Shown piece after piece: positions 1 through 63,190 of a stretch of DNA of 63,190 nucleotides (position 1 is its first letter; the number at the start of each line of letters is the position of its first letter). Under the pieces are notes generated by a model. The model was not told where the DNA came from. It searched no databases and saw nothing but the letters and a program-made list of their open reading frames with translations. The stretch covers positions 235 through 63,424 of the forward strand of contig NZ_JAJIRP010000004.1 of the NCBI RefSeq assembly GCF_025717555.1, in the 5' to 3' direction. Source of the stretch: Paucibacter sp. B2R-40 (GTDB taxonomy: Bacteria; Pseudomonadota; Gammaproteobacteria; Burkholderiales; Burkholderiaceae_C). The position numbers and the translations under genes are program-made.

Positions 1-107
1 TCTACTATAGCACCGAATTCGAGTTTCAAGATCATCTAAGTGACCGCAGACATGAACATAGACACAGAGAGCGGACTTTGAAGGAGTATGCAAGAGTCGA
101 GCATGGC

Positions 108-3100
108 CTAAAGATCTGATTTAGCGCCAGTCTGAGTTGAGCGACAAGGAGGCCGTGCTTGATGCCTGCCCCAGGCTTGGACGATCGCACGGTTGTGGGG
201 CACATTTTCAAGAAACCCTTGACGGGCTCTGCTGTCGGCGATTCGACTGGCCTGTGTTTGAAGTTCAGCATGCGCTTCAGCCAAGACTTGGACTGCGCGC
301 TCGTCATCAAATGCCATCAAGACTTGGTAGCAGGTCAAAGGCAGGAGCAGTGGCTCTTCTGCGCCATCGAAGCTGCCGCCAGCAGCCACATGCACCAAGA
401 TCTCTTCCGCATGCGTCAACGCTTCTGCGCGCAGCCCTAGCGCCAGGGCTACTCGCGCTAGACCCGAGACAGGGTCCAACACTTGCTGCGGCCGCATCTT
501 GAGCCGCTGCAACTGATTGCGCGAATCTGAATAGGCTTGACGCGCAGCGTCGAGTCGGTCCAAGCCAAGCTCGGCGTGCCCCGCCACCAAGCGGGCATAG
601 GCGGCCAAGTCGGCCTGGCCGCTTGCTATTGCCGCGTCAAAAGCCATGCTTGCGTAGGTCAAGGCGCAAGTGTCATCACTCTGAAGATGAGCAACCGAAG
701 CGATGTTCAACAGTACCAGAGCCTCGGTCGCGCGCTGCCCGACCGCCCGAGCAATGGTCAAGCCTTGCTCCAAGCTTTGGCGTGCCTTGGCATATTCGCC
801 CAAGCGGGAGTAAACCGAGCCCAGATTGCTCAGACGCAAGCCTTCAGCAGCGCGGTCACAAGATTCCCGCACCATCACCAAGCCTCGCTCGAAATATTCT
901 GCCGCCGCCGGCAAGTCCCCTCTTTCCATGGCGATAAGACCAAGCGCATTGATCAATCGGCTTTCGCCACCGAAGTCGGCCAGTTGCCGCGCCATCAGCA
1001 AGCCCTTCTCGGAGACCTCTTTGGCCTGCACGTAGTCCCCCTGCCCCGTCAGAGACGTTGCCAGGCTGTTGTGCAGTGCAACCGTCTTGCGGTTGCTCGG
1101 CATTTTGGCTGCGAGCAATAGGCCTTGCTGATCCGCCTGCGCCGCCGCCGCGAAGTCTCCTACCGCGCGCAGGGCATTGGCACGCCGCAAAGAAACATCC
1201 ATTCGCTTCAAATCGTCATCGAGTTGTTCGGCCAATTCTTCCAAGGCCAGCAGATCGACCGCTTGAGCCGCCCTGTCACCCTGATTGAACCAATAGCGCT
1301 CCCGCAAGCCCAGCAGTCGCCACTTCGACAACGCGTCCCCGTCAAGCACCAAGGGCAAAGCGCGGGCAACAAAACCCAACATGGCTTGATTGGCAAAACG
1401 CGCGGCGGCATCCTCGGCCGCGAGCACAAAATAGGCCAGCGCATTGACCAAGTCACCGGCCCGTTCAAAGTGGTCAGCCGCCGGCCCCAAGGTTTCCGCC
1501 GCACGTTGTGCGCTCAAATTCGTCAGCCATGCGGCCGCCTTGGCGTGATACTCCCGCCTGTGGCGGCGCAGCATGCTGTCATAGGTTACCTGGTGCAGTA
1601 TTTGATGCTTGAACGCATATTCCCTATGGCCCTCAAAGGCAGCGTGCGCGCGCGCTACCACCAAGCCATGTTGAACCTGCGCTTCCAGTGGCAGCAATGA
1701 GTTGCTATCCAGCGCCGCCAAGGCCTGATCCCAAAAGACAAAGCCGATAACCGAGGCCTGTTGCAAAGCCAGACGCTCTGGCGCGGACAGGCTATCCAGC
1801 CGAGCCTGCAGAACACCCGTCAAAGTGGGCGGCACATGAGCTGCCAACAATTTATCTGGCTCCAGATGCCAGCGCTCGCCCGAGATCTGGATGGCACCAT
1901 CATCGATGAGCATCCGAACCAGTTCTTCCATATAGAAAGGATTGCCCTCGGCCCCACCGGTAATGAGCTCCCGCAGGGCGGCAGGCACTTGCTCAAGTCG
2001 CTGCAACAGAACATTGACCAGTTCTCGACTGCCTCGTTTGTCCAGCGGCTGCAAATCAATGCGCTGATATGCAGCCTCAACTGCAATCCAGTCTGCGCGA
2101 CGTTCAAACAAGGTGGGCCGCGTCATGCACAGCATCAGGCTCGCCACATCCCGATTAACTTGCAACAGGTAATTGATGAAATCCAGCGAGCCGTCATCTG
2201 CCCACTGCAGATCATCCAAGAGCAGCAACACCCAAACCCGCTTGCGTTCCCAAAGAGCCCGTAGCATCTGCGCAGCAGCGTGAAACGCTCGATTGCGAAT
2301 CTGCCGCGGATCCTCAAGAATGCCGCGCAAATGAGGGCTGCTTGAGAAGTCCAGTCCAATCAAATGCCCCAGCAAATGGGCATGCACCTCGCCAGCTGCC
2401 GCTCCGCCAGCATCATCGGCAAACAAAAGTTTGGCAAATTCGGCGATTTTCAAGCGCGCCACTTCAGCATCGTCATCTTCAGAAATCTGCAAATGCCAGG
2501 TCAGCATGTCTCGCAACATGCCGTACGGCCTGTCTTGAGCACGCGGATCGGCGCGCCCCCGGAGCAAGAAAACCGGTCTGTCCTGCGCCTCAACCCAAGT
2601 TTCAAATTCATAAAGCAACCGGCTCTTGCCAAGCCCTGCCTCCGCCACCACCAACACAGACACCAGAGCATCCCGCTCGCTCAAGCCTCGAAATACCTCC
2701 TGCAGTTGTTCCAGCTCTGCTTCCCGGGCGACCATGCGTGTATCCACGCCTTCAATACCGCGCAAGCGCCCTTTAAAAGCACGCGGAAGAGCGGCCAAGA
2801 CCAAGTAGGTCTGCAGCGCCTCCGAGCTTCCTTTGATCTGCAGGGGCGCCTCTTCGCTGACCTTGAACAGCCCACGCACATGGCGGTAAGTGTCATGGCT
2901 GATGCGCAGTCCGCCGGGCGGCGCGGTTTGCTCCATGCGCGCCGCGATATTGACGGCCGAGCCGCGGATACTTCCTTCCGCATCCACACCGCCGCCCAAC
3001 AAGACCGGGCCGGTATTGATGCCGACTCGCACATTGAAGCCGGCAATACCATGCTGCTGTTGCAGGGCCTGAGCATGCTGATTCGCCTGCGCAAGAATGG

Positions 3101-3503
3101 CCAAACCGGCTCGCACCGCAGACTCCGCATCGTCCTCATGCGAATCAACAGCGCCAAAGGCCGCCAACAAGGAGTCTCCCGCATATTGCAAAACTCGCCC
3201 CTTGAATTGCTCCACCACTTTGGTGAAACGCGCCAAGGCCCCGTCCATGACGAGCTGTATGTCCTCGGGGTCAAGCCGAGCACCCATCGCAGTCGACCCA
3301 ACAGCGTCGACAAACACGACCGTCACCTGTTTCAACTGCGGCGCCACCGGCTCAGAACCCGTGGCTGCACCGGTGGACGGGCTCAAGGCAAGCAACTTGC
3401 CGCGCATTGCCGCTATTGCCATCTCGACGACCGCGTCGCCCAGCACAGCGCGCTGCGCCTCCAGCGCGGCTATGCCGGCCTTGATTTGATCGAGTTCACT
3501 CAT
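108..3503 (-). CDS. Class III nucleotidyl cyclase–AAA ATPase–TPR signalling protein
   Basis: This is a large cytoplasmic protein of 1131 residues with no signal peptide. Residues 1-45 form a short helical N-terminus. Residues 57-235 are a class III nucleotidyl cyclase domain with metal aspartates D66 (FVDAVGST) and D110 (YAGDSLLAAFG) and the transition-state pair N185/R189 (VNIAARME). A P-loop ATPase follows, with Walker A AEAGLGKSR at 287-295 and Walker B LLLLDD ending at 431. The C-terminal third looks like tetratricopeptide repeats. The architecture matches stand-alone cyclase/AAA/TPR sensors, whose ligands and products are mostly unknown. By comparison with mycobacterial cyclases, the purine-selecting Lys and Asp positions appear to be Gln106 and Ser178, so a cAMP product should not be assumed. 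I chose the ATG at 3503 because homologues start with a similar helix. A TTG at 3548 would add 15 residues. Confidence 0.85.
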   Translation of the reverse strand: MSELDQIKAGIAALEAQRAVLGDAVVEMAIAAMRGKLLALSPSTGAATGSEPVAPQLKQVTVVFVDAVGSTAMGARLDPEDIQLVMDGALARFTKVVEQFKGRVLQYAGDSLLAAFGAVDSHEDDAESAVRAGLAILAQANQHAQALQQQHGIAGFNVRVGINTGPVLLGGGVDAEGSIRGSAVNIAARMEQTAPPGGLRISHDTYRHVRGLFKVSEEAPLQIKGSSEALQTYLVLAALPRAFKGRLRGIEGVDTRMVAREAELEQLQEVFRGLSERDALVSVLVVAEAGLGKSRLLYEFETWVEAQDRPVFLLRGRADPRAQDRPYGMLRDMLTWHLQISEDDDAEVARLKIAEFAKLLFADDAGGAAAGEVHAHLLGHLIGLDFSSSPHLRGILEDPRQIRNRAFHAAAQMLRALWERKRVWVLLLLDDLQWADDGSLDFINYLLQVNRDVASLMLCMTRPTLFERRADWIAVEAAYQRIDLQPLDKRGSRELVNVLLQRLEQVPAALRELITGGAEGNPFYMEELVRMLIDDGAIQISGERWHLEPDKLLAAHVPPTLTGVLQARLDSLSAPERLALQQASVIGFVFWDQALAALDSNSLLPLEAQVQHGLVVARAHAAFEGHREYAFKHQILHQVTYDSMLRRHRREYHAKAAAWLTNLSAQRAAETLGPAADHFERAGDLVNALAYFVLAAEDAAARFANQAMLGFVARALPLVLDGDALSKWRLLGLRERYWFNQGDRAAQAVDLLALEELAEQLDDDLKRMDVSLRRANALRAVGDFAAAAQADQQGLLLAAKMPSNRKTVALHNSLATSLTGQGDYVQAKEVSEKGLLMARQLADFGGESRLINALGLIAMERGDLPAAAEYFERGLVMVRESCDRAAEGLRLSNLGSVYSRLGEYAKARQSLEQGLTIARAVGQRATEALVLLNIASVAHLQSDDTCALTYASMAFDAAIASGQADLAAYARLVAGHAELGLDRLDAARQAYSDSRNQLQRLKMRPQQVLDPVSGLARVALALGLRAEALTHAEEILVHVAAGGSFDGAEEPLLLPLTCYQVLMAFDDERAVQVLAEAHAELQTQASRIADSRARQGFLENVPHNRAIVQAWGRHQARPPCRSTQTGAKSDL

Positions 3504-3639
3504 GCCATGAATTTCAACAAAAGAGCTTCGGCCTAGGGGCTGGCCCAAACCAAGTCAGCACAACGTGGGGCCGCGCTTGAAAAACGGGCTGGACGAGAGT
3601 ACCCGAAAAACACTATCCTGCGCCGTAGCGTGAATATTA

Positions 3640-3660
3640 GGGACAGACCAAGCGCTCTGT
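3640..3660. repeat. REP-like GGGACAGACC hairpin
   Basis: GGGACAGACC is followed by a partial inverted copy, so ACAGA (3643-3647) can pair with TCTGT (3656-3660). The same decamer, with one mismatch, opens the better-formed hairpin at 39942-39980. It lies about 50 bases upstream of the PEP-CTERM start at 3709. A REP-family relic is an inference from the shared sequence. Confidence 0.4.
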
Positions 3661-3708
3661 TCTGTGGCACGCTCGCGACTTCAAGCAATCGTCCTTCTAG
3701 GAGCTCTC

Positions 3709-4332
3709 ATGCTGAACAATGCCTTCGTCATCAAAGCTCTGGCCGTCGCGGCCCTCTGCGCCACTTGCGCGAGCACAGCACAAGCTATCGAAATCACCGT
3801 CTACAACACAGCCATCTTCCGCCCAGCACCAAACGGCGCCTATCAATTGGACGGCTTCGGGCGTGGTGACACCTCCCGGCCTGGCATCGACTCAATTGCC
3901 ACAGACGCGGGCAGTTTCGCCACACAGGTCTTTTTTGATACGTGGAATATCAACGTCAGCCTGCTTTCACCTGGCAACTACCAGTTCAACTCAACCGTGG
4001 TGTTTGCGACCGGCAGCGTCCTGTTCTCCAACGTGGCGTTCAATTCCTACGATGAATTGGGTCATCGCAATACGGTGCTGTTCGACATCAGCGCCGACGG
4101 CAAGCAAGCCACTGGCAGCGGCAATTTCTCGGTCGTCAAACCTTGCCCGGTGCAGAGTTGCGTTTGGATAGATGTGTTTGGAACACAGGATCTGAGTGTG
4201 GGCCAAACCGGCTACGGCTCCAACTTGGTGGCGCAAATTCCAGAGCCCGCTTCCTATGCCTTGCTGCTGGCCGGCCTGACCGCCGTGGCAGGTGTCGCAG
4301 GACGCAGGCGCTTTGCTTCAGTCAAGAAGTAG
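3709..4332 (+). CDS. PEP-CTERM sorting-domain protein
   Basis: This is a predicted exported protein of 207 residues. The N-terminus is a signal peptide ending near residue 26 (CASTAQA). The C-terminus carries the PEP-CTERM signal: IPEPAS, a hydrophobic helix and a basic tail (GRRRFASVKK). In the family this tripartite signal is cleaved by an exosortase and the protein goes to the cell surface or exopolysaccharide matrix. The central part is beta-rich and of unknown function. The ATG at 3709 has AGGAG five bases upstream; a GTG 45 bases earlier is less likely. It is the first of three PEP-CTERM genes here, and no exosortase gene is visible in the window. Confidence 0.85.
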   Translation: MLNNAFVIKALAVAALCATCASTAQAIEITVYNTAIFRPAPNGAYQLDGFGRGDTSRPGIDSIATDAGSFATQVFFDTWNINVSLLSPGNYQFNSTVVFATGSVLFSNVAFNSYDELGHRNTVLFDISADGKQATGSGNFSVVKPCPVQSCVWIDVFGTQDLSVGQTGYGSNLVAQIPEPASYALLLAGLTAVAGVAGRRRFASVKK

Positions 4333-4345
4333 CCCCGACGCTTAC

Positions 4346-4418
4346 AAGAGCGCAAAAGCCAGGCATTCAGTCTGGCTTTTTGCTTTTTGCCAGCGTTCGG
4401 TCTGGCTTTTGCGCTCTT
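4346..4418. terminator. Nested inverted/direct repeat, probable bidirectional terminator
   Basis: The outer arms 4346-4362 and 4402-4418 are a perfect 17-bp inverted repeat (AAGAGCGCAAAAGCCAG and its complement). Between them a second CTGGCTTTTTGC (4372-4383) can also pair with the first arm, and a T run follows it. The inner part holds two near-identical direct units, 4363-4383 and 4393-4412. The element fills the space between the PEP-CTERM stop and the tctA stop codon, which begins at 4419, so it can end transcription from both sides. Confidence 0.75.
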
Positions 4419-5927
4419 CTACTCCTCTTGAAACGCCTCTTCCCGCTTGCTTTTGATGGAGGGCAGCATCACCATCACCACCATCAAGAGCGCCGCAATC
4501 AACAGCCCGGCAGACAAAGGCCGCGACATAAAAGTACCCCAATCACCGCGCGACAGCAGCAGCGCGCGGCGCAGGTTCTCCTCCATCATCGGGCCCAAAA
4601 TGAAACCCAGGAGCAAGGGTGCGGGTTCGCAGTTGAGCTTGTAAAACACATAGCCCAGCGAGGCGAAGGCCGCCGTCACAAAAACGTCAAAGCTATTGTT
4701 ATTGAGCGTGTAGGCACCGATGCAGCAAAAAGTCACGATGGCAGGGAACAAGAATCGGTAAGGTACCGTCAGTAGCTTGATCCAGATTCCGATCAAGGGC
4801 AGATTCAAGACCACCAACATCAGATTGCCGACCCACATCGACGCGATCAGGCCCCAGAACAATTCCGGGTTGCTGACCATCACCTGCGGCCCGGGCTGAA
4901 TACCCTTGATCGTCATCGCGCCAACCATCAAGGCCATCACCGCATTCGGCGGGATCCCCAAGGTCAGCATCGGAATAAAACTGGTCTGCGCGCCGGCGTT
5001 ATTGGCCGCCTCCGGACCCGCCACACCCTGAATCGCGCCCTTGCCAAAGGGAATGCGCGGATTCTTGACGATCTTCTTCTCCAAGGTGTAGGCCGCGAAT
5101 GACGCCAGCAGGGCCCCGCCGCCTGGCAACACGCCCAACACCGAGCCCAGTGCCGTGCCGCGCACCACCGATGGCCAAGCCTCTTTGAAGTCCTGCTTGC
5201 TCGGCCACAAGCCTTTTACGTCATGGGTGAAGACCTCACGGTGCTCAGCCGGCAGACCCAAATTGGCGATGATTTCACCAAAACCGAAAATGCCCATGGC
5301 CACGACCACAAAGCCCAAGCCGTCACTCAACTCAGGGATGCCAAACGAAAACCGCGGCGTACCGGAGATCACATCGGTGTTGATCTGCCCCAGCAGCAAG
5401 CCCAGCAAAATCATCGCAATCGCCTTGACCAAGGAGCCCGACGCCAAGACCACGGCACCGACCAAGCCCAGCACCATCAAGGAGAAATACTCCGCGGGGC
5501 CAAACTTGAAGGCCAACTCGGTCAGCGGCGGTGCAAAGGCCGCGATGATGATGGTGCCCACACAGCCGGCGAAAAATGAGCCCAGCCCGGCGACTGCAAG
5601 CGCTGCGCCGGCCCGGCCTTGGCGCGCCATTTGGTAGCCATCGATGGCCGTCACCACCGAGCTGGATTCACCCGGCACATTGATCAAAATCGCCGTGGTC
5701 GAGCCGCCGTACTGCGCGCCGTAATAAATGCCGGCGAGCATGATCAAGGCCGGCGTTGCATCCAAGGCGTAAATGGAGGGCAACAGCATCGCAATGGTGG
5801 CGACCGGGCCGAGCCCGGGCAGGACACCGATCAAGGTCCCCAGCACCGCGCCACCGAAGGCGTAGAGCAGGTTTTGAAAGGTCAAGGCCGTATGAAAGCC
5901 CAGTGCCAAGTTACTCAATAGATCCAT
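4419..5927 (-). CDS. tctA: Tripartite tricarboxylate transporter, large membrane subunit TctA
   Basis: This is an inner-membrane protein of 502 residues with about 11-12 hydrophobic segments. The two family glycine motifs are visible: GVLPGLGP at 34-41 and GVLPGGG at 265-271. The block YYGAQYGGSTTAILINVPGE at 68-87 is also typical. TctA forms the permease core of secondary carboxylate transporters that work with the small subunit TctB and a periplasmic binding protein TctC. tctB lies immediately upstream with a gap of 10 bases, so the two are probably co-transcribed. No tctC is present in the window, so the substrate cannot be read from context. Confidence 0.95.
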   Translation of the reverse strand: MDLLSNLALGFHTALTFQNLLYAFGGAVLGTLIGVLPGLGPVATIAMLLPSIYALDATPALIMLAGIYYGAQYGGSTTAILINVPGESSSVVTAIDGYQMARQGRAGAALAVAGLGSFFAGCVGTIIIAAFAPPLTELAFKFGPAEYFSLMVLGLVGAVVLASGSLVKAIAMILLGLLLGQINTDVISGTPRFSFGIPELSDGLGFVVVAMGIFGFGEIIANLGLPAEHREVFTHDVKGLWPSKQDFKEAWPSVVRGTALGSVLGVLPGGGALLASFAAYTLEKKIVKNPRIPFGKGAIQGVAGPEAANNAGAQTSFIPMLTLGIPPNAVMALMVGAMTIKGIQPGPQVMVSNPELFWGLIASMWVGNLMLVVLNLPLIGIWIKLLTVPYRFLFPAIVTFCCIGAYTLNNNSFDVFVTAAFASLGYVFYKLNCEPAPLLLGFILGPMMEENLRRALLLSRGDWGTFMSRPLSAGLLIAALLMVVMVMLPSIKSKREEAFQEE

Positions 5928-5937
5928 GCCCTAGCCC

Positions 5938-6402
5938 TCAGCCAACAAGGATTGCTGGCCAGACCGGAATCACCAGCCGCAGGCCCCAGATAAAAATCAG
6001 CCAACTCCCGAAGGTCAGAATTACGCAATTGAGCAAAGCATCTTTCAACTTGAATTCGTCACCGGCCAAGGAGGACAGCAAGATCACTGCCGGCAGGGTC
6101 AAGGCTAAACCAAGGCGCGGCAACATCCAGCCAAACAGGCAGATGGCTGCGATGATGATGATGAGTGGTCGCCAAGCGATGCGGCCGATCGGCTCGCCGT
6201 CTTCGGTCTCTATCGTCAAGGCCTTGAACAGAACCATGCCACCGAGCAGGGCCAACAGCACGCCCAAGCCAAAGGGAAAGTAGGCCGGGCCGGGCCGGGC
6301 CGATGAGCCGAAGCTGTATTCCTTGGAGGCCCAGGCAAACGCCAGCCCCACGGCCACAAACAGCAGCCCAGAAAGAAAGTCCCGCTGACTATTGATCTTC
6401 AT
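5938..6402 (-). CDS. tctB: Tripartite tricarboxylate transporter, small membrane subunit TctB
   Basis: This small membrane protein of 154 residues has about four hydrophobic segments, typical of TctB in size and pattern. The N-terminus MKINSQRDFLSGLLFVAVG is the usual first helix of the family. It precedes tctA in a two-gene operon and should be the second membrane subunit of the same transporter. The ATG at 6402 is preferred over an upstream TTG at 6453, because the extra residues are polar and atypical. The Shine-Dalgarno sequence is weak. Confidence 0.9.
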   Translation of the reverse strand: MKINSQRDFLSGLLFVAVGLAFAWASKEYSFGSSARPGPAYFPFGLGVLLALLGGMVLFKALTIETEDGEPIGRIAWRPLIIIIAAICLFGWMLPRLGLALTLPAVILLSSLAGDEFKLKDALLNCVILTFGSWLIFIWGLRLVIPVWPAILVG

Positions 6403-6500
6403 TGACGACCGGCCCTGTAAATTCTGTTGATCGAGAATTCTAGGCGTCGCCAAGCGCCGCGCTATGGTGGCTTACGCTCGATAGGACGCCAGCCAAAACC

Positions 6501-8297
6501 CTAGCTCTGCCATTGCGGCGTGCTGCGCAGAATTTCTTCCAAAGTGGTCTGCCCCTCGGCCACCTTCATCGCCCCCGCCAAGCGCAATGGCCGCAAGCCT
6601 TCTTGCACCGCTTGGCGGCGCAGCGCCGAAATGTCGGGGGTCGGATGCAGATGCGCCTTGACCGACTCCTCTATTGTCAACAGCTCATACAGGCCGGCAC
6701 GCCCTCTGAAACCGGTATTGCGGCATTCCAGGCAGCCGACCGCCTTATAGGGCTTGACGCCGCCATTCATGCGCCAATGTTTGAGCATGTCGTTGAGCGT
6801 ATCGCGGGTCACACTCGGGTCGGGCACTTTGCAATGCTTGCACAGCGTGCGCACCAGGCGCTGTGCCAGCACGCCAATCACCGTCGCGCTGATCAAGTAG
6901 GACGGCACGCCCAGATCGGTCAGGCGCGTGATTGCCGCCGCCGCATCATTGGTGTGCAGGGTGCTGAAGACCAGATGGCCGGTCAGCGCGGCCTGAATCG
7001 CCATCTCGGCGGTCGCCAGGTCGCGGATCTCGCCCACCATGATGATGTCCGGGTCCTGCCGCATCAGCGCCCGCAGCCCTTCCGCGAAGCCGAAATCCAG
7101 CACCGTCTGCACCTGCGTCTGATTGAAGGAGGGCTCGATCATTTCGATCGGGTCCTCGATCGTGCAGACATTGACCTCGTCGGTGGCCAGGCGTTTGAGC
7201 GTGGAATACAGCGTTGTGGTCTTGCCGCTGCCGGTCGGCCCGGTCACCAAGATGATGCCGTGCGGGCGCTGCACCAGCTTCTCCCAGCGCTCGTTGTCAT
7301 GGGCCGAAAAGCCCAACATGGACAAATCCTTGACCGCCGTGTCGGGGTCAAAAATCCGCATCACCATCTTCTCGCCGAAGGCGGTCGGCAAGGTCGACAA
7401 GCGCATTTCCACCTCGTCACCGGCCGGGTTGCGGGTCTTGATGCGGCCGTCCAGCGGCCGGCGCCGCTCCACCACGTCCATGCGGCCCAAGAGCTTGATG
7501 CGCGAAATCATCGCGCTCATCACCGTCGGCGGCAGCTGATAAACGGTGTGCAAAACGCCGTCGATACGAAAGCGGATCACGCCCATCTCGCGCCGCGGTT
7601 CCAGGTGGATATCGCTGGCGCGCTGGTCAAATGCGTATTGCCATAACCAGTCAACCACCTGCACCACGCCCTGGTCATTGGCGTCCAGCTGCTTGTTGCT
7701 GCGGCCCAGCTCCACCAACTGCTCAAAGCTCGCCACCTGGCTGGACTCACCCGCCTTGGCCGCTGCCCGTACCGAGCGCGCCAGCGTGAAGAACTCGGTC
7801 GTGAAGCGCGAAATCTCCAGCGGGTTGGCCACCACCAGCTTGATCGGCTTGCGCATATGCGACTCGATCTGCGCCACCCAGGCGATATCAAACGGCTCCG
7901 AGGTCGCGATCGTCACATCATTGAGGCCAACCAGAATCGGCAGGCAGCGCTTGGCCTCGGCATAGCCGACCGACATCACGTCCGAAACCCGGCCCACATC
8001 AACCTTGAGCGGATCAATGCGCAGATAAGGCAGCTTGGCCCGCGCGGCCAACCATTCGGTCAGCGCATCCAGATCAAGCGCCTTGCCGCTGCCCACGCGG
8101 GTCAGCCCGGCATGCGCCATGCGCACCAAGGGGTGGAGTGAGCTGTCGCCGGCGGCAAAGCGTTGCTCGGTGCGCTGTACCTGCTCGGGGTCGATCAGCT
8201 CATCTTCCAAAAGCCAGCGCAACAGCGCACGCCATTCAAGCCGCCCTTCGGATTTAACGGCGGCGGGATTGGGTTCGGCTTTCGACTTGGCGCTCAT
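6501..8297 (-). CDS. GspE/PulE/PilB-family secretion ATPase
   Basis: This 598-residue ATPase has an N-terminal MshEN-like domain (about residues 60-170) and a C-terminal type II secretion/type IV pilus motor domain. Visible motifs are Walker A GPTGSGKT at 353-360, the Walker B segment DIIMVGEIRD near 417-426, the His box HLVFSTLHTND at 441-451, and a zinc tetracysteine (C486, C489, C522, C525). Relatives power pilus assembly or type II secretion. No other pilus or secretion gene is nearby, so its machine is unknown. The ATG at 8297 overlaps the stop of the preceding gene in an ATGA, indicating translational coupling. It is the last gene of the chain that starts at lolC. Confidence 0.9.
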   Translation of the reverse strand: MSAKSKAEPNPAAVKSEGRLEWRALLRWLLEDELIDPEQVQRTEQRFAAGDSSLHPLVRMAHAGLTRVGSGKALDLDALTEWLAARAKLPYLRIDPLKVDVGRVSDVMSVGYAEAKRCLPILVGLNDVTIATSEPFDIAWVAQIESHMRKPIKLVVANPLEISRFTTEFFTLARSVRAAAKAGESSQVASFEQLVELGRSNKQLDANDQGVVQVVDWLWQYAFDQRASDIHLEPRREMGVIRFRIDGVLHTVYQLPPTVMSAMISRIKLLGRMDVVERRRPLDGRIKTRNPAGDEVEMRLSTLPTAFGEKMVMRIFDPDTAVKDLSMLGFSAHDNERWEKLVQRPHGIILVTGPTGSGKTTTLYSTLKRLATDEVNVCTIEDPIEMIEPSFNQTQVQTVLDFGFAEGLRALMRQDPDIIMVGEIRDLATAEMAIQAALTGHLVFSTLHTNDAAAAITRLTDLGVPSYLISATVIGVLAQRLVRTLCKHCKVPDPSVTRDTLNDMLKHWRMNGGVKPYKAVGCLECRNTGFRGRAGLYELLTIEESVKAHLHPTPDISALRRQAVQEGLRPLRLAGAMKVAEGQTTLEEILRSTPQWQS

Positions 8298-9091
8298 GTC
8301 TGGGGCTCGGCTTTCAGCTGATTGATGATGCTCAAAGGCAGTGGTCGCACCAGCCGTAACCATTTCGCGGCAGGCAAATCAAACTGCGCCTCGATATTAG
8401 CCGCTCGACGCTCCAGTTCCTCGCGCTCCGGCACCGCCACCCCACGTGCCGCCACGACGATGGTATTGCCCTCCTTGGTGGGCGCCAGGCTCCACACCTG
8501 ATCGCTGCCAAAGACCGCCGCGATGCGGGCGGCACTGCGGGCGAAGCTGGCATCCCGGCCAAACAAATTGACCGTCATCAGGCCGCCGTCGGCCAGCAAA
8601 TTGAAGCAATTCGCGTAGAAGGCCTCGTCGTCCAGCACCGGTGAGGCAGCGTCATGGTCGTAGAGGTCAACGTTCAAGACCTGCACCGTCTGCGCCCTCT
8701 CAGGGTCAGCCACCCAGCGCGCCGCGTCCTCGTTGTAGACGGTCAGGCGCTTATCGTCCTCGGGCAGATGGAACCAGATGCGGCAGGCATGGATGACGGT
8801 CGGGTTGATCTCCACCGCTGTGGTCTGCATGCGCAGCACCTTGTGGCAGTAACGCGTGATCGCCGCGGCACCCAGACCCAGCTGCACCGCATGGCCCTCG
8901 CGCAGCGACGCGCTGTCGCGCCAAAGCATCCAGACCATCATGCGCTGGATGTACTCCAGCTCCAGATGCTGGGGTTTGCGGATGCGCATCGCGCCCTGCA
9001 CCCAGATCGAGTCCAGGTGCAAAAAACGCACGCCGTCAAACTCGGACAAGGTGGCCGGGGCCCAGGCCATTTTTTTGATTTTTTTACTCAT
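8294..9091 (-). CDS. Spermidine synthase-like (SpeE-fold) protein
   Basis: This 265-residue protein has a SAM-dependent methyltransferase/aminopropyltransferase fold. The glycine loop GLGAAA is at 72-77, the acidic residue E94 (VEINPTVI) follows the second strand, NEDA is at 120-123, and LNVDLYDHD covers the catalytic-loop region near 139-147. It resembles bacterial proteins annotated as spermidine synthase-like, but I cannot confirm the residues that bind putrescine, so the substrate is open. The ATG at 9091 overlaps the previous stop in ATGAGTAA. An in-frame ATG at 9103 would add four residues. Its own stop overlaps the start of the PulE-like ATPase. Confidence 0.8.
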   Translation of the reverse strand: MSKKIKKMAWAPATLSEFDGVRFLHLDSIWVQGAMRIRKPQHLELEYIQRMMVWMLWRDSASLREGHAVQLGLGAAAITRYCHKVLRMQTTAVEINPTVIHACRIWFHLPEDDKRLTVYNEDAARWVADPERAQTVQVLNVDLYDHDAASPVLDDEAFYANCFNLLADGGLMTVNLFGRDASFARSAARIAAVFGSDQVWSLAPTKEGNTIVVAARGVAVPEREELERRAANIEAQFDLPAAKWLRLVRPLPLSIINQLKAEPQT

Positions 9092-9620
9092 TGCTGCTGC
9101 CATGAAAGTCGTCGGCGTATTCCTTGGACAAGGTCGCCCAAGCCGCCAGTTTGCCTGCATATGCCAGGGTATAGGCCGGGCTCGACGAAGGCAGGGCCAA
9201 TATTCTGTACTGCGCGGCAACGGGACCGAGTTGCCGCAGGCCGATTCTGGCTGCCGTGCCACCGTTGAAGGCAATCGTACGCAAGGCCGGCAACCCCGCC
9301 AGCAAGGTCAATAGATCGCTCGCCTGCGGATCGCGGATATTGCTGTCCAAGCTGCCATGGCGCTGCGTTTCACTGATCACATCCCATAGTCCGATCTGGT
9401 TCTCCAGCAGCAGTTGCAACCTGGACTCGTAATCGGCCTGGGCCAGCGGCAAGCCCAGACTCTCACCGAGCAAGCGCCAGAGCTGATTGCGCGGATGTCC
9501 GTAGTACTGCTGCGCCTGCAGCGAAGCCACGCCGGGGAAGCTGCCCAGCACCAGCAACTTGGCATCGGCCGCCACATGGGGTTTGAGGCCCTGCAATCGG
9601 GGCAAACTGTCAGGCCGCAT
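9084..9620 (-). CDS. Hypoxanthine-DNA glycosylase (UDG superfamily, family 6)
   Basis: This 178-residue repair enzyme removes deaminated adenine (hypoxanthine) from DNA in characterised family members. The family motifs are clear: LGSFPGVASL at 25-34, QQYYGHPRNQLW at 37-48, WDVISETQRHGSLDSNI around 79-95, FNGGTAARIG at 118-127 and LPSSSPAYT at 143-151. The ATG at 9620 overlaps the end of the upstream TatD gene by 11 bases, and its stop overlaps the SpeE-like start. It should therefore be translated as part of this compact chain. The longer open frame upstream of 9620 lies inside the TatD gene and is not its start. Confidence 0.88.
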   Translation of the reverse strand: MRPDSLPRLQGLKPHVAADAKLLVLGSFPGVASLQAQQYYGHPRNQLWRLLGESLGLPLAQADYESRLQLLLENQIGLWDVISETQRHGSLDSNIRDPQASDLLTLLAGLPALRTIAFNGGTAARIGLRQLGPVAAQYRILALPSSSPAYTLAYAGKLAAWATLSKEYADDFHGSSNE

Positions 9621-10443
9621 GCAAACCCGCCAACAAAGCTGCCAATCTAGGCAGAGCGGCACTTGCATTGGCGCTGGTGATCGCGGCGGTCTGCGCCAAC
9701 GTCCAGCCGCGCAGCGTCGCCAAACTCTGCGCGAGGCGGGGCAATTCGGCCGGTTCATTGCGAACCGATGATTCGCCCGAGGCACGTTGCTCGGCTGTCT
9801 TGTAGAGCCAATGCGGCGGGATATCCGGCGCGTCAGTCTCCAGCACCAGATCAGTTTCGGCCAGCTCGGCGGCCAAACGGCGAATCTGCAGGGACCGCTC
9901 AAACGTCAGCGTGCCGCCAAAACCGAGCTTGAAGCCCAAATCGACAAAGCGCCGCGCCTGCTGCTCACTGCCGTTAAAGGCATGTGCAATGCCGCCCCGC
10001 ACCGGCAGCCGGTTCAGCCCGGCCAAGAGCCGATCGGCGCTGCGCCGCACATGCAGGATGACCGGCAGCTCGAAGCGCCGCGCCAGCTTAAGCTGCTCGG
10101 TGTAGAAGAACTGTTGCCGCTGTGGATCCAAACCGGGCACAAAAAAATCCAAACCGATCTCGCCCACGGCCACCAGGCGTGGGTCATCGCGGTGAAGCGC
10201 CAGCTGCGCGGCCAGCAGGGCCAGGTCTTGCTCGCCGGCCTGCATCACATAGAGCGGGTGAATGCCCAGCGCATAGGCGAAGCCATAGCGATGCGCTTGC
10301 TCGCGGGCGCTGTCCCACTCATTTGCCGCCACAGCCGGGATCACCAGCATGCTCACCCCGGCGTCCAAAGCACGCGCCACCACTGCGTCTCGGTCGGCAT
10401 CAAACTCCGGCGCGTCGAGGTGGCAGTGGCTGTCTATCCACAT
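9610..10443 (-). CDS. TatD-family metal-dependent hydrolase/DNase
   Basis: This cytoplasmic TIM-barrel hydrolase of 277 residues belongs to the TatD/YcfH/YjjV group. Metal ligands expected for the family are present: H6 and H8 (DSHCHLD), E95 (VGEIGLDF), H131 (ILHVRRS), H154 (IAHAFNGS) and D204 (LETDAPD). Characterised relatives are 3'-5' exonucleases or deacylases acting on DNA or D-aminoacyl-tRNA, and I cannot say which applies here. Its 3' end overlaps the hypoxanthine-DNA glycosylase gene, which makes a DNA-repair role plausible but unproven. Confidence 0.92.
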   Translation of the reverse strand: MWIDSHCHLDAPEFDADRDAVVARALDAGVSMLVIPAVAANEWDSAREQAHRYGFAYALGIHPLYVMQAGEQDLALLAAQLALHRDDPRLVAVGEIGLDFFVPGLDPQRQQFFYTEQLKLARRFELPVILHVRRSADRLLAGLNRLPVRGGIAHAFNGSEQQARRFVDLGFKLGFGGTLTFERSLQIRRLAAELAETDLVLETDAPDIPPHWLYKTAEQRASGESSVRNEPAELPRLAQSLATLRGWTLAQTAAITSANASAALPRLAALLAGLHAA

Positions 10444-10461
10444 CTACGAAGCCAGCATGAC

Positions 10462-11322
10462 TTACTTGAACACCACCGTGCGCCGGCCGTTCATCAAGAC
10501 CCGGTGCTCGGCATGCCACTGAATGGCGCGCGCCAAGGTCACGCACTCCACATCGCGGCCCATAGACACCAAGGCTTCGGGCGCCAGGCTGTGGTCAATG
10601 CGCGCCACTTCCTGCTCGATGATGGGGCCTTCGTCCAGATCAGAGGTAACGTAATGCGCGGTCGCGCCGATCAGCTTGACGCCGCGGGCGTGGGCTTGGT
10701 GATAGGGCTTGGCGCCCTTGAAGCTGGGCAAAAAGCTGTGATGGATATTGATCGCCCGCCCGGCCAAGAACTTGCACATCTCGGGCGAGAGGATTTGCAT
10801 ATAGCGGGCCAGCACCACCAGATCGATCTGCTGCTCCTCGACCAAGTCACGCAGCTTGCGTTCCTGCGCCTGCTTTTGTTCCTCGGTCGAGTTCAAGAGC
10901 GGGAAATGGTGAAAAGGGATGTTGTGCGAGGCGGCGAGCTGATAGAAGTCGCGATGGTTGGACGCGATGGCCGGGATCTCGATGGGCAAATGCCCGGTCT
11001 GCACACGGAATAACAAGTCATTCAGGCAGTGACCGAGCTTGGAGACCAGCAACAGCACGCGTGTCTTAGCCAGGCTGGAGACCAACGTCCAAGCCATTTG
11101 CAGCCGTTGCGCCAGCGGCTCGAAGGCTGCTTGCAAGGCGGCGGCCTCCACGCCCGGTGCACATTCAAACTCGATGCGCATGAAAAAGCGCTGATGGTCG
11201 GCGTCACCATGCTGGGCCGAGCTGAGGATATTGCCGCCTTGGGTCGCCAAGACACCGGTCACCGCATGGACGATGCCGGCCTGATCGGGGCAACTGAGTT
11301 TGAGGATGAAGCGTGAGTTCAC
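10462..11322 (-). CDS. purU: Formyltetrahydrofolate deformylase
   Basis: PurU hydrolyses 10-formyl-tetrahydrofolate to formate and tetrahydrofolate. The 286 residues split into an N-terminal ACT domain (about 1-80, FILKLSCPDQAGIVHAVTG) and a formyltransferase-like catalytic domain. That domain shows INIHHSFLPSFKGAKPYHQA at 191-210 and D230 (TSDLDEGPII), which supply the catalytic Asn, His and Asp. The start is GTG at 11322; no in-frame ATG lies nearby, and this gives the usual family length. It sits 29 bases downstream of lolD and 18 bases upstream of the TatD gene. Confidence 0.95.
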   Translation of the reverse strand: MNSRFILKLSCPDQAGIVHAVTGVLATQGGNILSSAQHGDADHQRFFMRIEFECAPGVEAAALQAAFEPLAQRLQMAWTLVSSLAKTRVLLLVSKLGHCLNDLLFRVQTGHLPIEIPAIASNHRDFYQLAASHNIPFHHFPLLNSTEEQKQAQERKLRDLVEEQQIDLVVLARYMQILSPEMCKFLAGRAINIHHSFLPSFKGAKPYHQAHARGVKLIGATAHYVTSDLDEGPIIEQEVARIDHSLAPEALVSMGRDVECVTLARAIQWHAEHRVLMNGRRTVVFK

Positions 11323-11351
11323 TTGGGCGTCCGAGAAAATCAAACAAAGAA

Positions 11352-12050
11352 TTAAGCGGGAACAGCCTGCTGCATCGTGCCACCGACCAGATTCAGTTGG
11401 GTCCGGCATTGCGCCGCCAAGGTTTGGTCATGTGTCACCAAGACAAAAGCGGTGCCGATGTCCTGCGCCGTCGCCAGCATCAGCTCGAACACCGCCTGCG
11501 CGGTGTTGCGATCCAGATTGCCGGTCGGCTCATCGGCCAAGACGCAGGCCGGCTGGGTGACCAGCGCGCGTGCGATCGCCACCCGTTGGCGCTCTCCGCC
11601 CGACAGTTCGGCCGGCCGGTGCAAAAGCCGACCGCCCAGCCCCACACGGCCCAGCATCGCGGCAGCGACCTCACGGGCCTCGATCTGCGGCATGCGGCGA
11701 ATCCGCAGCGGCATCGCGACGTTGTCGAGCGCATTGAACTCCGGCAAGAGGTGATGGAACTGGTAGACAAAGCCCAGGTGCAGATTGCGCCAGCGGCCTA
11801 ACTCGGGCTCACCCATCTCGGCGAGCTTGCGGCCCATCAAGGTCACCGCGCCGCTGCTGGGCTTGTCCAGCCCGCCGAGCAGATGCAGCAGCGTCGACTT
11901 GCCCGAGCCCGAGGCTCCGACGATGGCCAGCGTCTCGCCGCGTCGCACCGTGAGGTCGACGCCGCTGAGCACTTGCACATCGAGATCGCCTTCGGTGAAG
12001 CGACGGCCTAAACCCTGACCCAGCAAGACCACATCATCGGTCCTATTCAT
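11352..12050 (-). CDS. lolD: Lipoprotein-releasing ABC transporter ATPase LolD
   Basis: This 232-residue ABC ATPase drives release of outer-membrane lipoproteins from the inner membrane. It shows Walker A GASGSGKS at 45-52, the signature LSGGE at 149-153, and Walker B VLADEP followed by TGNLD at 170-180. Size and sequence fit the LolD/MacB-type class. The ATG at 12050 overlaps the lolC stop in ATGAATAG, so the permease and ATPase are translationally coupled. That pairing identifies it as LolD rather than a generic export ATPase. Confidence 0.94.
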
Positions 12051-13299
12051 AGCGCAATGCCTCAGCGGGCTGAACGCGGCTTGCGCGCCAGCTCGGATAG
12101 ATAGTGGCCAAGAAGGCCAATGCCAAAGAAATGCCCACCAGTGGCGCGATGTCCGACATGCGCGGATCACTGGGCATATGGCTGATCAGATACATGCTCG
12201 CCGGCAGGAACTGGGTGTTCAAGGCCCATTCAATTGCCGGCACGATCACATCCAGATTGCAGGCGACCAGCAAACCCAGCCCCAAGCCGGACAAGGTGCC
12301 CAGCACACCGGCCAGCGCGCCCTGCACCATGAAGATCGCCATGATGGAGCTTGGGCTGGCGCCCAGCGTGCGCAGGATGGCGATATCGGCCTGCTTGTCG
12401 GTCACCGTCATCACCAACGTAGAGACCAGATTGAAGGCCGCAACGGCAACGATCAGGGTCAGGATGATGCTCATCATCCGTTTCTCAACCTGCACCGCGT
12501 CGTACCAAGAGGCGTTGGTGCGGGTCCAGTCCCGCACCCGCGTTTCGAACCCCAGGCTGTTGGCCAGCTGATTGCCGACCTGGCGGGCCTGATGCACATC
12601 GCTGAGCTTGAGCTGCACACCGGTCGGCCCGGCCACGCGGAAGAACTTGGCCGCGTCATCGACATGGATCAGCGCCATGCCGCTGTCGTACTCGTAATGG
12701 CCGGCATTGAACACCCCGACCAGGGTGAACTGCTTGTAGCGCGGCATCACGCCGGCGGGCGTGACGTTGCCACTGGGCGCCACCAAGGTCAGCTTGTCGC
12801 CCTCCTTGACGCCCAGGATATGCGCCAATTCGACGCCGATCACGATGCCCCACTCGCCCGCTCGCAGGCGCGCCAGCGGCCCGTCCTTGAGTTTGGCGGC
12901 CAAGGGCGTGACGGCGGGTTCGTATTGCGGATCGATGCCGCGCACGATGGCACCGCGCATGTCCTCGCCGCGCGCGATCAAGACCTGCGAAGCAATGAAA
13001 GGCGCGGCGGCCACCACGGCCGGGTTTTGCTTGGCTTGCGCGGCCGTCGCCTGCCAATCGGCCAAGGCCCGGCCCTGGTAGTCGCTCAACTCAATATGGG
13101 CGATCACCGACAGCATGCGGTCGCGCACCTCGCTCTGGAAGCCATTCATCACCGACAGCACGATGATCAGCGCCGCCACCCCCAGCGCGATACCCAGCAC
13201 CGAGACACCCGAGATGAAGGAAATAAAGCGGTTGCGCCGCCCGCCTTTGCCGGCGCGCGTGTAACGCCAGCCGACTTGCAATTCATATAGCCAATTCAT
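12043..13299 (-). CDS. lolC: Lipoprotein-releasing system permease LolC/LolE
   Basis: This 418-residue inner-membrane protein has the FtsX/MacB layout. There is one N-terminal membrane helix (about residues 25-50, [20 protein letters not shown]), a large periplasmic domain, and three C-terminal helices beginning near 270. The N-terminus with the polar stretch [12 protein letters not shown] matches the LolC/LolE family. There is a single permease gene, so the transporter may use one LolC/E-type subunit rather than a LolC–LolE pair. This is the first gene of the minus-strand chain that runs down to 6501. The ATG at 13299 was chosen because the upstream extension is not hydrophobic and not conserved in type. 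Confidence 0.93.
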
Positions 13300-13402
13300 G
13301 GGCCGCGATACTAACCGACGCGGGCAGCAAGTACCCGAATGACGGGCTGAAGCATTGGGGCAGCATCTCGATTCAATCGCGAATTTCGCATAAGCAAATT
13401 CC

Positions 13403-13416
13403 AAAACAATTGTTTT
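13403..13416. promoter_or_regulatory. Perfect 14-bp palindrome upstream of sbp
   Basis: AAAACAATTGTTTT is a perfect palindrome in an AT-rich block, 57 bases before the sbp start. CysB-type regulators bind AT-rich sites upstream of sulfate-uptake genes, and cysB is the last gene of this operon. A CysB operator is inferred from that context, not from a close consensus match. Confidence 0.4.
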
Positions 13417-13472
13417 AAGAATAAGAAAAGCTTGGCATGCTCGTGGTCTTCGTCGCTCAAACCCTTGCAGCC

Positions 13473-14501
13473 ATGTCCAAAATTAATCGCCGTCATCTCG
13501 TTTTGCTCAGTTCACTGGCGACTGCCATGGCTGCCATGCCCTTGGTCGCACAGGCACAAGCCGCCAGCGACACCTTGCTCAACGTCTCCTACGACGTCAG
13601 CCGCGAGCTCTACAAAGACATCAACCCGGCCTTCATTGCCCAGTACAAGGCCAAGACTGGCAAGGCACTGACCATCAACCAATCGCATGGCGGCTCCAGC
13701 AAGCAAATCGGTTCGGTGATTGGCGGCCTGGAGGCCGATGTGGTGACGATGAATCAGGCCACCGATGTGGATGCGCTGGCCGACAAAGGCCTCACGCCCG
13801 CCGATTGGCGCAATCGCTTCCCCCACAATGCCGCGCCCTACACCTCCACCATCCTGTTCCTGGTGCGCAAGGGCAACCCCAAGGCCATCAAGGACTGGGC
13901 CGACCTGACACGGGCCGGTGTGCAAGTCATCATCCCTAACCCCAAGGTCACCGGCAACGGCCGCTACAGCTATCTGGCCGCCTGGGGCGCAGTGATCGCC
14001 AAGGGCGGCACCGAGGCGCAGGCGCGCGAGCAAGTGGCCAAGATCTTCGCCAATGTGCCGGTCTTGGACGGCGGAGGGCGCGGCGCCACCACCACCTTCA
14101 CGCAGCGCGGTATCGGCGATGTACTGCTGACCTTTGAGTCCGAGGCCGAATTGATCGAGAACGAGTTCGGCAAAGGGCTGTTCGAGGTGATCAACCCGAG
14201 CGTGTCGATCGAGGCAGAGGCACCGGTCGCCATCGTCGACAAGGTTGCCACCAAGAAAGGCACGACGGCCACGGCCAAAGCCTATCTAGACTTCCTCTAC
14301 ACGCCCGAGGGCCAGGCCATCATCGCCAAACACAATTTCCGTCCCCGTGATGCGGCGGTGTTCAAACGCGAAGAAAAGCGCTTTGCGCCGATCAAGCTGT
14401 TCAGCGTCGACCAATTGCTGGGCGGTTGGCCCAAGGTCAGCAAGACCCATTTCGCTGACGGTGGCGTTTACGACCAAATCGTCGCCGACATCAAGCGTTG
14501 A
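13473..14501 (+). CDS. sbp: Periplasmic sulfate-binding protein
   Basis: This 342-residue substrate-binding protein captures sulfate in the periplasm for the CysTWA transporter. A signal peptide covers about residues 1-30 (basic MSKINRRH, hydrophobic core, AQAQA). The mature protein opens with LLNVSYDVSRELYKDINPAF, the hallmark of Sbp/CysP. It heads a tight operon in which cysT starts three bases after its stop. The ATG at 13473 is preferred over one at 13437, because it gives a normal signal peptide length. Confidence 0.95.
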   Translation: MSKINRRHLVLLSSLATAMAAMPLVAQAQAASDTLLNVSYDVSRELYKDINPAFIAQYKAKTGKALTINQSHGGSSKQIGSVIGGLEADVVTMNQATDVDALADKGLTPADWRNRFPHNAAPYTSTILFLVRKGNPKAIKDWADLTRAGVQVIIPNPKVTGNGRYSYLAAWGAVIAKGGTEAQAREQVAKIFANVPVLDGGGRGATTTFTQRGIGDVLLTFESEAELIENEFGKGLFEVINPSVSIEAEAPVAIVDKVATKKGTTATAKAYLDFLYTPEGQAIIAKHNFRPRDAAVFKREEKRFAPIKLFSVDQLLGGWPKVSKTHFADGGVYDQIVADIKR

Positions 14502-14504
14502 TCA

Positions 14505-15413
14505 ATGAGTGCAGTTTTGACTTCTCCCCAAGCCCAAGAGCACAGCCAAGTGCCGGGCACGCAGGACAAGCTGGGCAAGCGCGCCAAGCGCCGGGTCCTG
14601 CCCGGCTTTGGCCCGACCATGGGCTTCACGCTGTTCTATCTATCGCTGATTGTGTTGATCCCGCTGTCGGCGGTGTTTCTGAAATCGGCCGGTCACGGCT
14701 TTGAAGCCTTCTGGGCGGCCGCCACCTCGCCGCGCGTCGTGGCGTCCTACAAGCTCAGCTTTGGCCTGTCCTTGCTGGCCGCGAGCATCAATTTGGTATT
14801 CGGGCTGATCTTGGCCTGGAGCTTGGTGCGCTATGAGTTCTTTGGCAAGAAGCTCGTCGATGCTCTGATCGACCTGCCCTTTGCCTTGCCCACCGCCGTC
14901 GCCGGCATTGCGCTGACCGCGCTGTACGCCGGCAATGGCTGGCTGGGCAAGTTGCTGGAGCCATGGGGCATCAAGGTCGCCTTCACGCCGTTGGGCATCC
15001 TGGTCGCGCTGATCTTCATCGGCCTGCCGTTCATCGTGCGCACGGTGCAGCCGGTGCTGGAGGACATGGAAACCGAGCTGGAAGAAGCCGCCGCATCCTT
15101 GGGCGCGCATCGCTGGCAGACCTTCCGCCTGGTGATACTGCCGACGCTGCTGCCGGCGCTGCTGACCGGCTTTGCGCTGGCCTTTGCCCGCGCGGTGGGC
15201 GAGTACGGCTCGGTGATTTTCATCGCCGGCAATCTGCCCATGGTCAGCGAGATCACGCCGCTGATGATCATCTCCAAGCTGGAGCAGTACGACTACGTGG
15301 GCGCCACGGCCATCGCTGCCGTGATGCTGATTTTTTCCTTCGCCCTGCTCTTGCTGATCAACGGCCTGCAGGCTTGGAGCTCACGCCGTAACGGTCAGGA
15401 AGGACGCAAATAA
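14505..15413 (+). CDS. cysT: Sulfate ABC transporter permease CysT
   Basis: This 302-residue inner-membrane permease has about six helices. The family coupling loop [21 protein letters not shown] contacts the ATPase CysA. A 30-residue polar N-terminal tail precedes the first helix. It forms the channel with CysW and imports sulfate, and in many species thiosulfate. Its TAA stop shares a base with the cysW ATG (TAATG), so the two are translationally coupled. Confidence 0.95.
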
Positions 15414-16302
15414 TGGCCGGCATTGTTGTTTCAACTTTGGGCGTGCCGCAAAAGACCGGCGGCCGCTACCAAGACAACCCCGCTACGCGCGAAGCACCCT
15501 GGGTGCGCTACCTGCTGCTGAGCTTGGGCCTGAGTTTTTTCGCGCTGTTCCTGGTGATGCCGCTGGTGGCCGTCTTCAGCGAAGCGCTGCGCAAGGGCTG
15601 GGAGGTTTACCTGGCCGCCTTGGTCGAGGCCGACGCCGTCTCGGCACTCAAGCTGACACTGATCGCCGCGGCTATCGCCGTGCCGCTGAACCTGGTCTTT
15701 GGCGTCAGCGCCGCCTGGGCAATTGCCAAGCATGACTTTCGCGGCAAGCACCTCTTGATCACCTTCATCGACCTGCCCTTTTCGGTCTCGCCGGTGGTGG
15801 CGGGTCTGGTCTATGTGCTGCTGTTCGGCGCGCAAGGCTGGTTCGGTCCCTGGCTGCAGGCCAATGACGTGAAGATCATCTTCGCCGTGCCCGGCATCGT
15901 GCTGGCCACCATCTTTGTGACCTTCCCTTTTGTGGCGCGTGAGCTGATCCCGCTGATGCAGGCGCAAGGCCGCGACGAAGAAGAGGCCGCCACCGTGCTC
16001 GGTGCCACCGGCTGGCAGACCTTTTGGCGCGTCACGCTGCCCAACGTGAAATGGGGGCTGCTCTACGGCGTGATCCTGTGCAATGCGCGCGCCATGGGCG
16101 AGTTTGGCGCGGTCTCGGTGGTGTCGGGTCATATCCGTGGCCAGACCAATACCCTGCCCTTGCATGTCGAAATTCTCTACAACGAGTATCAGTTCGCTGC
16201 CGCCTTTGCGGTGGCCTCGATCCTGGCCTTGCTGGCCCTGGTGACGCTGGTACTCAAACAATTTGTCGAATGGCGCGCCCATTCGACCGTCAAGGAAGCC
16301 CC

Positions 16303-16306
<4 letters not shown>
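15413..16306 (+). CDS. cysW: Sulfate ABC transporter permease CysW
   Basis: This 297-residue permease is the partner of CysT, with about six membrane helices after a 35-residue polar N-terminus. The coupling loop [20 protein letters not shown] is clear. The start overlaps the cysT stop by one base, and its own TGA overlaps the cysA start in an ATGA. The order T–W–A is the standard sulfate-uptake arrangement. Confidence 0.95.
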
Positions 16307-17367
<1,061 letters not shown>

Positions 17368-17381
17368 GCTGACTTCCCACG

Positions 17382-18311
17382 ATGAATTTCCAGCAACTGC
17401 GCATCATCCGCGAGGCCGAGCTTCAAAAATTCAATCTGACCGAAGTCGCCAACGCCTTGTTCACCTCGCAGTCGGGCGTCAGCAAACACATCAAGGATCT
17501 GGAGGACGAACTCGGCGTCGAGTTGTTCGTGCGCCATGGCAAGCGTTTGCTGGGTTTGACCGAGCCGGGTCGGGAGCTGGCCGTGATTGCCCGGCGCATG
17601 CTGCAAGACGCCGGCAATATCAAGCGCCTGGCTGATCAGTTTGCCGATGCCGAGCAAGGTCAGCTGACCATTGCCACCACGCACACGCAAGCCCGTTACG
17701 CGCTGCCGCAAGTGGTGGCGCGCTTCAAGGCGGCCTATCCGCGCGTGCACCTGGTGCTGCTGCAGGCCAACCCGACCGAGATCGCCGAACTGCTGCAAAC
17801 CGGCGAGGCCGATATTGGCATCGCCACCGAAGCGCTGGACGGCCCGTCGGGACTCGTGAGCTTCCCTTTTTACGACTGGCAACATGCGGTCGTGGTGCCC
17901 GAGGGCCATGCCTTGCTGACGGCAGAGCCGCTGAGTTTGGAAGCTTTGGCCGAGCATCCCTTGATCACTTATCACGAAGGCTACACGGGGCGCGCCCGCA
18001 TCGACGCCGCCTTTGCCAAGGCGGGCCTGGCACCCGACATCGTGCTGTCGGCGCTGGATGCCGATGTGATCAAGACTTATGTCGGGGTCGGTCTGGGTGT
18101 GGGCATCGTCGCGGCGATGGCTTTTGAGCCGCAGCGCGACCTGGGACTGCGCCGCCTTGATGCCGGTCATCTCTTCCCCGCCAACACCACCCGTATCGCG
18201 CTTAAAAAGGGCCAGTACCTGCGCGGTTTCGCCTACCGTTTCTTGCAGGAATGTGCGCCGGCCTTGACCGAGCAGCGAGTGCGCGATGCGCTGGCGGATC
18301 TGCCGAATTAA
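17382..18311 (+). CDS. cysB: LysR-family regulator CysB
   Basis: This 309-residue LysR-type regulator has an N-terminal winged helix (LTEVANALFTSQSGVSKHIK at 19-38) and a C-terminal inducer-binding domain. TTHTQARYALP at 99-109 is diagnostic of CysB/Cbl, which sense N-acetylserine and sulfate status and activate sulfur assimilation genes. It lies 14 bases after cysA at the end of the sulfate operon, so it probably controls the operon it belongs to. A hairpin terminator follows directly. Confidence 0.94.
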   Translation: MNFQQLRIIREAELQKFNLTEVANALFTSQSGVSKHIKDLEDELGVELFVRHGKRLLGLTEPGRELAVIARRMLQDAGNIKRLADQFADAEQGQLTIATTHTQARYALPQVVARFKAAYPRVHLVLLQANPTEIAELLQTGEADIGIATEALDGPSGLVSFPFYDWQHAVVVPEGHALLTAEPLSLEALAEHPLITYHEGYTGRARIDAAFAKAGLAPDIVLSALDADVIKTYVGVGLGVGIVAAMAFEPQRDLGLRRLDAGHLFPANTTRIALKKGQYLRGFAYRFLQECAPALTEQRVRDALADLPN

Positions 18312-18314
18312 AAA

Positions 18315-18345
18315 AACCCGCCGGGCCGAATAGGCCGGGCGGGTT
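18315..18345 (-). terminator. Hairpin terminator between cysB and a PEP-CTERM gene
   Basis: AACCCGCCGGGCC (18315-18327) pairs with GGCCGGGCGGGTT (18333-18345), with one mismatch and a five-base loop. On the minus strand the stem is followed by a T run (A run 18311-18316 on the plus strand), so it terminates the PEP-CTERM gene at 18379. The plus-strand side, for cysB, has only a weak T tract. Confidence 0.8.
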
Positions 18346-18378
18346 GCTTCGAGGCGCTGGCGGCTCGACGTTCAGTGC

Positions 18379-19047
18379 TTAAACACTGTTGCGACGGCGA
18401 ACCACGCCACCCACGGCGATCAAGCCCAGGGCCATCAAGCCATAGGTCGACGGCTCAGGCACGGCGTTTGTCAACACGGTCAGATGACCGGCGACCCACT
18501 TGCCGTCCGGTTGCAGGTCGTCATTGAAAGACTCGTTGAACTCCAGGCGCAAAATGCCGTCGCCGTCCACGGCAAAGTCAAGGCCCAAAGCGACATAGTC
18601 TGAGGTGCCACTGAAATGCCCGACCCCGGCTGCGTTATTGCCCACGCCTGGCCTGAAATGCACGCCGGTGGTCACGGCATTGTTGGACAGTGTGACCCGA
18701 ATTTCCGACAACCAGCTTGGGTCATACGCTTCCAGGTCAACATCCCAGCTCAGGCCGGTGATCTGCACATTGGCGCCGACATTGAAGGTCAGCACGGTGG
18801 TGTCAGGATCACCAAAACCACCTTGGCTGAGGATGCCTGCCACGTTGACGAATTGGCTGCCCAGCGCCACCGGGCCACCCAGGCTCTCAAACATCGAGGC
18901 GGAAACAGGCCTTTGCAAGGCAGATTGCAAGGACTCGGACCCAGGCGCTGCCGCCTTGGCCGCATAGGCACTCGCGCCAACCGACATCGCGGCCAAGAAC
19001 AAGGTGGAAAAAGCCAGCTTGCGCAAAGAAGTGGAAGTTCTCGACAT
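18379..19047 (-). CDS. PEP-CTERM sorting-domain protein
   Basis: This is a predicted surface or matrix protein of 222 residues. A signal peptide covers about 1-30 (MSRTSTSLRK, a hydrophobic core, ASAYAA). The C-terminal signal is VPEPSTYGLMALGL, a short helix and RRRNSV. The middle, with NVGANVQITGLSWDVDLEAY and WLSEIRVTLSNNAVTTG, looks like an extracellular beta-sandwich. I cannot assign a ligand. The ATG at 19047 has AGGA upstream, and the in-frame extension to 19158 is not signal-like. A CCCCCTGAA-type palindrome lies 116 bases upstream. Confidence 0.85.
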   Translation of the reverse strand: MSRTSTSLRKLAFSTLFLAAMSVGASAYAAKAAAPGSESLQSALQRPVSASMFESLGGPVALGSQFVNVAGILSQGGFGDPDTTVLTFNVGANVQITGLSWDVDLEAYDPSWLSEIRVTLSNNAVTTGVHFRPGVGNNAAGVGHFSGTSDYVALGLDFAVDGDGILRLEFNESFNDDLQPDGKWVAGHLTVLTNAVPEPSTYGLMALGLIAVGGVVRRRNSV

Positions 19048-19162
19048 AGAGGAATCCTGGTTTTGAATTAACGCCCTCAGGACCTCCCTCAGGGCTGGCG
19101 CTAATTTCTCACGGTTCATGATCTGGCCATAGAGCACAGACCCATGGCGCCGTTGCACGGTA

Positions 19163-19178
19163 CCCCCAGTTCAGGGGG
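19163..19178. promoter_or_regulatory. C-run/G-run palindrome (candidate operator, copy a)
   Basis: CCCCCAGTTCAGGGGG is an inverted repeat of five-base arms. Read on the minus strand it is CCCCCTGAACTGGGGG, upstream of the PEP-CTERM gene that ends at 18379. It shares the core CCCCTGAA with sites at 20684-20698 and 36487-36506. It could also lie in the 3' end of the esterase-like transcript. The operator role is inferred from the recurrence. Confidence 0.45.
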
Positions 19179-19224
19179 AGTAAAAACCCGGCAAGCGGTG
19201 GAGGGGCAGTCTTGGAGCCGGCTC

Positions 19225-20568
19225 TCAACGTGTCATCGTGACCGGGTGGACGCGGTCCAAGAAGAATAAAACATCCCAGTTGCGACCCAACTGCCCCTGC
19301 GGCAGCGCCTGGTAGTCGATGCTCCACTGCGGCACAGTGACGGTCCGCTGCATCAGAGGCAGCACCAGCAACTTGCCGCCAGGCAAAGCTGCCAAGCCTT
19401 GCTCTAGGCTAGCGGGCGGCAACGGCGGCAGCGCGAGAGGCTGCAGCCTGCCAAAGTCCAGCACATTGCCCCCGGCCGCCGTGAACTGCACCACCTTGTA
19501 AGCCTTGCCCCAATGCCTGTGCATCGCCTCACCGGCCTGCAATTGCGCCTCGCTGCGTTTGAAGCCTTTGGCCACATGAATGGTGTGTGCCCAAATCACC
19601 GCCTTCTTGCCCGCAAACATGCGCTCCATCAGCCAGACCGCGTTGTCACCCATCTGATTGTCACGCTGGTAATCAAGGCCTTCGCTCCACACACTGCTGG
19701 CCTGAGCAGCCAAGCTTTTCACCACCTGGCACCACCACTCAGCGGGCAGCGCTTTGGCTGGATTTGCGGGAGGCTGGCCGCACAACTCCGCGCGCAAGGC
19801 CCCGGCTTGCCGCACAAAGGCAAGTTGCACCGCCGGATCGGGGATTTGGGGCTGAAAGGACAATAAAGGCTGCACGGGCGTACTGAAATCCAGCCAAGCC
19901 TGCTCCTCCGCCAAGACTGAGCCGCGCTGATGTAAAAAAGCCCGCAAGCGCGGCAGCAACTCGCTTTGACTGAGCGCACCACTGTGCTGGCTATCGATGC
20001 CGGCCAAGCCTAGCGGCGTGCCAGCGCTTTGTTGCGCGTCCAGATAGCGCAACATTTCGCGACCCTCGGCCGAATTGGCATACATAAAAAACACATTGCC
20101 CGGCGCCATGGTGTCAAGCTGCTCACCAGTAGCCATGCGCTCGGCCAGCCGGGCGATGTCGTAAAAACCGCTTTCCAGCAACAAAACCTCGAAGCCCAGC
20201 TTCTCGTGCAGAAACTTCAGCAGACGAAGTTTGAGTTGGAACTCCTCGCGCCCGCCATGCGTTTGCTCGCCCAGCGCAACGATGCGGGCCGCAGCGATCG
20301 CCTCGGCAAAGGGAGCGAGGTCGCTGTAGTCGTCAGGCGCGGCGGCCGGTGCAATGGAAGATATTGGCGGCAGGGCCGCCAAGGGCCAGACTTTCAGTCC
20401 GGCAAGGCTGGCCGGCCCCGCTGGCACCGCTGGCTCCGCTGGCACCGACGAATTAGCCAAGGCCGCTGTACTGGCAGCGGCTGCAGCCATCAGCAAAGCA
20501 AGCGTCAGCTGCCGACTCTGCCAAGCTCTGCGCCCGTCCTGGGTCCGAAATCCAATTTCACCCGCCAC
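19225..20568 (-). CDS. Exported erythromycin-esterase-like protein
   Basis: This 447-residue protein of the erythromycin esterase family carries the catalytic-type motifs ALGEQTHGG (E101, H104), LLESGF (E132), RDNQMGDN at 302-309 and WAHTIH (H328, H331). Characterised EreA/EreB hydrolyse the macrolide lactone, while many homologues have other or unknown substrates. An unusually long N-terminus (SRQLTLALLMAAAAASTAAL) looks like a signal peptide and is followed by a Pro/Ala-rich linker, so it is probably exported. The start is GTG at 20568 with a purine-rich GGCGGGG upstream; it could begin later. It sits between two PEP-CTERM genes. I do not infer macrolide resistance. Confidence 0.8.
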   Translation of the reverse strand: MAGEIGFRTQDGRRAWQSRQLTLALLMAAAAASTAALANSSVPAEPAVPAGPASLAGLKVWPLAALPPISSIAPAAAPDDYSDLAPFAEAIAAARIVALGEQTHGGREEFQLKLRLLKFLHEKLGFEVLLLESGFYDIARLAERMATGEQLDTMAPGNVFFMYANSAEGREMLRYLDAQQSAGTPLGLAGIDSQHSGALSQSELLPRLRAFLHQRGSVLAEEQAWLDFSTPVQPLLSFQPQIPDPAVQLAFVRQAGALRAELCGQPPANPAKALPAEWWCQVVKSLAAQASSVWSEGLDYQRDNQMGDNAVWLMERMFAGKKAVIWAHTIHVAKGFKRSEAQLQAGEAMHRHWGKAYKVVQFTAAGGNVLDFGRLQPLALPPLPPASLEQGLAALPGGKLLVLPLMQRTVTVPQWSIDYQALPQGQLGRNWDVLFFLDRVHPVTMTR

Positions 20569-20665
20569 AACTACCCCGCCAAATTTAATGCCAATAAAAT
20601 ACCAGTTTACGCTGCCAAAGCACGGCCTCGGGCCACACGCTTGCAGAGAAGTCTTCGCTCGGCAA

Positions 20666-20757
20666 CCCCACTAAGGGGGAGAGCCCCCTATTCAGGGGCC
20701 CCTCATTCAAGCGTGTCAGATTGCACAAACTGGTCTTGTCCCCCCCGCGCCTCGGGG
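20666..20757. promoter_or_regulatory. Cluster of three C-run/G-run palindromes (candidate operator region, copy b)
   Basis: The gap between the divergent esterase-like gene and the PEP-CTERM gene at 20851 holds three palindromes. They are CCCC-N5-GGGGG (20666-20679), CCCCCTATTCAGGGG (20684-20698) and CCCCG-N5-CGGGG (20743-20757). The middle one, read on the minus strand as CCCCTGAATAGGGGG, matches sites near 19170 and 36495. Regulation of one or both divergent genes is an inference. No convincing -35/-10 pair stands out. Confidence 0.45.
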
Positions 20758-20803
20758 ATTTGGTATCAAGGTGGACTCTCCTACACTGGCGACAGCAGTA
20801 AAA

Positions 20804-20820
20804 AACCCTCAAAAAGGGTT
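20804..20820 (+). promoter_or_regulatory. Small hairpin in the 5' leader of a PEP-CTERM gene
   Basis: AACCCT and AGGGTT form a six-base stem around a five-base loop, 30 bases before the ATG at 20851. It lies upstream of the Shine-Dalgarno AAGGAAAAG and may stabilise the leader or attenuate the transcript. Confidence 0.35.
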
Positions 20821-20850
20821 GAGTCAATCCCTAATTCAAGGAAAAGTTCC

Positions 20851-21741
20851 ATGACACCAGCTAAATTTCTGAAATCCGGCGTCGCAGCAGCGATGGTTTT
20901 GTTTGCGGCGAGCAGTTTTGCGGGCCCGACCACGATCAAAGACGGCGATCTGGAGGCCAGGTTGGATATCGGCATGAAGACCGCTGCCATCAACTATGGC
21001 GACCCAGGAATGCGCGTGGGCGATGACTTTGGCGCCAACGGCCAGTTCAAGGGCGGCCTCTATAACTTCTCTTGGACAAATGGCAAGACATACCGCTTTG
21101 TCAGCGAGTACGACGCAGCAAGCGGCGCGGTGACTTTGGACATTCTCCAAGACATGACCACGCAAAACAGCGCCGGCTACTCGGCCTTCTCCAAGCTGTC
21201 TTATAGCGAAGCAGCCGCAAAGGGCAACGGTTTTTACAAGGTGGGCCTGAACGTCAAGGACAACAAGGACGTCAACATCAATTTCACGAATCTGATGTTC
21301 AACGGTAAGCTTGTCAACGGCGGCATTTGGGACACCGACAGCGAAGCCCTCTACGCCGGCAAGGCTTTGGACAAGTACAAAGTCGAAGGCCTCTTCACGG
21401 TGACAGGAACCGACAGCACTGTCACCGAGGTGGTGAAGATCAATGGCCAGATCCAATACGACAAGACGGTCTACCAGAAATTTACAAGCGGCGCCAATAA
21501 GGGACAAGACAAGCCACACACCTACGGCAACATTGATACAAGCCTGTCCATAGCCAAGACCGTTGCAGTCAAGAACAGCAACTTGCTGAACGACAGCTAC
21601 TTCAACGTCGTATACGGCGGCCTGGGCAAGGTCGGCACCGAGGCTGCCTTGGTGCCTGAGCCAACGACACTCGCACTTTTGCCACTCGCTCTGGGCGGCG
21701 CCTTCTTGGCCAGCCGTCGTCGCAAAGCCGCTGCCAAGTAA
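20851..21741 (+). CDS. PEP-CTERM sorting-domain protein
   Basis: This is a predicted surface protein of 296 residues. The signal peptide spans about 1-24 (MTPAKFLKSG, a hydrophobic core, ASSFAG). The C-terminal signal is VPEPTTLALLPLALGGAFL plus SRRRKAAAK. The mature part is rich in Asn, Lys, Gly and Tyr, has no cysteine, and looks beta-rich (for example VNINFTNLMFNGKLVNGGIW). I do not recognise a further domain. AGGAAAAG precedes the ATG. The open frame extends far upstream to 20029, but that part lies antisense to the esterase-like gene and is not coding. Confidence 0.85.
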   Translation: MTPAKFLKSGVAAAMVLFAASSFAGPTTIKDGDLEARLDIGMKTAAINYGDPGMRVGDDFGANGQFKGGLYNFSWTNGKTYRFVSEYDAASGAVTLDILQDMTTQNSAGYSAFSKLSYSEAAAKGNGFYKVGLNVKDNKDVNINFTNLMFNGKLVNGGIWDTDSEALYAGKALDKYKVEGLFTVTGTDSTVTEVVKINGQIQYDKTVYQKFTSGANKGQDKPHTYGNIDTSLSIAKTVAVKNSNLLNDSYFNVVYGGLGKVGTEAALVPEPTTLALLPLALGGAFLASRRRKAAAK

Positions 21742-21796
21742 TTTGTCGCAGCTTTAGCACTGAACAGGCAGCAGCCTCTCGCTGCCTGCCAGTCAG

Positions 21797-21830
21797 GCCC
21801 GTTCAAGCCATGCGCCTGAACGGGCTTCTT
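21797..21830 (+). terminator. Rho-independent terminator after the PEP-CTERM gene
   Basis: GCCCGTTCA (21797-21805) pairs perfectly with TGAACGGGC (21817-21825) and is followed by TTCTT. It stands between the PEP-CTERM gene and the convergent 3' end of polA at 21852. Confidence 0.75.
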
Positions 21831-21851
21831 GCATTCAAGCCAACGAAGCTT

Positions 21852-24608
21852 TCAATGCGCCTGATCCCAGTTGGCGCCCACGCCGACCTCGGCCAATAAA
21901 GGCACCTTCAATTGCGCCACGCCGGCCATCAGGCGCGGCACTTCCGTCTTGACCCAGTCCAGCTCGGCTTCGGGCACCTCGAACACCAGTTCGTCATGCA
22001 CCTGCATGACGATGCGGGTCGACTTAGCTTCCTTGTCCAGCGCCGCTTGCACCGCGATCATCGCCAGCTTGATCAGATCGGCCGCCGTGCCCTGCATCGG
22101 CGCGTTGATCGCCTGCCGCTCGGCGCCGGTGCGTCTTGGGCCGTTGCCGCTGTTGATCTCTGGCAGCCACAGGCGCCGGCCAAAAACGGTCTCCACATAA
22201 CCCTTGGCCTTGGCTGACTCGCGAGTGCGGTCCATGTATTGCTTGACGCCGGCAAAGCGATTGAAGTACAGGTCGATATAGTCCTTGGCGGCCTTGGTGT
22301 CGATGCCCAGGCTGGTCGCCAGGCCGAAGGCCCCCATGCCGTAGATCAGGCCAAAATTGATGGTCTTGGCGTAGCGGCGCTGCTCGGTCGTCACCTCTGG
22401 CAAAGGAGTGTTGAAGACCTCGGAAGCGGTGGCCTTGTGTACGTCCACGCCCTCGCCAAACGCGCGCAAGAGGCCCGGGTCTTCGCTGATGTGCGCCATG
22501 ATGCGCAACTCGATCTGCGAGTAGTCGGCGCTGACAATCAGATGGCCAGGCGGCGCCACAAAGGCCTCGCGCACGCGCCGCCCTTCCGCCGTGCGGATGG
22601 GGATGTTCTGCAAATTGGGCTCATTGCTGGACAAGCGCCCGGTCACCGCCACCGCCTGTGCATAGTTGGTATGCACGCGACCGGTGGCCGGGTTGATCAT
22701 CAAGGGCAGCTTGTCGGTATAAGTGCTCTTGAGCTTGGCCAGGCCACGCGTTTCCAGGATCTTGGCCGGCAGCGGGTAGTCCAGCGAGAGCTTTTCCAAC
22801 ACTTCTTCGTCGGTGCTGGGTGCGCCGGTGGCGGTCTTTTTGACCACCGGCAGACCAAGCTTGGTGAACAGGATTTCGCCGATCTGCTTGGGGCTGCCGA
22901 GGTTGAAGGGCTGGCCGGCGATGTCGTAAGCCTCTTGCTCCAGCGCCAACAAGCGCTGACCCAGTTCATGGCTTTGCGCCTGCAAGAGCGGCGCGTCGAT
23001 CAGCACGCCAATGCGCTCGATGCGGGCCAGCAAGGCACTGGTAGGCATCTCGATGTCGCGGTAGACGCGGGTCAAGCCGGCGTCCGCTTCGATTTGCGGC
23101 CACAGCTGTTGATGCAGGGCTACGCACATCTCCGAGTCTTCGCCCGAATACTGGGCGGCGCGGGCTACATCGACCTGCGCGAACGGGATCTGATGCACGC
23201 CCTTGCCGCACAAGTCTTCGTAGCTCAAGCCAGCGCGACCCAAATGGCGCTCGCCCAAGGCGCCGAGGCCATGGCTCTTGTGCGCCTCCAGCACATAACT
23301 CTGCAACATGGTGTCATGTTGAACGCCACACAGCGCGATGCCGTGGTTGGCGAACACATGGGTGTCGTACTTGAGGTTTTGCCCGAGCTTCGGCGCGGCC
23401 GCGTCCTCCAGCCAGGGCTTGAGCTTGGCCAGCACCTCGTCAATCGGGAGTTGGACTGGCGCGTCCGGGCCATCATGGCGCAGCGGAATATAAGCCGCCT
23501 CGCCGGCCTTGACGGCAAAGGAGATGCCGACGATCTTGGCCCGCATCGGGTCGAGCGAGTCGGTCTCGGTGTCCACCGCGACCAAAGGCGCAGCCTTCAG
23601 CTTAGCCAGCCATTGGTCGAACAAGGCCCAGTCGAGGATGGTGTCGTAGTGGCGCGGCGAGTCGTCCAACGCGGCCGCCGGCGCGGTCGAATCGGCGGGT
23701 GCGGCAAACATGTCCTCGCTGACCGGCGCGGCTGTTTTGCCGCCGCCGAGCTCCTTCAGCCAGGTCTTGAAGCCATTGCGCTGATAGAAAGCCTGCAGAC
23801 CTTCTTGATCGACAGGCCGCAGCGCCAGCGCTTCCAGGCTGGGCCACTGCGGCACATGGCCATTCAGATCGCAGTCCTGCACCACGGTGACCAGTTTGCG
23901 TGCCGTCGGCAGCCAGTCCAAGGCCTTGCGCAGGTTCTCGCCGGCGGCACCCTTGATCTTGTCTGCGGCGGCGATCACGCCGTCGAGCGAGCCATATTCG
24001 GCAATCCATTTAGCGGCCGTCTTGGGGCCGACCTTTTCTACGCCAGGCACGTTGTCGACCGTGTCACCCATCAGCGTCAGATAGTCAACGATGCGGTCCG
24101 GAGGCACGCCGAACTTGGCCACCACGCCGGCGATATCCAAAGACTCATTACTCATGGTGTTGATGAGAGTGACGTCCTCAGTCACCAACTGAGCCAGGTC
24201 CTTGTCGCCGGTCGACACCACCACCGCATGGCCGGCCGCTGCCGCCACACGGGCCAGCGTGCCGATCGCGTCATCGGCCTCGATGCCGGGCACCTCCAGA
24301 ATCGGCCAGCCCAAGAGCGCCACCACTTCATGAATCGGCGCAATCTGCTCGCGTAAAGCATCGGGCATCGGCGCGCGTTGCGCCTTGTATTCCGAATACC
24401 AGGCATCGCGGAAGGTCGGTCCCTTGGCATCGAAGACGCAGACCGCGTGCTCGGCGCCGATCTGCTCGCGCAGGCGCTTCATCATCGCCACCATGCCGTG
24501 CACGGCACCGGTGGGCACGCCGCCGGGGCCGCGCAGGTCGGGCATGGCGTGATAGGCACGGTAAAGATAGCTGGAACCGTCGACCAGCAACATGATGGGT
24601 TTGCTCAT
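21852..24608 (-). CDS. polA: DNA polymerase I
   Basis: This 918-residue enzyme fills gaps and removes RNA primers during replication and repair. All three modules are present. The 5'-3' exonuclease covers about 1-260 (LLVDGSSYLYRAYHA, GDTVDNVPGVEKVGPKTAAK). The proofreading domain has an intact DTET at 346-349, plus KLGQNLKYDTHVF and YSGEDSEM. The polymerase domain has SADYSQIELR and QVHDELVFEVP. The catalytic acidic residues of proofreading therefore appear intact. I chose the ATG at 24608 (MSKPIMLLVDG). The gene is divergent from a DUF2782 gene, with 57 bases between starts. Confidence 0.97.
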   Translation of the reverse strand: MSKPIMLLVDGSSYLYRAYHAMPDLRGPGGVPTGAVHGMVAMMKRLREQIGAEHAVCVFDAKGPTFRDAWYSEYKAQRAPMPDALREQIAPIHEVVALLGWPILEVPGIEADDAIGTLARVAAAAGHAVVVSTGDKDLAQLVTEDVTLINTMSNESLDIAGVVAKFGVPPDRIVDYLTLMGDTVDNVPGVEKVGPKTAAKWIAEYGSLDGVIAAADKIKGAAGENLRKALDWLPTARKLVTVVQDCDLNGHVPQWPSLEALALRPVDQEGLQAFYQRNGFKTWLKELGGGKTAAPVSEDMFAAPADSTAPAAALDDSPRHYDTILDWALFDQWLAKLKAAPLVAVDTETDSLDPMRAKIVGISFAVKAGEAAYIPLRHDGPDAPVQLPIDEVLAKLKPWLEDAAAPKLGQNLKYDTHVFANHGIALCGVQHDTMLQSYVLEAHKSHGLGALGERHLGRAGLSYEDLCGKGVHQIPFAQVDVARAAQYSGEDSEMCVALHQQLWPQIEADAGLTRVYRDIEMPTSALLARIERIGVLIDAPLLQAQSHELGQRLLALEQEAYDIAGQPFNLGSPKQIGEILFTKLGLPVVKKTATGAPSTDEEVLEKLSLDYPLPAKILETRGLAKLKSTYTDKLPLMINPATGRVHTNYAQAVAVTGRLSSNEPNLQNIPIRTAEGRRVREAFVAPPGHLIVSADYSQIELRIMAHISEDPGLLRAFGEGVDVHKATASEVFNTPLPEVTTEQRRYAKTINFGLIYGMGAFGLATSLGIDTKAAKDYIDLYFNRFAGVKQYMDRTRESAKAKGYVETVFGRRLWLPEINSGNGPRRTGAERQAINAPMQGTAADLIKLAMIAVQAALDKEAKSTRIVMQVHDELVFEVPEAELDWVKTEVPRLMAGVAQLKVPLLAEVGVGANWDQAH

Positions 24609-24665
24609 GGGCGGCATTGTCGTGCAGCAATGAACAATGCCCAACCGACCACATAGAATAGCGCC

Positions 24666-25019
24666 ATGTCACGCACCCTCTTCACTCAGCGCCAACTGGC
24701 GCTCCTGGCCCTGCTGCTCGCAGGCTTTGCTTCGCAAACTGTGTTTGCGGAGGAGACCGCCGAGTCCACCAAGCCCGGCGAGCCTGCGGCAACTGTTGCC
24801 GAGGCCAAGGTGGTCGAGACCGTGATCGAGGATGACAGCATCCGCATCGAAGAGTTGCGTGTGCGCGGCCAGACCCAAAAGGTCACGGTCCAACCCAAGA
24901 ACAGCAAACTACCCAGCTACGAAATCATCATGGGCGACGCCAGTCGCGACCTCTCGCCCGGCGCCGGCACGACGCGCGCTGCAGCCGGACGGCGTGTGTG
25001 GAGCGTGCTGAATTTCTGA
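24666..25019 (+). CDS. DUF2782 family exported protein
   Basis: This small protein of 117 residues has a signal peptide (about 1-28, ending SQTVFA). The mature part is acidic, then basic (IRIEELRVRGQTQKVTVQPK), and ends in RRVWSVLNF. The sequence fits the DUF2782 family of betaproteobacteria, found beside polA and thrB. No function is known to me. It is probably co-transcribed with thrB, which starts 51 bases downstream. Confidence 0.8.
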   Translation: MSRTLFTQRQLALLALLLAGFASQTVFAEETAESTKPGEPAATVAEAKVVETVIEDDSIRIEELRVRGQTQKVTVQPKNSKLPSYEIIMGDASRDLSPGAGTTRAAAGRRVWSVLNF

Positions 25020-25070
25020 TCCCGTCAGTGGCCACTGGCCCTGGCGTATTGCTGCCTCTTAAGCGTTGTT

Positions 25071-26045
25071 ATGGCCGTATTCACCGAAGTCACCCTGGAC
25101 GAGGCGCAAGCGCTCGCCAATCGCCTGAATCTGGGTTCAGTGCTAAACCTGCGCGGCATCACGGCCGGCATCGAGAACACCAACTACTTTTTAAGCACCG
25201 AGGCCGGCGAGTTTGTCTTGACCGTCTTCGAGCGCCTGAGTTTCGAGCAACTGCCGTTTTATCTGCAGCTGATGAAACATCTGGCCCAGCGCGGGCTGGC
25301 CGTGCCTGACCCGCAGGCAGACACCAATGGCGCGATCTTGTTCGAGCTACTAGCTAAACCAGCGGCCGTGGTCAACAAGCTGCGCGGCGGCCACCAACTG
25401 GCTCCTGACCTGTTTCATTGCGAACAGGTCGGCGCCGAGCTGGCACGCATGCACGTGGCGGCGCAGGACTTCCCGCTGCATCAAGACAATCTGCGCGGTT
25501 TGAGCTGGTGGAGCGAGACCGTGCCGGTAGTGCTGCCGTTTTTGAACGCAGCGCAGGCCGAGTTGCTCAGTTCGGAGTTGGCCTTCCAGCAGCATCTGGC
25601 CGCTTCAGCCAGCTTTGCCGATTTGCCGCGCGGGCCCATTCACGCCGACCTATTCCGCGACAACGTGATGTTCGAAGGCCTGCCGGGCCGCGAACGCCTG
25701 AGTGGCTGTTTTGATTTTTATTTCGCCGGCGTCGACAGCTGGCTGTTTGACCTCGCCATCTGCCTGAACGACTGGTGCATCGATCACGCCAACGGCCGCC
25801 TCGATGAGGCCCGTGCCGAGGCCTTTGTGCATGCTTACGAATCGGTGCGGCCCATGAGCGGCGTTGAACACCGTTTGCTACCGGCGATGCTGCGCGCCGC
25901 CGCTTTGCGCTTTTGGCTCTCCCGCCTATGGGATGTCTATCTGCCGCGCGACGCCGCCCTGCTCAAGCCCCATGACCCCGGGCATTTCGAGCGCGTGCTG
26001 CGCGAGCGCATTGCGCGCCCCTGGCATGCGCTAACTTCTTTGTGA
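25071..26045 (+). CDS. thrB: Homoserine kinase, aminoglycoside-phosphotransferase type (ThrB)
   Basis: This 324-residue kinase makes O-phosphohomoserine for threonine synthesis. It belongs to the choline-kinase-like fold, not the GHMP kinases of enterobacteria. The catalytic loop GPIHADLFRDNV gives H191, D193 and N198, and CFDFYFAG near 213-220 supplies the metal aspartate. ITAGIENTNYFL at 30-41 forms the nucleotide loop. The start MAVFTEV is the family's usual N-terminus. Confidence 0.94.
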   Translation: MAVFTEVTLDEAQALANRLNLGSVLNLRGITAGIENTNYFLSTEAGEFVLTVFERLSFEQLPFYLQLMKHLAQRGLAVPDPQADTNGAILFELLAKPAAVVNKLRGGHQLAPDLFHCEQVGAELARMHVAAQDFPLHQDNLRGLSWWSETVPVVLPFLNAAQAELLSSELAFQQHLAASASFADLPRGPIHADLFRDNVMFEGLPGRERLSGCFDFYFAGVDSWLFDLAICLNDWCIDHANGRLDEARAEAFVHAYESVRPMSGVEHRLLPAMLRAAALRFWLSRLWDVYLPRDAALLKPHDPGHFERVLRERIARPWHALTSL

Positions 26046-26073
26046 GCACCCCGATTTGAACTCCTCCTCGCCC

Positions 26074-26889
26074 ATGCTGCTGCATCTGCAAACCGTGCCC
26101 GCCCGCAATGGGCTGCTTTGGATACGCCACGGCTTGAAGGTCTTTAGGCGCAAGCCGCTGGCGATGGCGGGCTTGCTGTCGGTATTTCTCTTTATCGCCT
26201 TTGCGATGTTGCTACTGCCGGGAGTGGGCATCATGCTCTTGCTGATGGCGATGCCCATCCTGTCGCTGGGCTTTATGCTGGCCACCCACCTGGTCTTGCA
26301 GGACCAGATACCGACCGCAGCCGTTTTCATCGCGCCGCTGAAACTGACGCCGCAGCGGCGCAACAGCCAGCTGCTGCTGGGTGCTTGCTATGCCCTGGCG
26401 ACCATCGCCATCGGCCTGCTGGCCGAGTGGATAGACGGTGGCAGCTTCGAGGCCATGCAGCGCTTGATACTTGAGAATGCCCCGGCCGACAAAGTGGCAG
26501 CCGCGGCGGCCGACCCGCGTCTGTTCTGGGGTGCTGTCACAAGACTGGGCTTGGCCGCCTTGTTGTCGGTACCCTTCTGGCATGCCCCGGCCTTGATCCA
26601 CTGGGGTGGTCAGGGTGTGCTGCAAGCGCTGTTCTCCAGCACCTTGGGTCTTTGGCGCAACCGCGCCGCCTTTGCCTATAACGGCTTGCTCTGGGCGGCC
26701 TTGGTGATAGGCGTTGGTGTTGGCGCCAGCTTGCTGGCTGCCCTATTGGGCCTGGGGCAGATGCTGCCCTTGTTGGTGATGCCGCTGGGCTTGTTGATGA
26801 CCACGGTCTTCTACGCCTCGCTCTACTTCACCTTCATTGACTGCTTTATGTTTGGCGCGCCCAAGGACATCTTGACGGAAAAAAACTGA
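26074..26889 (+). CDS. BPSS1780 family membrane protein
   Basis: This is an inner-membrane protein of 271 residues with about six hydrophobic helices. VPARNGLLWIRHGLKVFRRK at residues 6-25 is the usual opening of the BPSS1780 family in Burkholderiales. Function is unknown. It follows thrB by a few bases and ends in a terminator, so DUF2782–thrB–this gene form one transcription unit. The start is uncertain: ATG at 26074 gives a typical length, while a TTG at 26056 would add six residues. Neither has a clear Shine-Dalgarno. Confidence 0.8.
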   Translation: MLLHLQTVPARNGLLWIRHGLKVFRRKPLAMAGLLSVFLFIAFAMLLLPGVGIMLLLMAMPILSLGFMLATHLVLQDQIPTAAVFIAPLKLTPQRRNSQLLLGACYALATIAIGLLAEWIDGGSFEAMQRLILENAPADKVAAAAADPRLFWGAVTRLGLAALLSVPFWHAPALIHWGGQGVLQALFSSTLGLWRNRAAFAYNGLLWAALVIGVGVGASLLAALLGLGQMLPLLVMPLGLLMTTVFYASLYFTFIDCFMFGAPKDILTEKN

Positions 26890-26910
26890 GGCGCTGGCGC
26901 CTCGGTTTTT
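26888..26910 (+). terminator. Rho-independent terminator
   Basis: GAGGCG (26888-26893) and CGCCTC (26898-26903) form a stem with a four-base loop, followed by GGTTTTT. It overlaps the stop codon of the membrane protein gene and separates it from the convergent prc gene. Confidence 0.8.
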
Positions 26911-26922
26911 GCCGCATCCCGC

Positions 26923-29127
26923 TTACTGAGCCGCGCGGTTTTTGCGCGCCAGGCCCGGCGTCACCTGATCTGCAAGCCTCAGATTGCTTTGCAGCAGATC
27001 CACCGCGTCGCCAAGGACATGGGCAGCTTCGTCCAGCAAGACATCGCGCGTGTCTTTGCGGGCCTGCTCGGCCGCCAACTCATCCGCCAAGCTGCGTTCA
27101 TTGGCTTGCAAACCATCATCTTGAGCGGCTAGTTTGGCAGCGGCCTGCTCGGCCTTGGTGGTCTTTTTGTCGCCCTTACCCTTGTCGGCCAAGCGCGCCG
27201 CTTCACGCTCTTTGGTTTTGAGTGCACGGGCATCCCGCTCGGCACGCCGCTCCACCTCATTCAGCGACACCAGCTTGACCTTGCGCTGGACGTTGAAGTC
27301 CTTGATGTCGTCAAGCAAAAGCTGGTAGTCGCGGTCCTTGGCGACGCGGCTCTCGTGGCGGATCTGCAGCAGGGGCAGCAACTCCTTCATATCGCCCAAC
27401 ACCTGGTAATTCGCCGGCTTGATCTGCACCCAGGGCAAGGCATTGTCATAGCTCGATTCGCCAAAGCTCTCGTTGTCCGAAAAGCTCGCCAGGCCGATGT
27501 CGGGGCTGACGCCGCGCAGCTGAGTGGTGCCACCATTGACGCGGAAGAACTGCGCCACCGTCATCTTCAACTCGCCATATTTGGGCTTATCTGCGCCAGG
27601 CAATTTGACCGAGCGGTCCATCTTGTCGAGATTGATCATGGTCTGCACGGTGCCCTTGCCGAAGCTGGATTCACCCAGGATGATGCCGCGACCGTAATCC
27701 TGAATTGCGGCGGCAAAAATCTCGGAAGCCGAGGCCGATCCGCGGTTGATCAAGACCGCCAGTGGGCCATCCCAGGCTGCGGTAGCGCCGCTTTCGCTCT
27801 CCACCCGAATATCGCCGGACGAATTGCGCTGCTGCACCACCGGGCCCTTGCCAATGAAAAGGCTGGTCAGCTCCACCGCCTCGGCCAACGAGCCGCCGCC
27901 GTTGTCGCGCAGATCAATCATCACGCCGTCAACTTTTTCTTTCTTCAACTCGGCCAGCAAACGCGCCACATCGCGCGTGACGCTCTTGAAGTCCTTGTCG
28001 CCTCTGGCGCGCGCCTCAAAGTCTTGATAGAAAGTCGGCAAGGTGATCACGCCAATGCGGCGTGTGGTCGCAGCCTGCTTGATGTCCATGATGGACTTCT
28101 TGGCCGACTGCTGCTCCATCGAGATCTTGTTGCGCACCAAGGACAGGGTTTGGGGCTTGCCATCCGGGCCGGCAGCGGCGGGCAAGATATTGAGCACCAC
28201 GACGGTGTCTTTCTTGCCCCGGATCAGATCCACCGCATCATCCAAACGCCAGCCGATCACGTCGATGGGCGTCGAATCCGCACCTTGGCCGACGCCGACA
28301 ATGCGATCACCAACCTTGAGCTTGCCTGAGCGCGCCGCCGGCCCGCCGGGCACCAGCTCCCGGATCGTGATCAGCTCATCACGCTCTTGCAAGACCGCGC
28401 CGATGCCGACCAAGGACAAACGCATCGAAATATCAAAGGCCTCGCTCGCTCTTGGGCCCAGGTAATTGGTATGCGGCTCGACCGACATCGCATAGGCATT
28501 CATGAAGAGCTGGAACACGTCCTCGCTCTTCAATTTGTTCATTCGGGAGAGCGAATTGTCATAGCGCTTGGCCAGCGTGGTCTTGATCACCTTGTCGGAA
28601 GTGCCGGCCAGCTTCAAGCGCAGCCAGTCGTTTTTGACGCGCTGACGCCAGAGGTCGCGCATTTCGCTCTCGGTCTTGATCCAAGGCTCCTTCTCGCGCG
28701 AAAAGCGATAGCTCTCTTTCTCGGTGAAGTCAAAGCTGCCGTCGAGCAATTCACGCGCATAAATCATGCGTTCCTGCGCGCGCTTTTGGTAGAGGTTGAA
28801 CATCGCAAACGGCGTGGCCAGGTCTTGCGTGCCGATCGCGTCATCCATCTTGGTGCGGGCGGCGGCGAACTGATCGATGTCCGACTGCAGGAAGAACAGC
28901 TTCTCGGGGTCCAGCGACTTCAGATAGCGGTCAAAAATCTTCTCTGACATCGCGTCATCCAAGGGCTGGGCCTTGTAGTGATGGCGGGTCAGAATTTGCG
29001 CCGACATGGTGGCGGCTTGGCCTTGCTGCGGCAAAGGTTTGAGCAGCGCCAGGGTCTCGGGCACTGCTGCAAAGCTGGACAGGGCCAGACCCAGGGAGAT
29101 CAAGAACACAAAAGACTTCTTCTTCAT
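26923..29127 (-). CDS. prc: Tail-specific (C-terminal processing) periplasmic protease Prc/Tsp
   Basis: This 734-residue periplasmic serine protease degrades or trims proteins from their C-termini. The signal peptide is short (MKKKSFVFLISLGLALSSFA). A PDZ domain lies near 238-335 (LVGIGAVLQERD, GDRIVGVGQ). The Ser–Lys catalytic machinery is intact: S466 in NRGSASASEIF, D477, and K491 in SFGKGTVQ, at the same mutual spacing as in E. coli Tsp. The C-terminal part (about 600-680) is rich in Ala, Lys and Glu and probably helical. The gene is divergent from phoX across a 335-base gap. Confidence 0.95.
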   Translation of the reverse strand: MKKKSFVFLISLGLALSSFAAVPETLALLKPLPQQGQAATMSAQILTRHHYKAQPLDDAMSEKIFDRYLKSLDPEKLFFLQSDIDQFAAARTKMDDAIGTQDLATPFAMFNLYQKRAQERMIYARELLDGSFDFTEKESYRFSREKEPWIKTESEMRDLWRQRVKNDWLRLKLAGTSDKVIKTTLAKRYDNSLSRMNKLKSEDVFQLFMNAYAMSVEPHTNYLGPRASEAFDISMRLSLVGIGAVLQERDELITIRELVPGGPAARSGKLKVGDRIVGVGQGADSTPIDVIGWRLDDAVDLIRGKKDTVVVLNILPAAAGPDGKPQTLSLVRNKISMEQQSAKKSIMDIKQAATTRRIGVITLPTFYQDFEARARGDKDFKSVTRDVARLLAELKKEKVDGVMIDLRDNGGGSLAEAVELTSLFIGKGPVVQQRNSSGDIRVESESGATAAWDGPLAVLINRGSASASEIFAAAIQDYGRGIILGESSFGKGTVQTMINLDKMDRSVKLPGADKPKYGELKMTVAQFFRVNGGTTQLRGVSPDIGLASFSDNESFGESSYDNALPWVQIKPANYQVLGDMKELLPLLQIRHESRVAKDRDYQLLLDDIKDFNVQRKVKLVSLNEVERRAERDARALKTKEREAARLADKGKGDKKTTKAEQAAAKLAAQDDGLQANERSLADELAAEQARKDTRDVLLDEAAHVLGDAVDLLQSNLRLADQVTPGLARKNRAAQ

Positions 29128-29462
29128 CAGGCATCTCCAAAATTCATCATCGGCATCTGCACCGCGCCATGGGCGCTGCAGGCCTTGACCCTCAAGATGG
29201 GCATTGGCTTCAGCTTAACCGATTGGCATTAAGCCAAGATTAGCCGCAAGCCGCGTCTCCCCTCGTACTTCCGATGACCGCGTGCTCATCAACAGCAAGA
29301 AACCACAGATTCACACAAGAACAGTCATCTTCATGACATATGCAGCATCTACATTGCGGGCTCGCAATCGCCAAGGGTTTGTACCAAGCAAACAACCCGC
29401 GGCCCAAGGCCACACATCCAATCGATGCCAGGCAAGAAACTTTCAACTCACCAGCAGTAGCC
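29128..29462. promoter_or_regulatory. Divergent promoter region prc/phoX with two inverted repeats
   Basis: This 335-base stretch has no credible gene. It holds TTGGCTT (29204-29210) with AAGCCAA (29231-29237), and a tighter inverted repeat GTCAT-CTTC-ATGAC (29324-29337). The latter half-resembles a Pho box but is inverted rather than direct. Because phoX genes are usually phosphate-controlled, the second repeat is a candidate regulatory site only. Confidence 0.35.
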
Positions 29463-31430
29463 ATGTCGACTCCTACCCAACCCTCCCGCCGCCAAGCCCT
29501 GAAATTCATGGGCCTGCCCATGATGCTGCCCATGACCGGTGTCGGCGCGGCCAGCTTGTTGAGCGCCTGCGGTGGCGGCGATGACGCGCCGGCCGTCAAT
29601 TTCCTCTCGGCAACTTTTGCAGCCATGGCGGCGCCGACCTTGCTCGCCCCCGAAGCGATGGCCCGCACCGAAGTCGCCTCGGCCTTGGATGTGACGCTCA
29701 GCGACGGCAGCAAACAAAGCTTCAAGCTGAAATACGAATCCTTCTTCATGACCGGCAGCCAAGTGCCGGACGGCAAGGGCGGCACCGTGCTGGCCGGTGG
29801 TTATGTTGACATCAATAACAAGCCCATCATCGACAGCAGCGTGGCCGGAAAAGATCGCCAGTTCTTCTCGGACTCGCCAGACGGCACCTCGCTCTTGAGC
29901 CTGCCCAACCCGACCGTGGCGGGCATCAAGGGCAAGGCCGTGTTCGCCGTGGTGCAGTTTGAATACACCACCCGCGCCCAAGACGACAAGACCGATATGT
30001 ACGGCAAGCTGCCCTCGCCGATCGCCGTGCTGACGCTGGACCAAGACCAGGCCACCGGCAAGCTGAGTTTGGTGAAGTATCACAACGTCGATACCTCCTC
30101 GGTTCATGGCCTGTGGATCACCTGCGGCTCCAGCCTGTCGCCATGGGGCACCCATCTGTCCAGCGAAGAATACGAGCCGGACATGTTCACGCCGAGCGCC
30201 AGCCTGACAGCCCAGTACAAGGCCTTCAGCAAAAACACCTTCGGCGACGAGAACAAGGCCAATCTCTACCACTACGGTCATCTGCCCGAAGTGACGGTCA
30301 ATCCAGACGGCACCGGCAGCATCAAGAAGCATTACTGCCTGGGCCGCATTTCGCATGAGCTGATCCAAGTCATGCCGGACAAGCGCACCGCGCTGATGGG
30401 CGATGACGCCACCAACGGCGGCTTCTTCATGTTCGTGGCCGACAAAGAAGCCGACCTGTCGGCAGGTTCACTCTATGTGGCCAAGGTCGGCGCCGGTTTC
30501 TCGATCGACACCGCAGCGGCAGGTGCGGCGCTGAGCTGGATCAAGCTCGGCTCGGCCACCAGCGCCGAGATCGAAGCGCTGGCCAACACGCTCAAGCCGG
30601 CCGACATCATGGAAGTCGTCACGACCGACCCCAAGGATGCCAGCTTTACCAAGATCTGGTTCAGCGGCGCGGTGCAATGGGCCAAGGTCAAGCCCGGCAT
30701 GGACAAGGCCGCAGCCTACCTGGAAACCCACCGTTATGCGGCGATCAAGGGCGGCAGCATGGCCTTCACCAAGATGGAAGGCACAACCGTCAACGCCAAG
30801 GACAAGATTGCCTACTCGGCCTTGCAGAATATGCAGAGCTCGATGGTCAAAGGCCAATCGGCCAACAATCCCGACTACGGCATCGCGATCGACAAAGTCG
30901 TCAACGCCGGCGCTGTGTTGGCTCACACGCTGAGCGCGGGCCAGAAAGACATCGCCGGCGCGGCCATCAACAGCGAGTGGGTGCCTTCGCTGACCAAGGC
31001 CTTGCTGGTCGGTGAAGACCTGGCCACGCCCGATGCCCTGGGCAACAAGGCCAACCCCGACAAGATCGGCGCCCCGGACAATCTGAAGTTCTCCGAGAAG
31101 CTGCGTACCCTCTTCATCGGCGAAGACAGTGCCTACCATGTCAACAACTTCGTCTGGGCCTATAACGTCGACACCAAGGCCTTGAGCCGCCTGGTATCGA
31201 TGCCGGTTGGTGCCGAAGCCACCGGCCTGGGGGTGGTGGACGACCTGAATGGCTGGACCTACATCACCAGCAACTTCCAGCACCCTGGTGACTGGGACAG
31301 CAAGGGCCTGCACGACAAGGTGCGCGCCACGCTGGAGCCCTTGGTGCTGAAAAACTTCCCCGGCCGCGCCAGCGCTGCCGTCGGCTACCTGACGGCCGAG
31401 GCCACCAGCGTCAAGTTGAACAAGCTCTGA
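29463..31430 (+). CDS. phoX: PhoX-family alkaline phosphatase, Tat lipoprotein type
   Basis: This 655-residue protein belongs to the PhoX/DUF839 family of calcium- and iron-dependent alkaline phosphatases. The N-terminus has a twin-arginine motif (SRRQALKF, R9-R10) and a lipobox-like LLSAC with C36, followed by GGGDD. It is therefore predicted to be Tat-exported and possibly lipid-anchored. The conserved blocks HGLWITCGSSLSPWGTHLSS, EEYEPDMF and RISHELIQV are visible. It should release phosphate from organic esters outside the cytoplasm. The ATG at 29463 was chosen over 29340 because the Tat signal starts there. A strong terminator follows. Confidence 0.92.
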   Translation: MSTPTQPSRRQALKFMGLPMMLPMTGVGAASLLSACGGGDDAPAVNFLSATFAAMAAPTLLAPEAMARTEVASALDVTLSDGSKQSFKLKYESFFMTGSQVPDGKGGTVLAGGYVDINNKPIIDSSVAGKDRQFFSDSPDGTSLLSLPNPTVAGIKGKAVFAVVQFEYTTRAQDDKTDMYGKLPSPIAVLTLDQDQATGKLSLVKYHNVDTSSVHGLWITCGSSLSPWGTHLSSEEYEPDMFTPSASLTAQYKAFSKNTFGDENKANLYHYGHLPEVTVNPDGTGSIKKHYCLGRISHELIQVMPDKRTALMGDDATNGGFFMFVADKEADLSAGSLYVAKVGAGFSIDTAAAGAALSWIKLGSATSAEIEALANTLKPADIMEVVTTDPKDASFTKIWFSGAVQWAKVKPGMDKAAAYLETHRYAAIKGGSMAFTKMEGTTVNAKDKIAYSALQNMQSSMVKGQSANNPDYGIAIDKVVNAGAVLAHTLSAGQKDIAGAAINSEWVPSLTKALLVGEDLATPDALGNKANPDKIGAPDNLKFSEKLRTLFIGEDSAYHVNNFVWAYNVDTKALSRLVSMPVGAEATGLGVVDDLNGWTYITSNFQHPGDWDSKGLHDKVRATLEPLVLKNFPGRASAAVGYLTAEATSVKLNKL

Positions 31431-31469
31431 CCCCAGGTTCGGCCTTTTTCTGGGCCACTTGCTAACCAG

Positions 31470-31507
31470 CAGGCCCTGGTCGCACGATGCGGCCAGGGCC
31501 TGTTTTT
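31470..31507 (+). terminator. Rho-independent terminator of phoX
   Basis: CAGGCCCTGG (31470-31479) pairs perfectly with CCAGGGCCTG (31493-31502) and is followed by TTTTT. It lies 40 bases after the phoX stop. Confidence 0.92.
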
Positions 31508-31583
31508 CGTCAGGGTCACACCTCAGTGCCAGGCCATGACGCCAGCACTAAACTTCGCTGCACGCCTTCGCAGAGGAGTTCCA

Positions 31584-32783
31584 ATGAGCCCAACATCAGC
31601 TCGTGCCAAGCCCGTGCCCAAAGCCAAAGCCAAAGCCAAAGTTTCGCAGCGCCTCGTGATTCTGGTCGCCACGCGCAAAGGCGCTTGGCTGTTCCACGGC
31701 GACAGCCGCCGCAAGAGCTGGACAGTCGACGGGCCGCATTTCCTCGGCCACACCATCAGCCATCTGCAGATGGACCCGCGCGACGGCCGCACGCTCTTGG
31801 CTGCTGCTAAGACAGGCCACCTTGGGCCCACGATCTTCCGCTCCACGGATTTAGGCCGTAGTTGGAAAGAGGCGCAGCAGCCACCCGCTTTCGCAAAGCC
31901 GTCCGGAGATCTACCGGCACGCTCGGTCGATCACACCTTCTGGCTCAGCCCGGGGCATGCCAGCGAGTCAGGCAGTTGGTACGCCGGCACCTCGCCGCAA
32001 GGCCTGTTCCGCTCCGAGGACGGCGGTGTCAGCTGGGCGCCAATGCCCGGCGTCAACGACAACCCGCAGCTGCGCGAATGGATGGGCTCGGTGCAAGACG
32101 GCACGCCCGATGGCCCTAAGTTGCACTCCATCATCATTGACCCGCGTGACCCCGCGCATCTGTACTTCGGCATGTCCGGCGGCGGCGTGCACGAGTCGCG
32201 CGACGGCGGCCGTAGCTGGGCCACCTTGATCAAGGGCATGCAGGTGGTCGGCGGCTTTGACCCCGACACCGTCACTTTTCATGACCCGCATTGCCTGCGC
32301 CTGTGTCCGAGCAATCCTGACCGGCTCTACCAACAAAACCATTGCGGCATCTACCGGCTGGACCGGACCGGCGACCCTGCTCACGACGTCTGGCAGCGCA
32401 TTGGCGGCAAAATGCCCAAGCGGGTCGGCGACATCGGTTTCCCGATGGTGGTGCACCCGTTTGATGCCGACACGGCCTGGGTCTTTCCGATGGACGGCAG
32501 CGACGTCTGGCCGCGCACCAGCCCCGCAGGCCGACCTGCAGCCTATGTGACGCGCAACGCCGGCAAAACCTGGCAGCGGCAAGACCATGGACTTCCCACA
32601 GATCAAGCCTGGTGGACGCTGAAGCGCCAAGCGATGACGGTGGACGCGCAAGCCGTGCCGGCGCTCTACCTTGGCACGACCAGCGGTGAATTGTGGATAG
32701 GGCGCGAGGAAGGCTCAAAATGGTTCAATATCGCCCGCCACCTGCCGGAGATCTATGCGGTGGAAGTTGCCACCTTGCCATGA
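31584..32783 (+). CDS. Sialidase-like BNR/Asp-box repeat protein
   Basis: This 399-residue predicted beta-propeller has Asp-box repeats of the S/T-x-D-x-G-x-x-W type: STDLGRSW at 87-94, SEDGGVSW at 144-151, SRDGGRSW at 205-212, and TRNAGKTW near 343. It has no signal peptide, only an Ala/Lys-rich N-terminal tail, so it should be cytoplasmic. Such proteins are often annotated exo-alpha-sialidase or glycosyl hydrolase, but Asp boxes mark a fold and not an activity. AGAGGAG precedes the ATG at 31584. The gene for a MoaD-like protein starts seven bases after its stop, suggesting a shared job. Confidence 0.8.
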   Translation: MSPTSARAKPVPKAKAKAKVSQRLVILVATRKGAWLFHGDSRRKSWTVDGPHFLGHTISHLQMDPRDGRTLLAAAKTGHLGPTIFRSTDLGRSWKEAQQPPAFAKPSGDLPARSVDHTFWLSPGHASESGSWYAGTSPQGLFRSEDGGVSWAPMPGVNDNPQLREWMGSVQDGTPDGPKLHSIIIDPRDPAHLYFGMSGGGVHESRDGGRSWATLIKGMQVVGGFDPDTVTFHDPHCLRLCPSNPDRLYQQNHCGIYRLDRTGDPAHDVWQRIGGKMPKRVGDIGFPMVVHPFDADTAWVFPMDGSDVWPRTSPAGRPAAYVTRNAGKTWQRQDHGLPTDQAWWTLKRQAMTVDAQAVPALYLGTTSGELWIGREEGSKWFNIARHLPEIYAVEVATLP

Positions 32784-32790
32784 TTCAAAC

Positions 32791-33048
32791 GTGAAAGTCT
32801 TGCTGCCGAGCGCCTTGCGTTCGTACACCGGTGAAACGCAAATCACTGCCGAAGGCACCACGCTGAACGAGTTGTTCGCCGAGTTAGAGCGCCGCTACCC
32901 CGGCCTGCGCTTTCGCGTCGTTGACGAGCAGAACCAGCTGAGGCCGAATATGCGCATCTTCGTCAACGGCCTTGGCGTGCGCGACCTCGGTCACGCCTTG
33001 CGGCCGGATGATTTCGTTGCGATCGTGCTGGCGCTCAGCGGCGGCTGA
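32791..33048 (+). CDS. MoaD/ThiS-family sulfur-carrier protein
   Basis: This small ubiquitin-fold protein of 85 residues ends in the diglycine LALSGG, which in MoaD and ThiS is adenylated and thiocarboxylated to carry sulfur. The body (VKVLLPSALRSYTGE, FVNGLGVRDLGHALRPDDFV) fits the family. The start is GTG at 32791, because relatives begin M-K-V-L-L-P. An ATG at 32755 would overlap the upstream gene and add 12 atypical residues. No molybdopterin or thiamine synthesis gene is nearby, and its partner may be the BNR protein. Confidence 0.85.
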   Translation: MKVLLPSALRSYTGETQITAEGTTLNELFAELERRYPGLRFRVVDEQNQLRPNMRIFVNGLGVRDLGHALRPDDFVAIVLALSGG

Positions 33049-33064
33049 GCAAGGACAAACCCGC

Positions 33065-35482
33065 TCAGTCGATCGGCGTCAGCTTCGCCACCGACAGCGC
33101 CAGCCACTTCATCCCATGCCGCCCGAAGTTGACCTGCGCGCGGGCGTCGGCGCCGCTACCTTCCAGCGTGAGCAAAACGCCCTCGCCGAACTTGGTGTGG
33201 AAGACGCCCTTGCCAACCTTCAGCCCGCCATGCTCCGCATCTTCCTTCTTCTTCATCGCCGCTGGCACGGCCGGCTCGGCCCAGGCAGCCTTGTCGTGAT
33301 TGACACGGCCCGCGCCGACCATGGACTTCAGCCCCGAGCCGCGCTCCCAGGCGCTTTGGTATTCCTTGGCAAAGCCGGAGCCAAAAGCCTGGCGCGGCGG
33401 CGTCAGCCATTTCAAGGCGCTCTCGGGTAACTCGTCAAAGAAGCGGCTCTTGACGTTGTAGCGGGTCTGGCCGTGCAGCATGCGCGTCTGGCTGAAGCAC
33501 AGGTACAGGCGCTGGCGCGCCCGCGTGATCGCCACATACATCAGCCGGCGCTCTTCCTCCAACCCGTCGGCGTCCGACGCCGAGTTCTCATGCGGGAACA
33601 AGCCCTCTTCCAGGCCGGTGATGAAGACCGCATCGAACTCCAGGCCCTTGCTGGAATGCACCGTCATCAGCTGCACCGCGTCTTGGCCGGCTTGCGCCTG
33701 GTTGTCGCCGGCCTCCAGCGAGGCGTGCGTCAAGAAAGCGGCCAGCGGCGACATGATTTCACCCGTTTCGGCATCAGGCGTGAAATTGGCCGGCGCCACG
33801 GCAGTTGGAAAACCTTCCGAGATGGCGCCAGGCGACAGCTCGTCCACCGGCAGCGCCACCGCGTCCTTGCCGAAGCCCTCTTGCGTGACGAAGGCCTCGG
33901 CCGCGTTGATCAATTCGCCCAAGTTCTCCAACCGGTCGGCGCCGTCCTTGTCATTGCGGTAGAACTCGGACAGACCGGAAATCTCCAGGATCTGCTCGAT
34001 GATCTCGCGCAGGGTCAGGCCTTGCGTCAGATTGCGGGTCGAGTCGATCAGCTGCGTGAAGGCCTGCAAATTGCTGCCCGCCTTGCCGGCCACCGCGCCG
34101 ACGCTTTGATAGAGGCTGCGGCCCGACATGCGCGCCGCATCCTGCAGCAACTCGATCGCGCGCGCACCGATGCCGCGGGTCGGGAAATTGACCACGCGCA
34201 AGAAACTGGTGTCGTCATTGGCGTTTTCGAGCAGGCGCAGATAAGACAACGCATGTTTGACTTCGGCGCGCTCGAAGAAGCGCAGGCCGCCGTAAACCCG
34301 GTAGGGAATGCCGGCATTGAAGAGCGCCGACTCGATCACCCGTGACTGCGCATTGCTGCGGTAAAGCACGGCGATCTCCTTGCGGTCCACACCCTGGCGG
34401 TGCAAGGCCTGCGCCTCCTCGATCAGCCATTGCGCCTCGGCAAAGTCGCTCGCCGCCTCGTACACACGCACGGGCTCGCCGGGGCCGGCATCGGTGCGCA
34501 AGGTCTTGCCCAGGCGCTTGCTATTGCGGCTGATCAGCTCGTTGGCGGAGTCGAGGATATTGGAGAAGCTGCGGTAGTTCTGCTCCAGCTTGATGACTTT
34601 CTTGACCCGGTACTCGCGCTCGAAATCGGCCATATTGCCGACCCGCGCACCGCGAAAGGCGTAGATACTTTGGTCATCGTCGCCGACCGCGATCACGCCC
34701 TGGCCCCTGCCGGGAGGGGCAAACATCTTCAGCCACGCGTATTGCAGCTTGTTGGTGTCCTGGAACTCGTCCACCAGCAAATGCTGGAAGCGCCGCTGGT
34801 AATGCTCCCGGATGGCCAGATTGCTCTTCATCAGCTCATAGGAGCGCAGCATCAACTCGGCAAAGTCCACCACGCCCTCGCGCTGGCATTGGTCTTCATA
34901 GGCCTGGTAGATCGCAATCAGCGTCTTGGTTTGCTCATCGATCGGCTCGATATCGCCGGGGCGCTTGGCATCCTCCTTGGCGCCGGCGATGAACCAGCCG
35001 ACCTGCTTGGGCACAAAGCGTTCCTCGTCCAGCTTCATCGCGCGTATCACCCGCTTGATGGCCGATACCGTGTCGGCGCTGTCGAGAATCTGAAAGCCCT
35101 GCGGCAGACCCGCCAACTTCCAATGCGCACGCAAGAAGCGGTTGCACAGACCATGGAAGGTGCCAATCCACATGCCGCGCACATTGACCGGCAGCATCGC
35201 GGTCAGGCGGGTCAGCATCTCCTTGGACGCCTTGTTGGTGAAGGTCACCGCCATCACACCGGCGGGCGTGACCTGGCCGGTCTGCATCAGCCAGGCGATG
35301 CGGGTGGTCAGCACACGGGTCTTGCCCGAGCCGGCGCCTGCCAGGATCAAGCAAGGCTCGGCCGGGGCGGTGACGGCCGCGTATTGCTCGGGGTTGAGGT
35401 TCTTCAGCAGGCCGGTGGTGTCAACAGCAGCAACAGGTGCATCAGGAGCGGCGAAGAAATCGTCTTGCGGGGGCAGGTTCAT
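33065..35482 (-). CDS. uvrD: UvrD-type superfamily 1 DNA helicase
   Basis: This 805-residue 3'-5' helicase acts in nucleotide-excision and mismatch repair. Motif I is AGAGSGKT at 48-55, motif II is DEFQDTNKLQY, motif III is GDDDQSIYAFRGA, motif IV is LEQNYRS, and VAITRARQRLYL lies near the end of the core. The C-terminal 55 residues (VFHTKFGEGVLLTLEG, AQVNFGRHGMKWLAL) form the Tudor-like domain typical of UvrD/PcrA, which favours UvrD over Rep. The first 20 residues are variable. The ATG is at 35482. Confidence 0.94.
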   Translation of the reverse strand: MNLPPQDDFFAAPDAPVAAVDTTGLLKNLNPEQYAAVTAPAEPCLILAGAGSGKTRVLTTRIAWLMQTGQVTPAGVMAVTFTNKASKEMLTRLTAMLPVNVRGMWIGTFHGLCNRFLRAHWKLAGLPQGFQILDSADTVSAIKRVIRAMKLDEERFVPKQVGWFIAGAKEDAKRPGDIEPIDEQTKTLIAIYQAYEDQCQREGVVDFAELMLRSYELMKSNLAIREHYQRRFQHLLVDEFQDTNKLQYAWLKMFAPPGRGQGVIAVGDDDQSIYAFRGARVGNMADFEREYRVKKVIKLEQNYRSFSNILDSANELISRNSKRLGKTLRTDAGPGEPVRVYEAASDFAEAQWLIEEAQALHRQGVDRKEIAVLYRSNAQSRVIESALFNAGIPYRVYGGLRFFERAEVKHALSYLRLLENANDDTSFLRVVNFPTRGIGARAIELLQDAARMSGRSLYQSVGAVAGKAGSNLQAFTQLIDSTRNLTQGLTLREIIEQILEISGLSEFYRNDKDGADRLENLGELINAAEAFVTQEGFGKDAVALPVDELSPGAISEGFPTAVAPANFTPDAETGEIMSPLAAFLTHASLEAGDNQAQAGQDAVQLMTVHSSKGLEFDAVFITGLEEGLFPHENSASDADGLEEERRLMYVAITRARQRLYLCFSQTRMLHGQTRYNVKSRFFDELPESALKWLTPPRQAFGSGFAKEYQSAWERGSGLKSMVGAGRVNHDKAAWAEPAVPAAMKKKEDAEHGGLKVGKGVFHTKFGEGVLLTLEGSGADARAQVNFGRHGMKWLALSVAKLTPID

Positions 35483-35539
35483 TGGGGCATTTTAGAGAGG
35501 CCCGCGTGAAATCGAATTTACGGCATGATGCGGGTCGCC

Positions 35540-35941
35540 ATGAATGACTCCAAGCTTCCCTGCCCCTGCGGCCTACCGTCCAGCTACGGGCAATGCTGCG
35601 GACTCATCCACCAGCACTTTGCGGCCACCGGCAAGTTGACCGCCGCCGATGCCGAAACGCTGATGCGCTCACGTTACAGCGCCTATGTGCTGGACCTGCT
35701 GGACTATTTGCTGGCGACTTGGCACCCGAGCAGCCGACCCAGCACATTGACGCCGAACGAGCCGGGTTTGAAATGGCTGGGCCTGCAAGTAAAAAAGCAT
35801 GTCCGGCAAGATGCCGAACATGCTTTGGTGGAATTCGTGGCCCGCAGCAAGCTGGGGGGGCGGGCCTACCGGATGAGCGAGATCAGCCGGTTTGAACGAG
35901 TGGATGGCGCCTGGCTCTATCTCGACGGAGAGATTGGCTGA
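35540..35941 (+). CDS. YchJ-family SEC-C zinc-motif protein
   Basis: This 133-residue protein opens with a SEC-C zinc motif (CPCGLPSSYGQCCG) and continues with the YchJ/NTF2-like domain (MRSRYSAYVLDLLDYLLATW, HVRQDAEHALVEFVARSK). The role of YchJ is not established; the SEC-C motif binds zinc in SecA and other proteins. The ATG at 35540 gives the usual MNDSKLPCPCG start, and one at 35525 is possible. Its TGA stop abuts the stop of the opposing membrane-protein gene without a spacer (TGATCA). Confidence 0.88.
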   Translation: MNDSKLPCPCGLPSSYGQCCGLIHQHFAATGKLTAADAETLMRSRYSAYVLDLLDYLLATWHPSSRPSTLTPNEPGLKWLGLQVKKHVRQDAEHALVEFVARSKLGGRAYRMSEISRFERVDGAWLYLDGEIG

Positions 35942-36349
35942 TCAGGCGAATTCCTGGCGCACCAGCATGGTGTTCAGTTCGCGCAAGGCCCACAGCAGCG
36001 CCGCACTTGCTGCCAAGCAAGCCAGCCCAAGCATCACAGGAGAGCCCGCCACCCAAGGCAGCACCGGCAGCGAAAACAGAATCAGCGCCAGCAGGCCCAG
36101 GCTCAGGCGGCGCGCCCACTCCAGGCGGCGCAGCAGCCCTTGCCCTGCGGCGATCGACGCAGCCGAGGCCAACACCAACAGCGCCTGGCCAGCCATCAAC
36201 CACCAGCTAAGACCGGCAGCTGCAAAGCCACTCGTATGGCCAAACAAATAGCCGCTCAAACCCAGGCCCAACAAGCCCAGCAGCATCAGGGCCCAAGCCA
36301 CGGCGCTGACCAAGGGTGAGCGATATCCAACACGGAAGGTTATAGGCAT
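35942..36349 (-). CDS. Small hypothetical membrane protein
   Basis: This 135-residue protein has four clear hydrophobic segments (about 13-33, 47-68, 80-102 and 105-125), separated by short basic loops (LLRRLEWARR). I recognise no family motif. A good Shine-Dalgarno (AGGAG, eight bases before the ATG at 36349) supports translation. Its leader holds two pairs of tandem direct repeats and, further up, a C-run/G-run palindrome. The gene is convergent with the YchJ-like gene. Confidence 0.7.
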   Translation of the reverse strand: MPITFRVGYRSPLVSAVAWALMLLGLLGLGLSGYLFGHTSGFAAAGLSWWLMAGQALLVLASAASIAAGQGLLRRLEWARRLSLGLLALILFSLPVLPWVAGSPVMLGLACLAASAALLWALRELNTMLVRQEFA

Positions 36350-36364
36350 GATGTTGACTCCTGA

Positions 36365-36416
36365 TGCTTTGCACTGCTTTGCACGACTTTGTTCAAACGC
36401 TTTTGTTCAAACGCTT
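36365..36416. repeat. Two adjacent pairs of tandem direct repeats
   Basis: TGCTTTGCAC occurs twice in a row (36365-36384) and TTGTTCAAACGCTT twice in a row (36389-36416). All copies are exact. They occupy the leader or promoter of the membrane-protein gene starting at 36349 on the minus strand. Confidence 0.85.
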
Positions 36417-36486
36417 CATTCACACACAGCTGGGATGATGCGTGTGGCGTGTGACAGCATTCTTTCGATGCAGGCGCATAAGCGCT

Positions 36487-36506
36487 ATACCCCCTGAATG
36501 GGGTAT
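36487..36506. promoter_or_regulatory. C-run/G-run palindrome (candidate operator, copy c)
   Basis: ATACCCC (36487-36493) and GGGGTAT (36500-36506) are perfect inverted arms around a six-base spacer. The core CCCCCTGAATGGGG matches the sites near 19170 and 20690. It lies about 75 bases before truC and 140 bases upstream of the membrane-protein gene. Confidence 0.5.
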
Positions 36507-36578
36507 CGGTCGTATCTGTGTGAAATCGCACCTTCATAGAGCAGCCTTGGCTCGCATCGGCAATATTCACCATCAGCC

Positions 36579-37286
36579 ATGTTGCAAATCATCTACATCG
36601 ACGAACACATCGTTGCCATCAACAAGCCGGCCGGCCTGCTCGTCCACCGCACGGCGCTGGACGCTCACGAGCAGCAATTCGCACTGCAGATGCTGCGCGA
36701 TCAGTTGGGGCAGCAAGTCTGGCCGGCCCACCGGCTCGACAAAGGCACTTCGGGCTTGCTGCTGTTTGCGCTCAACGCCGAAATAGCCTCGCTCTTGGGC
36801 CAAGCCTTCGAGCAAGGCCTGAACAAAAAACGCTACCGGGCGCTGGTGCGCGGCTGGCCGGTTGAGAGCGGGGTGATCGAACACCCACTGGCGCGCGACC
36901 CCGAGCTGCCCTCGGCCGGCCAAACCATGTTGAGCGCGCGCACCGACTGGCGTTGCCTTGAACAGATCGAGTGGCCGTTCAGCGTCGAAGGACGCTTTGC
37001 CAGCAGCCGTTACGCCTTGGTTGAGGCCAGCCCGCTGACAGGCCGGCGCCACCAGATCCGCCGCCACCTCAAGCACATCGCCCATCCCATCATCGGCGAC
37101 ACCACACATGGCAAGGGCGCGCACAACCGCGCCGTGGCTGCTCATCTGGGCCTGCAACGTTTATGGTTGCATGGGTTGGAACTACAGATCGCGCACCCCG
37201 TCAGCGGCGCGCCGCTGCTGCTACACGCACCGCTGGGCGAGGAATGGCAATTGCTCAAAAAGGCTTCGCCGACAATAGGCCCATGA
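36579..37286 (+). CDS. truC: tRNA pseudouridine(65) synthase TruC
   Basis: This 235-residue RluA-family enzyme isomerises uridine 65 of tRNA. The catalytic aspartate lies in AHRLDKGTSGLLLF. The C-terminal motif GRRHQIRRHLKHIAHPIIGD is present and the sequence aligns well with E. coli TruC, including the opening ILYxDEHIVAINKPAGLLVH pattern. Unlike RluC/RluD it has no S4 domain. It is followed 25 bases later by rarD in the same direction. Confidence 0.9.
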   Translation: MLQIIYIDEHIVAINKPAGLLVHRTALDAHEQQFALQMLRDQLGQQVWPAHRLDKGTSGLLLFALNAEIASLLGQAFEQGLNKKRYRALVRGWPVESGVIEHPLARDPELPSAGQTMLSARTDWRCLEQIEWPFSVEGRFASSRYALVEASPLTGRRHQIRRHLKHIAHPIIGDTTHGKGAHNRAVAAHLGLQRLWLHGLELQIAHPVSGAPLLLHAPLGEEWQLLKKASPTIGP

Positions 37287-37311
37287 CCTCATCACCGACC
37301 TCACCCCAAAC

Positions 37312-38202
37312 ATGAACCGCGGCATCGTTTATGCCGCCCTCGCCTATCTGGCCTGGGGTTTGTTCCCGCTCTACTTCAAGCAGATCGCCCAAGTGCCTTC
37401 GCTGGAGGTGGTCATGCACCGCACGCTGTGGTGTCTGGTCTTTATGCTGGGGATCCTGGCTTTCACGAAACGCTGGGCCTGGTTGGGCGAACTGCGCCGA
37501 ACCCCAAAGGTGCTGGCGGCCTTCATGCTGTCGGCCTTGCTGTTGTCGGTGAACTGGGTCGTCTACGTCTGGGCCGTGCAAACCGACCATGTGCTTGACG
37601 CCAGCCTGGGCTACTTCATCAACCCGCTGGTCAATGTGGCGCTAGGTTTTGTGTTCCTGCACGAGCGCCCGCGCCGCTTGCAATGGGCCGCCGTCGCCAT
37701 GGCCGCTGCCGGCGTCTTGTGGCTGACGCTGCAGACCGGCCGCCTGCCCTGGGTGGCGCTGGTGTTGGCGATCAGCTTTGGCTTTTACGGCCTGCTGCGA
37801 AAAATCGCCAAGCTCGGCGCCTTGGAGGGGCTGACGCTGGAAACCCTGATGCTGACGCCGATCGCGCTGGCCGCTCTGGCTTGGTGGACCTGGACGGGTC
37901 AGAGTGCCATTTCGGCGGCCGTCAACCAAGGCGAAGTCGCGACGATGGGCTGGCTGCTCTTTGCCGGTCCGCTGACCGCCATACCGCTCCTGCTGTTCGC
38001 GGCAGGCGCGCGCCGCATTCCGATGGCGACGCTGGGCCTGCTGCAATACATCTCGCCCTCGCTGCAGTTCATGCTGGGCGTGTGGCTGTACCACGAGCCC
38101 ATGCAGCCATCGCGCCTGCTCGGCTTTGCCCTGATCTGGTCCGCGCTGCTGATTTACAGCCTGGAAGGCTGGTGGGTCAGCCGGCGCATGACCCAGGCTT
38201 AA
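37312..38202 (+). CDS. rarD: EamA-family transporter RarD
   Basis: This 296-residue inner-membrane protein has about ten helices in two EamA halves. The N-terminus (RGIVYAALAYLAWGLFPLYF) and the central SVNWVVYVWAVQTDHVLDAS and GYFINPLVNVALG are typical of RarD. The E. coli gene was linked to chloramphenicol sensitivity, but the physiological substrate is not settled. It is convergent with ahpF, with only four bases between the stops. Confidence 0.92.
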   Translation: MNRGIVYAALAYLAWGLFPLYFKQIAQVPSLEVVMHRTLWCLVFMLGILAFTKRWAWLGELRRTPKVLAAFMLSALLLSVNWVVYVWAVQTDHVLDASLGYFINPLVNVALGFVFLHERPRRLQWAAVAMAAAGVLWLTLQTGRLPWVALVLAISFGFYGLLRKIAKLGALEGLTLETLMLTPIALAALAWWTWTGQSAISAAVNQGEVATMGWLLFAGPLTAIPLLLFAAGARRIPMATLGLLQYISPSLQFMLGVWLYHEPMQPSRLLGFALIWSALLIYSLEGWWVSRRMTQA

Positions 38203-38206
38203 AACC

Positions 38207-39766
38207 TCAACTGGGCAAACGCATCATGTAATCGAACGCGCCCAGTGCCGCCTTCGCCCCGTCACCAGTCGCGATGATGATTTGCTTAAAGGGCACCGTC
38301 GTCGCGTCGCCCGCCGCGAACACGCCGGGCAGCGAGGTCTGGCCCTTGGGGTCGACAATGATTTCGCCATGCTTGCTCAGCTCGACCACGCCCTTCAGCC
38401 ACTCGGTATTGGGCACCAGGCCGATCTGCACGAACACGCCCTCCAGCTCGATGTGCTTGGCCTCGCCGCTGACCCGGTCGGTGTAGCTCAGGCCGTTCAA
38501 CTTGCCGGCCGCGCCGGTGAACTCGGTCGTTTGGGCGTTCACATGAATCGCCACGTTAGCCAAACTCTTGAGCTTGTTGACCAGCACCGCGTCGGCACGC
38601 AAGGCCTCACCAAACTCGATCAGAGTGACCTCTGCAACGATGCCGGCCAGATCGATGGCAGCCTCGACGCCAGAATTGCCGCCGCCAATGACCGCCACGC
38701 GTTTGCCCTTGAACAGCGGGCCGTCGCAATGCGGGCAGTAGGCGACGCCCTTGTTCTTATACTCCTCTTCGCCGGGCACGCCGACATGGCGCCAGCGCGC
38801 GCCGGTCGACAGGATCACCGACTTGGCCTTCAGCGCGCCACCGTTGGCTAGTTTGATCTCGATCAGGCCGCCCGGCGTCGTCGCTGGGATCAGCGCTTCG
38901 GCGCGTTGCAGATTCATGATCTCGACGTCGTACTCCTTGACATGCGCTTCCAGCGCGGCGGCGAATTTCGGCCCGTCGGTCTCCAGCACCGAGACGTAGT
39001 TCTCGATCGTCATCGTGTCATTGACTTGGCCGCCGAAACGCTCAGCGGCGATGCCGGTGCGAATGCCTTTGCGAGCGGCGTACACGGCAGCCGCAGCGCC
39101 GGCCGGGCCACCACCGACGATCAGCATGTCGAAAGGCGCCTTCTCGCTCAGCTTGGCCGCATCGCGGGCGGCCGCTCCGGTGTCCAGTTTGGCAACGATC
39201 TCTTCGACGCTCATCTTGCCGGCACCGAACACAGCGCCGTTCAGGTAGATGCTGGGCACGGCCATGATTTCGCGCTCGTTCACCTCGTCCTGGAACAAGC
39301 CACCGTCGATCACCACGGTCTTGATCTTGGGGTTCAGCACCGCCATCAAGCTGAGTGCCTGCACCACGTCCGGGCAGTTGTGGCAGGTCAAGGACATATA
39401 GACCTCGAAGCTGAATTCGCCGTCCAGACCCTTGATCTGCGCAATCGTCTCGTCCGACACTTTGGGCGCGTGGCCGCCGACCCACAGCAGGGCCAGCACC
39501 AGGGAGGTGAACTCATGGCCGAGCGGGATGGCGGCAAAGCGCAGCTTCATGTCAGAGCCGATGCGATTCAGGCTGAAGGACGGGCGGCGCGTGTCCTGGC
39601 CGTCGGTCTTCAGCGTTATCTTGTCGGACATGGCCGCAATCTCTTGCAGCAGGTCCAGCAGTTCGGCCGACTCGGGCCGCTGATCCAGGCTGACTTCGAT
39701 TTCAAACGGCAGCGTGACGCGCTCGAGGTAGGCGTGGAGCTGGGTCTTCAGATGGCTGTCCAACAT
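38207..39766 (-). CDS. ahpF: Alkyl hydroperoxide reductase flavoprotein subunit AhpF
   Basis: This 519-residue FAD enzyme passes electrons from NADH to AhpC. The N-terminal double-thioredoxin domain has CHNC at C128/C131. The thioredoxin-reductase-like part has an FAD loop ([12 protein letters not shown] near 216-227) and the redox pair CPHC at C344/C347, then a NAD loop [12 protein letters not shown]. Cysteine positions match E. coli AhpF to within one residue. It lies downstream of ahpC, separated by 222 bases containing a REP-like hairpin, so expression may be partly independent. Confidence 0.96.
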
Positions 39767-39941
39767 GGCGGTTCTCCTTGGGGTTTAAGCGTGACTAGGC
39801 AAAGTCACATTGAAAACACCCTGGTCGCGGCCGGGACGCTTTCAGCGTGGCTTGAAGTCCAAGCGTTGCGCTGGGGAAAGTGCAAGCCCTCCCGGGCCTG
39901 CAACTTCGACAAACATTTGATCGAGGCGACCTAGTCAGTTG

Positions 39942-39980
39942 GGGACAGAGCTACTCGCTGACGCTCGATCGGTCTGTCCC
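39942..39980. repeat. REP-like hairpin GGGACAGA…TCTGTCCC
   Basis: GGGACAGA (39942-39949) and TCTGTCCC (39973-39980) are perfect eight-base arms around a 23-base loop. The arms extend to ten bases with one mismatch. It lies between ahpC and ahpF on their shared transcript and recurs, degraded, at 3640-3660. It may limit read-through into ahpF or protect the upstream ahpC mRNA. Confidence 0.65.
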
Positions 39981-39988
39981 GCAATTCA

Positions 39989-40552
39989 TTAGATTTTGCC
40001 AACCAGATCCAGCGACGGAGCGATGGTCTTAGAACCTTCGTTCCACTTGGCTGGGCAAACCTGGCCTGGATTGGCGGCCGTGTAACGGGCGGCCTTCAGC
40101 TTGCGCAGGGTTTCCTTGACGTCACGGGCGATTTCGTTCGAGTGGATCTCGGCGGTCTTGATGATGCCGTCTGGGTTGATCACGAAGGTGCCGCGCAGCG
40201 CCAGACCTTCTTCTTCGATGTGCACGCCGAAGGCGCGGGTCAGCTTGTGGGTTGGGTCACCCACCAGTGGGAACTTGGCCTTGCTCACAGCAGGCGAAGT
40301 CTCGTGCCAAACCTTGTGCGAGAAATGCGTGTCGGTGGTGATGATGTAAACCTCGGCATCGGCCTTCTGGAATTCGGCATAGTGCTCGGCCGCGTCTTCC
40401 ACTTCGGTTGGGCAGTTGAAGGTGAAGGCCGCTGGCATGAAGATCAGCACCGACCACTTGCCCTTCAGCGACTCTTCGCTGACGGTGATGAACTTGCCGT
40501 TGTGAAAGGCTTCGGTCTTGAAGGGCTGGACTTGGGTATTGATCAGGGACAT
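39989..40552 (-). CDS. ahpC: Alkyl hydroperoxide reductase peroxiredoxin AhpC
   Basis: This 187-residue typical 2-Cys peroxiredoxin reduces hydrogen peroxide and organic hydroperoxides. The peroxidatic C47 lies in FTFNCPTE and the resolving C166 in GQVCPAKW. Length and spacing match E. coli AhpC. The start is ATG at 40552 (MSLINTQVQPF). It is re-reduced by AhpF, encoded downstream on the same strand. Confidence 0.97.
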   Translation of the reverse strand: MSLINTQVQPFKTEAFHNGKFITVSEESLKGKWSVLIFMPAAFTFNCPTEVEDAAEHYAEFQKADAEVYIITTDTHFSHKVWHETSPAVSKAKFPLVGDPTHKLTRAFGVHIEEEGLALRGTFVINPDGIIKTAEIHSNEIARDVKETLRKLKAARYTAANPGQVCPAKWNEGSKTIAPSLDLVGKI

Positions 40553-40658
40553 GGCAATTCCTTTTGGGTTGAATGAATGAAAAGCAAAACTAACGAACAA
40601 GTGACACGGGAGAAAACTTGCTATGACCGAATCATATGGGCAGCCACGCCTTCGTAGT

Positions 40659-40672
40659 TTTGATAAATCAAA
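40659..40672. promoter_or_regulatory. Palindrome in the ahpC promoter region
   Basis: TTTGATAAATCAAA is a perfect palindrome 107 bases upstream of the ahpC start. Upstream of it, CTAT/ATAG tetramers occur near 40690-40730. OxyR controls ahpC in many proteobacteria and contacts spaced ATAG/CTAT elements. I cannot fit its full consensus here, so this is only a candidate region. Confidence 0.35.
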
Positions 40673-40739
40673 TCACTGTCATTGCCTGAGCCTATTGGCG
40701 AAGGCTATTCGCTCTGCCGAGGCGATAGCCACAAAACCG

Positions 40740-41996
40740 TCACAAGGTCTCCAGCGCCAGCAGTTCCTCGACAGTCTGGCGGCGGCGGATCAGTCGCTCA
40801 GTCCCTCCCTCCACCATTACTTCGGCCACCAAAGGCCGGCTGTTGTAATTGCTGGACATAGATGCGCCATAGGCTCCGGTGTCGTGGATCAGCAGCAAAT
40901 CACCGACCTTGGCTTGTGGCAACTCGCGCGGCTCAACCACCCCGCCATCGCTTTGCGTAAAAACATCGCCAGATTCACACAGCGGACCCGCCACAACCGT
41001 GGGCTGCTGAGGGCGCGGCGTGCCATCGGCCGGGATCAGGCTCATCGCGTGATAGCTGCCATACATGGCCGGCCGCATCAGCTCGCTGAAACCGGCGTCC
41101 ACCATCACAAAGTGATTGCGACCGGCGTCCTTGGTGGCGCGCACTTCGGTGATCAGCACGCCGGACTCGGCAACCAGATAGCGCCCCGGCTCGATCTCCA
41201 AGGCCAGCGTGTGGCCGAGCAGTTCCTCGGCTTGCTTGCGGGCCGCATCCCAAAGGCCGAAGTAATGGGCGGTGTCGACGCTGGCATCCCCTTCGCGATA
41301 CGGTGTCGACAAGCCGCCGCCGCTTGAAATCGCGTGTAAATCGTGGCCGGCCGCATGCACCTGCTTGACGAAACCGACCATCGCGCCGCAGACCTCGGAC
41401 AGATGGCCATAGTCGACACCCGAGCCGATATGCATATGCAGGCCGACCAGCTTCAGGCCATGCTCACGCACGGCGGCCAGGGCGTCCAGCAGCTCGGTAT
41501 GCCAGATGCCATGTTTGCTGTGCTCGCCGCCGGTATTGGTCTTGTTGCTGTGGCCATGGCCGAAGCCGGGGTTGATGCGCAGCCAGACCGGGTGGCCGGG
41601 CGAGGCCTGACCCAGCTGATGCAACATATCGATCGAGCCGGCGTTGACGGGAACATGGTGCTGAACCACGGTGGCCAGCGTCGCATGGTCGAACAGATCG
41701 GCGGTGAAGACGATCTCAGACGGCGCCGCTTCGTCCGTGCTGCCGGCGACAAAGCCAGCCGCCAGCGCGCGCAGAATTTCCCCGCGCGACACCGCATCGA
41801 CCTTGACACCCTGCTCGCGCATCAACCGCAGGATATGGGTGTTGGAGCAGGCCTTTTGGGCAAAACGGATGGTGTCAAAAGCGCCCAAAGCTTTGATTCG
41901 CGCTCGGATGGTGTCGGCGTCATAGACCCAGAGCGGCGTGCCGAAACTGGCGGCAAGCGATTGGATGCGGGCGGGGGTTAGGGTGGCAGCAGGCAT
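40740..41996 (-). CDS. lysA: Diaminopimelate decarboxylase
   Basis: This 418-residue PLP enzyme makes lysine from meso-diaminopimelate in the last step of the pathway. The PLP lysine is K48 (RFAQKACSN). GLHMHIGSG, SSGGGLSTPY, EIEPGRYLVA and GPLCESGDVF are the expected fold-III motifs. The ATG at 41996 fits the family N-terminus. An ATG at 42041 would add 15 residues that overlap the regulatory region. It is divergent from lysR, its expected activator. Confidence 0.95.
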   Translation of the reverse strand: MPAATLTPARIQSLAASFGTPLWVYDADTIRARIKALGAFDTIRFAQKACSNTHILRLMREQGVKVDAVSRGEILRALAAGFVAGSTDEAAPSEIVFTADLFDHATLATVVQHHVPVNAGSIDMLHQLGQASPGHPVWLRINPGFGHGHSNKTNTGGEHSKHGIWHTELLDALAAVREHGLKLVGLHMHIGSGVDYGHLSEVCGAMVGFVKQVHAAGHDLHAISSGGGLSTPYREGDASVDTAHYFGLWDAARKQAEELLGHTLALEIEPGRYLVAESGVLITEVRATKDAGRNHFVMVDAGFSELMRPAMYGSYHAMSLIPADGTPRPQQPTVVAGPLCESGDVFTQSDGGVVEPRELPQAKVGDLLLIHDTGAYGASMSSNYNSRPLVAEVMVEGGTERLIRRRQTVEELLALETL

Positions 41997-42089
41997 GGGA
42001 GAAGATTCCGGCAAAAGTGATTCAAACAATGTGCGCAGCATGCCTGCACTGAGCCATTCTCGCCAATGCTATATTTTTGACTATCAATT

Positions 42090-42102
42090 CATATCTGATA
42101 TG
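42090..42102. promoter_or_regulatory. Palindrome between lysA and lysR
   Basis: CATATC-T-GATATG is a perfect 13-base dyad in the 113-base divergent gap, eight bases before the lysR ATG. It fits the T-N11-A form used by LysR-family regulators and may be the LysR site for autoregulation or lysA activation. Confidence 0.5.
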
Positions 42103-42109
42103 GTTCAGC

Positions 42110-43039
42110 ATGAGCCTCAGCATCACCCACCGACATATCGAAGTCTTCCGCGCCGTCATGACGGCTGGCAGCGTGACCGAGGCCGCAGCTTTGCTACACA
42201 GCTCGCAACCCACCGTGAGTCGCGAACTGGCCCGGCTGGAATACCTGCTCGGCTATGCCTTGTTCGAGCGCGTTCGTGGCCGCCTCAAAGCCAATGCCCG
42301 CGCCCTGGCTTTGTTCGACGAGGTGCAGCGCAGCTACCAGAGCTTGGATCACATTGCCGACCGGGCTCGCGCCTTGGGTCGGGCAGAACAGGCAGTGCGC
42401 TTGTCGGTGCTGTGTCTGCCGGCGCTCAGCCATGCCTTGTTGCCGGGCACCTGTGCCGATTTCATAGCCCGGCACAGTGGCGTGCAGCTAACTGTCACGC
42501 CGCAGGAGTCGCCGCTACTCGAAGAATGGATGAGCGCCCAGCGCTTTGACCTGGGCTTGACCGAGCAGGTTCACCAGGCGCCGGCCGGCACCCAGTTGCT
42601 GCCGCTACTGGCGATGGACGAGGTCTGCATCTTGCCGGCAGGCCATGCGTTGCTGGCCCAGTCGATGCTGACGCCGGCTGATTTTGAGGGTTTTGACTTC
42701 GTCAGCCTGTCCGCCGACGACCCCTACCGGGCTCAGCTCGACGCGATCTTTGCGCAGCAAGGTGTGAGCCGGCGTCTACGCATGGAAACGCATAGCGCAG
42801 TGGCCGTGTGTGCAATGGTCAGTGCCGGTTTGGGCCTGGCCATCGTCAACCCCTTGACCGCCTTGGCGCTGGCCGGGCCGCAGTTGCATCTGAGGCCGTT
42901 CAGCGTGTCGGTGCCGTTCAAGGTGGCGGCCTTACTGCCGCTGCACAGGCCTGCTCAGCCGTTGGTGGGCGAGTTGATTGAATGCCTAAAGCGAGAAACT
43001 GAAAATCTGCAAATTCGCTTTACTGGCGCGGCAAACTAG
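42110..43039 (+). CDS. lysR: LysR, transcriptional activator of lysA
   Basis: This 309-residue regulator aligns closely with the eponymous E. coli LysR. The N-terminal RHIEVFRAVMTAGSVTEAAA and SSQPTVSRELARLE form the winged helix. PQESPLLEEWMSAQRFDLGLTE and METHSAVAVCAMVSAGLG are shared with E. coli LysR. It is expected to activate lysA when diaminopimelate accumulates. The divergent arrangement is the classical one. The ATG at 42110 gives the family start. The stop codon lies inside the first stem of the downstream hairpin array. Confidence 0.93.
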   Translation: MSLSITHRHIEVFRAVMTAGSVTEAAALLHSSQPTVSRELARLEYLLGYALFERVRGRLKANARALALFDEVQRSYQSLDHIADRARALGRAEQAVRLSVLCLPALSHALLPGTCADFIARHSGVQLTVTPQESPLLEEWMSAQRFDLGLTEQVHQAPAGTQLLPLLAMDEVCILPAGHALLAQSMLTPADFEGFDFVSLSADDPYRAQLDAIFAQQGVSRRLRMETHSAVAVCAMVSAGLGLAIVNPLTALALAGPQLHLRPFSVSVPFKVAALLPLHRPAQPLVGELIECLKRETENLQIRFTGAAN

Positions 43040-43108
43040 GTGCGCGCTACGCGCCTAAGCCGAATGGTTGTGACAAGGGACGTATCGCAATGCGATAACG
43101 GCGTTGCC
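43037..43108. repeat. Two hairpins at the lysR 3' end
   Basis: The lysR stop is embedded in an imperfect stem (43037-43057: TAGG and CGCG pairing with CGCG and CCTA, with a two-base bulge). A second hairpin, TATCGC-AAT-GCGATA, spans 43083-43097. Together with the following four-way structure they form a dense structured array between convergent genes. Confidence 0.65.
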
Positions 43109-43192
43109 CAATCACAGCCTTGGCGCTTCAGCGCCAAGCCGCGCAAAGCGCGGGCTTATGCGCGCTCTATGCGCGCATAAGCGCTGTGATTG
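43109..43192. other. Perfect four-way-junction (cloverleaf) DNA/RNA element
   Basis: An outer stem CAATCACAGC (43109-43118) with GCTGTGATTG (43183-43192) encloses three hairpins that abut without a single unpaired base. They are 43119-43138 (8-bp stem, TTCA loop), 43139-43153 (6-bp stem, AAA loop) and 43154-43182 (12-bp stem, TCTAT loop). All pairs are Watson-Crick. The right half is also the last 12 codons and stop of folE2. It may act as a bidirectional terminator or mRNA 3' barrier. It has no tRNA features. Confidence 0.75.
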
Positions 43193-43950
43193 TGTATGGA
43201 TTCAAAATTCTCAACATCCACCGCATAACGCCCGATCCGCGCGTCAGCATTCAGTCGCAAGGCCACATCCCGCACCAGGTCCTCGACGAACTTGGGGTTC
43301 TCATAAGCGTGCTCGGTGACCCATTTCTCGTCGGCGCGCTTGAGCAGCGGCCAGAGTTCACTAGAAGCACTTTCTTCGGCGAATCTGACCAGTTCCAGCC
43401 AGCTGATGGCCACACCACTCAGCTCCGCCCGGATCGTCACCAAGGAACGCTGGTTGTGCGCGCCGTAGTCCGAGATCTCTTTCGAGCAAGGACACAAGCT
43501 CTTCACCGGCACCGCCACTTCGGCCCACACCGAGGTCAGTCCGGCGCGCGTCTCGGAGATCAAGGCGCCCTGGTAGTCCAACATGCTCTCAATGCCGGAC
43601 ACCGGCGCACGCTTGCGCAAGAAGAAGGAGAAACGTACCTCGATGCGGCCGTCCTGCGCCTCCAGCTTGCTCAGCATCTGGCCATGCAGTTCGCGCAAGG
43701 ACTCCGCTGTCAGCGGCGCGTTCAAAGCGTCCAGCCAGGCGACGAAGCGGGACATATGGGTGCCCTTCTTCTCGGCTGGCAGCGCCACATCCAAGGTCCA
43801 CAGGCCAACCGTCGTTTGCGCCTGCTTGCCGACCTGAATCTGCAGCGGATAGCGCACATCCTTGACGCCCACGCGCTGGATCAGCAGATGCCGCTCATCG
43901 CGCTCGCTTTGGGTGTCGGGGATGTGCAGGGCGCTGGTGACTTGATTCAT
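43156..43950 (-). CDS. folE2: GTP cyclohydrolase FolE2 (type IB)
   Basis: This 264-residue enzyme converts GTP to dihydroneopterin triphosphate, the first step of folate synthesis. It is the metal-flexible type IB form (formerly DUF198). The active-site block [19 protein letters not shown] has C153, C155 and H165. [21 protein letters not shown] is also typical. No folE1 is seen in the window. It is probably the last gene of the xseB–ispA–dxs–folE2 run, 95 bases after dxs. Its 3' end is folded into the cloverleaf element. Confidence 0.94.
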
Positions 43951-44045
43951 GCTGAAGAAAATGGACCGTGGATACTTGATTAAGGCAAGGCGCCCAGCAT
44001 GCCAGCTTATGCCAAGCCCTGCCGCCGCAAGGACTTGATTGATGG

Positions 44046-45980
44046 CTACTGATTCGCGGCCGGCCGCACCAAACTTGGCCGCGCACCAAAGCGCTTCAAG
44101 ATGGATTGCTCGATACCTGCGGCATCCAAACCGCAGGCACTCATCAAACTGGCAACGTCGCCATGCTCGATGTATTCATCCGGCAAACCGAGTTGCAGCA
44201 CTGGCAAATTGAAGCCAGCCGCTTGCATCGCCTCCATCACGGCCGAACCCGCGCCGCCCATCACGCAGCCGTCCTCGACCGTCACGAACGCATCATGCGT
44301 GCGCGCCAATTCGGCCACCAGAGCCTGATCCAGCGGCTTGACGAAGCGCATATTGGCCACCGTCGCATCAAGTTGCTCGCCCGCTTGCAAAGCCGGATAG
44401 AGCAAGGTGCCAAAGGCCAGTATGGCAATACGCGGCGTGTCTTGACCGGGGCGCGCCTGCACCTTGCTGGACTCACGCCTAATCTCGCCGCGCCCCCAGG
44501 CCTGTGCCGTCATTTCTTTCTCCAACGCGACACCTGCCCCGGCGCCACGCGGATAACGTACCGTCACTGGGCCATTGTGTTGATAGGCGGTGAACAGCGC
44601 CTGGCGGCATTCGTTCTCGTCGGCCGGCGTCAGCACGGCCATATTCGGGATGCAGCGCGTGAAGGCGATGTCGTAATTGCCGGCATGCGTGGCACCGTCG
44701 GCACCGACCAAACCGGCCCGGTCCAAGGCAAACACCACCGGCAGATTCTGCAGCGCCACGTCATGAATCAGCTGGTCATAGGCGCGCTGCAAAAAGGTCG
44801 AATAAATCGCCACCACCGGCTTCAAACCCTCACAGGCCAAGCCGGCAGCAAAGGTCACTGCATGTTGCTCGGCGATGCCCACATCGTGATAGCGGGTCGG
44901 GAAGCGCTTGTGGAACTCCACCATGCCGGAGCCCTCGCGCATCGCCGGCGTGATGCCGACCAAGCGCTTGTCCTGCTCGGCCATATCGCACAGCCACTCG
45001 CCAAACACTTGGGTGAAGGTCGTTTTGGCCGGTGTTGCAGATTTGACAAAACCAACCGCAGGATCAAACTTGCCGGGTGCGGCGTGGTACTTGACCGGGT
45101 CAGCCTCGGCCAGCTTGTAGCCCTGACCCTTCTTGGTCACCACATGCAGGAATTGCGGGCCTTTTTTGGCGCGCAGATTCTCCAGCGTAGGGATCAAGGC
45201 ATCCAGGTCGTGGCCGTCGATCGGACCGACATAGTTGAAACCGAACTCTTCGAAAATCGTGCCAGGCACAACCATGCCCTTGGTGTGCTCTTCGAAACGG
45301 CGGGCGAACTCATACAGCGGCGTGTTCTTCAATACCGACTTGGCACCTTCGCGGGCTGAAGAGTAAAAATTGCCGCTCATCAAACGCGCTAAATACTTGT
45401 TCAACGCTCCGACTGGCGGGCTGATCGACATATCGTTGTCGTTCAGAATCACCAGCATATTGCCCAGCAGGCCGCCATGCGGCACGCCGGCATTGTTAAG
45501 TGCCTCGAAAGCCATACCGGCGGTCATCGAGCCGTCGCCGATGATGGCCACGGCTCGGCGGTCTTCACCCTTGATCTTGGCTGCCATGGCCATGCCATGC
45601 GCGGCGGAGATCGAGGTGCTGGAATGGCCGGTACCGAAGGTATCAAAAGGACTTTCATCACGGCGCGGGAAGCCGCTGATGCCGCCCAGATGCCGGATCG
45701 TTGCCAGTTGTTCGCGCCGCCCGGTCAAGACCTTGTGCGGATAGGTCTGGTGACCCACATCCCAAACCAAACGGTCTTCCGGTGTATTGAACACGTAGTG
45801 CAACGCTACTGTGAGTTCGACCGTACCCAAATTGGAGCCCAAATGTCCACCAACCTTGGAGTTAGACAAGGTGTCCAGCACATAGGCACGCAACTCACCG
45901 GCCAGTTTGACCAATTCGCTGCGCGGCAAGCGGCGCAGGTCAGCCGGGCTGTCTATCGTTCGCAAGAGGGGGTAATTCAT
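44046..45980 (-). CDS. dxs: 1-deoxy-D-xylulose-5-phosphate synthase
   Basis: This 644-residue thiamine-diphosphate enzyme condenses pyruvate and glyceraldehyde-3-phosphate, the first step of the MEP isoprenoid pathway. The ThDP motif is [16 protein letters not shown]. The glutamate that activates ThDP lies in [15 protein letters not shown], and the N-terminal [19 protein letters not shown] is typical. It follows ispA by 14 bases, giving the common xseB–ispA–dxs order, so one transcript supplies both precursor and prenyl-chain synthesis. Confidence 0.97.
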
Positions 45981-45994
45981 CGCTGGGCCAGCTT

Positions 45995-46900
45995 TCAGTT
46001 ATCGCGCTCAACGACCATATCGGCCAACATACTCAACCAATCGGTATTGGGCAAGCCGCTGTCTGCCAACGCTTGCTGCGCCTGGCAGCGCAATTCTTGC
46101 GCCAAGGCCCGCGCCGGCGCCAAGCCCATCAGGCTGACATAGGTCGGCTTATTGGCGTCTTGGTCCTTGCCTGCCGTTTTGCCCAACACGTGCGACTCCT
46201 GGGTGACGTCCAAAATATCGTCAACGACCTGAAACGCAAGTCCCAGGGCCGCGCCGTACTCGGACAGCGCCGCTGTAGCCTGGGCCGAAGTCGCAGCACA
46301 GGCTGCACCCATCATCACGCTGGCTTGCAGCAGCACACCCGTCTTGCGTCTGTGCATATCGCGCAAAGTGACCTCGTCGAGTTGCAAACCCACGCTGGCC
46401 AGATCGATCGCCTGGCCGCCGGCCATGCCAGCATGGCCGGCGGAACGGGCCAATAGCGCGCACAACCTTGCCTGCAAGGCCGGCGCCACGCCGGTGTCGG
46501 GCGTCAACACATCAAAAGCCAGGGCCTGCATCGCGTCACCGGCCAACATCGCCTGCGCCTCTCCGAACTGCACATGCACGGTCGGCTTACCACGGCGCAA
46601 CACATCGTCGTCCATGCACGGCATATCGTCATGCACCAGCGAATAGGCGTGAATCAACTCCACCGCACAGGCGGCGCGCATGGCGGCCTCGCGGTCGCCG
46701 TCAACCGCCTCGCAAGTGGCCAGCACCAACAGCGGCCGCAACCGCTTGCCGCCATCAAGCACCGCGTAGCGCATCGCGACGCCCAGCCCCACTGGTGCAT
46801 CAATCGGCACAAAGCCGTCGAGCGCCGCCTCACAGGCAGCGAGCGAGCGCTGCATCCATTCTTCAAACTGACAGGCATTCACGCTCAGGACTCTCCCCAT
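45995..46900 (-). CDS. ispA: (2E,6E)-farnesyl diphosphate synthase
   Basis: This 301-residue short-chain prenyltransferase makes farnesyl diphosphate from dimethylallyl and isopentenyl diphosphate. The first aspartate-rich motif is DDMPCMDDD at 91-99 and the second is DDILD at 227-231. [11 protein letters not shown] at 50-60 binds isopentenyl diphosphate. The ATG at 46900 overlaps the xseB stop by 16 bases and has GAGG upstream. A GTG at 46882 is an alternative start. Confidence 0.95.
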
Positions 46901-47154
46901 TGTTTCAATTCCTCACCCTCCAGCACCTTGACTTGTTGTTCTACGGCCTGAAGACGCGAGCGGCAAAATCCCAGCAGTTCTGCCCCACGTCGGTAACTCT
47001 CGAGTAACTGATCCAGCGGCAATTGGCCCGCTTCCATAACGGCCACGAGCCGTTCCAACTCACCGAGCGCATGCTCGTAGCTGATGGAGGCTGCTTGTGC
47101 TGTACCTGCTGCCTCTTTCGAGGCGGCTTTGGCGCTTGTGCTGGATCTGGTCAT
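46885..47154 (-). CDS. xseB: Exodeoxyribonuclease VII small subunit
   Basis: This 89-residue helical protein contains [20 protein letters not shown] and [20 protein letters not shown], the XseB signature. With XseA it degrades single-stranded DNA to oligonucleotides. xseA is not in the window, which is usual. An Ala/Ser-rich tail precedes the domain. The start is either ATG at 47154 or at 47166, and no Shine-Dalgarno decides it. It opens the isoprenoid operon. Confidence 0.9.
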
Positions 47155-47457
47155 TGCATTCTGCAAAAGCGGCGATTGTAGTCAGTGAGACCATGACGAC
47201 TGTCACAAGGCCACCACGCTCACCCAAAAGGGCATATTGACAACGCGCAACACGGCTTTTCGTCCACTGGGTACAATCGCGCCCTTTCTGGATCCACTTT
47301 TGATGGCTATCCAGCTTTTATTGTTTCGCGAACCCGGCAGCTGATTGACACCAGGCCGGCACAGGAATCCTGCCGCTTCGCAAGCGGGTCAGCCCCAAAC
47401 TCAGCCTGCCAGGTCCGAGGAAAAGGGCGACTGGATTCTCGGAGAACCGACTGGATC
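47155..47457. promoter_or_regulatory. Divergent promoter region xseB/Rieske oxygenase
   Basis: I see no gene in this 303-base gap. A possible -10 element TACAAT lies at 47272-47277 on the plus strand, but no good -35 is at the right distance. An isolated TTGACA sits at 47237-47242. Just before the oxygenase start the octamer GACTGGAT occurs twice, separated by 14 bases. Confidence 0.35.
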
Positions 47458-48570
47458 ATGTCCGACCTGAGTATTTCCCTCTCAGCGCTTGAACGCAGCA
47501 AGACGCAGTTACCGGTAAGTTCATATTTTGATGAGACCTTGTTCCGACAAGAACAGGCGCAACTCTTCCAGTACGGCCCACGCTATCTCGGTCACGCTTT
47601 GGCCATCCCCGAGATCGGCGACTTCTATGCGCTGCCGCAAGAAGGCGAAGGCAGGGCCTTGATTCGTACGCCCACAGGGCTTGAACTGATCTCTAACGTT
47701 TGCCGACATCGCCAGGCCGTGATGCTGCGCGGTCGCGGCAATACGCGCAGCCATATCGTCTGCCCGCTACACCGCTGGACTTATGACCTCAAAGGTGAAT
47801 TGGTCGGCGCACCGCATTTCGAGCAAGACCCTTGCCTGAATTTGAACCGCTACAAGCTGCGCGAATGGAACGGCTTGCTGTTCGAGGACAACGGTCACGA
47901 TGTCGCGGCCGAGTTGGCCAATCTGAGCGCTGCGGCCGAACTGGACTTTTCCGGCTATGTGCTGGACAAGGTCCATGTGCACCAATGCGACTACAACTGG
48001 AAGACCTTTATCGAGGTCTATCTGGAGGACTATCACGTCGGCCCCTTCCATCCTGGTCTGGGTCAATTTGTCACCTGCGACGACCTGACTTGGGAAATGG
48101 GCCGCCACCATTCGGTGCAAAAAGTCGGCATCCACAAAGACTTGGCCAAACCGGGCTCACCCGTCTACGAGCGCTGGCACGAGCAAGTGCTGAAGTTCGG
48201 CGGCGGCGAGACACCCAGGGCGGGTGCCATCTGGTTGACCTATTACCCTCACATCATGGTCGAGTGGTATCCGCATGTCTTGGTGGTGTCTACACTCTTC
48301 CCCAAGGGGCCGCAGCAGACCGCCAATATCGTCGAGTTCTACTACCCGGAAGAAATCGCTGCCTTCGAGCGCGACTTTGTCGAAGCCCATCAGGCCGCCT
48401 ATTTGGAAACCTGCGTCGAGGACGACGAGATCGCGTTGCGCATGGATGCCGGGCGGCGCGCCCTGCTGGAGCGCGGCGACAACGAGGTCGGCCCCTACCA
48501 AAGTCCGATGGAAGACGGCATGCAGCACTTCCATGAGTGGTACCGGCGAGAGATGAACATCAAGGCTTGA
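47458..48570 (+). CDS. Rieske non-heme iron oxygenase, alpha subunit type
   Basis: This 370-residue protein is related to aromatic-ring-hydroxylating dioxygenase alpha subunits. The Rieske [2Fe-2S] ligands are C82, H84, C102 and H105 (CRHRQAV and CPLHRW). The mononuclear iron site is in NWKTFIEVYLEDYHVGPFHPG at 180-200, giving H193 and H198. No ferredoxin, reductase or beta-subunit gene is adjacent, so it must borrow electrons from elsewhere. The substrate is unknown. It stands alone, with a terminator after it. Confidence 0.85.
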   Translation: MSDLSISLSALERSKTQLPVSSYFDETLFRQEQAQLFQYGPRYLGHALAIPEIGDFYALPQEGEGRALIRTPTGLELISNVCRHRQAVMLRGRGNTRSHIVCPLHRWTYDLKGELVGAPHFEQDPCLNLNRYKLREWNGLLFEDNGHDVAAELANLSAAAELDFSGYVLDKVHVHQCDYNWKTFIEVYLEDYHVGPFHPGLGQFVTCDDLTWEMGRHHSVQKVGIHKDLAKPGSPVYERWHEQVLKFGGGETPRAGAIWLTYYPHIMVEWYPHVLVVSTLFPKGPQQTANIVEFYYPEEIAAFERDFVEAHQAAYLETCVEDDEIALRMDAGRRALLERGDNEVGPYQSPMEDGMQHFHEWYRREMNIKA

Positions 48571-48587
48571 ACGCTTTCAGCCCAACG

Positions 48588-48620
48588 CGCCCCGCTCAGC
48601 CTCGCTGCCGGGGCGTTTTT
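48588..48620 (+). terminator. Rho-independent terminator of the Rieske gene
   Basis: CGCCCCG (48588-48594) pairs with CGGGGCG (48609-48615), followed by TTTTT. It stands just after the oxygenase stop and before sseA. Confidence 0.85.
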
Positions 48621-48665
48621 CATGGCATGGCCATAATGCTTTCAGTCAACTCAGGCCAAGGCATC

Positions 48666-49529
48666 ATGAACAAGACAAACTACCGGACACTCATCTCGGT
48701 GTCTCAACTGCAAGACCTGACCCTGGGCGGGCAGCCTCCGCTCTTGATTGACGTCAGCTTTGACCTGACCGACACCGAAGCCGGCCAGGCCGCTTATGCC
48801 CTGGCGCATTTGCCCGGCGCCCATTACTTGCACCTAGACCGTGAACTCAGCGGCTCCAAAGTGAATGAGCAGGGCCAGTTTCGAGGCCGCCACCCACTCC
48901 CAGAGCGGGTCGACTTCGCGCGTCGCCTCGCCGAACTCGGCCTGCACCCGGGCCAGCAAGTGGTCGCCTACGACGGCCAAGGCGGCATGTATGCAGCCAG
49001 GCTTTGGTGGATGCTGCGCTGGCTGGGCCATGACCAAGTGGCGGTGCTGGACGGCGGGCTGCAGGCGTGGCTGGCAGCGGGCCTGCCCATGAGCATGGCC
49101 ACCCCGACCGCGTTGCCGACCGACTTTACTGCTCGCGAATGCCTGTCCCCCAGTCTGAATGCCGACCAGTTGCAGATGCGTCTGGGTCAAGTCAGGTTGA
49201 TCGACGCGCGGGCGCCTGAGCGCTTTCGCGGCGAGGTCGAACCCCTGGATAAACAAGCGGGCCACATCCCCGGTGCCAGCAACCGTCTGTTCAAGAACAA
49301 TTTGCAAGCCAATGGTTGCTTCAAGAGCGCAGACGAGTTGCGGGTTGAATTCACAAGTTTGCTGGCACCGCTGGCGCCCTCAGACATCGTCCACCAATGC
49401 GGCTCTGGGGTAACCGCTTGCCACAATCTACTGGCGATGGAATATGCAGGCTTGACCGGATCAATGCTCTACCCCGGCTCCTGGAGCGAATGGTCGGCCG
49501 ACCCGCGCCGCCCCATCGCCAAGGGCTAG
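48666..49529 (+). CDS. sseA: 3-mercaptopyruvate/thiosulfate sulfurtransferase
   Basis: This 287-residue protein has two rhodanese domains. The catalytic cysteine is C245 in the loop CGSGVTAC, the form seen in mercaptopyruvate sulfurtransferases such as E. coli SseA, so that activity is favoured over thiosulfate. The first domain is inactive, with DGQGG where the cysteine loop would be. The ATG at 48666 fits; the longer frame to 48537 overlaps the previous terminator. It may also donate sulfur to carriers, but no link to the MoaD-like protein is visible. Confidence 0.9.
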   Translation: MNKTNYRTLISVSQLQDLTLGGQPPLLIDVSFDLTDTEAGQAAYALAHLPGAHYLHLDRELSGSKVNEQGQFRGRHPLPERVDFARRLAELGLHPGQQVVAYDGQGGMYAARLWWMLRWLGHDQVAVLDGGLQAWLAAGLPMSMATPTALPTDFTARECLSPSLNADQLQMRLGQVRLIDARAPERFRGEVEPLDKQAGHIPGASNRLFKNNLQANGCFKSADELRVEFTSLLAPLAPSDIVHQCGSGVTACHNLLAMEYAGLTGSMLYPGSWSEWSADPRRPIAKG

Positions 49530-49632
49530 CTGCTGACGGCCTTGGGGGATGGTGCCCACCCTTGATATAGCGCAAGATAGCCGCGCCCTCGCGGCATCAC
49601 ACTGCAGACTATTTCAACGGAGGATTGTCATC

Positions 49633-50067
49633 ATGTTCAAGCGAATTCTTGTTCCCACCGACGGCTCTGAAATCAGCGCCAAGGCTCTCAACACCGCCGT
49701 CGGCATGGCGCGGATTCACGGCGCTACTTTGTATGCCTTGAGCGTCAAAGAGCCCTTCCCTTACAGCGCCGTGTCCGAGATGCAGCCGACGCCACCGCAA
49801 GAGTTTTTTGATGTGCAGGAGCGCATCGCAGCGGCGCGCGTCAAAGAAGCCATGGACGCAGCCGCAGCCGCCGGCGTCGCCTGCGAAGGCCATACCGTTG
49901 AGGCCTTGCATGCGTGGGAGGCGATCATCGAACACGCCAACAGCAACCAATGTGACTTGGTCGTTATGGCTTCGCACGGCCGGCGCGGTGTGCAGGCCTT
50001 GCTGCTCGGCAGCGAGACTCAAAAAGTGCTGACGCACTGCACGACGCCGGTCTTGGTCGTTCGTTAA
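49633..50067 (+). CDS. Universal stress protein, UspA family
   Basis: This 144-residue single-domain Usp protein has the nucleotide-binding pattern G-2x-G-9x-G in ASHGRRGVQALLLGSETQKV, and the start FKRILVPTDGSE. It is probably an ATP-binding stress-survival protein. GGAGG lies upstream of the ATG at 49633. It stands between sseA and a convergent ZIP transporter gene, with no terminator that I can see. Confidence 0.92.
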   Translation: MFKRILVPTDGSEISAKALNTAVGMARIHGATLYALSVKEPFPYSAVSEMQPTPPQEFFDVQERIAAARVKEAMDAAAAAGVACEGHTVEALHAWEAIIEHANSNQCDLVVMASHGRRGVQALLLGSETQKVLTHCTTPVLVVR

Positions 50068-50094
50068 ATTCCGCAGGCGGTCGCTAAGGCAGAC

Positions 50095-50874
50095 TCAATG
50101 GCCGTGGTGTGAAACCGCCACGACCAGCAAGACCAAGCCCAGTCCGCCACCCAGCCAGGCGAGTTGCGCAGCAGTCTCGCGCCAGGGCAGACGACGCTGC
50201 AACTGCGGAATCAAATCCGCCACCGCCACATAGATAAAGCTGCTGCTGGCGGCCACCAGCAAATAGGGGAACAAGCTTTCCCAGGGGCCCACCAGAAAGT
50301 AGCCGACCACGCCGCCCATCACCGCCGCCAGGCCCGACAGCGCGTTGAACAACAAGGCTTTCGAGCGCGAAAAGCCGGCATTCAGCAGCACGATGTAGTC
50401 GCCCACCTCTTGCGGAATCTCATGCGCAATGATGGCCAATGAGGTCACCAAACCTAGATAGGGGTCGGTCAAGAACGCCGCCGCGATGATGATGCCGTCA
50501 CAGAAGTTGTGAATGCTGTCGCCGACCAACACGCTGACGCCGCCCTTGCCCGCCTGCTCAACGTCAAAGTGGTGATGATGGTGATGGCCGTCGCCTTCAT
50601 GGTGATGGGTATGGCGGTACAACTCGGCCTTCTCCAGCAAGAAGAAGAACATCAAGCCGCCCAGCAAGGTCATGAACAAGGACTGCGGGCTGGCGCGCCC
50701 ATCAAAAGCTTCGGGCAAGACCTGCAACAGCGCCGTACCCAGCAGGATGCCGGTGGACAAGCTGACCAGATGTTTGACCACGCGGCCCAACAGGCTCACG
50801 GTCAGGCTGGCTGCGATCAATACTGACAAGAGCCCGCCGGCCAAGGTCGCCAGCACGATATAGAGAAGAGTCAT
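50095..50874 (-). CDS. ZIP-family divalent metal transporter
   Basis: This 259-residue inner-membrane protein has about eight helices. The binuclear metal site motifs of ZIP proteins are present: HNFCDG at 122-127 and HEIPQEVGDY at 151-160. A cytoplasmic loop at 88-102 is very rich in histidine (HTHHHEGDG followed by six His) and may sense or buffer zinc. The protein should import zinc or another divalent metal, with exact specificity unknown. Length and the His loop resemble ZIP rather than ZupT proteins. Confidence 0.92.
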   Translation of the reverse strand: MTLLYIVLATLAGGLLSVLIAASLTVSLLGRVVKHLVSLSTGILLGTALLQVLPEAFDGRASPQSLFMTLLGGLMFFFLLEKAELYRHTHHHEGDGHHHHHHFDVEQAGKGGVSVLVGDSIHNFCDGIIIAAAFLTDPYLGLVTSLAIIAHEIPQEVGDYIVLLNAGFSRSKALLFNALSGLAAVMGGVVGYFLVGPWESLFPYLLVAASSSFIYVAVADLIPQLQRRLPWRETAAQLAWLGGGLGLVLLVVAVSHHGH

Positions 50875-50904
50875 GTTTTTCCAGTGAACTGCAGGCCCAA
50901 ACTA

Positions 50905-51054
50905 GAACCGCGCCCAGTCGGCGCGGTTCGATCGGTTCAGGCAGCCGCGCATCGCGCCGGCCGAAACCGCATCTTATCAACCGTGTCAAGCGCCTCGCCG
51001 ACGCTGCGATCAAGCGCAGGCTGTTGTTATCCGGCGCAAGCGCCCATGCGCCGG
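50905..51054. repeat. Two hairpins in the ZIP/ppx divergent gap
   Basis: The gap (50875-51111) carries GAACCGCGCC (50905-50914) paired with GGCGCGGTTC (50920-50929), and CCGGCGCA (51031-51038) paired with TGCGCCGG (51047-51054). Both stems are perfect. A TTGACT near 51082 could be a -35 for ppx. I see no gene in the gap. Confidence 0.6.
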
Positions 51055-51111
51055 CATGAAAGCATGTCACTTGTCCCGAAATTGACTTCATTTCCACCGA
51101 CAATCGCGCGC

Positions 51112-52638
51112 ATGAATTTGCCCGCTATTGCCTTGAGTTCCGATCTAGCCGCACCACTCGCCGCCATTGACATGGGCTCCAACAGCTTCCGACTGGAGAT
51201 CGCGCACATGCCGCGCGGCCAGTACAAGCGCCTCGAATACCTGAAGGAAACCGTACGCTTAGGCGCAGGCCTCGACGCAGAGGGCATGCTGACCGAAGCC
51301 GCGATGCAGCGCGGCCTCGATTGCCTGGCTCGCTTTGCCAAGCGCCTGAACGGCTTCCCGGCCGTACGCGTGCGGGCCGTAGCCACACAAACGCTACGCG
51401 AGGCACGCAACCGCAACGCTTTTTTAGAGCGTGCCAAGGAAACCCTGGGCTTCCCGATTGAAGTGATCTCGGGGCGCGAAGAAGCGCGGCTGATCTTTGC
51501 CGGGGTGGCGCGCATGCAGCCCTCCAACTTGCCGCGCTTGGTGATCGACATCGGCGGGCGCTCGACCGAGATGATTCTGGGCAAGGGCCGCAAGCCGCAA
51601 CGGGCCGAATCTTTTCAGGTCGGCAGCGTCAGCCTGTCCTTGCGCTTTTTCCCCGAGGGCAAATTCACTGCAGACGCCTTCCGTGCGGCGCAGGTCGCAG
51701 CCGGCGCCGAGTTGGAAGAAGCCCTGACGCTGTTCAAGCCCGCCCTGTGGCAGGAGGCGCTGGGCTCCTCGGGCACGGTCGGCGCGGTGGCGCAAATTCT
51801 GGCCGCCAGCGGCGTCACCGATGGCCGTATCACCCAAGCCGGCCTGCGCTGGTGTATCGAGCAGGCCTTGGCTGCGGGCAGCATGGACAAACTCAAGCTG
51901 GCGGGCCTGAAGGAAGACCGCCGCGCCGTGGTCGGTGGCGGGCTGTGCATTCTCTACACCTTGCTGACGCAGTTCGGCATCGATGAGTTGCTGCCGGCCA
52001 AGGGTGCGCTGCGCCAGGGCGTTATCTTTGATCTGATCGAGCGACTGGAGGCCGAAAGTGCCGCCGCGCTGGGCCTCACCGCGCTGGACATGCGCGACGC
52101 CTCGGTGGCCGGCCTGCAGCGGCGCTTTTCGGTCGATTTGGAACAGGCCGGCCGTGTGCAAGCAGTGGCCGAAGCTCTGCACCAGCAGTTGCTGCCGCGC
52201 GCGGACGCCGAACGCAAGCGTGAACTGAGTTGGGCGGCCGCCCTGCACGAGATCGGCATGATGGTCTCTCACCACGACCACCACCGCCATAGCGCTTATT
52301 TGTTGGCCCATGTGGACGCGGCCGGTTTCTCCCAAGACCAGCTCAAGCGCCTGGGCGACCTGGCCCTGGGTCAGCGCGGCGGCCTGCGCAAACTGGATGG
52401 TTTACTGGAAGATGAGGGCCTGCTCTGGCAGTTGCTGAGCCTGCGTCTGGCCTTGATCAAATGCCATGCCCGCAGCGAAGTCAATCCACTGGCCATGCGC
52501 CTGAGCCGGCAAGGCCGACGGGTGCAATTGACGCTGGCCAAAGGCTGGGCCGCCGATCACCCCAGAACCAACTTCTTGCTGCAAGAGGAAGCACTGGCCT
52601 GGGGCCGCAGCGGCATGTTGGAGCTGACGATCGCTTAA
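51112..52638 (+). CDS. ppx: Exopolyphosphatase Ppx/GppA family
   Basis: This 508-residue enzyme removes terminal phosphate from polyphosphate, and relatives also act on pppGpp. The ASKHA-fold motifs AAIDMGSNSFRLEI and VIDIGGRSTEMILG are clear. The C-terminal HD-like part contains WAAALHEIGMMVSHHDHHRHS. The ATG at 51112 gives the family start; the frame runs open upstream to 50884 without support. It is convergent with sixA, and the two stop codons overlap in TTAA. ppk1 is nearby, so the polyphosphate cycle is encoded here. Confidence 0.94.
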   Translation: MNLPAIALSSDLAAPLAAIDMGSNSFRLEIAHMPRGQYKRLEYLKETVRLGAGLDAEGMLTEAAMQRGLDCLARFAKRLNGFPAVRVRAVATQTLREARNRNAFLERAKETLGFPIEVISGREEARLIFAGVARMQPSNLPRLVIDIGGRSTEMILGKGRKPQRAESFQVGSVSLSLRFFPEGKFTADAFRAAQVAAGAELEEALTLFKPALWQEALGSSGTVGAVAQILAASGVTDGRITQAGLRWCIEQALAAGSMDKLKLAGLKEDRRAVVGGGLCILYTLLTQFGIDELLPAKGALRQGVIFDLIERLEAESAAALGLTALDMRDASVAGLQRRFSVDLEQAGRVQAVAEALHQQLLPRADAERKRELSWAAALHEIGMMVSHHDHHRHSAYLLAHVDAAGFSQDQLKRLGDLALGQRGGLRKLDGLLEDEGLLWQLLSLRLALIKCHARSEVNPLAMRLSRQGRRVQLTLAKGWAADHPRTNFLLQEEALAWGRSGMLELTIA

Positions 52639-53096
52639 AGAAAATCGGGCGCCTGCATCGCCTGCAGCAGCACCTCGGACTGCCCGTCGCGCAAGCGCGA
52701 GCGCAGCCACCACACCGCACCTTTCTTGACCGCCCAGGCTTGATCATGGCCGGTCAGCAGCAGCGAAGCCAGCAAACCCAAGGTGGGCTGATGACCGATC
52801 AACAGCGTCGGTTCGGTCGCATCCGGCCAGCGCGCGGCGGCCAGCAGATCTTCGACGCTGGCATCCGGCGCGATGCTGGGCACGATACGGAATTCGCGCC
52901 CCAAGGCCTCGGCCGTGCTGACGGTGCGCTGCGCCGGGCTGACCAGCACACGTGTGCTGGCCGTCATGCGCTGGTTCAACCAGGCTGCCATGCGCTTGGC
53001 CTGGCGCTCACCCTTGGGCGTCAGACAACGCTGCAGGTCGGTGCCGCCTTCGCGCAGCAATTCGGCCTCGGCATGACGCCACAAGATCAAGTCCAT
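52635..53096 (-). CDS. sixA: Phosphohistidine phosphatase SixA
   Basis: This 153-residue member of the histidine-phosphatase superfamily has the catalytic RHAEAE at 7-12 and a second active-site histidine in LIGHQPTLG. E. coli SixA dephosphorylates histidine-phosphotransfer proteins. It follows ppk1 by 13 bases on the same strand, and its stop overlaps the ppx stop. The position between ppk1 and ppx is common in betaproteobacteria. Confidence 0.9.
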   Translation of the reverse strand: MDLILWRHAEAELLREGGTDLQRCLTPKGERQAKRMAAWLNQRMTASTRVLVSPAQRTVSTAEALGREFRIVPSIAPDASVEDLLAAARWPDATEPTLLIGHQPTLGLLASLLLTGHDQAWAVKKGAVWWLRSRLRDGQSEVLLQAMQAPDFL

Positions 53097-53109
53097 TGCG
53101 CCAGCCCCC

Positions 53110-55161
53110 TCAATTCTCTAAAAAGCGCCGCATCAAGGCCTGCTGAGCACTGATGCCGCCGTCGCTGACTCTTGTGGATCGCCCATCCGGGCCGAGCTGC
53201 CAAGCATCCAAGGTGTCATACAAATACGGCTGCAGCGCTTCGTCAATGACGCGCTGGCGCAGCTTGGCATCCTGCACCGGCCAGGCGATCTCGATGCGGC
53301 GGAACATATTGCGACTCATCCAGTCGGCACTGGACAAGTACAAGGCCTCATCCGCGTCCGTCTTGCCCCAGCGGAAATAGGCGATCCGCGTGTGTTCCAA
53401 AAAGCGCCCCACCACCGAACGCACCACGATGTTGTCGCTGATGCCAGGCAGACCGGGCGGCAACATGCAGGCACCGCGCACAATCAAATCGATCTTGGCC
53501 CCGGCCTGCGCCGCTTGCAAGAGACCGTTGATCAACTCGGTGTCGGTCAAGGCGTTGATTTTGACGACAATGCGTGCCGGCAGACCTTGCCTGGCCGCCT
53601 GCTCAACCTGTGCCAGATGCTCAAGCATGCTGCTGTGCAAATTGAAAGGTGCCAGCAAGAGTCGGCGCGGCATCTTGATCTTGCCCAGCGAAGCGAGTTG
53701 GCGAAAGACCGAATCGGCATCCGCAGTCAGATCAGCGTCAGCGGTCAAATAGCCCAAATCGGTGTACAACAAGGCCGTCTTGGGGTTGTAGTTGCCGGTC
53801 GACAAGTGGGCATAACGTTTGAAACGATTACCCTCACGACGCGTGATCAACATCAGCTTGCCATGCGTCTTGAAGCCGACAATGCCGTACACCACCTGCG
53901 CGCCCACGGCCTCCAGGCGTTCGGCCCAGTTGATATTGGCCTCCTCATCAAAGCGCGCCTTCAGCTCGACCACCGCCATCACTTCCTTGCCGCGCCTTGC
54001 CGCCTCAATCAGCAGGTCCATCAAGACCGACTTGCTGCCGGTGCGGTAAATCGTGAGCTTGATGGCCATCACCGCCGGGTCCTCGACCGCCTCGCGCAAA
54101 AACTGCACAACTGGATCGAAACTCTCGAAGGGGTGGTGCAGCAGCACATCGCCCTTGCGTATGCACTCGAAAATCGACTTCTGGCGCGGCAATCGCCACT
54201 CCGGCCAGACCGGTTCATGCGGCACAAAGCGCAAATGCGGCGCGTCGGTCTGGTCGATCAGCTCATTCAAGCGCACCAAATTGACGGGGCCGTTGACACG
54301 GTAGAGTGCCGCGGCCGGCAACTCGAACTGCTCAAGCAAAAAATCCGCCAGTTCGGCCGGGCAGCTGTTGGTGACCTCCAGGCGCACAGCGCGCCCGAAG
54401 TTGCGCGTCGTCAGGCCAGAGCGCAGCGCGTGACGCAGATTGGCAATTTCTTCCTCGTCCACCTCCAACTCCGAGTCGCGGGTGACGCGAAACTGCGAGA
54501 AGGACTCGACCTTGCGGCCCGAGAACAACTCCTCCAGATGCGCCCGGATCACACTGGTCAGCAAGGCAAAGGCCTGCTGACCATCACTGAGCATGGCAGG
54601 CAGCTTGATCACGCGCGGTAACACCCGCGGCACCTTGACGATGGCGATGCGGTTGTCGCGCCCGAACGCATCCTTGCCCGACAGGCGCGCGATGAAATGC
54701 AGCGATTTATTCGCCACTTGCGGAAACGGATGCGCAGGGTCAAGGCCTACGGGCACCAACAGCGGCCGTACCTCGCGTTCAAAATACTTGGCCACCCATT
54801 GCCGCTGTGCATCGTTGCGGTCGGCATGGTTGAGGATGACGATCTTCTCGGCCCGCATCTTGGGGGCCAGCTGCTCATTGAAGATCGCATATTGCTCGTC
54901 GATCAAGGCATGGGCGGCGCGACCAACCCGCTCGACGTCGCGGCTATTGATCGAAGATTGCGGGTCGCGCGCGGCGTCCAGCATGTCGGCAAAGCGCACC
55001 TCGAAGAATTCATCGAGGTTCGAGGACACGATGCAAACATAGCGCAATCGCTCCAGCAGCGGCACGTCGGCCCGCTGCGCTTGCGCCAGCACCCGCCGAT
55101 TGAATTCAAGAATGGCTTGCTCACGGCTGAGCAAGGTGGTCGGCTGGTTGATTAGGGTCAT
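53110..55161 (-). CDS. ppk1: Polyphosphate kinase 1
   Basis: This 683-residue enzyme polymerises the gamma-phosphate of ATP into polyphosphate. The autophosphorylated histidine lies in GIVGFKTHGKLMLI and the second conserved one in GRFLEHTRIAYF. The N-terminal RLRYVCIVSSNLDEFFEVR and the tail DTLDAWQLGPDG are typical. It is preceded, with a four-base gap, by an LpxH-like phosphoesterase and followed by sixA, forming a three-gene operon. Confidence 0.96.
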   Translation of the reverse strand: MTLINQPTTLLSREQAILEFNRRVLAQAQRADVPLLERLRYVCIVSSNLDEFFEVRFADMLDAARDPQSSINSRDVERVGRAAHALIDEQYAIFNEQLAPKMRAEKIVILNHADRNDAQRQWVAKYFEREVRPLLVPVGLDPAHPFPQVANKSLHFIARLSGKDAFGRDNRIAIVKVPRVLPRVIKLPAMLSDGQQAFALLTSVIRAHLEELFSGRKVESFSQFRVTRDSELEVDEEEIANLRHALRSGLTTRNFGRAVRLEVTNSCPAELADFLLEQFELPAAALYRVNGPVNLVRLNELIDQTDAPHLRFVPHEPVWPEWRLPRQKSIFECIRKGDVLLHHPFESFDPVVQFLREAVEDPAVMAIKLTIYRTGSKSVLMDLLIEAARRGKEVMAVVELKARFDEEANINWAERLEAVGAQVVYGIVGFKTHGKLMLITRREGNRFKRYAHLSTGNYNPKTALLYTDLGYLTADADLTADADSVFRQLASLGKIKMPRRLLLAPFNLHSSMLEHLAQVEQAARQGLPARIVVKINALTDTELINGLLQAAQAGAKIDLIVRGACMLPPGLPGISDNIVVRSVVGRFLEHTRIAYFRWGKTDADEALYLSSADWMSRNMFRRIEIAWPVQDAKLRQRVIDEALQPYLYDTLDAWQLGPDGRSTRVSDGGISAQQALMRRFLEN

Positions 55162-55165
55162 CAGC

Positions 55166-56065
55166 CTATTTTAATTGAGCCAGCGCCACCGCTACAGGAG
55201 GCGCCTGCGTGGCGTTTGATTTGGCCGCAGGTCGCCGGTGGCGCTCGCTCCAATCGAGAATCTCCAAGCGTCCATCGGCATGCTCGACCAAGGCGGTCAG
55301 GCTCTCAACCCAATCGCCATCATTGGCATACAGGATGCCGTCAATATCGCGCAGCTCGGCGTGATGGATATGGCCGCAGACGACGCCGTGCACACCGCGC
55401 TTGCGGGCCTCGCGCGCCACCGCGATCTCAAAGTCGGAGATAAAACTGACCGCCCGCTTGACCTTCAGTTTCAGGTATTTGGACAAGCTCCAGTAAGGCA
55501 GACCCATGCGGGCGCGCAGCCGGTTCAGGTAACTGTTCAGCTTCAGGGTGAACTCGTAGGCCGTGTCACCCACATGCGCCAACCATTTCGCACACTGAAT
55601 GACGCCGTCGAACAAATCACCATGTGTGATCCACAGTGTGCGGCCATCGGCCGTCTCGTGAATCCAATCTTGCACGACCTCAATGCCGCCAAAGTCATGA
55701 TTGACATATTTGCGCGCAAACTCGTCGTGGTTGCCCGGAATGAAGATCACCCGGCAACCCTTGCGCGCCTTGCGCAACAGTTTTTGCACCACATCGTTGT
55801 GCGCTTGCGGCCAATACCAACTGCGTCGCAACTGCCAGCCGTCAATGATGTCGCCGACCAGAAATAGCTGCTCACATTCGACCTCGCGCAAGAACTCCAG
55901 CAAGGCCTCGGCCTGACAGCCGGGCGTGCCCAGATGAATATCGGAAATCCAGACGGTGCGAAAGCGCTGACTCGGCTCATCGGCGCCGACGGCTGCGTCT
56001 GCTTCATCAAGCGCTGGAGTGGCTAGGGCGGCGGCGGCGCGCGCCAGGGCGGAGTCGTGCTGCAT
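55166..56065 (-). CDS. LpxH-like metallophosphoesterase
   Basis: This 299-residue calcineurin-type phosphoesterase has the metal motifs SDIHLG (D42, H44), GDIIDGW (D72), GNHDEF (N112, H113), THGDLFD and GHIHHAE. It resembles proteins annotated as UDP-2,3-diacylglucosamine diphosphatases, but it is longer than LpxH. Its operon partner is ppk1 rather than a lipid A gene, so the substrate is uncertain. The ATG at 56065 is chosen because the upstream frame has low-complexity, Arg-rich sequence. Confidence 0.85.
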   Translation of the reverse strand: MQHDSALARAAAALATPALDEADAAVGADEPSQRFRTVWISDIHLGTPGCQAEALLEFLREVECEQLFLVGDIIDGWQLRRSWYWPQAHNDVVQKLLRKARKGCRVIFIPGNHDEFARKYVNHDFGGIEVVQDWIHETADGRTLWITHGDLFDGVIQCAKWLAHVGDTAYEFTLKLNSYLNRLRARMGLPYWSLSKYLKLKVKRAVSFISDFEIAVAREARKRGVHGVVCGHIHHAELRDIDGILYANDGDWVESLTALVEHADGRLEILDWSERHRRPAAKSNATQAPPVAVALAQLK

Positions 56066-56169
56066 GGCTGGCAAGCTTGACGAGCCGGCGTGTCGCGGCC
56101 GTGGCAACTTGGTGAAGCTTATATGACGCCAGCACAGCCAAGCTTCAGGCTGCCCGGATAATCCTCCCC

Positions 56170-57102
56170 ATGCATCTGATGATTCCCCATGCCAGCGCCG
56201 TCGGCGAGGCCGCCAACCACACGCTCGGTGAGTTGAACTTGCCCCATCTGGCTCAGTTGTTGCCCTTGCTGGCGCCAAGCGGCCCGGTTTTGGGCAGCGA
56301 CGAATACAGCTTCAACACGCCTTTCGAATTGGCGCTGGCCCAACTGCGCGGCTGCCAGGCAGCAGACGGCTGCCTGGCCACCGCCGCTTGGTCCCTGCAG
56401 GAGCGTCTCGCGGCTTCTACAGCCTGGGCCTTGCTGACACCGATTCATTTGTCGGTCGGCAGCGACCAGATCACCGCCCTACCGCCGCAGGCGCTGGCGC
56501 TGACCGAGGCGGAGTCGCGGGCCCTTTTCAAGAGCTTGTCCGAGCTCTGGTTAGATACCGAAGGATGGGCCTCGCAGTGGCTGGGGCCCTATCAATGGCT
56601 GATCGCACACCCCAGCTTGGCTGATCTGCGCAGCGCCAGTCTGGAGCGGGTACTGCAGCGCAATGTTGACATCTGGATGCCCGAAGCCAGACGCTTGCGA
56701 TCGCTGCAAAACGAAGTGCAAATGCTCTTGCATGGCCACCCTTTGAACGAAGCCCGCGAAGCAGCGGGCGCCTTGCCCGTGAATTCGGTCTGGATCAGTG
56801 GCTGCGGCGTCAATCGCGGCGGCCCATTGCCCACCGATTTGCAAATAGAGGAGGCGCTACGCGAGCCGCTGCTGGCCGGCGACTGGCAGGCCTGGAGCCA
56901 GGCCTGGGTCGAGCTTGACAGCGGCCCAGTGGCAGCGCTGCTGGCGCAGGCGAGGCGCGGCGATGCAGGGCCGCGCTTGACCCTTTGCGGTGAACGGCAT
57001 GCGCGTACCTGGACCTTGCAGCCGCGCCCTCGCCTGCAGCGGTTTTGGCAGTCAATGTCGACGCCACGCGCCGACACGGCCAAAACACTGGGGGCCTTAT
57101 GA
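56170..57102 (+). CDS. RpfE-type protein upstream of recJ
   Basis: This 310-residue cytoplasmic protein is of the kind annotated 'regulatory protein RpfE type' or phosphoglycerate-mutase-like. Visible blocks are GSDEYSFNTPFELALAQL near 42-60, LTPIHLSVGSDQ and VNSVWISGCGVNRGG. I can see no catalytic signature that proves a mutase. Its TGA overlaps the recJ start in an ATGA, so it is translationally coupled to recJ, an arrangement also known in Xanthomonas and Burkholderia. Function is unknown. Confidence 0.75.
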   Translation: MHLMIPHASAVGEAANHTLGELNLPHLAQLLPLLAPSGPVLGSDEYSFNTPFELALAQLRGCQAADGCLATAAWSLQERLAASTAWALLTPIHLSVGSDQITALPPQALALTEAESRALFKSLSELWLDTEGWASQWLGPYQWLIAHPSLADLRSASLERVLQRNVDIWMPEARRLRSLQNEVQMLLHGHPLNEAREAAGALPVNSVWISGCGVNRGGPLPTDLQIEEALREPLLAGDWQAWSQAWVELDSGPVAALLAQARRGDAGPRLTLCGERHARTWTLQPRPRLQRFWQSMSTPRADTAKTLGAL

Positions 57103-58850
57103 GCGCTGGCCCAAAGTTGATCCAGCGCGACGCTGCGCCGCGTGCCGCCTGGGCACTTGAGCAAGCCGGGCTGTCGCCGCTGTTGGCGCAGTTGTTTGCG
57201 GCCCGTGGTGTCAAACATGCCGACGAGCTGGATGACGGCTTGGCGCGTTTGTTGCCGCCCTCGGGCTTGAAAGGCATCAGCGAGGCGGCTCAGTTGCTGG
57301 CCGACTGCATCGAGGCCGAACAACGCATCTGCATTGTTGCCGACTATGACTGCGACGGCGCCACTGCCTGCACTGTCGCATTGCGGGGTTTGGCCTTGCT
57401 CGGCGCACAAGCGGCCCGGCTCGGCTATGTGGTGCCGGATCGCGCCATTCATGGTTACGGGCTGACACCAGCCATCGTTGACTTGGCCCTGGCTCAAGGG
57501 CCACGGCCGGCTTTGTTGATGACGGTCGACAACGGCATCGCCAGCATCGCCGGCATTGCGCACGCCAAGAAGCTGGGCCTCAAGGTGCTGGTGACCGACC
57601 ATCACCTGCCGGCAGTATTTGACGGCGTCACCGAACTGCCGGACGCTGCGGCAATCGTCAACCCCAGCCAGCCAGGCTGCTTGTTCGAAAGCAAGAACCT
57701 GGCCGGCGTCGGCGTCGCTTTTTACGTGATGCTGGCCTTGCGCAGCGAGCTGCGCGCGCGTGGCCGCTTTGATGCGCAAAGTCAGCCCAAGCTCGACGGC
57801 TTGCTTGATCTGGTCGCACTTGGCACCGTCGCCGATGTGGTCAAACTCGACGCCAACAACCGCCGCTTGGTCGCGCAGGGTTTGAAGCGCATGCGTGCAG
57901 GTCGTGCGCACCCCGGTGTGGCCGCCTTATTCAACGCCGCCGGCCGTGACAGCCGCCGCGCTAACGCCTTCGACTTGGGTTTTGCCTTGGGGCCGCGCAT
58001 CAATGCGGCCGGCCGCCTGTCCGACATGACCTTGGGCATCGAATGCCTGCTGACCGACGACACGAGCCGCGCACTGGAACTGGCCAAGCAGCTTGACGCC
58101 ATCAACCGCGAACGGCGCGTGATCGAGGCCGATATGCGTGAGCAGGCCGAATTCAAGCTCGATACGCTGCTGCAAGACCCGCGGTTGAACGGCGAGCCGC
58201 CGCCGGCGCTGGCGATCTTCGAGGCCGAATTCCACGAAGGTGTGGTCGGCATCATCGCCTCACGCCTGAAGGACCGCGTGCACCGACCCACCTTTGTGTT
58301 CGCGCGCGGCGCTGATGGGCAACTCAAGGGCTCAGGCCGCTCGATTGCGGGCTTTCATCTGCGCGACGCGCTGGACCTGATCAGCAAGCGCCATCCCGAG
58401 TTGCTGAAGAAGTTCGGCGGCCACTCGATGGCGGCCGGCTGCACCTTGGCGGACGGCGGTTTTGAGTCGTTTGAAGCGGCGCTGCGCCAGGTCGCCGGCG
58501 AATGGCTGGACGCCAGCGCCCTGACCCGCACGTTGCGCACCGACGGCCCTTTGGCGGCCGAGCATTTCAATCCGGCCAGCGTGCAAGCACTGGAGGCGCA
58601 GGTCTGGGGCCAGGCGTTTGAAGCACCACTGTTTTGCGACCCGGTCGAAATCATCTCGCAGCGCATCGTCGGCGAGAAACATATGAAGCTGCGGCTGCGC
58701 CTTGGCCAAGGCGGTGGCGTTGTACGTGATGCCATCTGGTTCGGCCATATCGAGCCGCTGCCCGCCCAAGGGCAGATGGCTTACCGGCTCAGCGTAGACG
58801 AATACCAAGGGCAACAACGGGTGCAAATGATTGTTGAAGCGATGGCCTAA
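57099..58850 (+). CDS. recJ: Single-stranded-DNA-specific exonuclease RecJ
   Basis: This 583-residue 5'-3' exonuclease acts in recombination and mismatch repair. The DHH-family motifs are ADYDCDGATA (DYDCDG at 82-87), TVDNGI (D144) and TDHHLP (DHH at 167-169). The DHHA1 domain has VVGIIASRLKDRVHRPTFVF and GGHSMAAGCTL, and an OB-fold ends the protein. The ATG at 57099 overlaps the upstream stop. The frame also runs open back to 57045, which is inside the upstream gene. Confidence 0.96.
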   Translation: MSAGPKLIQRDAAPRAAWALEQAGLSPLLAQLFAARGVKHADELDDGLARLLPPSGLKGISEAAQLLADCIEAEQRICIVADYDCDGATACTVALRGLALLGAQAARLGYVVPDRAIHGYGLTPAIVDLALAQGPRPALLMTVDNGIASIAGIAHAKKLGLKVLVTDHHLPAVFDGVTELPDAAAIVNPSQPGCLFESKNLAGVGVAFYVMLALRSELRARGRFDAQSQPKLDGLLDLVALGTVADVVKLDANNRRLVAQGLKRMRAGRAHPGVAALFNAAGRDSRRANAFDLGFALGPRINAAGRLSDMTLGIECLLTDDTSRALELAKQLDAINRERRVIEADMREQAEFKLDTLLQDPRLNGEPPPALAIFEAEFHEGVVGIIASRLKDRVHRPTFVFARGADGQLKGSGRSIAGFHLRDALDLISKRHPELLKKFGGHSMAAGCTLADGGFESFEAALRQVAGEWLDASALTRTLRTDGPLAAEHFNPASVQALEAQVWGQAFEAPLFCDPVEIISQRIVGEKHMKLRLRLGQGGGVVRDAIWFGHIEPLPAQGQMAYRLSVDEYQGQQRVQMIVEAMA

Positions 58851-58873
58851 GCCTCAGCTTCTAGAATGGCTGT

Positions 58874-59764
58874 GTGAACACGACCTCGCTCAACCTCCTC
58901 AGCAATGCCGACCTGCATTGCCACTCCAAGGTGTCTGATGGCACGCTGGAGCCCGAAGCGCTGGCCGCTCGCGCCAAGGCCAACGGGGTGGAACTTTGGG
59001 CCTTGACCGACCACGACGAGGTCGGGGGTCAGCAACGCGCGATGGACGCCGCGCTGGCTTTGGGCCTGCCCTATCTAACCGGCGTCGAGGTGTCGGTCAG
59101 TTTCGCCGGCCAAGTCGTGCACATCGTCGGCCTCGGCTTTGATCATCGCAACGAGGCTCTGGTCGCGGGTCTGCGCGACACCCGTGGCGGGCGCGAGCAG
59201 CGCGCTCGTGAGATGTCCGCCGGTTTGGCGCAAGTCGGTATCCGGGACGCTTACGAGGGCGCATTGAAATACGTTGGCAACCCGGAGTTGATCTCGCGCA
59301 CCCACTTCGCGCGCTTTTTGGTCGAGGCCGGCCATTGCGGCGATATCTCCGAGGTGTTTCGCCGTTACCTGACCGAGGGCAAACCCGGTTATGTCGAACA
59401 CCGCTGGGCCCGCCTGAGCGACGCGATGCGCTGGATCTTGGAAGCCGGCGGCCAGGCGGTGATCGCCCACCCGGCCCGCTACAGCTTCACGCCGACCGAG
59501 GAGTACGCCTTGATCACCGAGTTCATCAATCATGGCGGGCGCGGCATCGAAGTTGTCACCGGCAGTCACAGCGACGCCGACGCGGCCAAGTACACCGAAA
59601 CCGCCTTGGAGTTCGGCCTGCTCGCCTCGCGCGGCTCGGACTTTCACTCGCCCGAAGAAAGCCGCACCGACCTGGGCCAGTTGAAGGATTTGTCGGGCCG
59701 CCTGAGTCCGATCTGGCAACTGTTGGATACACGCATCCATAGGCCTGCGGCCAGCACGCAATAG
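58874..59764 (+). CDS. PHP-domain 3',5'-nucleoside bisphosphate phosphatase (RNase AM/YciV type)
   Basis: This 296-residue PHP phosphoesterase has metal ligands in ADLHCHSKVSDG (D13, H15, H17) and LTDHDEV (D46, H47, D48), plus AVIAHPARY and SRGSDFHSP. E. coli YciV (Rnm/RNase AM) hydrolyses 3',5'-bisphosphonucleotides and trims RNA 5' ends. The start is GTG at 58874, 23 bases after recJ, and no ATG is available. A yciO-like gene follows, as in E. coli. Confidence 0.88.
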   Translation: MNTTSLNLLSNADLHCHSKVSDGTLEPEALAARAKANGVELWALTDHDEVGGQQRAMDAALALGLPYLTGVEVSVSFAGQVVHIVGLGFDHRNEALVAGLRDTRGGREQRAREMSAGLAQVGIRDAYEGALKYVGNPELISRTHFARFLVEAGHCGDISEVFRRYLTEGKPGYVEHRWARLSDAMRWILEAGGQAVIAHPARYSFTPTEEYALITEFINHGGRGIEVVTGSHSDADAAKYTETALEFGLLASRGSDFHSPEESRTDLGQLKDLSGRLSPIWQLLDTRIHRPAASTQ

Positions 59765-59800
59765 CCGACATTTGGTTCAGAGGCAGTACACAATTGCCCC

Positions 59801-60433
59801 ATGGCCCAATACTTCGAAGTCCACCCTGACAACCCGCAGCAACGCTTCCTGAAGCAGGCCGCGCAGATCATCAATGCGGGTGGCATTGGCGCGATTCCGA
59901 CCGACTCCAGCTACGCGCTGGTCTGCCGGCTGGATGACAAGACGGCGGCAGAAACCTTGCGGCGCATTCGCGGCATCGACGACAAGCATCATCTGACCCT
60001 GTTGTGCCGCGACCTGAGCGAATTGGCCAGCTACGCCCGCGTCGACAACAGTCAGTACCGGCTGCTCAAGCTGGCAACACCTGGCCCTTTCACTTTCATT
60101 TTGGAGGCGACCAAGGAAGTCCCGCGCCGGCTCTCGCACCCCTCACGCCGCACCATAGGCTTGCGCGTGCCCGCTCACCGAGTTACCCAGGAGCTGTTGG
60201 CCCTGCTCGGCCAACCGCTGCTGGCCACCACGCTGATCGCCCCGGGAGAGACCGAGCCGATGAACGATGCGCGCGAAATCTCTGATCGCTTTGACCGGCT
60301 GCTGCAAGTCATCGTCGACGCCGGCGCCTGCCCGCTCGAGCCCACCACCGTGATCGATTTGACCGGCGAAACGGCGCAAATCATTCGATTGGGGCGCGGC
60401 GATCCAGTTACGCTTGGCCTCGCCACAGATTAA
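59801..60433 (+). CDS. YciO/Sua5-family threonylcarbamoyl-AMP synthase-like protein
   Basis: This 210-residue YrdC-fold protein contains the KRR-like nucleotide pocket region and the motifs GAIPTDSSYAL, ATPGPFTFILEAT and TIGLRVPAH. It corresponds to YciO rather than the essential TsaC; YciO is a paralogue whose tRNA role is uncertain. The ATG follows the PHP gene by 36 bases, and the recJ–PHP–yciO run is probably co-transcribed. Confidence 0.88.
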   Translation: MAQYFEVHPDNPQQRFLKQAAQIINAGGIGAIPTDSSYALVCRLDDKTAAETLRRIRGIDDKHHLTLLCRDLSELASYARVDNSQYRLLKLATPGPFTFILEATKEVPRRLSHPSRRTIGLRVPAHRVTQELLALLGQPLLATTLIAPGETEPMNDAREISDRFDRLLQVIVDAGACPLEPTTVIDLTGETAQIIRLGRGDPVTLGLATD

Positions 60434-60548
60434 ACGGAGAAAAGCGCTCAAGAAGTTTTGGGCGCAGTCGATGTAGCTTTGGTCGACCGTAATCCACATG
60501 GGGTGGAACGGTGAAGCCGCTGGCCGCGGCATGGAAGAAAGCGCTCTC

Positions 60549-62096
60549 ATGAACTTCCTTAGCAAGCTGCGTATCAGTCAGCGCCTGGCATTGAGCTATG
60601 GTTTGCTGATTATTTTGCTCACCATCATCGGGGGCTATGGCGCGTACAGCGCCAATCGTCTGGCCAAGGACTTGGACCAAACAGCCAAGCAAAGCCTGGT
60701 CAAAATCGCCGCAGCCAATGGGCTTGAAGGCCAGGTCAGCATTGTCGCCCGCGCATCGCGCGACCTGCTGCTCTTGGATTCGGCGGGCGCCATCAAGAAA
60801 CAAAAAACCCTCATTGACGGCGCGCTGCAAGAAAGCGAAAAGCAACTCGCTGCGCTGTTGAGCAACCCCGAAAAGGGCCGCGAGACCGAACTGCTGGGTC
60901 AAATCAAAGATGCGCAGGCCAAATTCTTTGCCTCGATCGCCAAGTTCCGCAAGGTGCAAATTGACGGCAGCCCCGACGAAGCGCGCGAAAGCCTGATCAC
61001 CGATGTGCGTCCGGCACAGCAAAGCTATCAAGACGGGCTCAAGGGCCTGGTCGATTTGCAGTTCGAGAACGCCAACGAATTGGCTGTCTCGGGCGGCGAG
61101 TTGGCGCGCAACTCGGTCCTGGTGACGGTGGTGCTGGTGATCGTCGCCGCACTCATCGGCAGTTTTGGTGGCCTGGCGATTGTTCGCTCCATCACGGTCC
61201 CGATCAAACAAGCGCAATCCGCCGCCGAGGCCATTCGCAATGGCGATCTGACACATCAATTTGAGGCCGCTGGTTCGGACGAATTGGGTCAAATGCTGGA
61301 CTCGATGCAAGCGATGCAGCAAGCCTTGGCCGGCGTGGTCGGCAGCGTTGGCGCTGCAGCCAATGATGTGGCCGAGAGCACAGGGCAAATCGTCAACGGC
61401 AATGTTGATCTGTCGGATCGCACTGCACGCTCAGCCTCCAGCCTACAGACCACCGCCGCCTCAGTCGAGGAAATTGCGGCCAATCTAAGCGGTGCCAGCG
61501 AGCTGACCCGCAAGGCCGCCGGCATCGCCACCAAGGCTCGCAACTCGGCCTCCGCCGGCGGCAAAGTGGTGTCGCAAGTGGTGGCGACGATGCAGGAAAT
61601 CAGCGCCAGCTCGCACAAGATCGGCGACATCATCGGCGTGATTGACGGCATTGCATTTCAGACCAATATCTTGGCGCTGAACGCGGCGGTCGAAGCGGCC
61701 CGGGCCGGTGAGCATGGCCGCGGCTTCGCGGTGGTGGCCTCCGAGGTGCGGGCCCTGGCCTCACGCGCTGCCGGTGCCGCCAAGGAGATCAAGGTCTTGA
61801 TTCAGGAGTCGACCGTCAAGGTTGAAACCGGTACCGCCCTGGTCAACAATGCCGGCGTCACCATCAGCAGCGTCGTCAATGAAGTCAATGACATGGGCAA
61901 GCTGATCGAAGAGATTTCGCACTCGGCGCAAGAGCAGGCCACCGGCGTCGGCGTGGTCAATCACTCGATGAACGAGTTGGACCGCAGCACCCAGCAAAAC
62001 GCTTCGCTGGTCAGCGCACTGAGTAAATCCACCGAGGCCTTGACCAGTTCATCCTCACGTTTATTGGAAGCGGTGGGATTTTTCCGCGTCCACTGA
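60549..62096 (+). CDS. Methyl-accepting chemotaxis protein
   Basis: This 515-residue membrane receptor has a first membrane helix near 12-33, a four-helix-bundle periplasmic domain (about 34-187) and a second helix near 188-213. A HAMP domain (about 213-265) and a long cytoplasmic coiled coil follow. The signalling tip [20 protein letters not shown] lies around 366-385, followed by [15 protein letters not shown]. The ligand is unknown. There is no C-terminal pentapeptide for CheR, because the protein ends VGFFRVH. No chemotaxis or flagellar genes are nearby. The ATG at 60549 fits the family start [10 protein letters not shown]. Confidence 0.93.
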
Positions 62097-62140
62097 GGCG
62101 ATCAGCAGCCATAATCGATTAGCACCACGCAAGGATAGCA

Positions 62141-62485
62141 ATGAGACTACTGACTTCATTCCTGCCCAAGTTCTCGCGTATCGGCTTTGGCCTGCTGAGC
62201 GCCTTGTTGATCGCGGCCAGCGCGATCGCCGCGCCTGCGCCCAAGGTGTTGAAGAAGGTGCCGCCAGAATTCCCCTCGGCGGCCGCCAAGAAAGGCATCA
62301 CATCCGGCACCGTCAAGGCGCAACTAACAATTGCCGCCGACGGCAAGGTCACCGACGTTGCCATTCTGGAAGCGTCGCCTCCCAAGATTTTTGACCGCGC
62401 AGTGATTGACGCGTTGATGGAATGGCGCTTCGAAGGTAGCGGTGAAAAGAGGACGCACGAGATGACGCTCGTCTTCAATGAATGA
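62141..62485 (+). CDS. Secreted TonB-C-terminal-domain protein (copy 1)
   Basis: This 114-residue protein has a signal peptide (hydrophobic GLLSALLIAASAIA, cleavage near AIAAP) and then a stand-alone TonB C-terminal domain (KVLKKVPPEFPSAAAKKG, VTDVAILEASPP, ALMEWRFEG). It lacks the retained membrane anchor and proline-rich linker of energy-transducing TonB, so it is unlikely to transmit proton-motive force itself. A tandem paralogue follows after 53 bases. No ExbB or ExbD is present. Function is unknown. Confidence 0.82.
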   Translation: MRLLTSFLPKFSRIGFGLLSALLIAASAIAAPAPKVLKKVPPEFPSAAAKKGITSGTVKAQLTIAADGKVTDVAILEASPPKIFDRAVIDALMEWRFEGSGEKRTHEMTLVFNE

Positions 62486-62538
62486 ATAGCTGTTGGAAGA
62501 ATTGATTGATAGCAGATTAGGCCAAGCCAAGGAACGCA

Positions 62539-62883
62539 ATGAGAAAAAACAAATCCCCCCTGACTCAATGGACTCGCGCGGGCCTGGGCCTGCTCAGCGC
62601 ATTGCTGATTGCCACCAGCGCTATTGCTGCACCCAAGGTGCTGAAGAAGGTTCCACCTGAATTCCCGTCTGCTGCCACCAAGAAGGGTGTCACTTCGGGC
62701 TCGGTGAAAGCTCAGATCCAGATCGGCCCTGACGGCAAAGTCACTGACGTCGTTATTTTGGAAGCGGCACCGCCCAAATTGTTCGACAAAGCCGTGATTG
62801 AAGCGCTGATGGAATGGCGCTTTGAAGGCAGCGGCGAAAAGCAGACCCACGAACTCAAACTCGTCTTCAATAGCGAAGACTGA
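62539..62883 (+). CDS. Secreted TonB-C-terminal-domain protein (copy 2)
   Basis: This 114-residue paralogue of the preceding gene matches it at 64 of 80 positions by my count, from KVLKKVPPEF to the end of the domain. The signal peptide core (GLLSALLIATSAIAAP) is also conserved, while the first 14 residues differ. Most changes are conservative, so both copies are probably functional. The TGA stop is also the first codon of the 146-bp tandem repeat that follows. Confidence 0.82.
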   Translation: MRKNKSPLTQWTRAGLGLLSALLIATSAIAAPKVLKKVPPEFPSAATKKGVTSGSVKAQIQIGPDGKVTDVVILEAAPPKLFDKAVIEALMEWRFEGSGEKQTHELKLVFNSED

Positions 62884-63190
62884 GCTCGCACTGGCGAAGC
62901 CGGGAGGCTTAGCCAGGCTAGCGAAGGACTGGTCGCGCGACCAGCGACCAGGCTGAGGCTGCACAGACAAACCCGGAAGGGTTTGGCAGGCAGCCGAAGG
63001 CTTGGGCGCGATACAAGCGCACAAGCTGAGCTCGCACTGGCGAAGCCGGGAGGCTTAGCCAGGCTAGCGAAGGACTGGTCGCGCGACCAGCGACCAGGCT
63101 GAGGCTGCGCAGACAAACCCGGAAGAGTTTGGCAGGCTGCCGAAGGCTTGGGCGCGATACAAGCGGCTGAGCTGAGGCTGCGCTGGCTAA
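62881..63190. repeat. 146-bp tandem repeat made of short hairpins
   Basis: Unit 1 is 62881-63026 and unit 2 is 63027-63172. They differ at about seven of 146 positions, four of them in the last seven bases. A degenerate third start runs from 63173 to the window edge. Each unit is a chain of stems: AAGCC-GGGA-GGCTT; CTGGTCGC with GCGACCAG around seven bases; CAAACCC-GGAA-GGGTTTG; AGCC-GAA-GGCT; and (unit 1) GCGC-GATACAA-GCGC. I see no credible gene in it. The array may continue beyond the window. Confidence 0.88.

Follow-up and report, generated by a model that had tools for sequence, protein, structure and literature searches.

The four-way junction at the end of folE2 in Paucibacter sp. B2R-40 is, judging from sequence comparison with relatives, the front part of an inserted unit of 122 bp, and this insert is probably best read as a non-autonomous, site-specific mobile unit with a substitute gene tail. 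The junction lies in the window (the whole stretch of 63,190 nucleotides that was analysed), where folE2 faces a convergent LysR-family gene (Table 1). A first-pass annotation had described there a perfect 10-bp outer stem around abutting hairpins of 8, 6 and 12 bp, and exactly this is found at 43109–43192, with zero unpaired junction bases and Watson–Crick pairs only. It had also judged such order unlikely by chance, rightly so: the predicted fold reaches −62.3 kcal/mol versus −32.76 ± 2.93 in 200 dinucleotide shuffles (z −10.1; 0/200 as low). The 201-nt surroundings give z-scores of −5.87 (+ strand) and −5.54 (− strand). Among the 144 perfect hairpins of the window (arm of at least 6, loop of 3–8), the junction is the sole chain of three abutting members, one other chain having two. 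Elsewhere, close to the end of the window, an identical 8-bp perfect hairpin sequence occurs twice, at 62929–62951 and 63075–63097, 146 bp apart. Along folE2 the order is arm O, H1, H2, H3, arm O′ and then a trailing hairpin, and the junction encodes the last folE2 codons, as the annotation had it, with the stop codon (43156–43158, − strand) inside. An Rfam scan of the window gives no match above the gathering score. The bidirectional intrinsic terminator once suggested for this site finds no backing, since terminator-like patterns (a G+C-rich stem followed by a T run) number zero in 42900–43300, compared with 0.6 in shuffles.

Table 1. Features at the convergent ends of folE2 and the LysR-family gene (window coordinates)
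Feature	Position	Strand	Description
folE2 (GTP cyclohydrolase FolE2)	43156..43950	-	NCBIfam PRK13674, 265.6 bits, cut-off 215; ORF
Outer stem arm O	43183..43192	-	10 bp, pairs with 43109-43118; folE2 codons H-N-H-S
Hairpin H1	43154..43182	-	12 bp, loop 5; codons A-Y-A-R-I-E-R-A + stop
Hairpin H2	43139..43153	-	6 bp, loop 3
Hairpin H3	43119..43138	-	8 bp, loop 4
Outer stem returning arm O′	43109..43118	-	10 bp, pairs with arm O
Putative inserted unit, 122 bp	43071..43192	-	A|CAA at both ends; comparison with empty and filled relatives
Trailing hairpin of unit, diverged T domain	43072..43108	-	Comparison with relatives
Displaced old folE2 end	43036..43070	-	Reads (H)N-H-S-A-stop; overlaps lysR end
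Convergent LysR-family gene	42110..43039	+	NCBIfam PRK11013, 422.6 bits, cut-off 288

The inserted unit holds the last 11 folE2 codons with their stop, H2 and H3, arm O′ and the trailing hairpin. A left arm starting at A|NAA, the returning arm and, behind the unit, a repeat of the target are all present in 43036–43192. The two hairpins that the annotation had placed at 43037–43097 exist as separate things, namely the unit's trailing hairpin and the displaced folE2 end; that the unit brings a replacement folE2 tail, the old one being displaced behind it, had been missed. The two tails differ in their H-S codons (CAC AGC in the unit, CAT TCG in the displaced end). A blastn search of the window's own genome finds no further full copy of the unit.

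FolE2 was searched in 59 genomes, and gene ends were read at 15 loci (L009–L023) of the same genus, which by its named relatives lies near Roseateles/Paucibacter, leaving aside a partial locus (L027 in G002) and two genomes with no FolE2 match (G001 and G014). A unit of the same plan, and with it the homologous structure in close relatives, occurs at 7 of the 15 loci (G000, G003, G004, G005, G006, G007 and G015) and is absent at 8 (G008, G009, G010, G011, G012, G013, G016 and G017), three of which (G013, G016 and G017) still have part of an H1-like palindrome. Among the seven carriers, the outer stem is closed in six predicted folds and decayed in G007 (L013). Measured folE2 units span 100 to 122 bp; the sequences of H2 and H3 vary among them, the hairpins being formed nearly always. 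Most carriers have a second folE2 end behind the unit. In L015, this displaced tail continues into the downstream sequence of the empty locus L014; thus, the second end would be the old one pushed downstream. A separate search finds a conserved folE2 tail pattern in 79 of 80 loci, and the site is therefore a dependable one. Carriers are scattered on a folE2 tree of 27 rows, where the 12 included need seven changes, at least six forced by well-supported branches; since 50 of 500 shuffles of the carrier labels are as low as observed, mild clustering is possible. The tree omits L021 and L022 (missed by the tail pattern) and L026 (masked sequence), and scores L143, which has the H1 palindrome only, as a non-carrier.

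The trailing part of the unit probably belongs to a dispersed family. A covariance model (R1), built on four folE2 units, has matches in 10/18 genus genomes (E ≤ 0.01); in eight, the match is at folE2, and weaker matches at other genes display this plan too. The hairpin that trails the matched units, CATATCGCGCAGCGATGTG, is found, allowing one mismatch, in 59 of 299 family genomes; the reversed CATATCGCGCAGCGATGTG pattern has no match among the matches listed. A second model (R2), made from 24 copies of the fuller trailing domain, T, detects T in 16/18 genus genomes at E ≤ 0.001. At E ≤ 0.01, copies number 78 in G238, 19 in G457 (another family), 8 in G074, 6 in G010 and 3 in the window's genome, with none in an Achromobacter genome; 14 of 121 relatives of that Achromobacter have T matches at E ≤ 1e-4, one of them (G916) seemingly being G457 again. 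Across the order the exact T core is rare, occurring in 5 of 399 genomes, two of these outside the family. R2 gives no match at the trailing hairpin of the window. In the nearest relative, G003, the counterpart of the window's unit (L010) keeps the T core (18.6 bits, E 0.0085); other folE2 units score 26.8 (L136), 25.9 (L022), 23.8 (L012), 23.5 (L137) and 17.0 bits (L013), and L011 and L015 match weakly (E about 0.6). Because its own trailing hairpin has diverged, the copy in the window is placed in the T family through orthology with L010 and the other folE2 units.

Units are found at metK, argF, acs, ftsW, proB and aceE (NCBIfam assignments), and further T sites lie beside tRNA-Ser(UGA) and between genes. 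The window's genome also has an ftsW unit and a tandem pair at acs. The ftsW-end unit (L145; G000:C4 near 146336) parts ftsW from murG, and the displaced ftsW tail overlaps the next start (ATGA). At five loci (L157, L165, L187, L188 and L255), the unit adjoins an intact tRNA-Ser(UGA) and has on its far side a duplicated 5′ half of this tRNA, cut at the anticodon loop. At the folE2 end of L259 (G889; T matches 922–1573), five T domains stand in tandem at 144–145-bp spacing, each with another folE2 tail, and the entry codon position is E|NFES, unlike that of the window's unit. Other tandem spacings range from about 60 to 157 bp. Tandem T at 75–76-bp spacing occurs at G238 C2:8087–8312 and G889 C1:697680–697910. 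An intergenic T copy flanked by lepA and an htrA-type protease gene recurs, without a gene tail, in about 20 of the loci examined (including L149, L159, L174, L175, L177, L181, L189, L191, L195, L284 and L302) and bears a short palindrome of AAACGGCG/CAACGGCG type. An Rfam scan of 10 loci with units returns one tRNA and nothing else above the gathering score.

Unit statistics cover 140 distinct T units, 137 of them with enough flank, related sites and tandem units being each counted singly. Perfect pairs in the left palindrome number at least 8 in 51 units and at least 10 in 34, as against 29 and 3 of 405 shifted controls; the median is 7 pairs versus 5 in controls, and palindromes reach up to 18 perfect pairs (L168). 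A target duplication of at least 12 nt lies behind T in 48/137 units versus 4/133 control stretches, leaving 89/137 units without it. Among the 51 units with a left arm of at least 8 bp, the left end falls at A|NAA in 44 (counted by eye), and the right end mostly obeys this rule too. For 74/137 units, a frame of at least 100 codons has its end within the unit, a figure that has no control. Many T copies appear solo or decayed.

Compensatory changes, which the annotation had asked for besides homologous structures in relatives, are present both in T and in the acs and folE2 arms. In 114 aligned T matches (109 distinct), 96.2% of cells are paired; 192 cells are changed on both sides versus 39.6 in shuffles, and the covariation score is 0.333 versus 0.112 in shuffles and far above slid controls. 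These figures lean towards structure because the alignment is fitted to the model and relatedness is uncorrected. On the gene-sense strand of T, 74 G·T pairs stand against 26 A·C mismatches, in few columns, an excess that points to this strand as the one that folds. With hand-picked arms and one register shift allowed, arms pair better with their own partners than with shuffled ones at acs (11 units, 93.9% versus 82.8%), in the folE2 outer stem (15 units, 84.0% versus 70.6%) and in folE2 H1 (11 units, 90.9% versus 80.9%), with 0/20000 shuffles as good in each case. Mixed registers and weak rows bring acs pairing to 79.0% (71.2% when swapped), and a version of the test with three misplaced rows gives 84.8% versus 75.8% (3/20000 shuffles). 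On these alignments, the outer arms track each other across species.

How such a unit would act can be proposed from its typical gene-end form, about 90–160 bp long, made of a gene tail (running from the point of insertion through the stop codon and a little beyond), arm O′, which is antisense to the start of the carried tail, and the shared domain T, mostly ending in YCA. Its site of entry would be A|NAA among the final codons of a particular gene, where the carried tail would complete the reading frame and the old tail would be displaced behind T. Insertion would be a recombination or strand-transfer reaction on a folded single strand, with an enzyme acting in trans, an idea to which the folding of the strand, the conserved asymmetric hairpin and the fixed junction point. 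The unit may instead move through an RNA intermediate or arise by local fold-back copying. As a side effect, the unit may act as a terminator or protect mRNA.

Whether the tail is carried or copied is where the competing readings part. T alone might insert at A|NAA, with the tail and antisense arm made on site by fold-back or template switching on the target strand, so that the unit would be generated from its own target. This is rather unlikely, yet the palindrome begins where the unit is inserted and agrees with the local gene, over up to 18 perfect pairs (in L168), and the tails of L010, L015 and part of L042 resemble the displaced tail. By eye, six carriers were compared, L009 (the window's locus), L010, L013, L015, L042 and L137, and the displaced tail is of the other codon type in two of them and not in the other four. 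The window and L042 are the two loci where the unit tail and the displaced tail differ in this way, and tandem units in L011 are of both types, which local copying does not predict; nor does it explain H2 and H3. L010 and L015 have tail and displaced tail of one type, and in L042 a GCCCGC variant common to both speaks for some local copying or conversion. A reading with no mobile element at folE2, in which slippage made tandem duplications and the structure was kept as an RNA 3′-end stabiliser or terminator, is very improbable. Tandem copies in variable number suit it, and the covariation and the G·T excess on the gene-sense strand fit a structured RNA, but T also sits at unrelated genes, beside tRNA-Ser and between genes, tandem units can be heterologous, carriers are patchy and the window has no terminator pattern.

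The first-pass annotation had also offered a REP/BIME-like mobile unit. The mobile part of this is supported, and the strict, RAYT-borne sense is not: movement in trans by a Y1 (RAYT/IS200-type) transposase, to which the asymmetric conserved hairpin, the dispersed copies and the Y1_Tnp genes in 4/6 genomes searched (G000, G004, G009 and G074) would lend themselves, is marginally less probable still than slippage, as neither the T-rich G238 (98% complete, 78 T copies) nor G311 has a Y1_Tnp match. This transposase was thus rejected as a general agent. So was a reverse transcriptase, RVT_1 occurring in 4/10 carrier genomes and not in the window's own (G000), G012, G238, G074, G457 or G889. Neither enzyme looks obligatory for the units. 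Integron attC sites were dropped, the units being unlike attC motifs as generally known. The 22-base T core has no exact match in viral contigs, and one proB unit (121 bases) has no blastn match in phages or plasmids at E 0.01. By eye, the 28 largest clusters of neighbouring ORFs around units resemble target genes, their neighbours or other-frame translations, and no recombinase is recognised among them. In all, neither a mobilising enzyme (by the Y1_Tnp, RVT_1 and neighbour-ORF searches) nor an autonomous copy was found.

The mobile unit with a substitute tail is preferred because filled and empty folE2 loci exist, with a displaced tail running into the empty locus's downstream sequence; because folE2 carriers are patchy, T reaches 16/18 genus genomes and one genome holds 78 copies; because of the target duplications (48/137 versus 4/133) and the A|NAA rule (44/51); because the tail codon type differs in the window and L042 and both types are in tandem in L011; and because T and the arms covary. 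Against it stand the searches that turned up neither enzyme nor autonomous copy, the frames that end inside only 74/137 units, the 89/137 without duplication and the solo or decayed copies, together with the single codon type of L010 and L015 and the GCCCGC of L042, as local copying would give, the window's trailing hairpin outside the T model and the 50/500 label shuffles that need as few changes as the real carriers.

REP/BIME elements with RAYT transposases are short, imperfectly palindromic and dispersed, have a conserved hairpin and carry no gene tail. The units here share their short, dispersed, palindromic form and differ from them by the gene tail and by the absence of a Y1_Tnp match in G238. 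Rickettsia palindromic elements, palindromes of about 100–150 bp, lie in frame inside genes and add coding sequence; the present units, in contrast, substitute a new 3′ end, leaving the old one displaced. The insertion logic would be comparable to that of islands in tRNA genes, where, in the part of the Islander account considered (PMC4383910), the insert makes the interrupted target gene whole again and a displaced fragment stays behind. Both share the restored gene and the fragment behind, but those islands are large and have tyrosine integrases, whereas the units are about 100 bp, gene-less and at protein-gene ends. Small mobile sequences overlapping ORFs are the subject of two papers on enterobacteria (PMC2759123, PMC2229807). 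The nearest published counterpart found is BRE, the Beta-proteobacterial repeat element (Hot et al. 2011, PMC3110155), and the T family may be the same repeat, going by a comparison of descriptions. According to passages of that paper, BRE is 75–91 bp at full length, occurs in Betaproteobacteria including Comamonadaceae and Bordetella, is often in tandem in variable number, is mostly intergenic with contacts to ORF ends, and is suspected of mobility; one copy is covered by transcripts of about 80 nucleotides and more. Small size and the tandem habit agree in part, T spacings of 75–76 bp (the most BRE-like form) and 91 bp falling at the BRE length within a range of about 60 to 157 bp, and the taxa overlap by order and family only. 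The gene tail, displaced tail, antisense arm and junction structure of T units set them apart from BRE as those passages present it, and the passages describe no tail replacement; nor was any account of it found in the parts of the literature on small repeats and gene-end elements that were covered.

It is tempting to go further and to propose, tentatively and with more doubt than confidence, a class of gene-less elements that would home to conserved gene ends, arm O′ pairing with the target strand. Such elements would swap in their own, sometimes foreign, tail, hiding the damage, and the arm would co-evolve with the target codons; a host or trans-acting enzyme would move them. With the A|NAA rule and the antisense arm, both the mobilising enzyme and its choice of target would be open to direct tests. 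If the T family is BRE, then an unexplained repeat gains a way of life. If the proposed mobile unit is real, core genes (folE2, metK, ftsW, argF, acs and proB) have their C-terminal codons rewritten by a widespread Burkholderiales repeat, and the ends of genes there would therefore not be purely vertical in descent.
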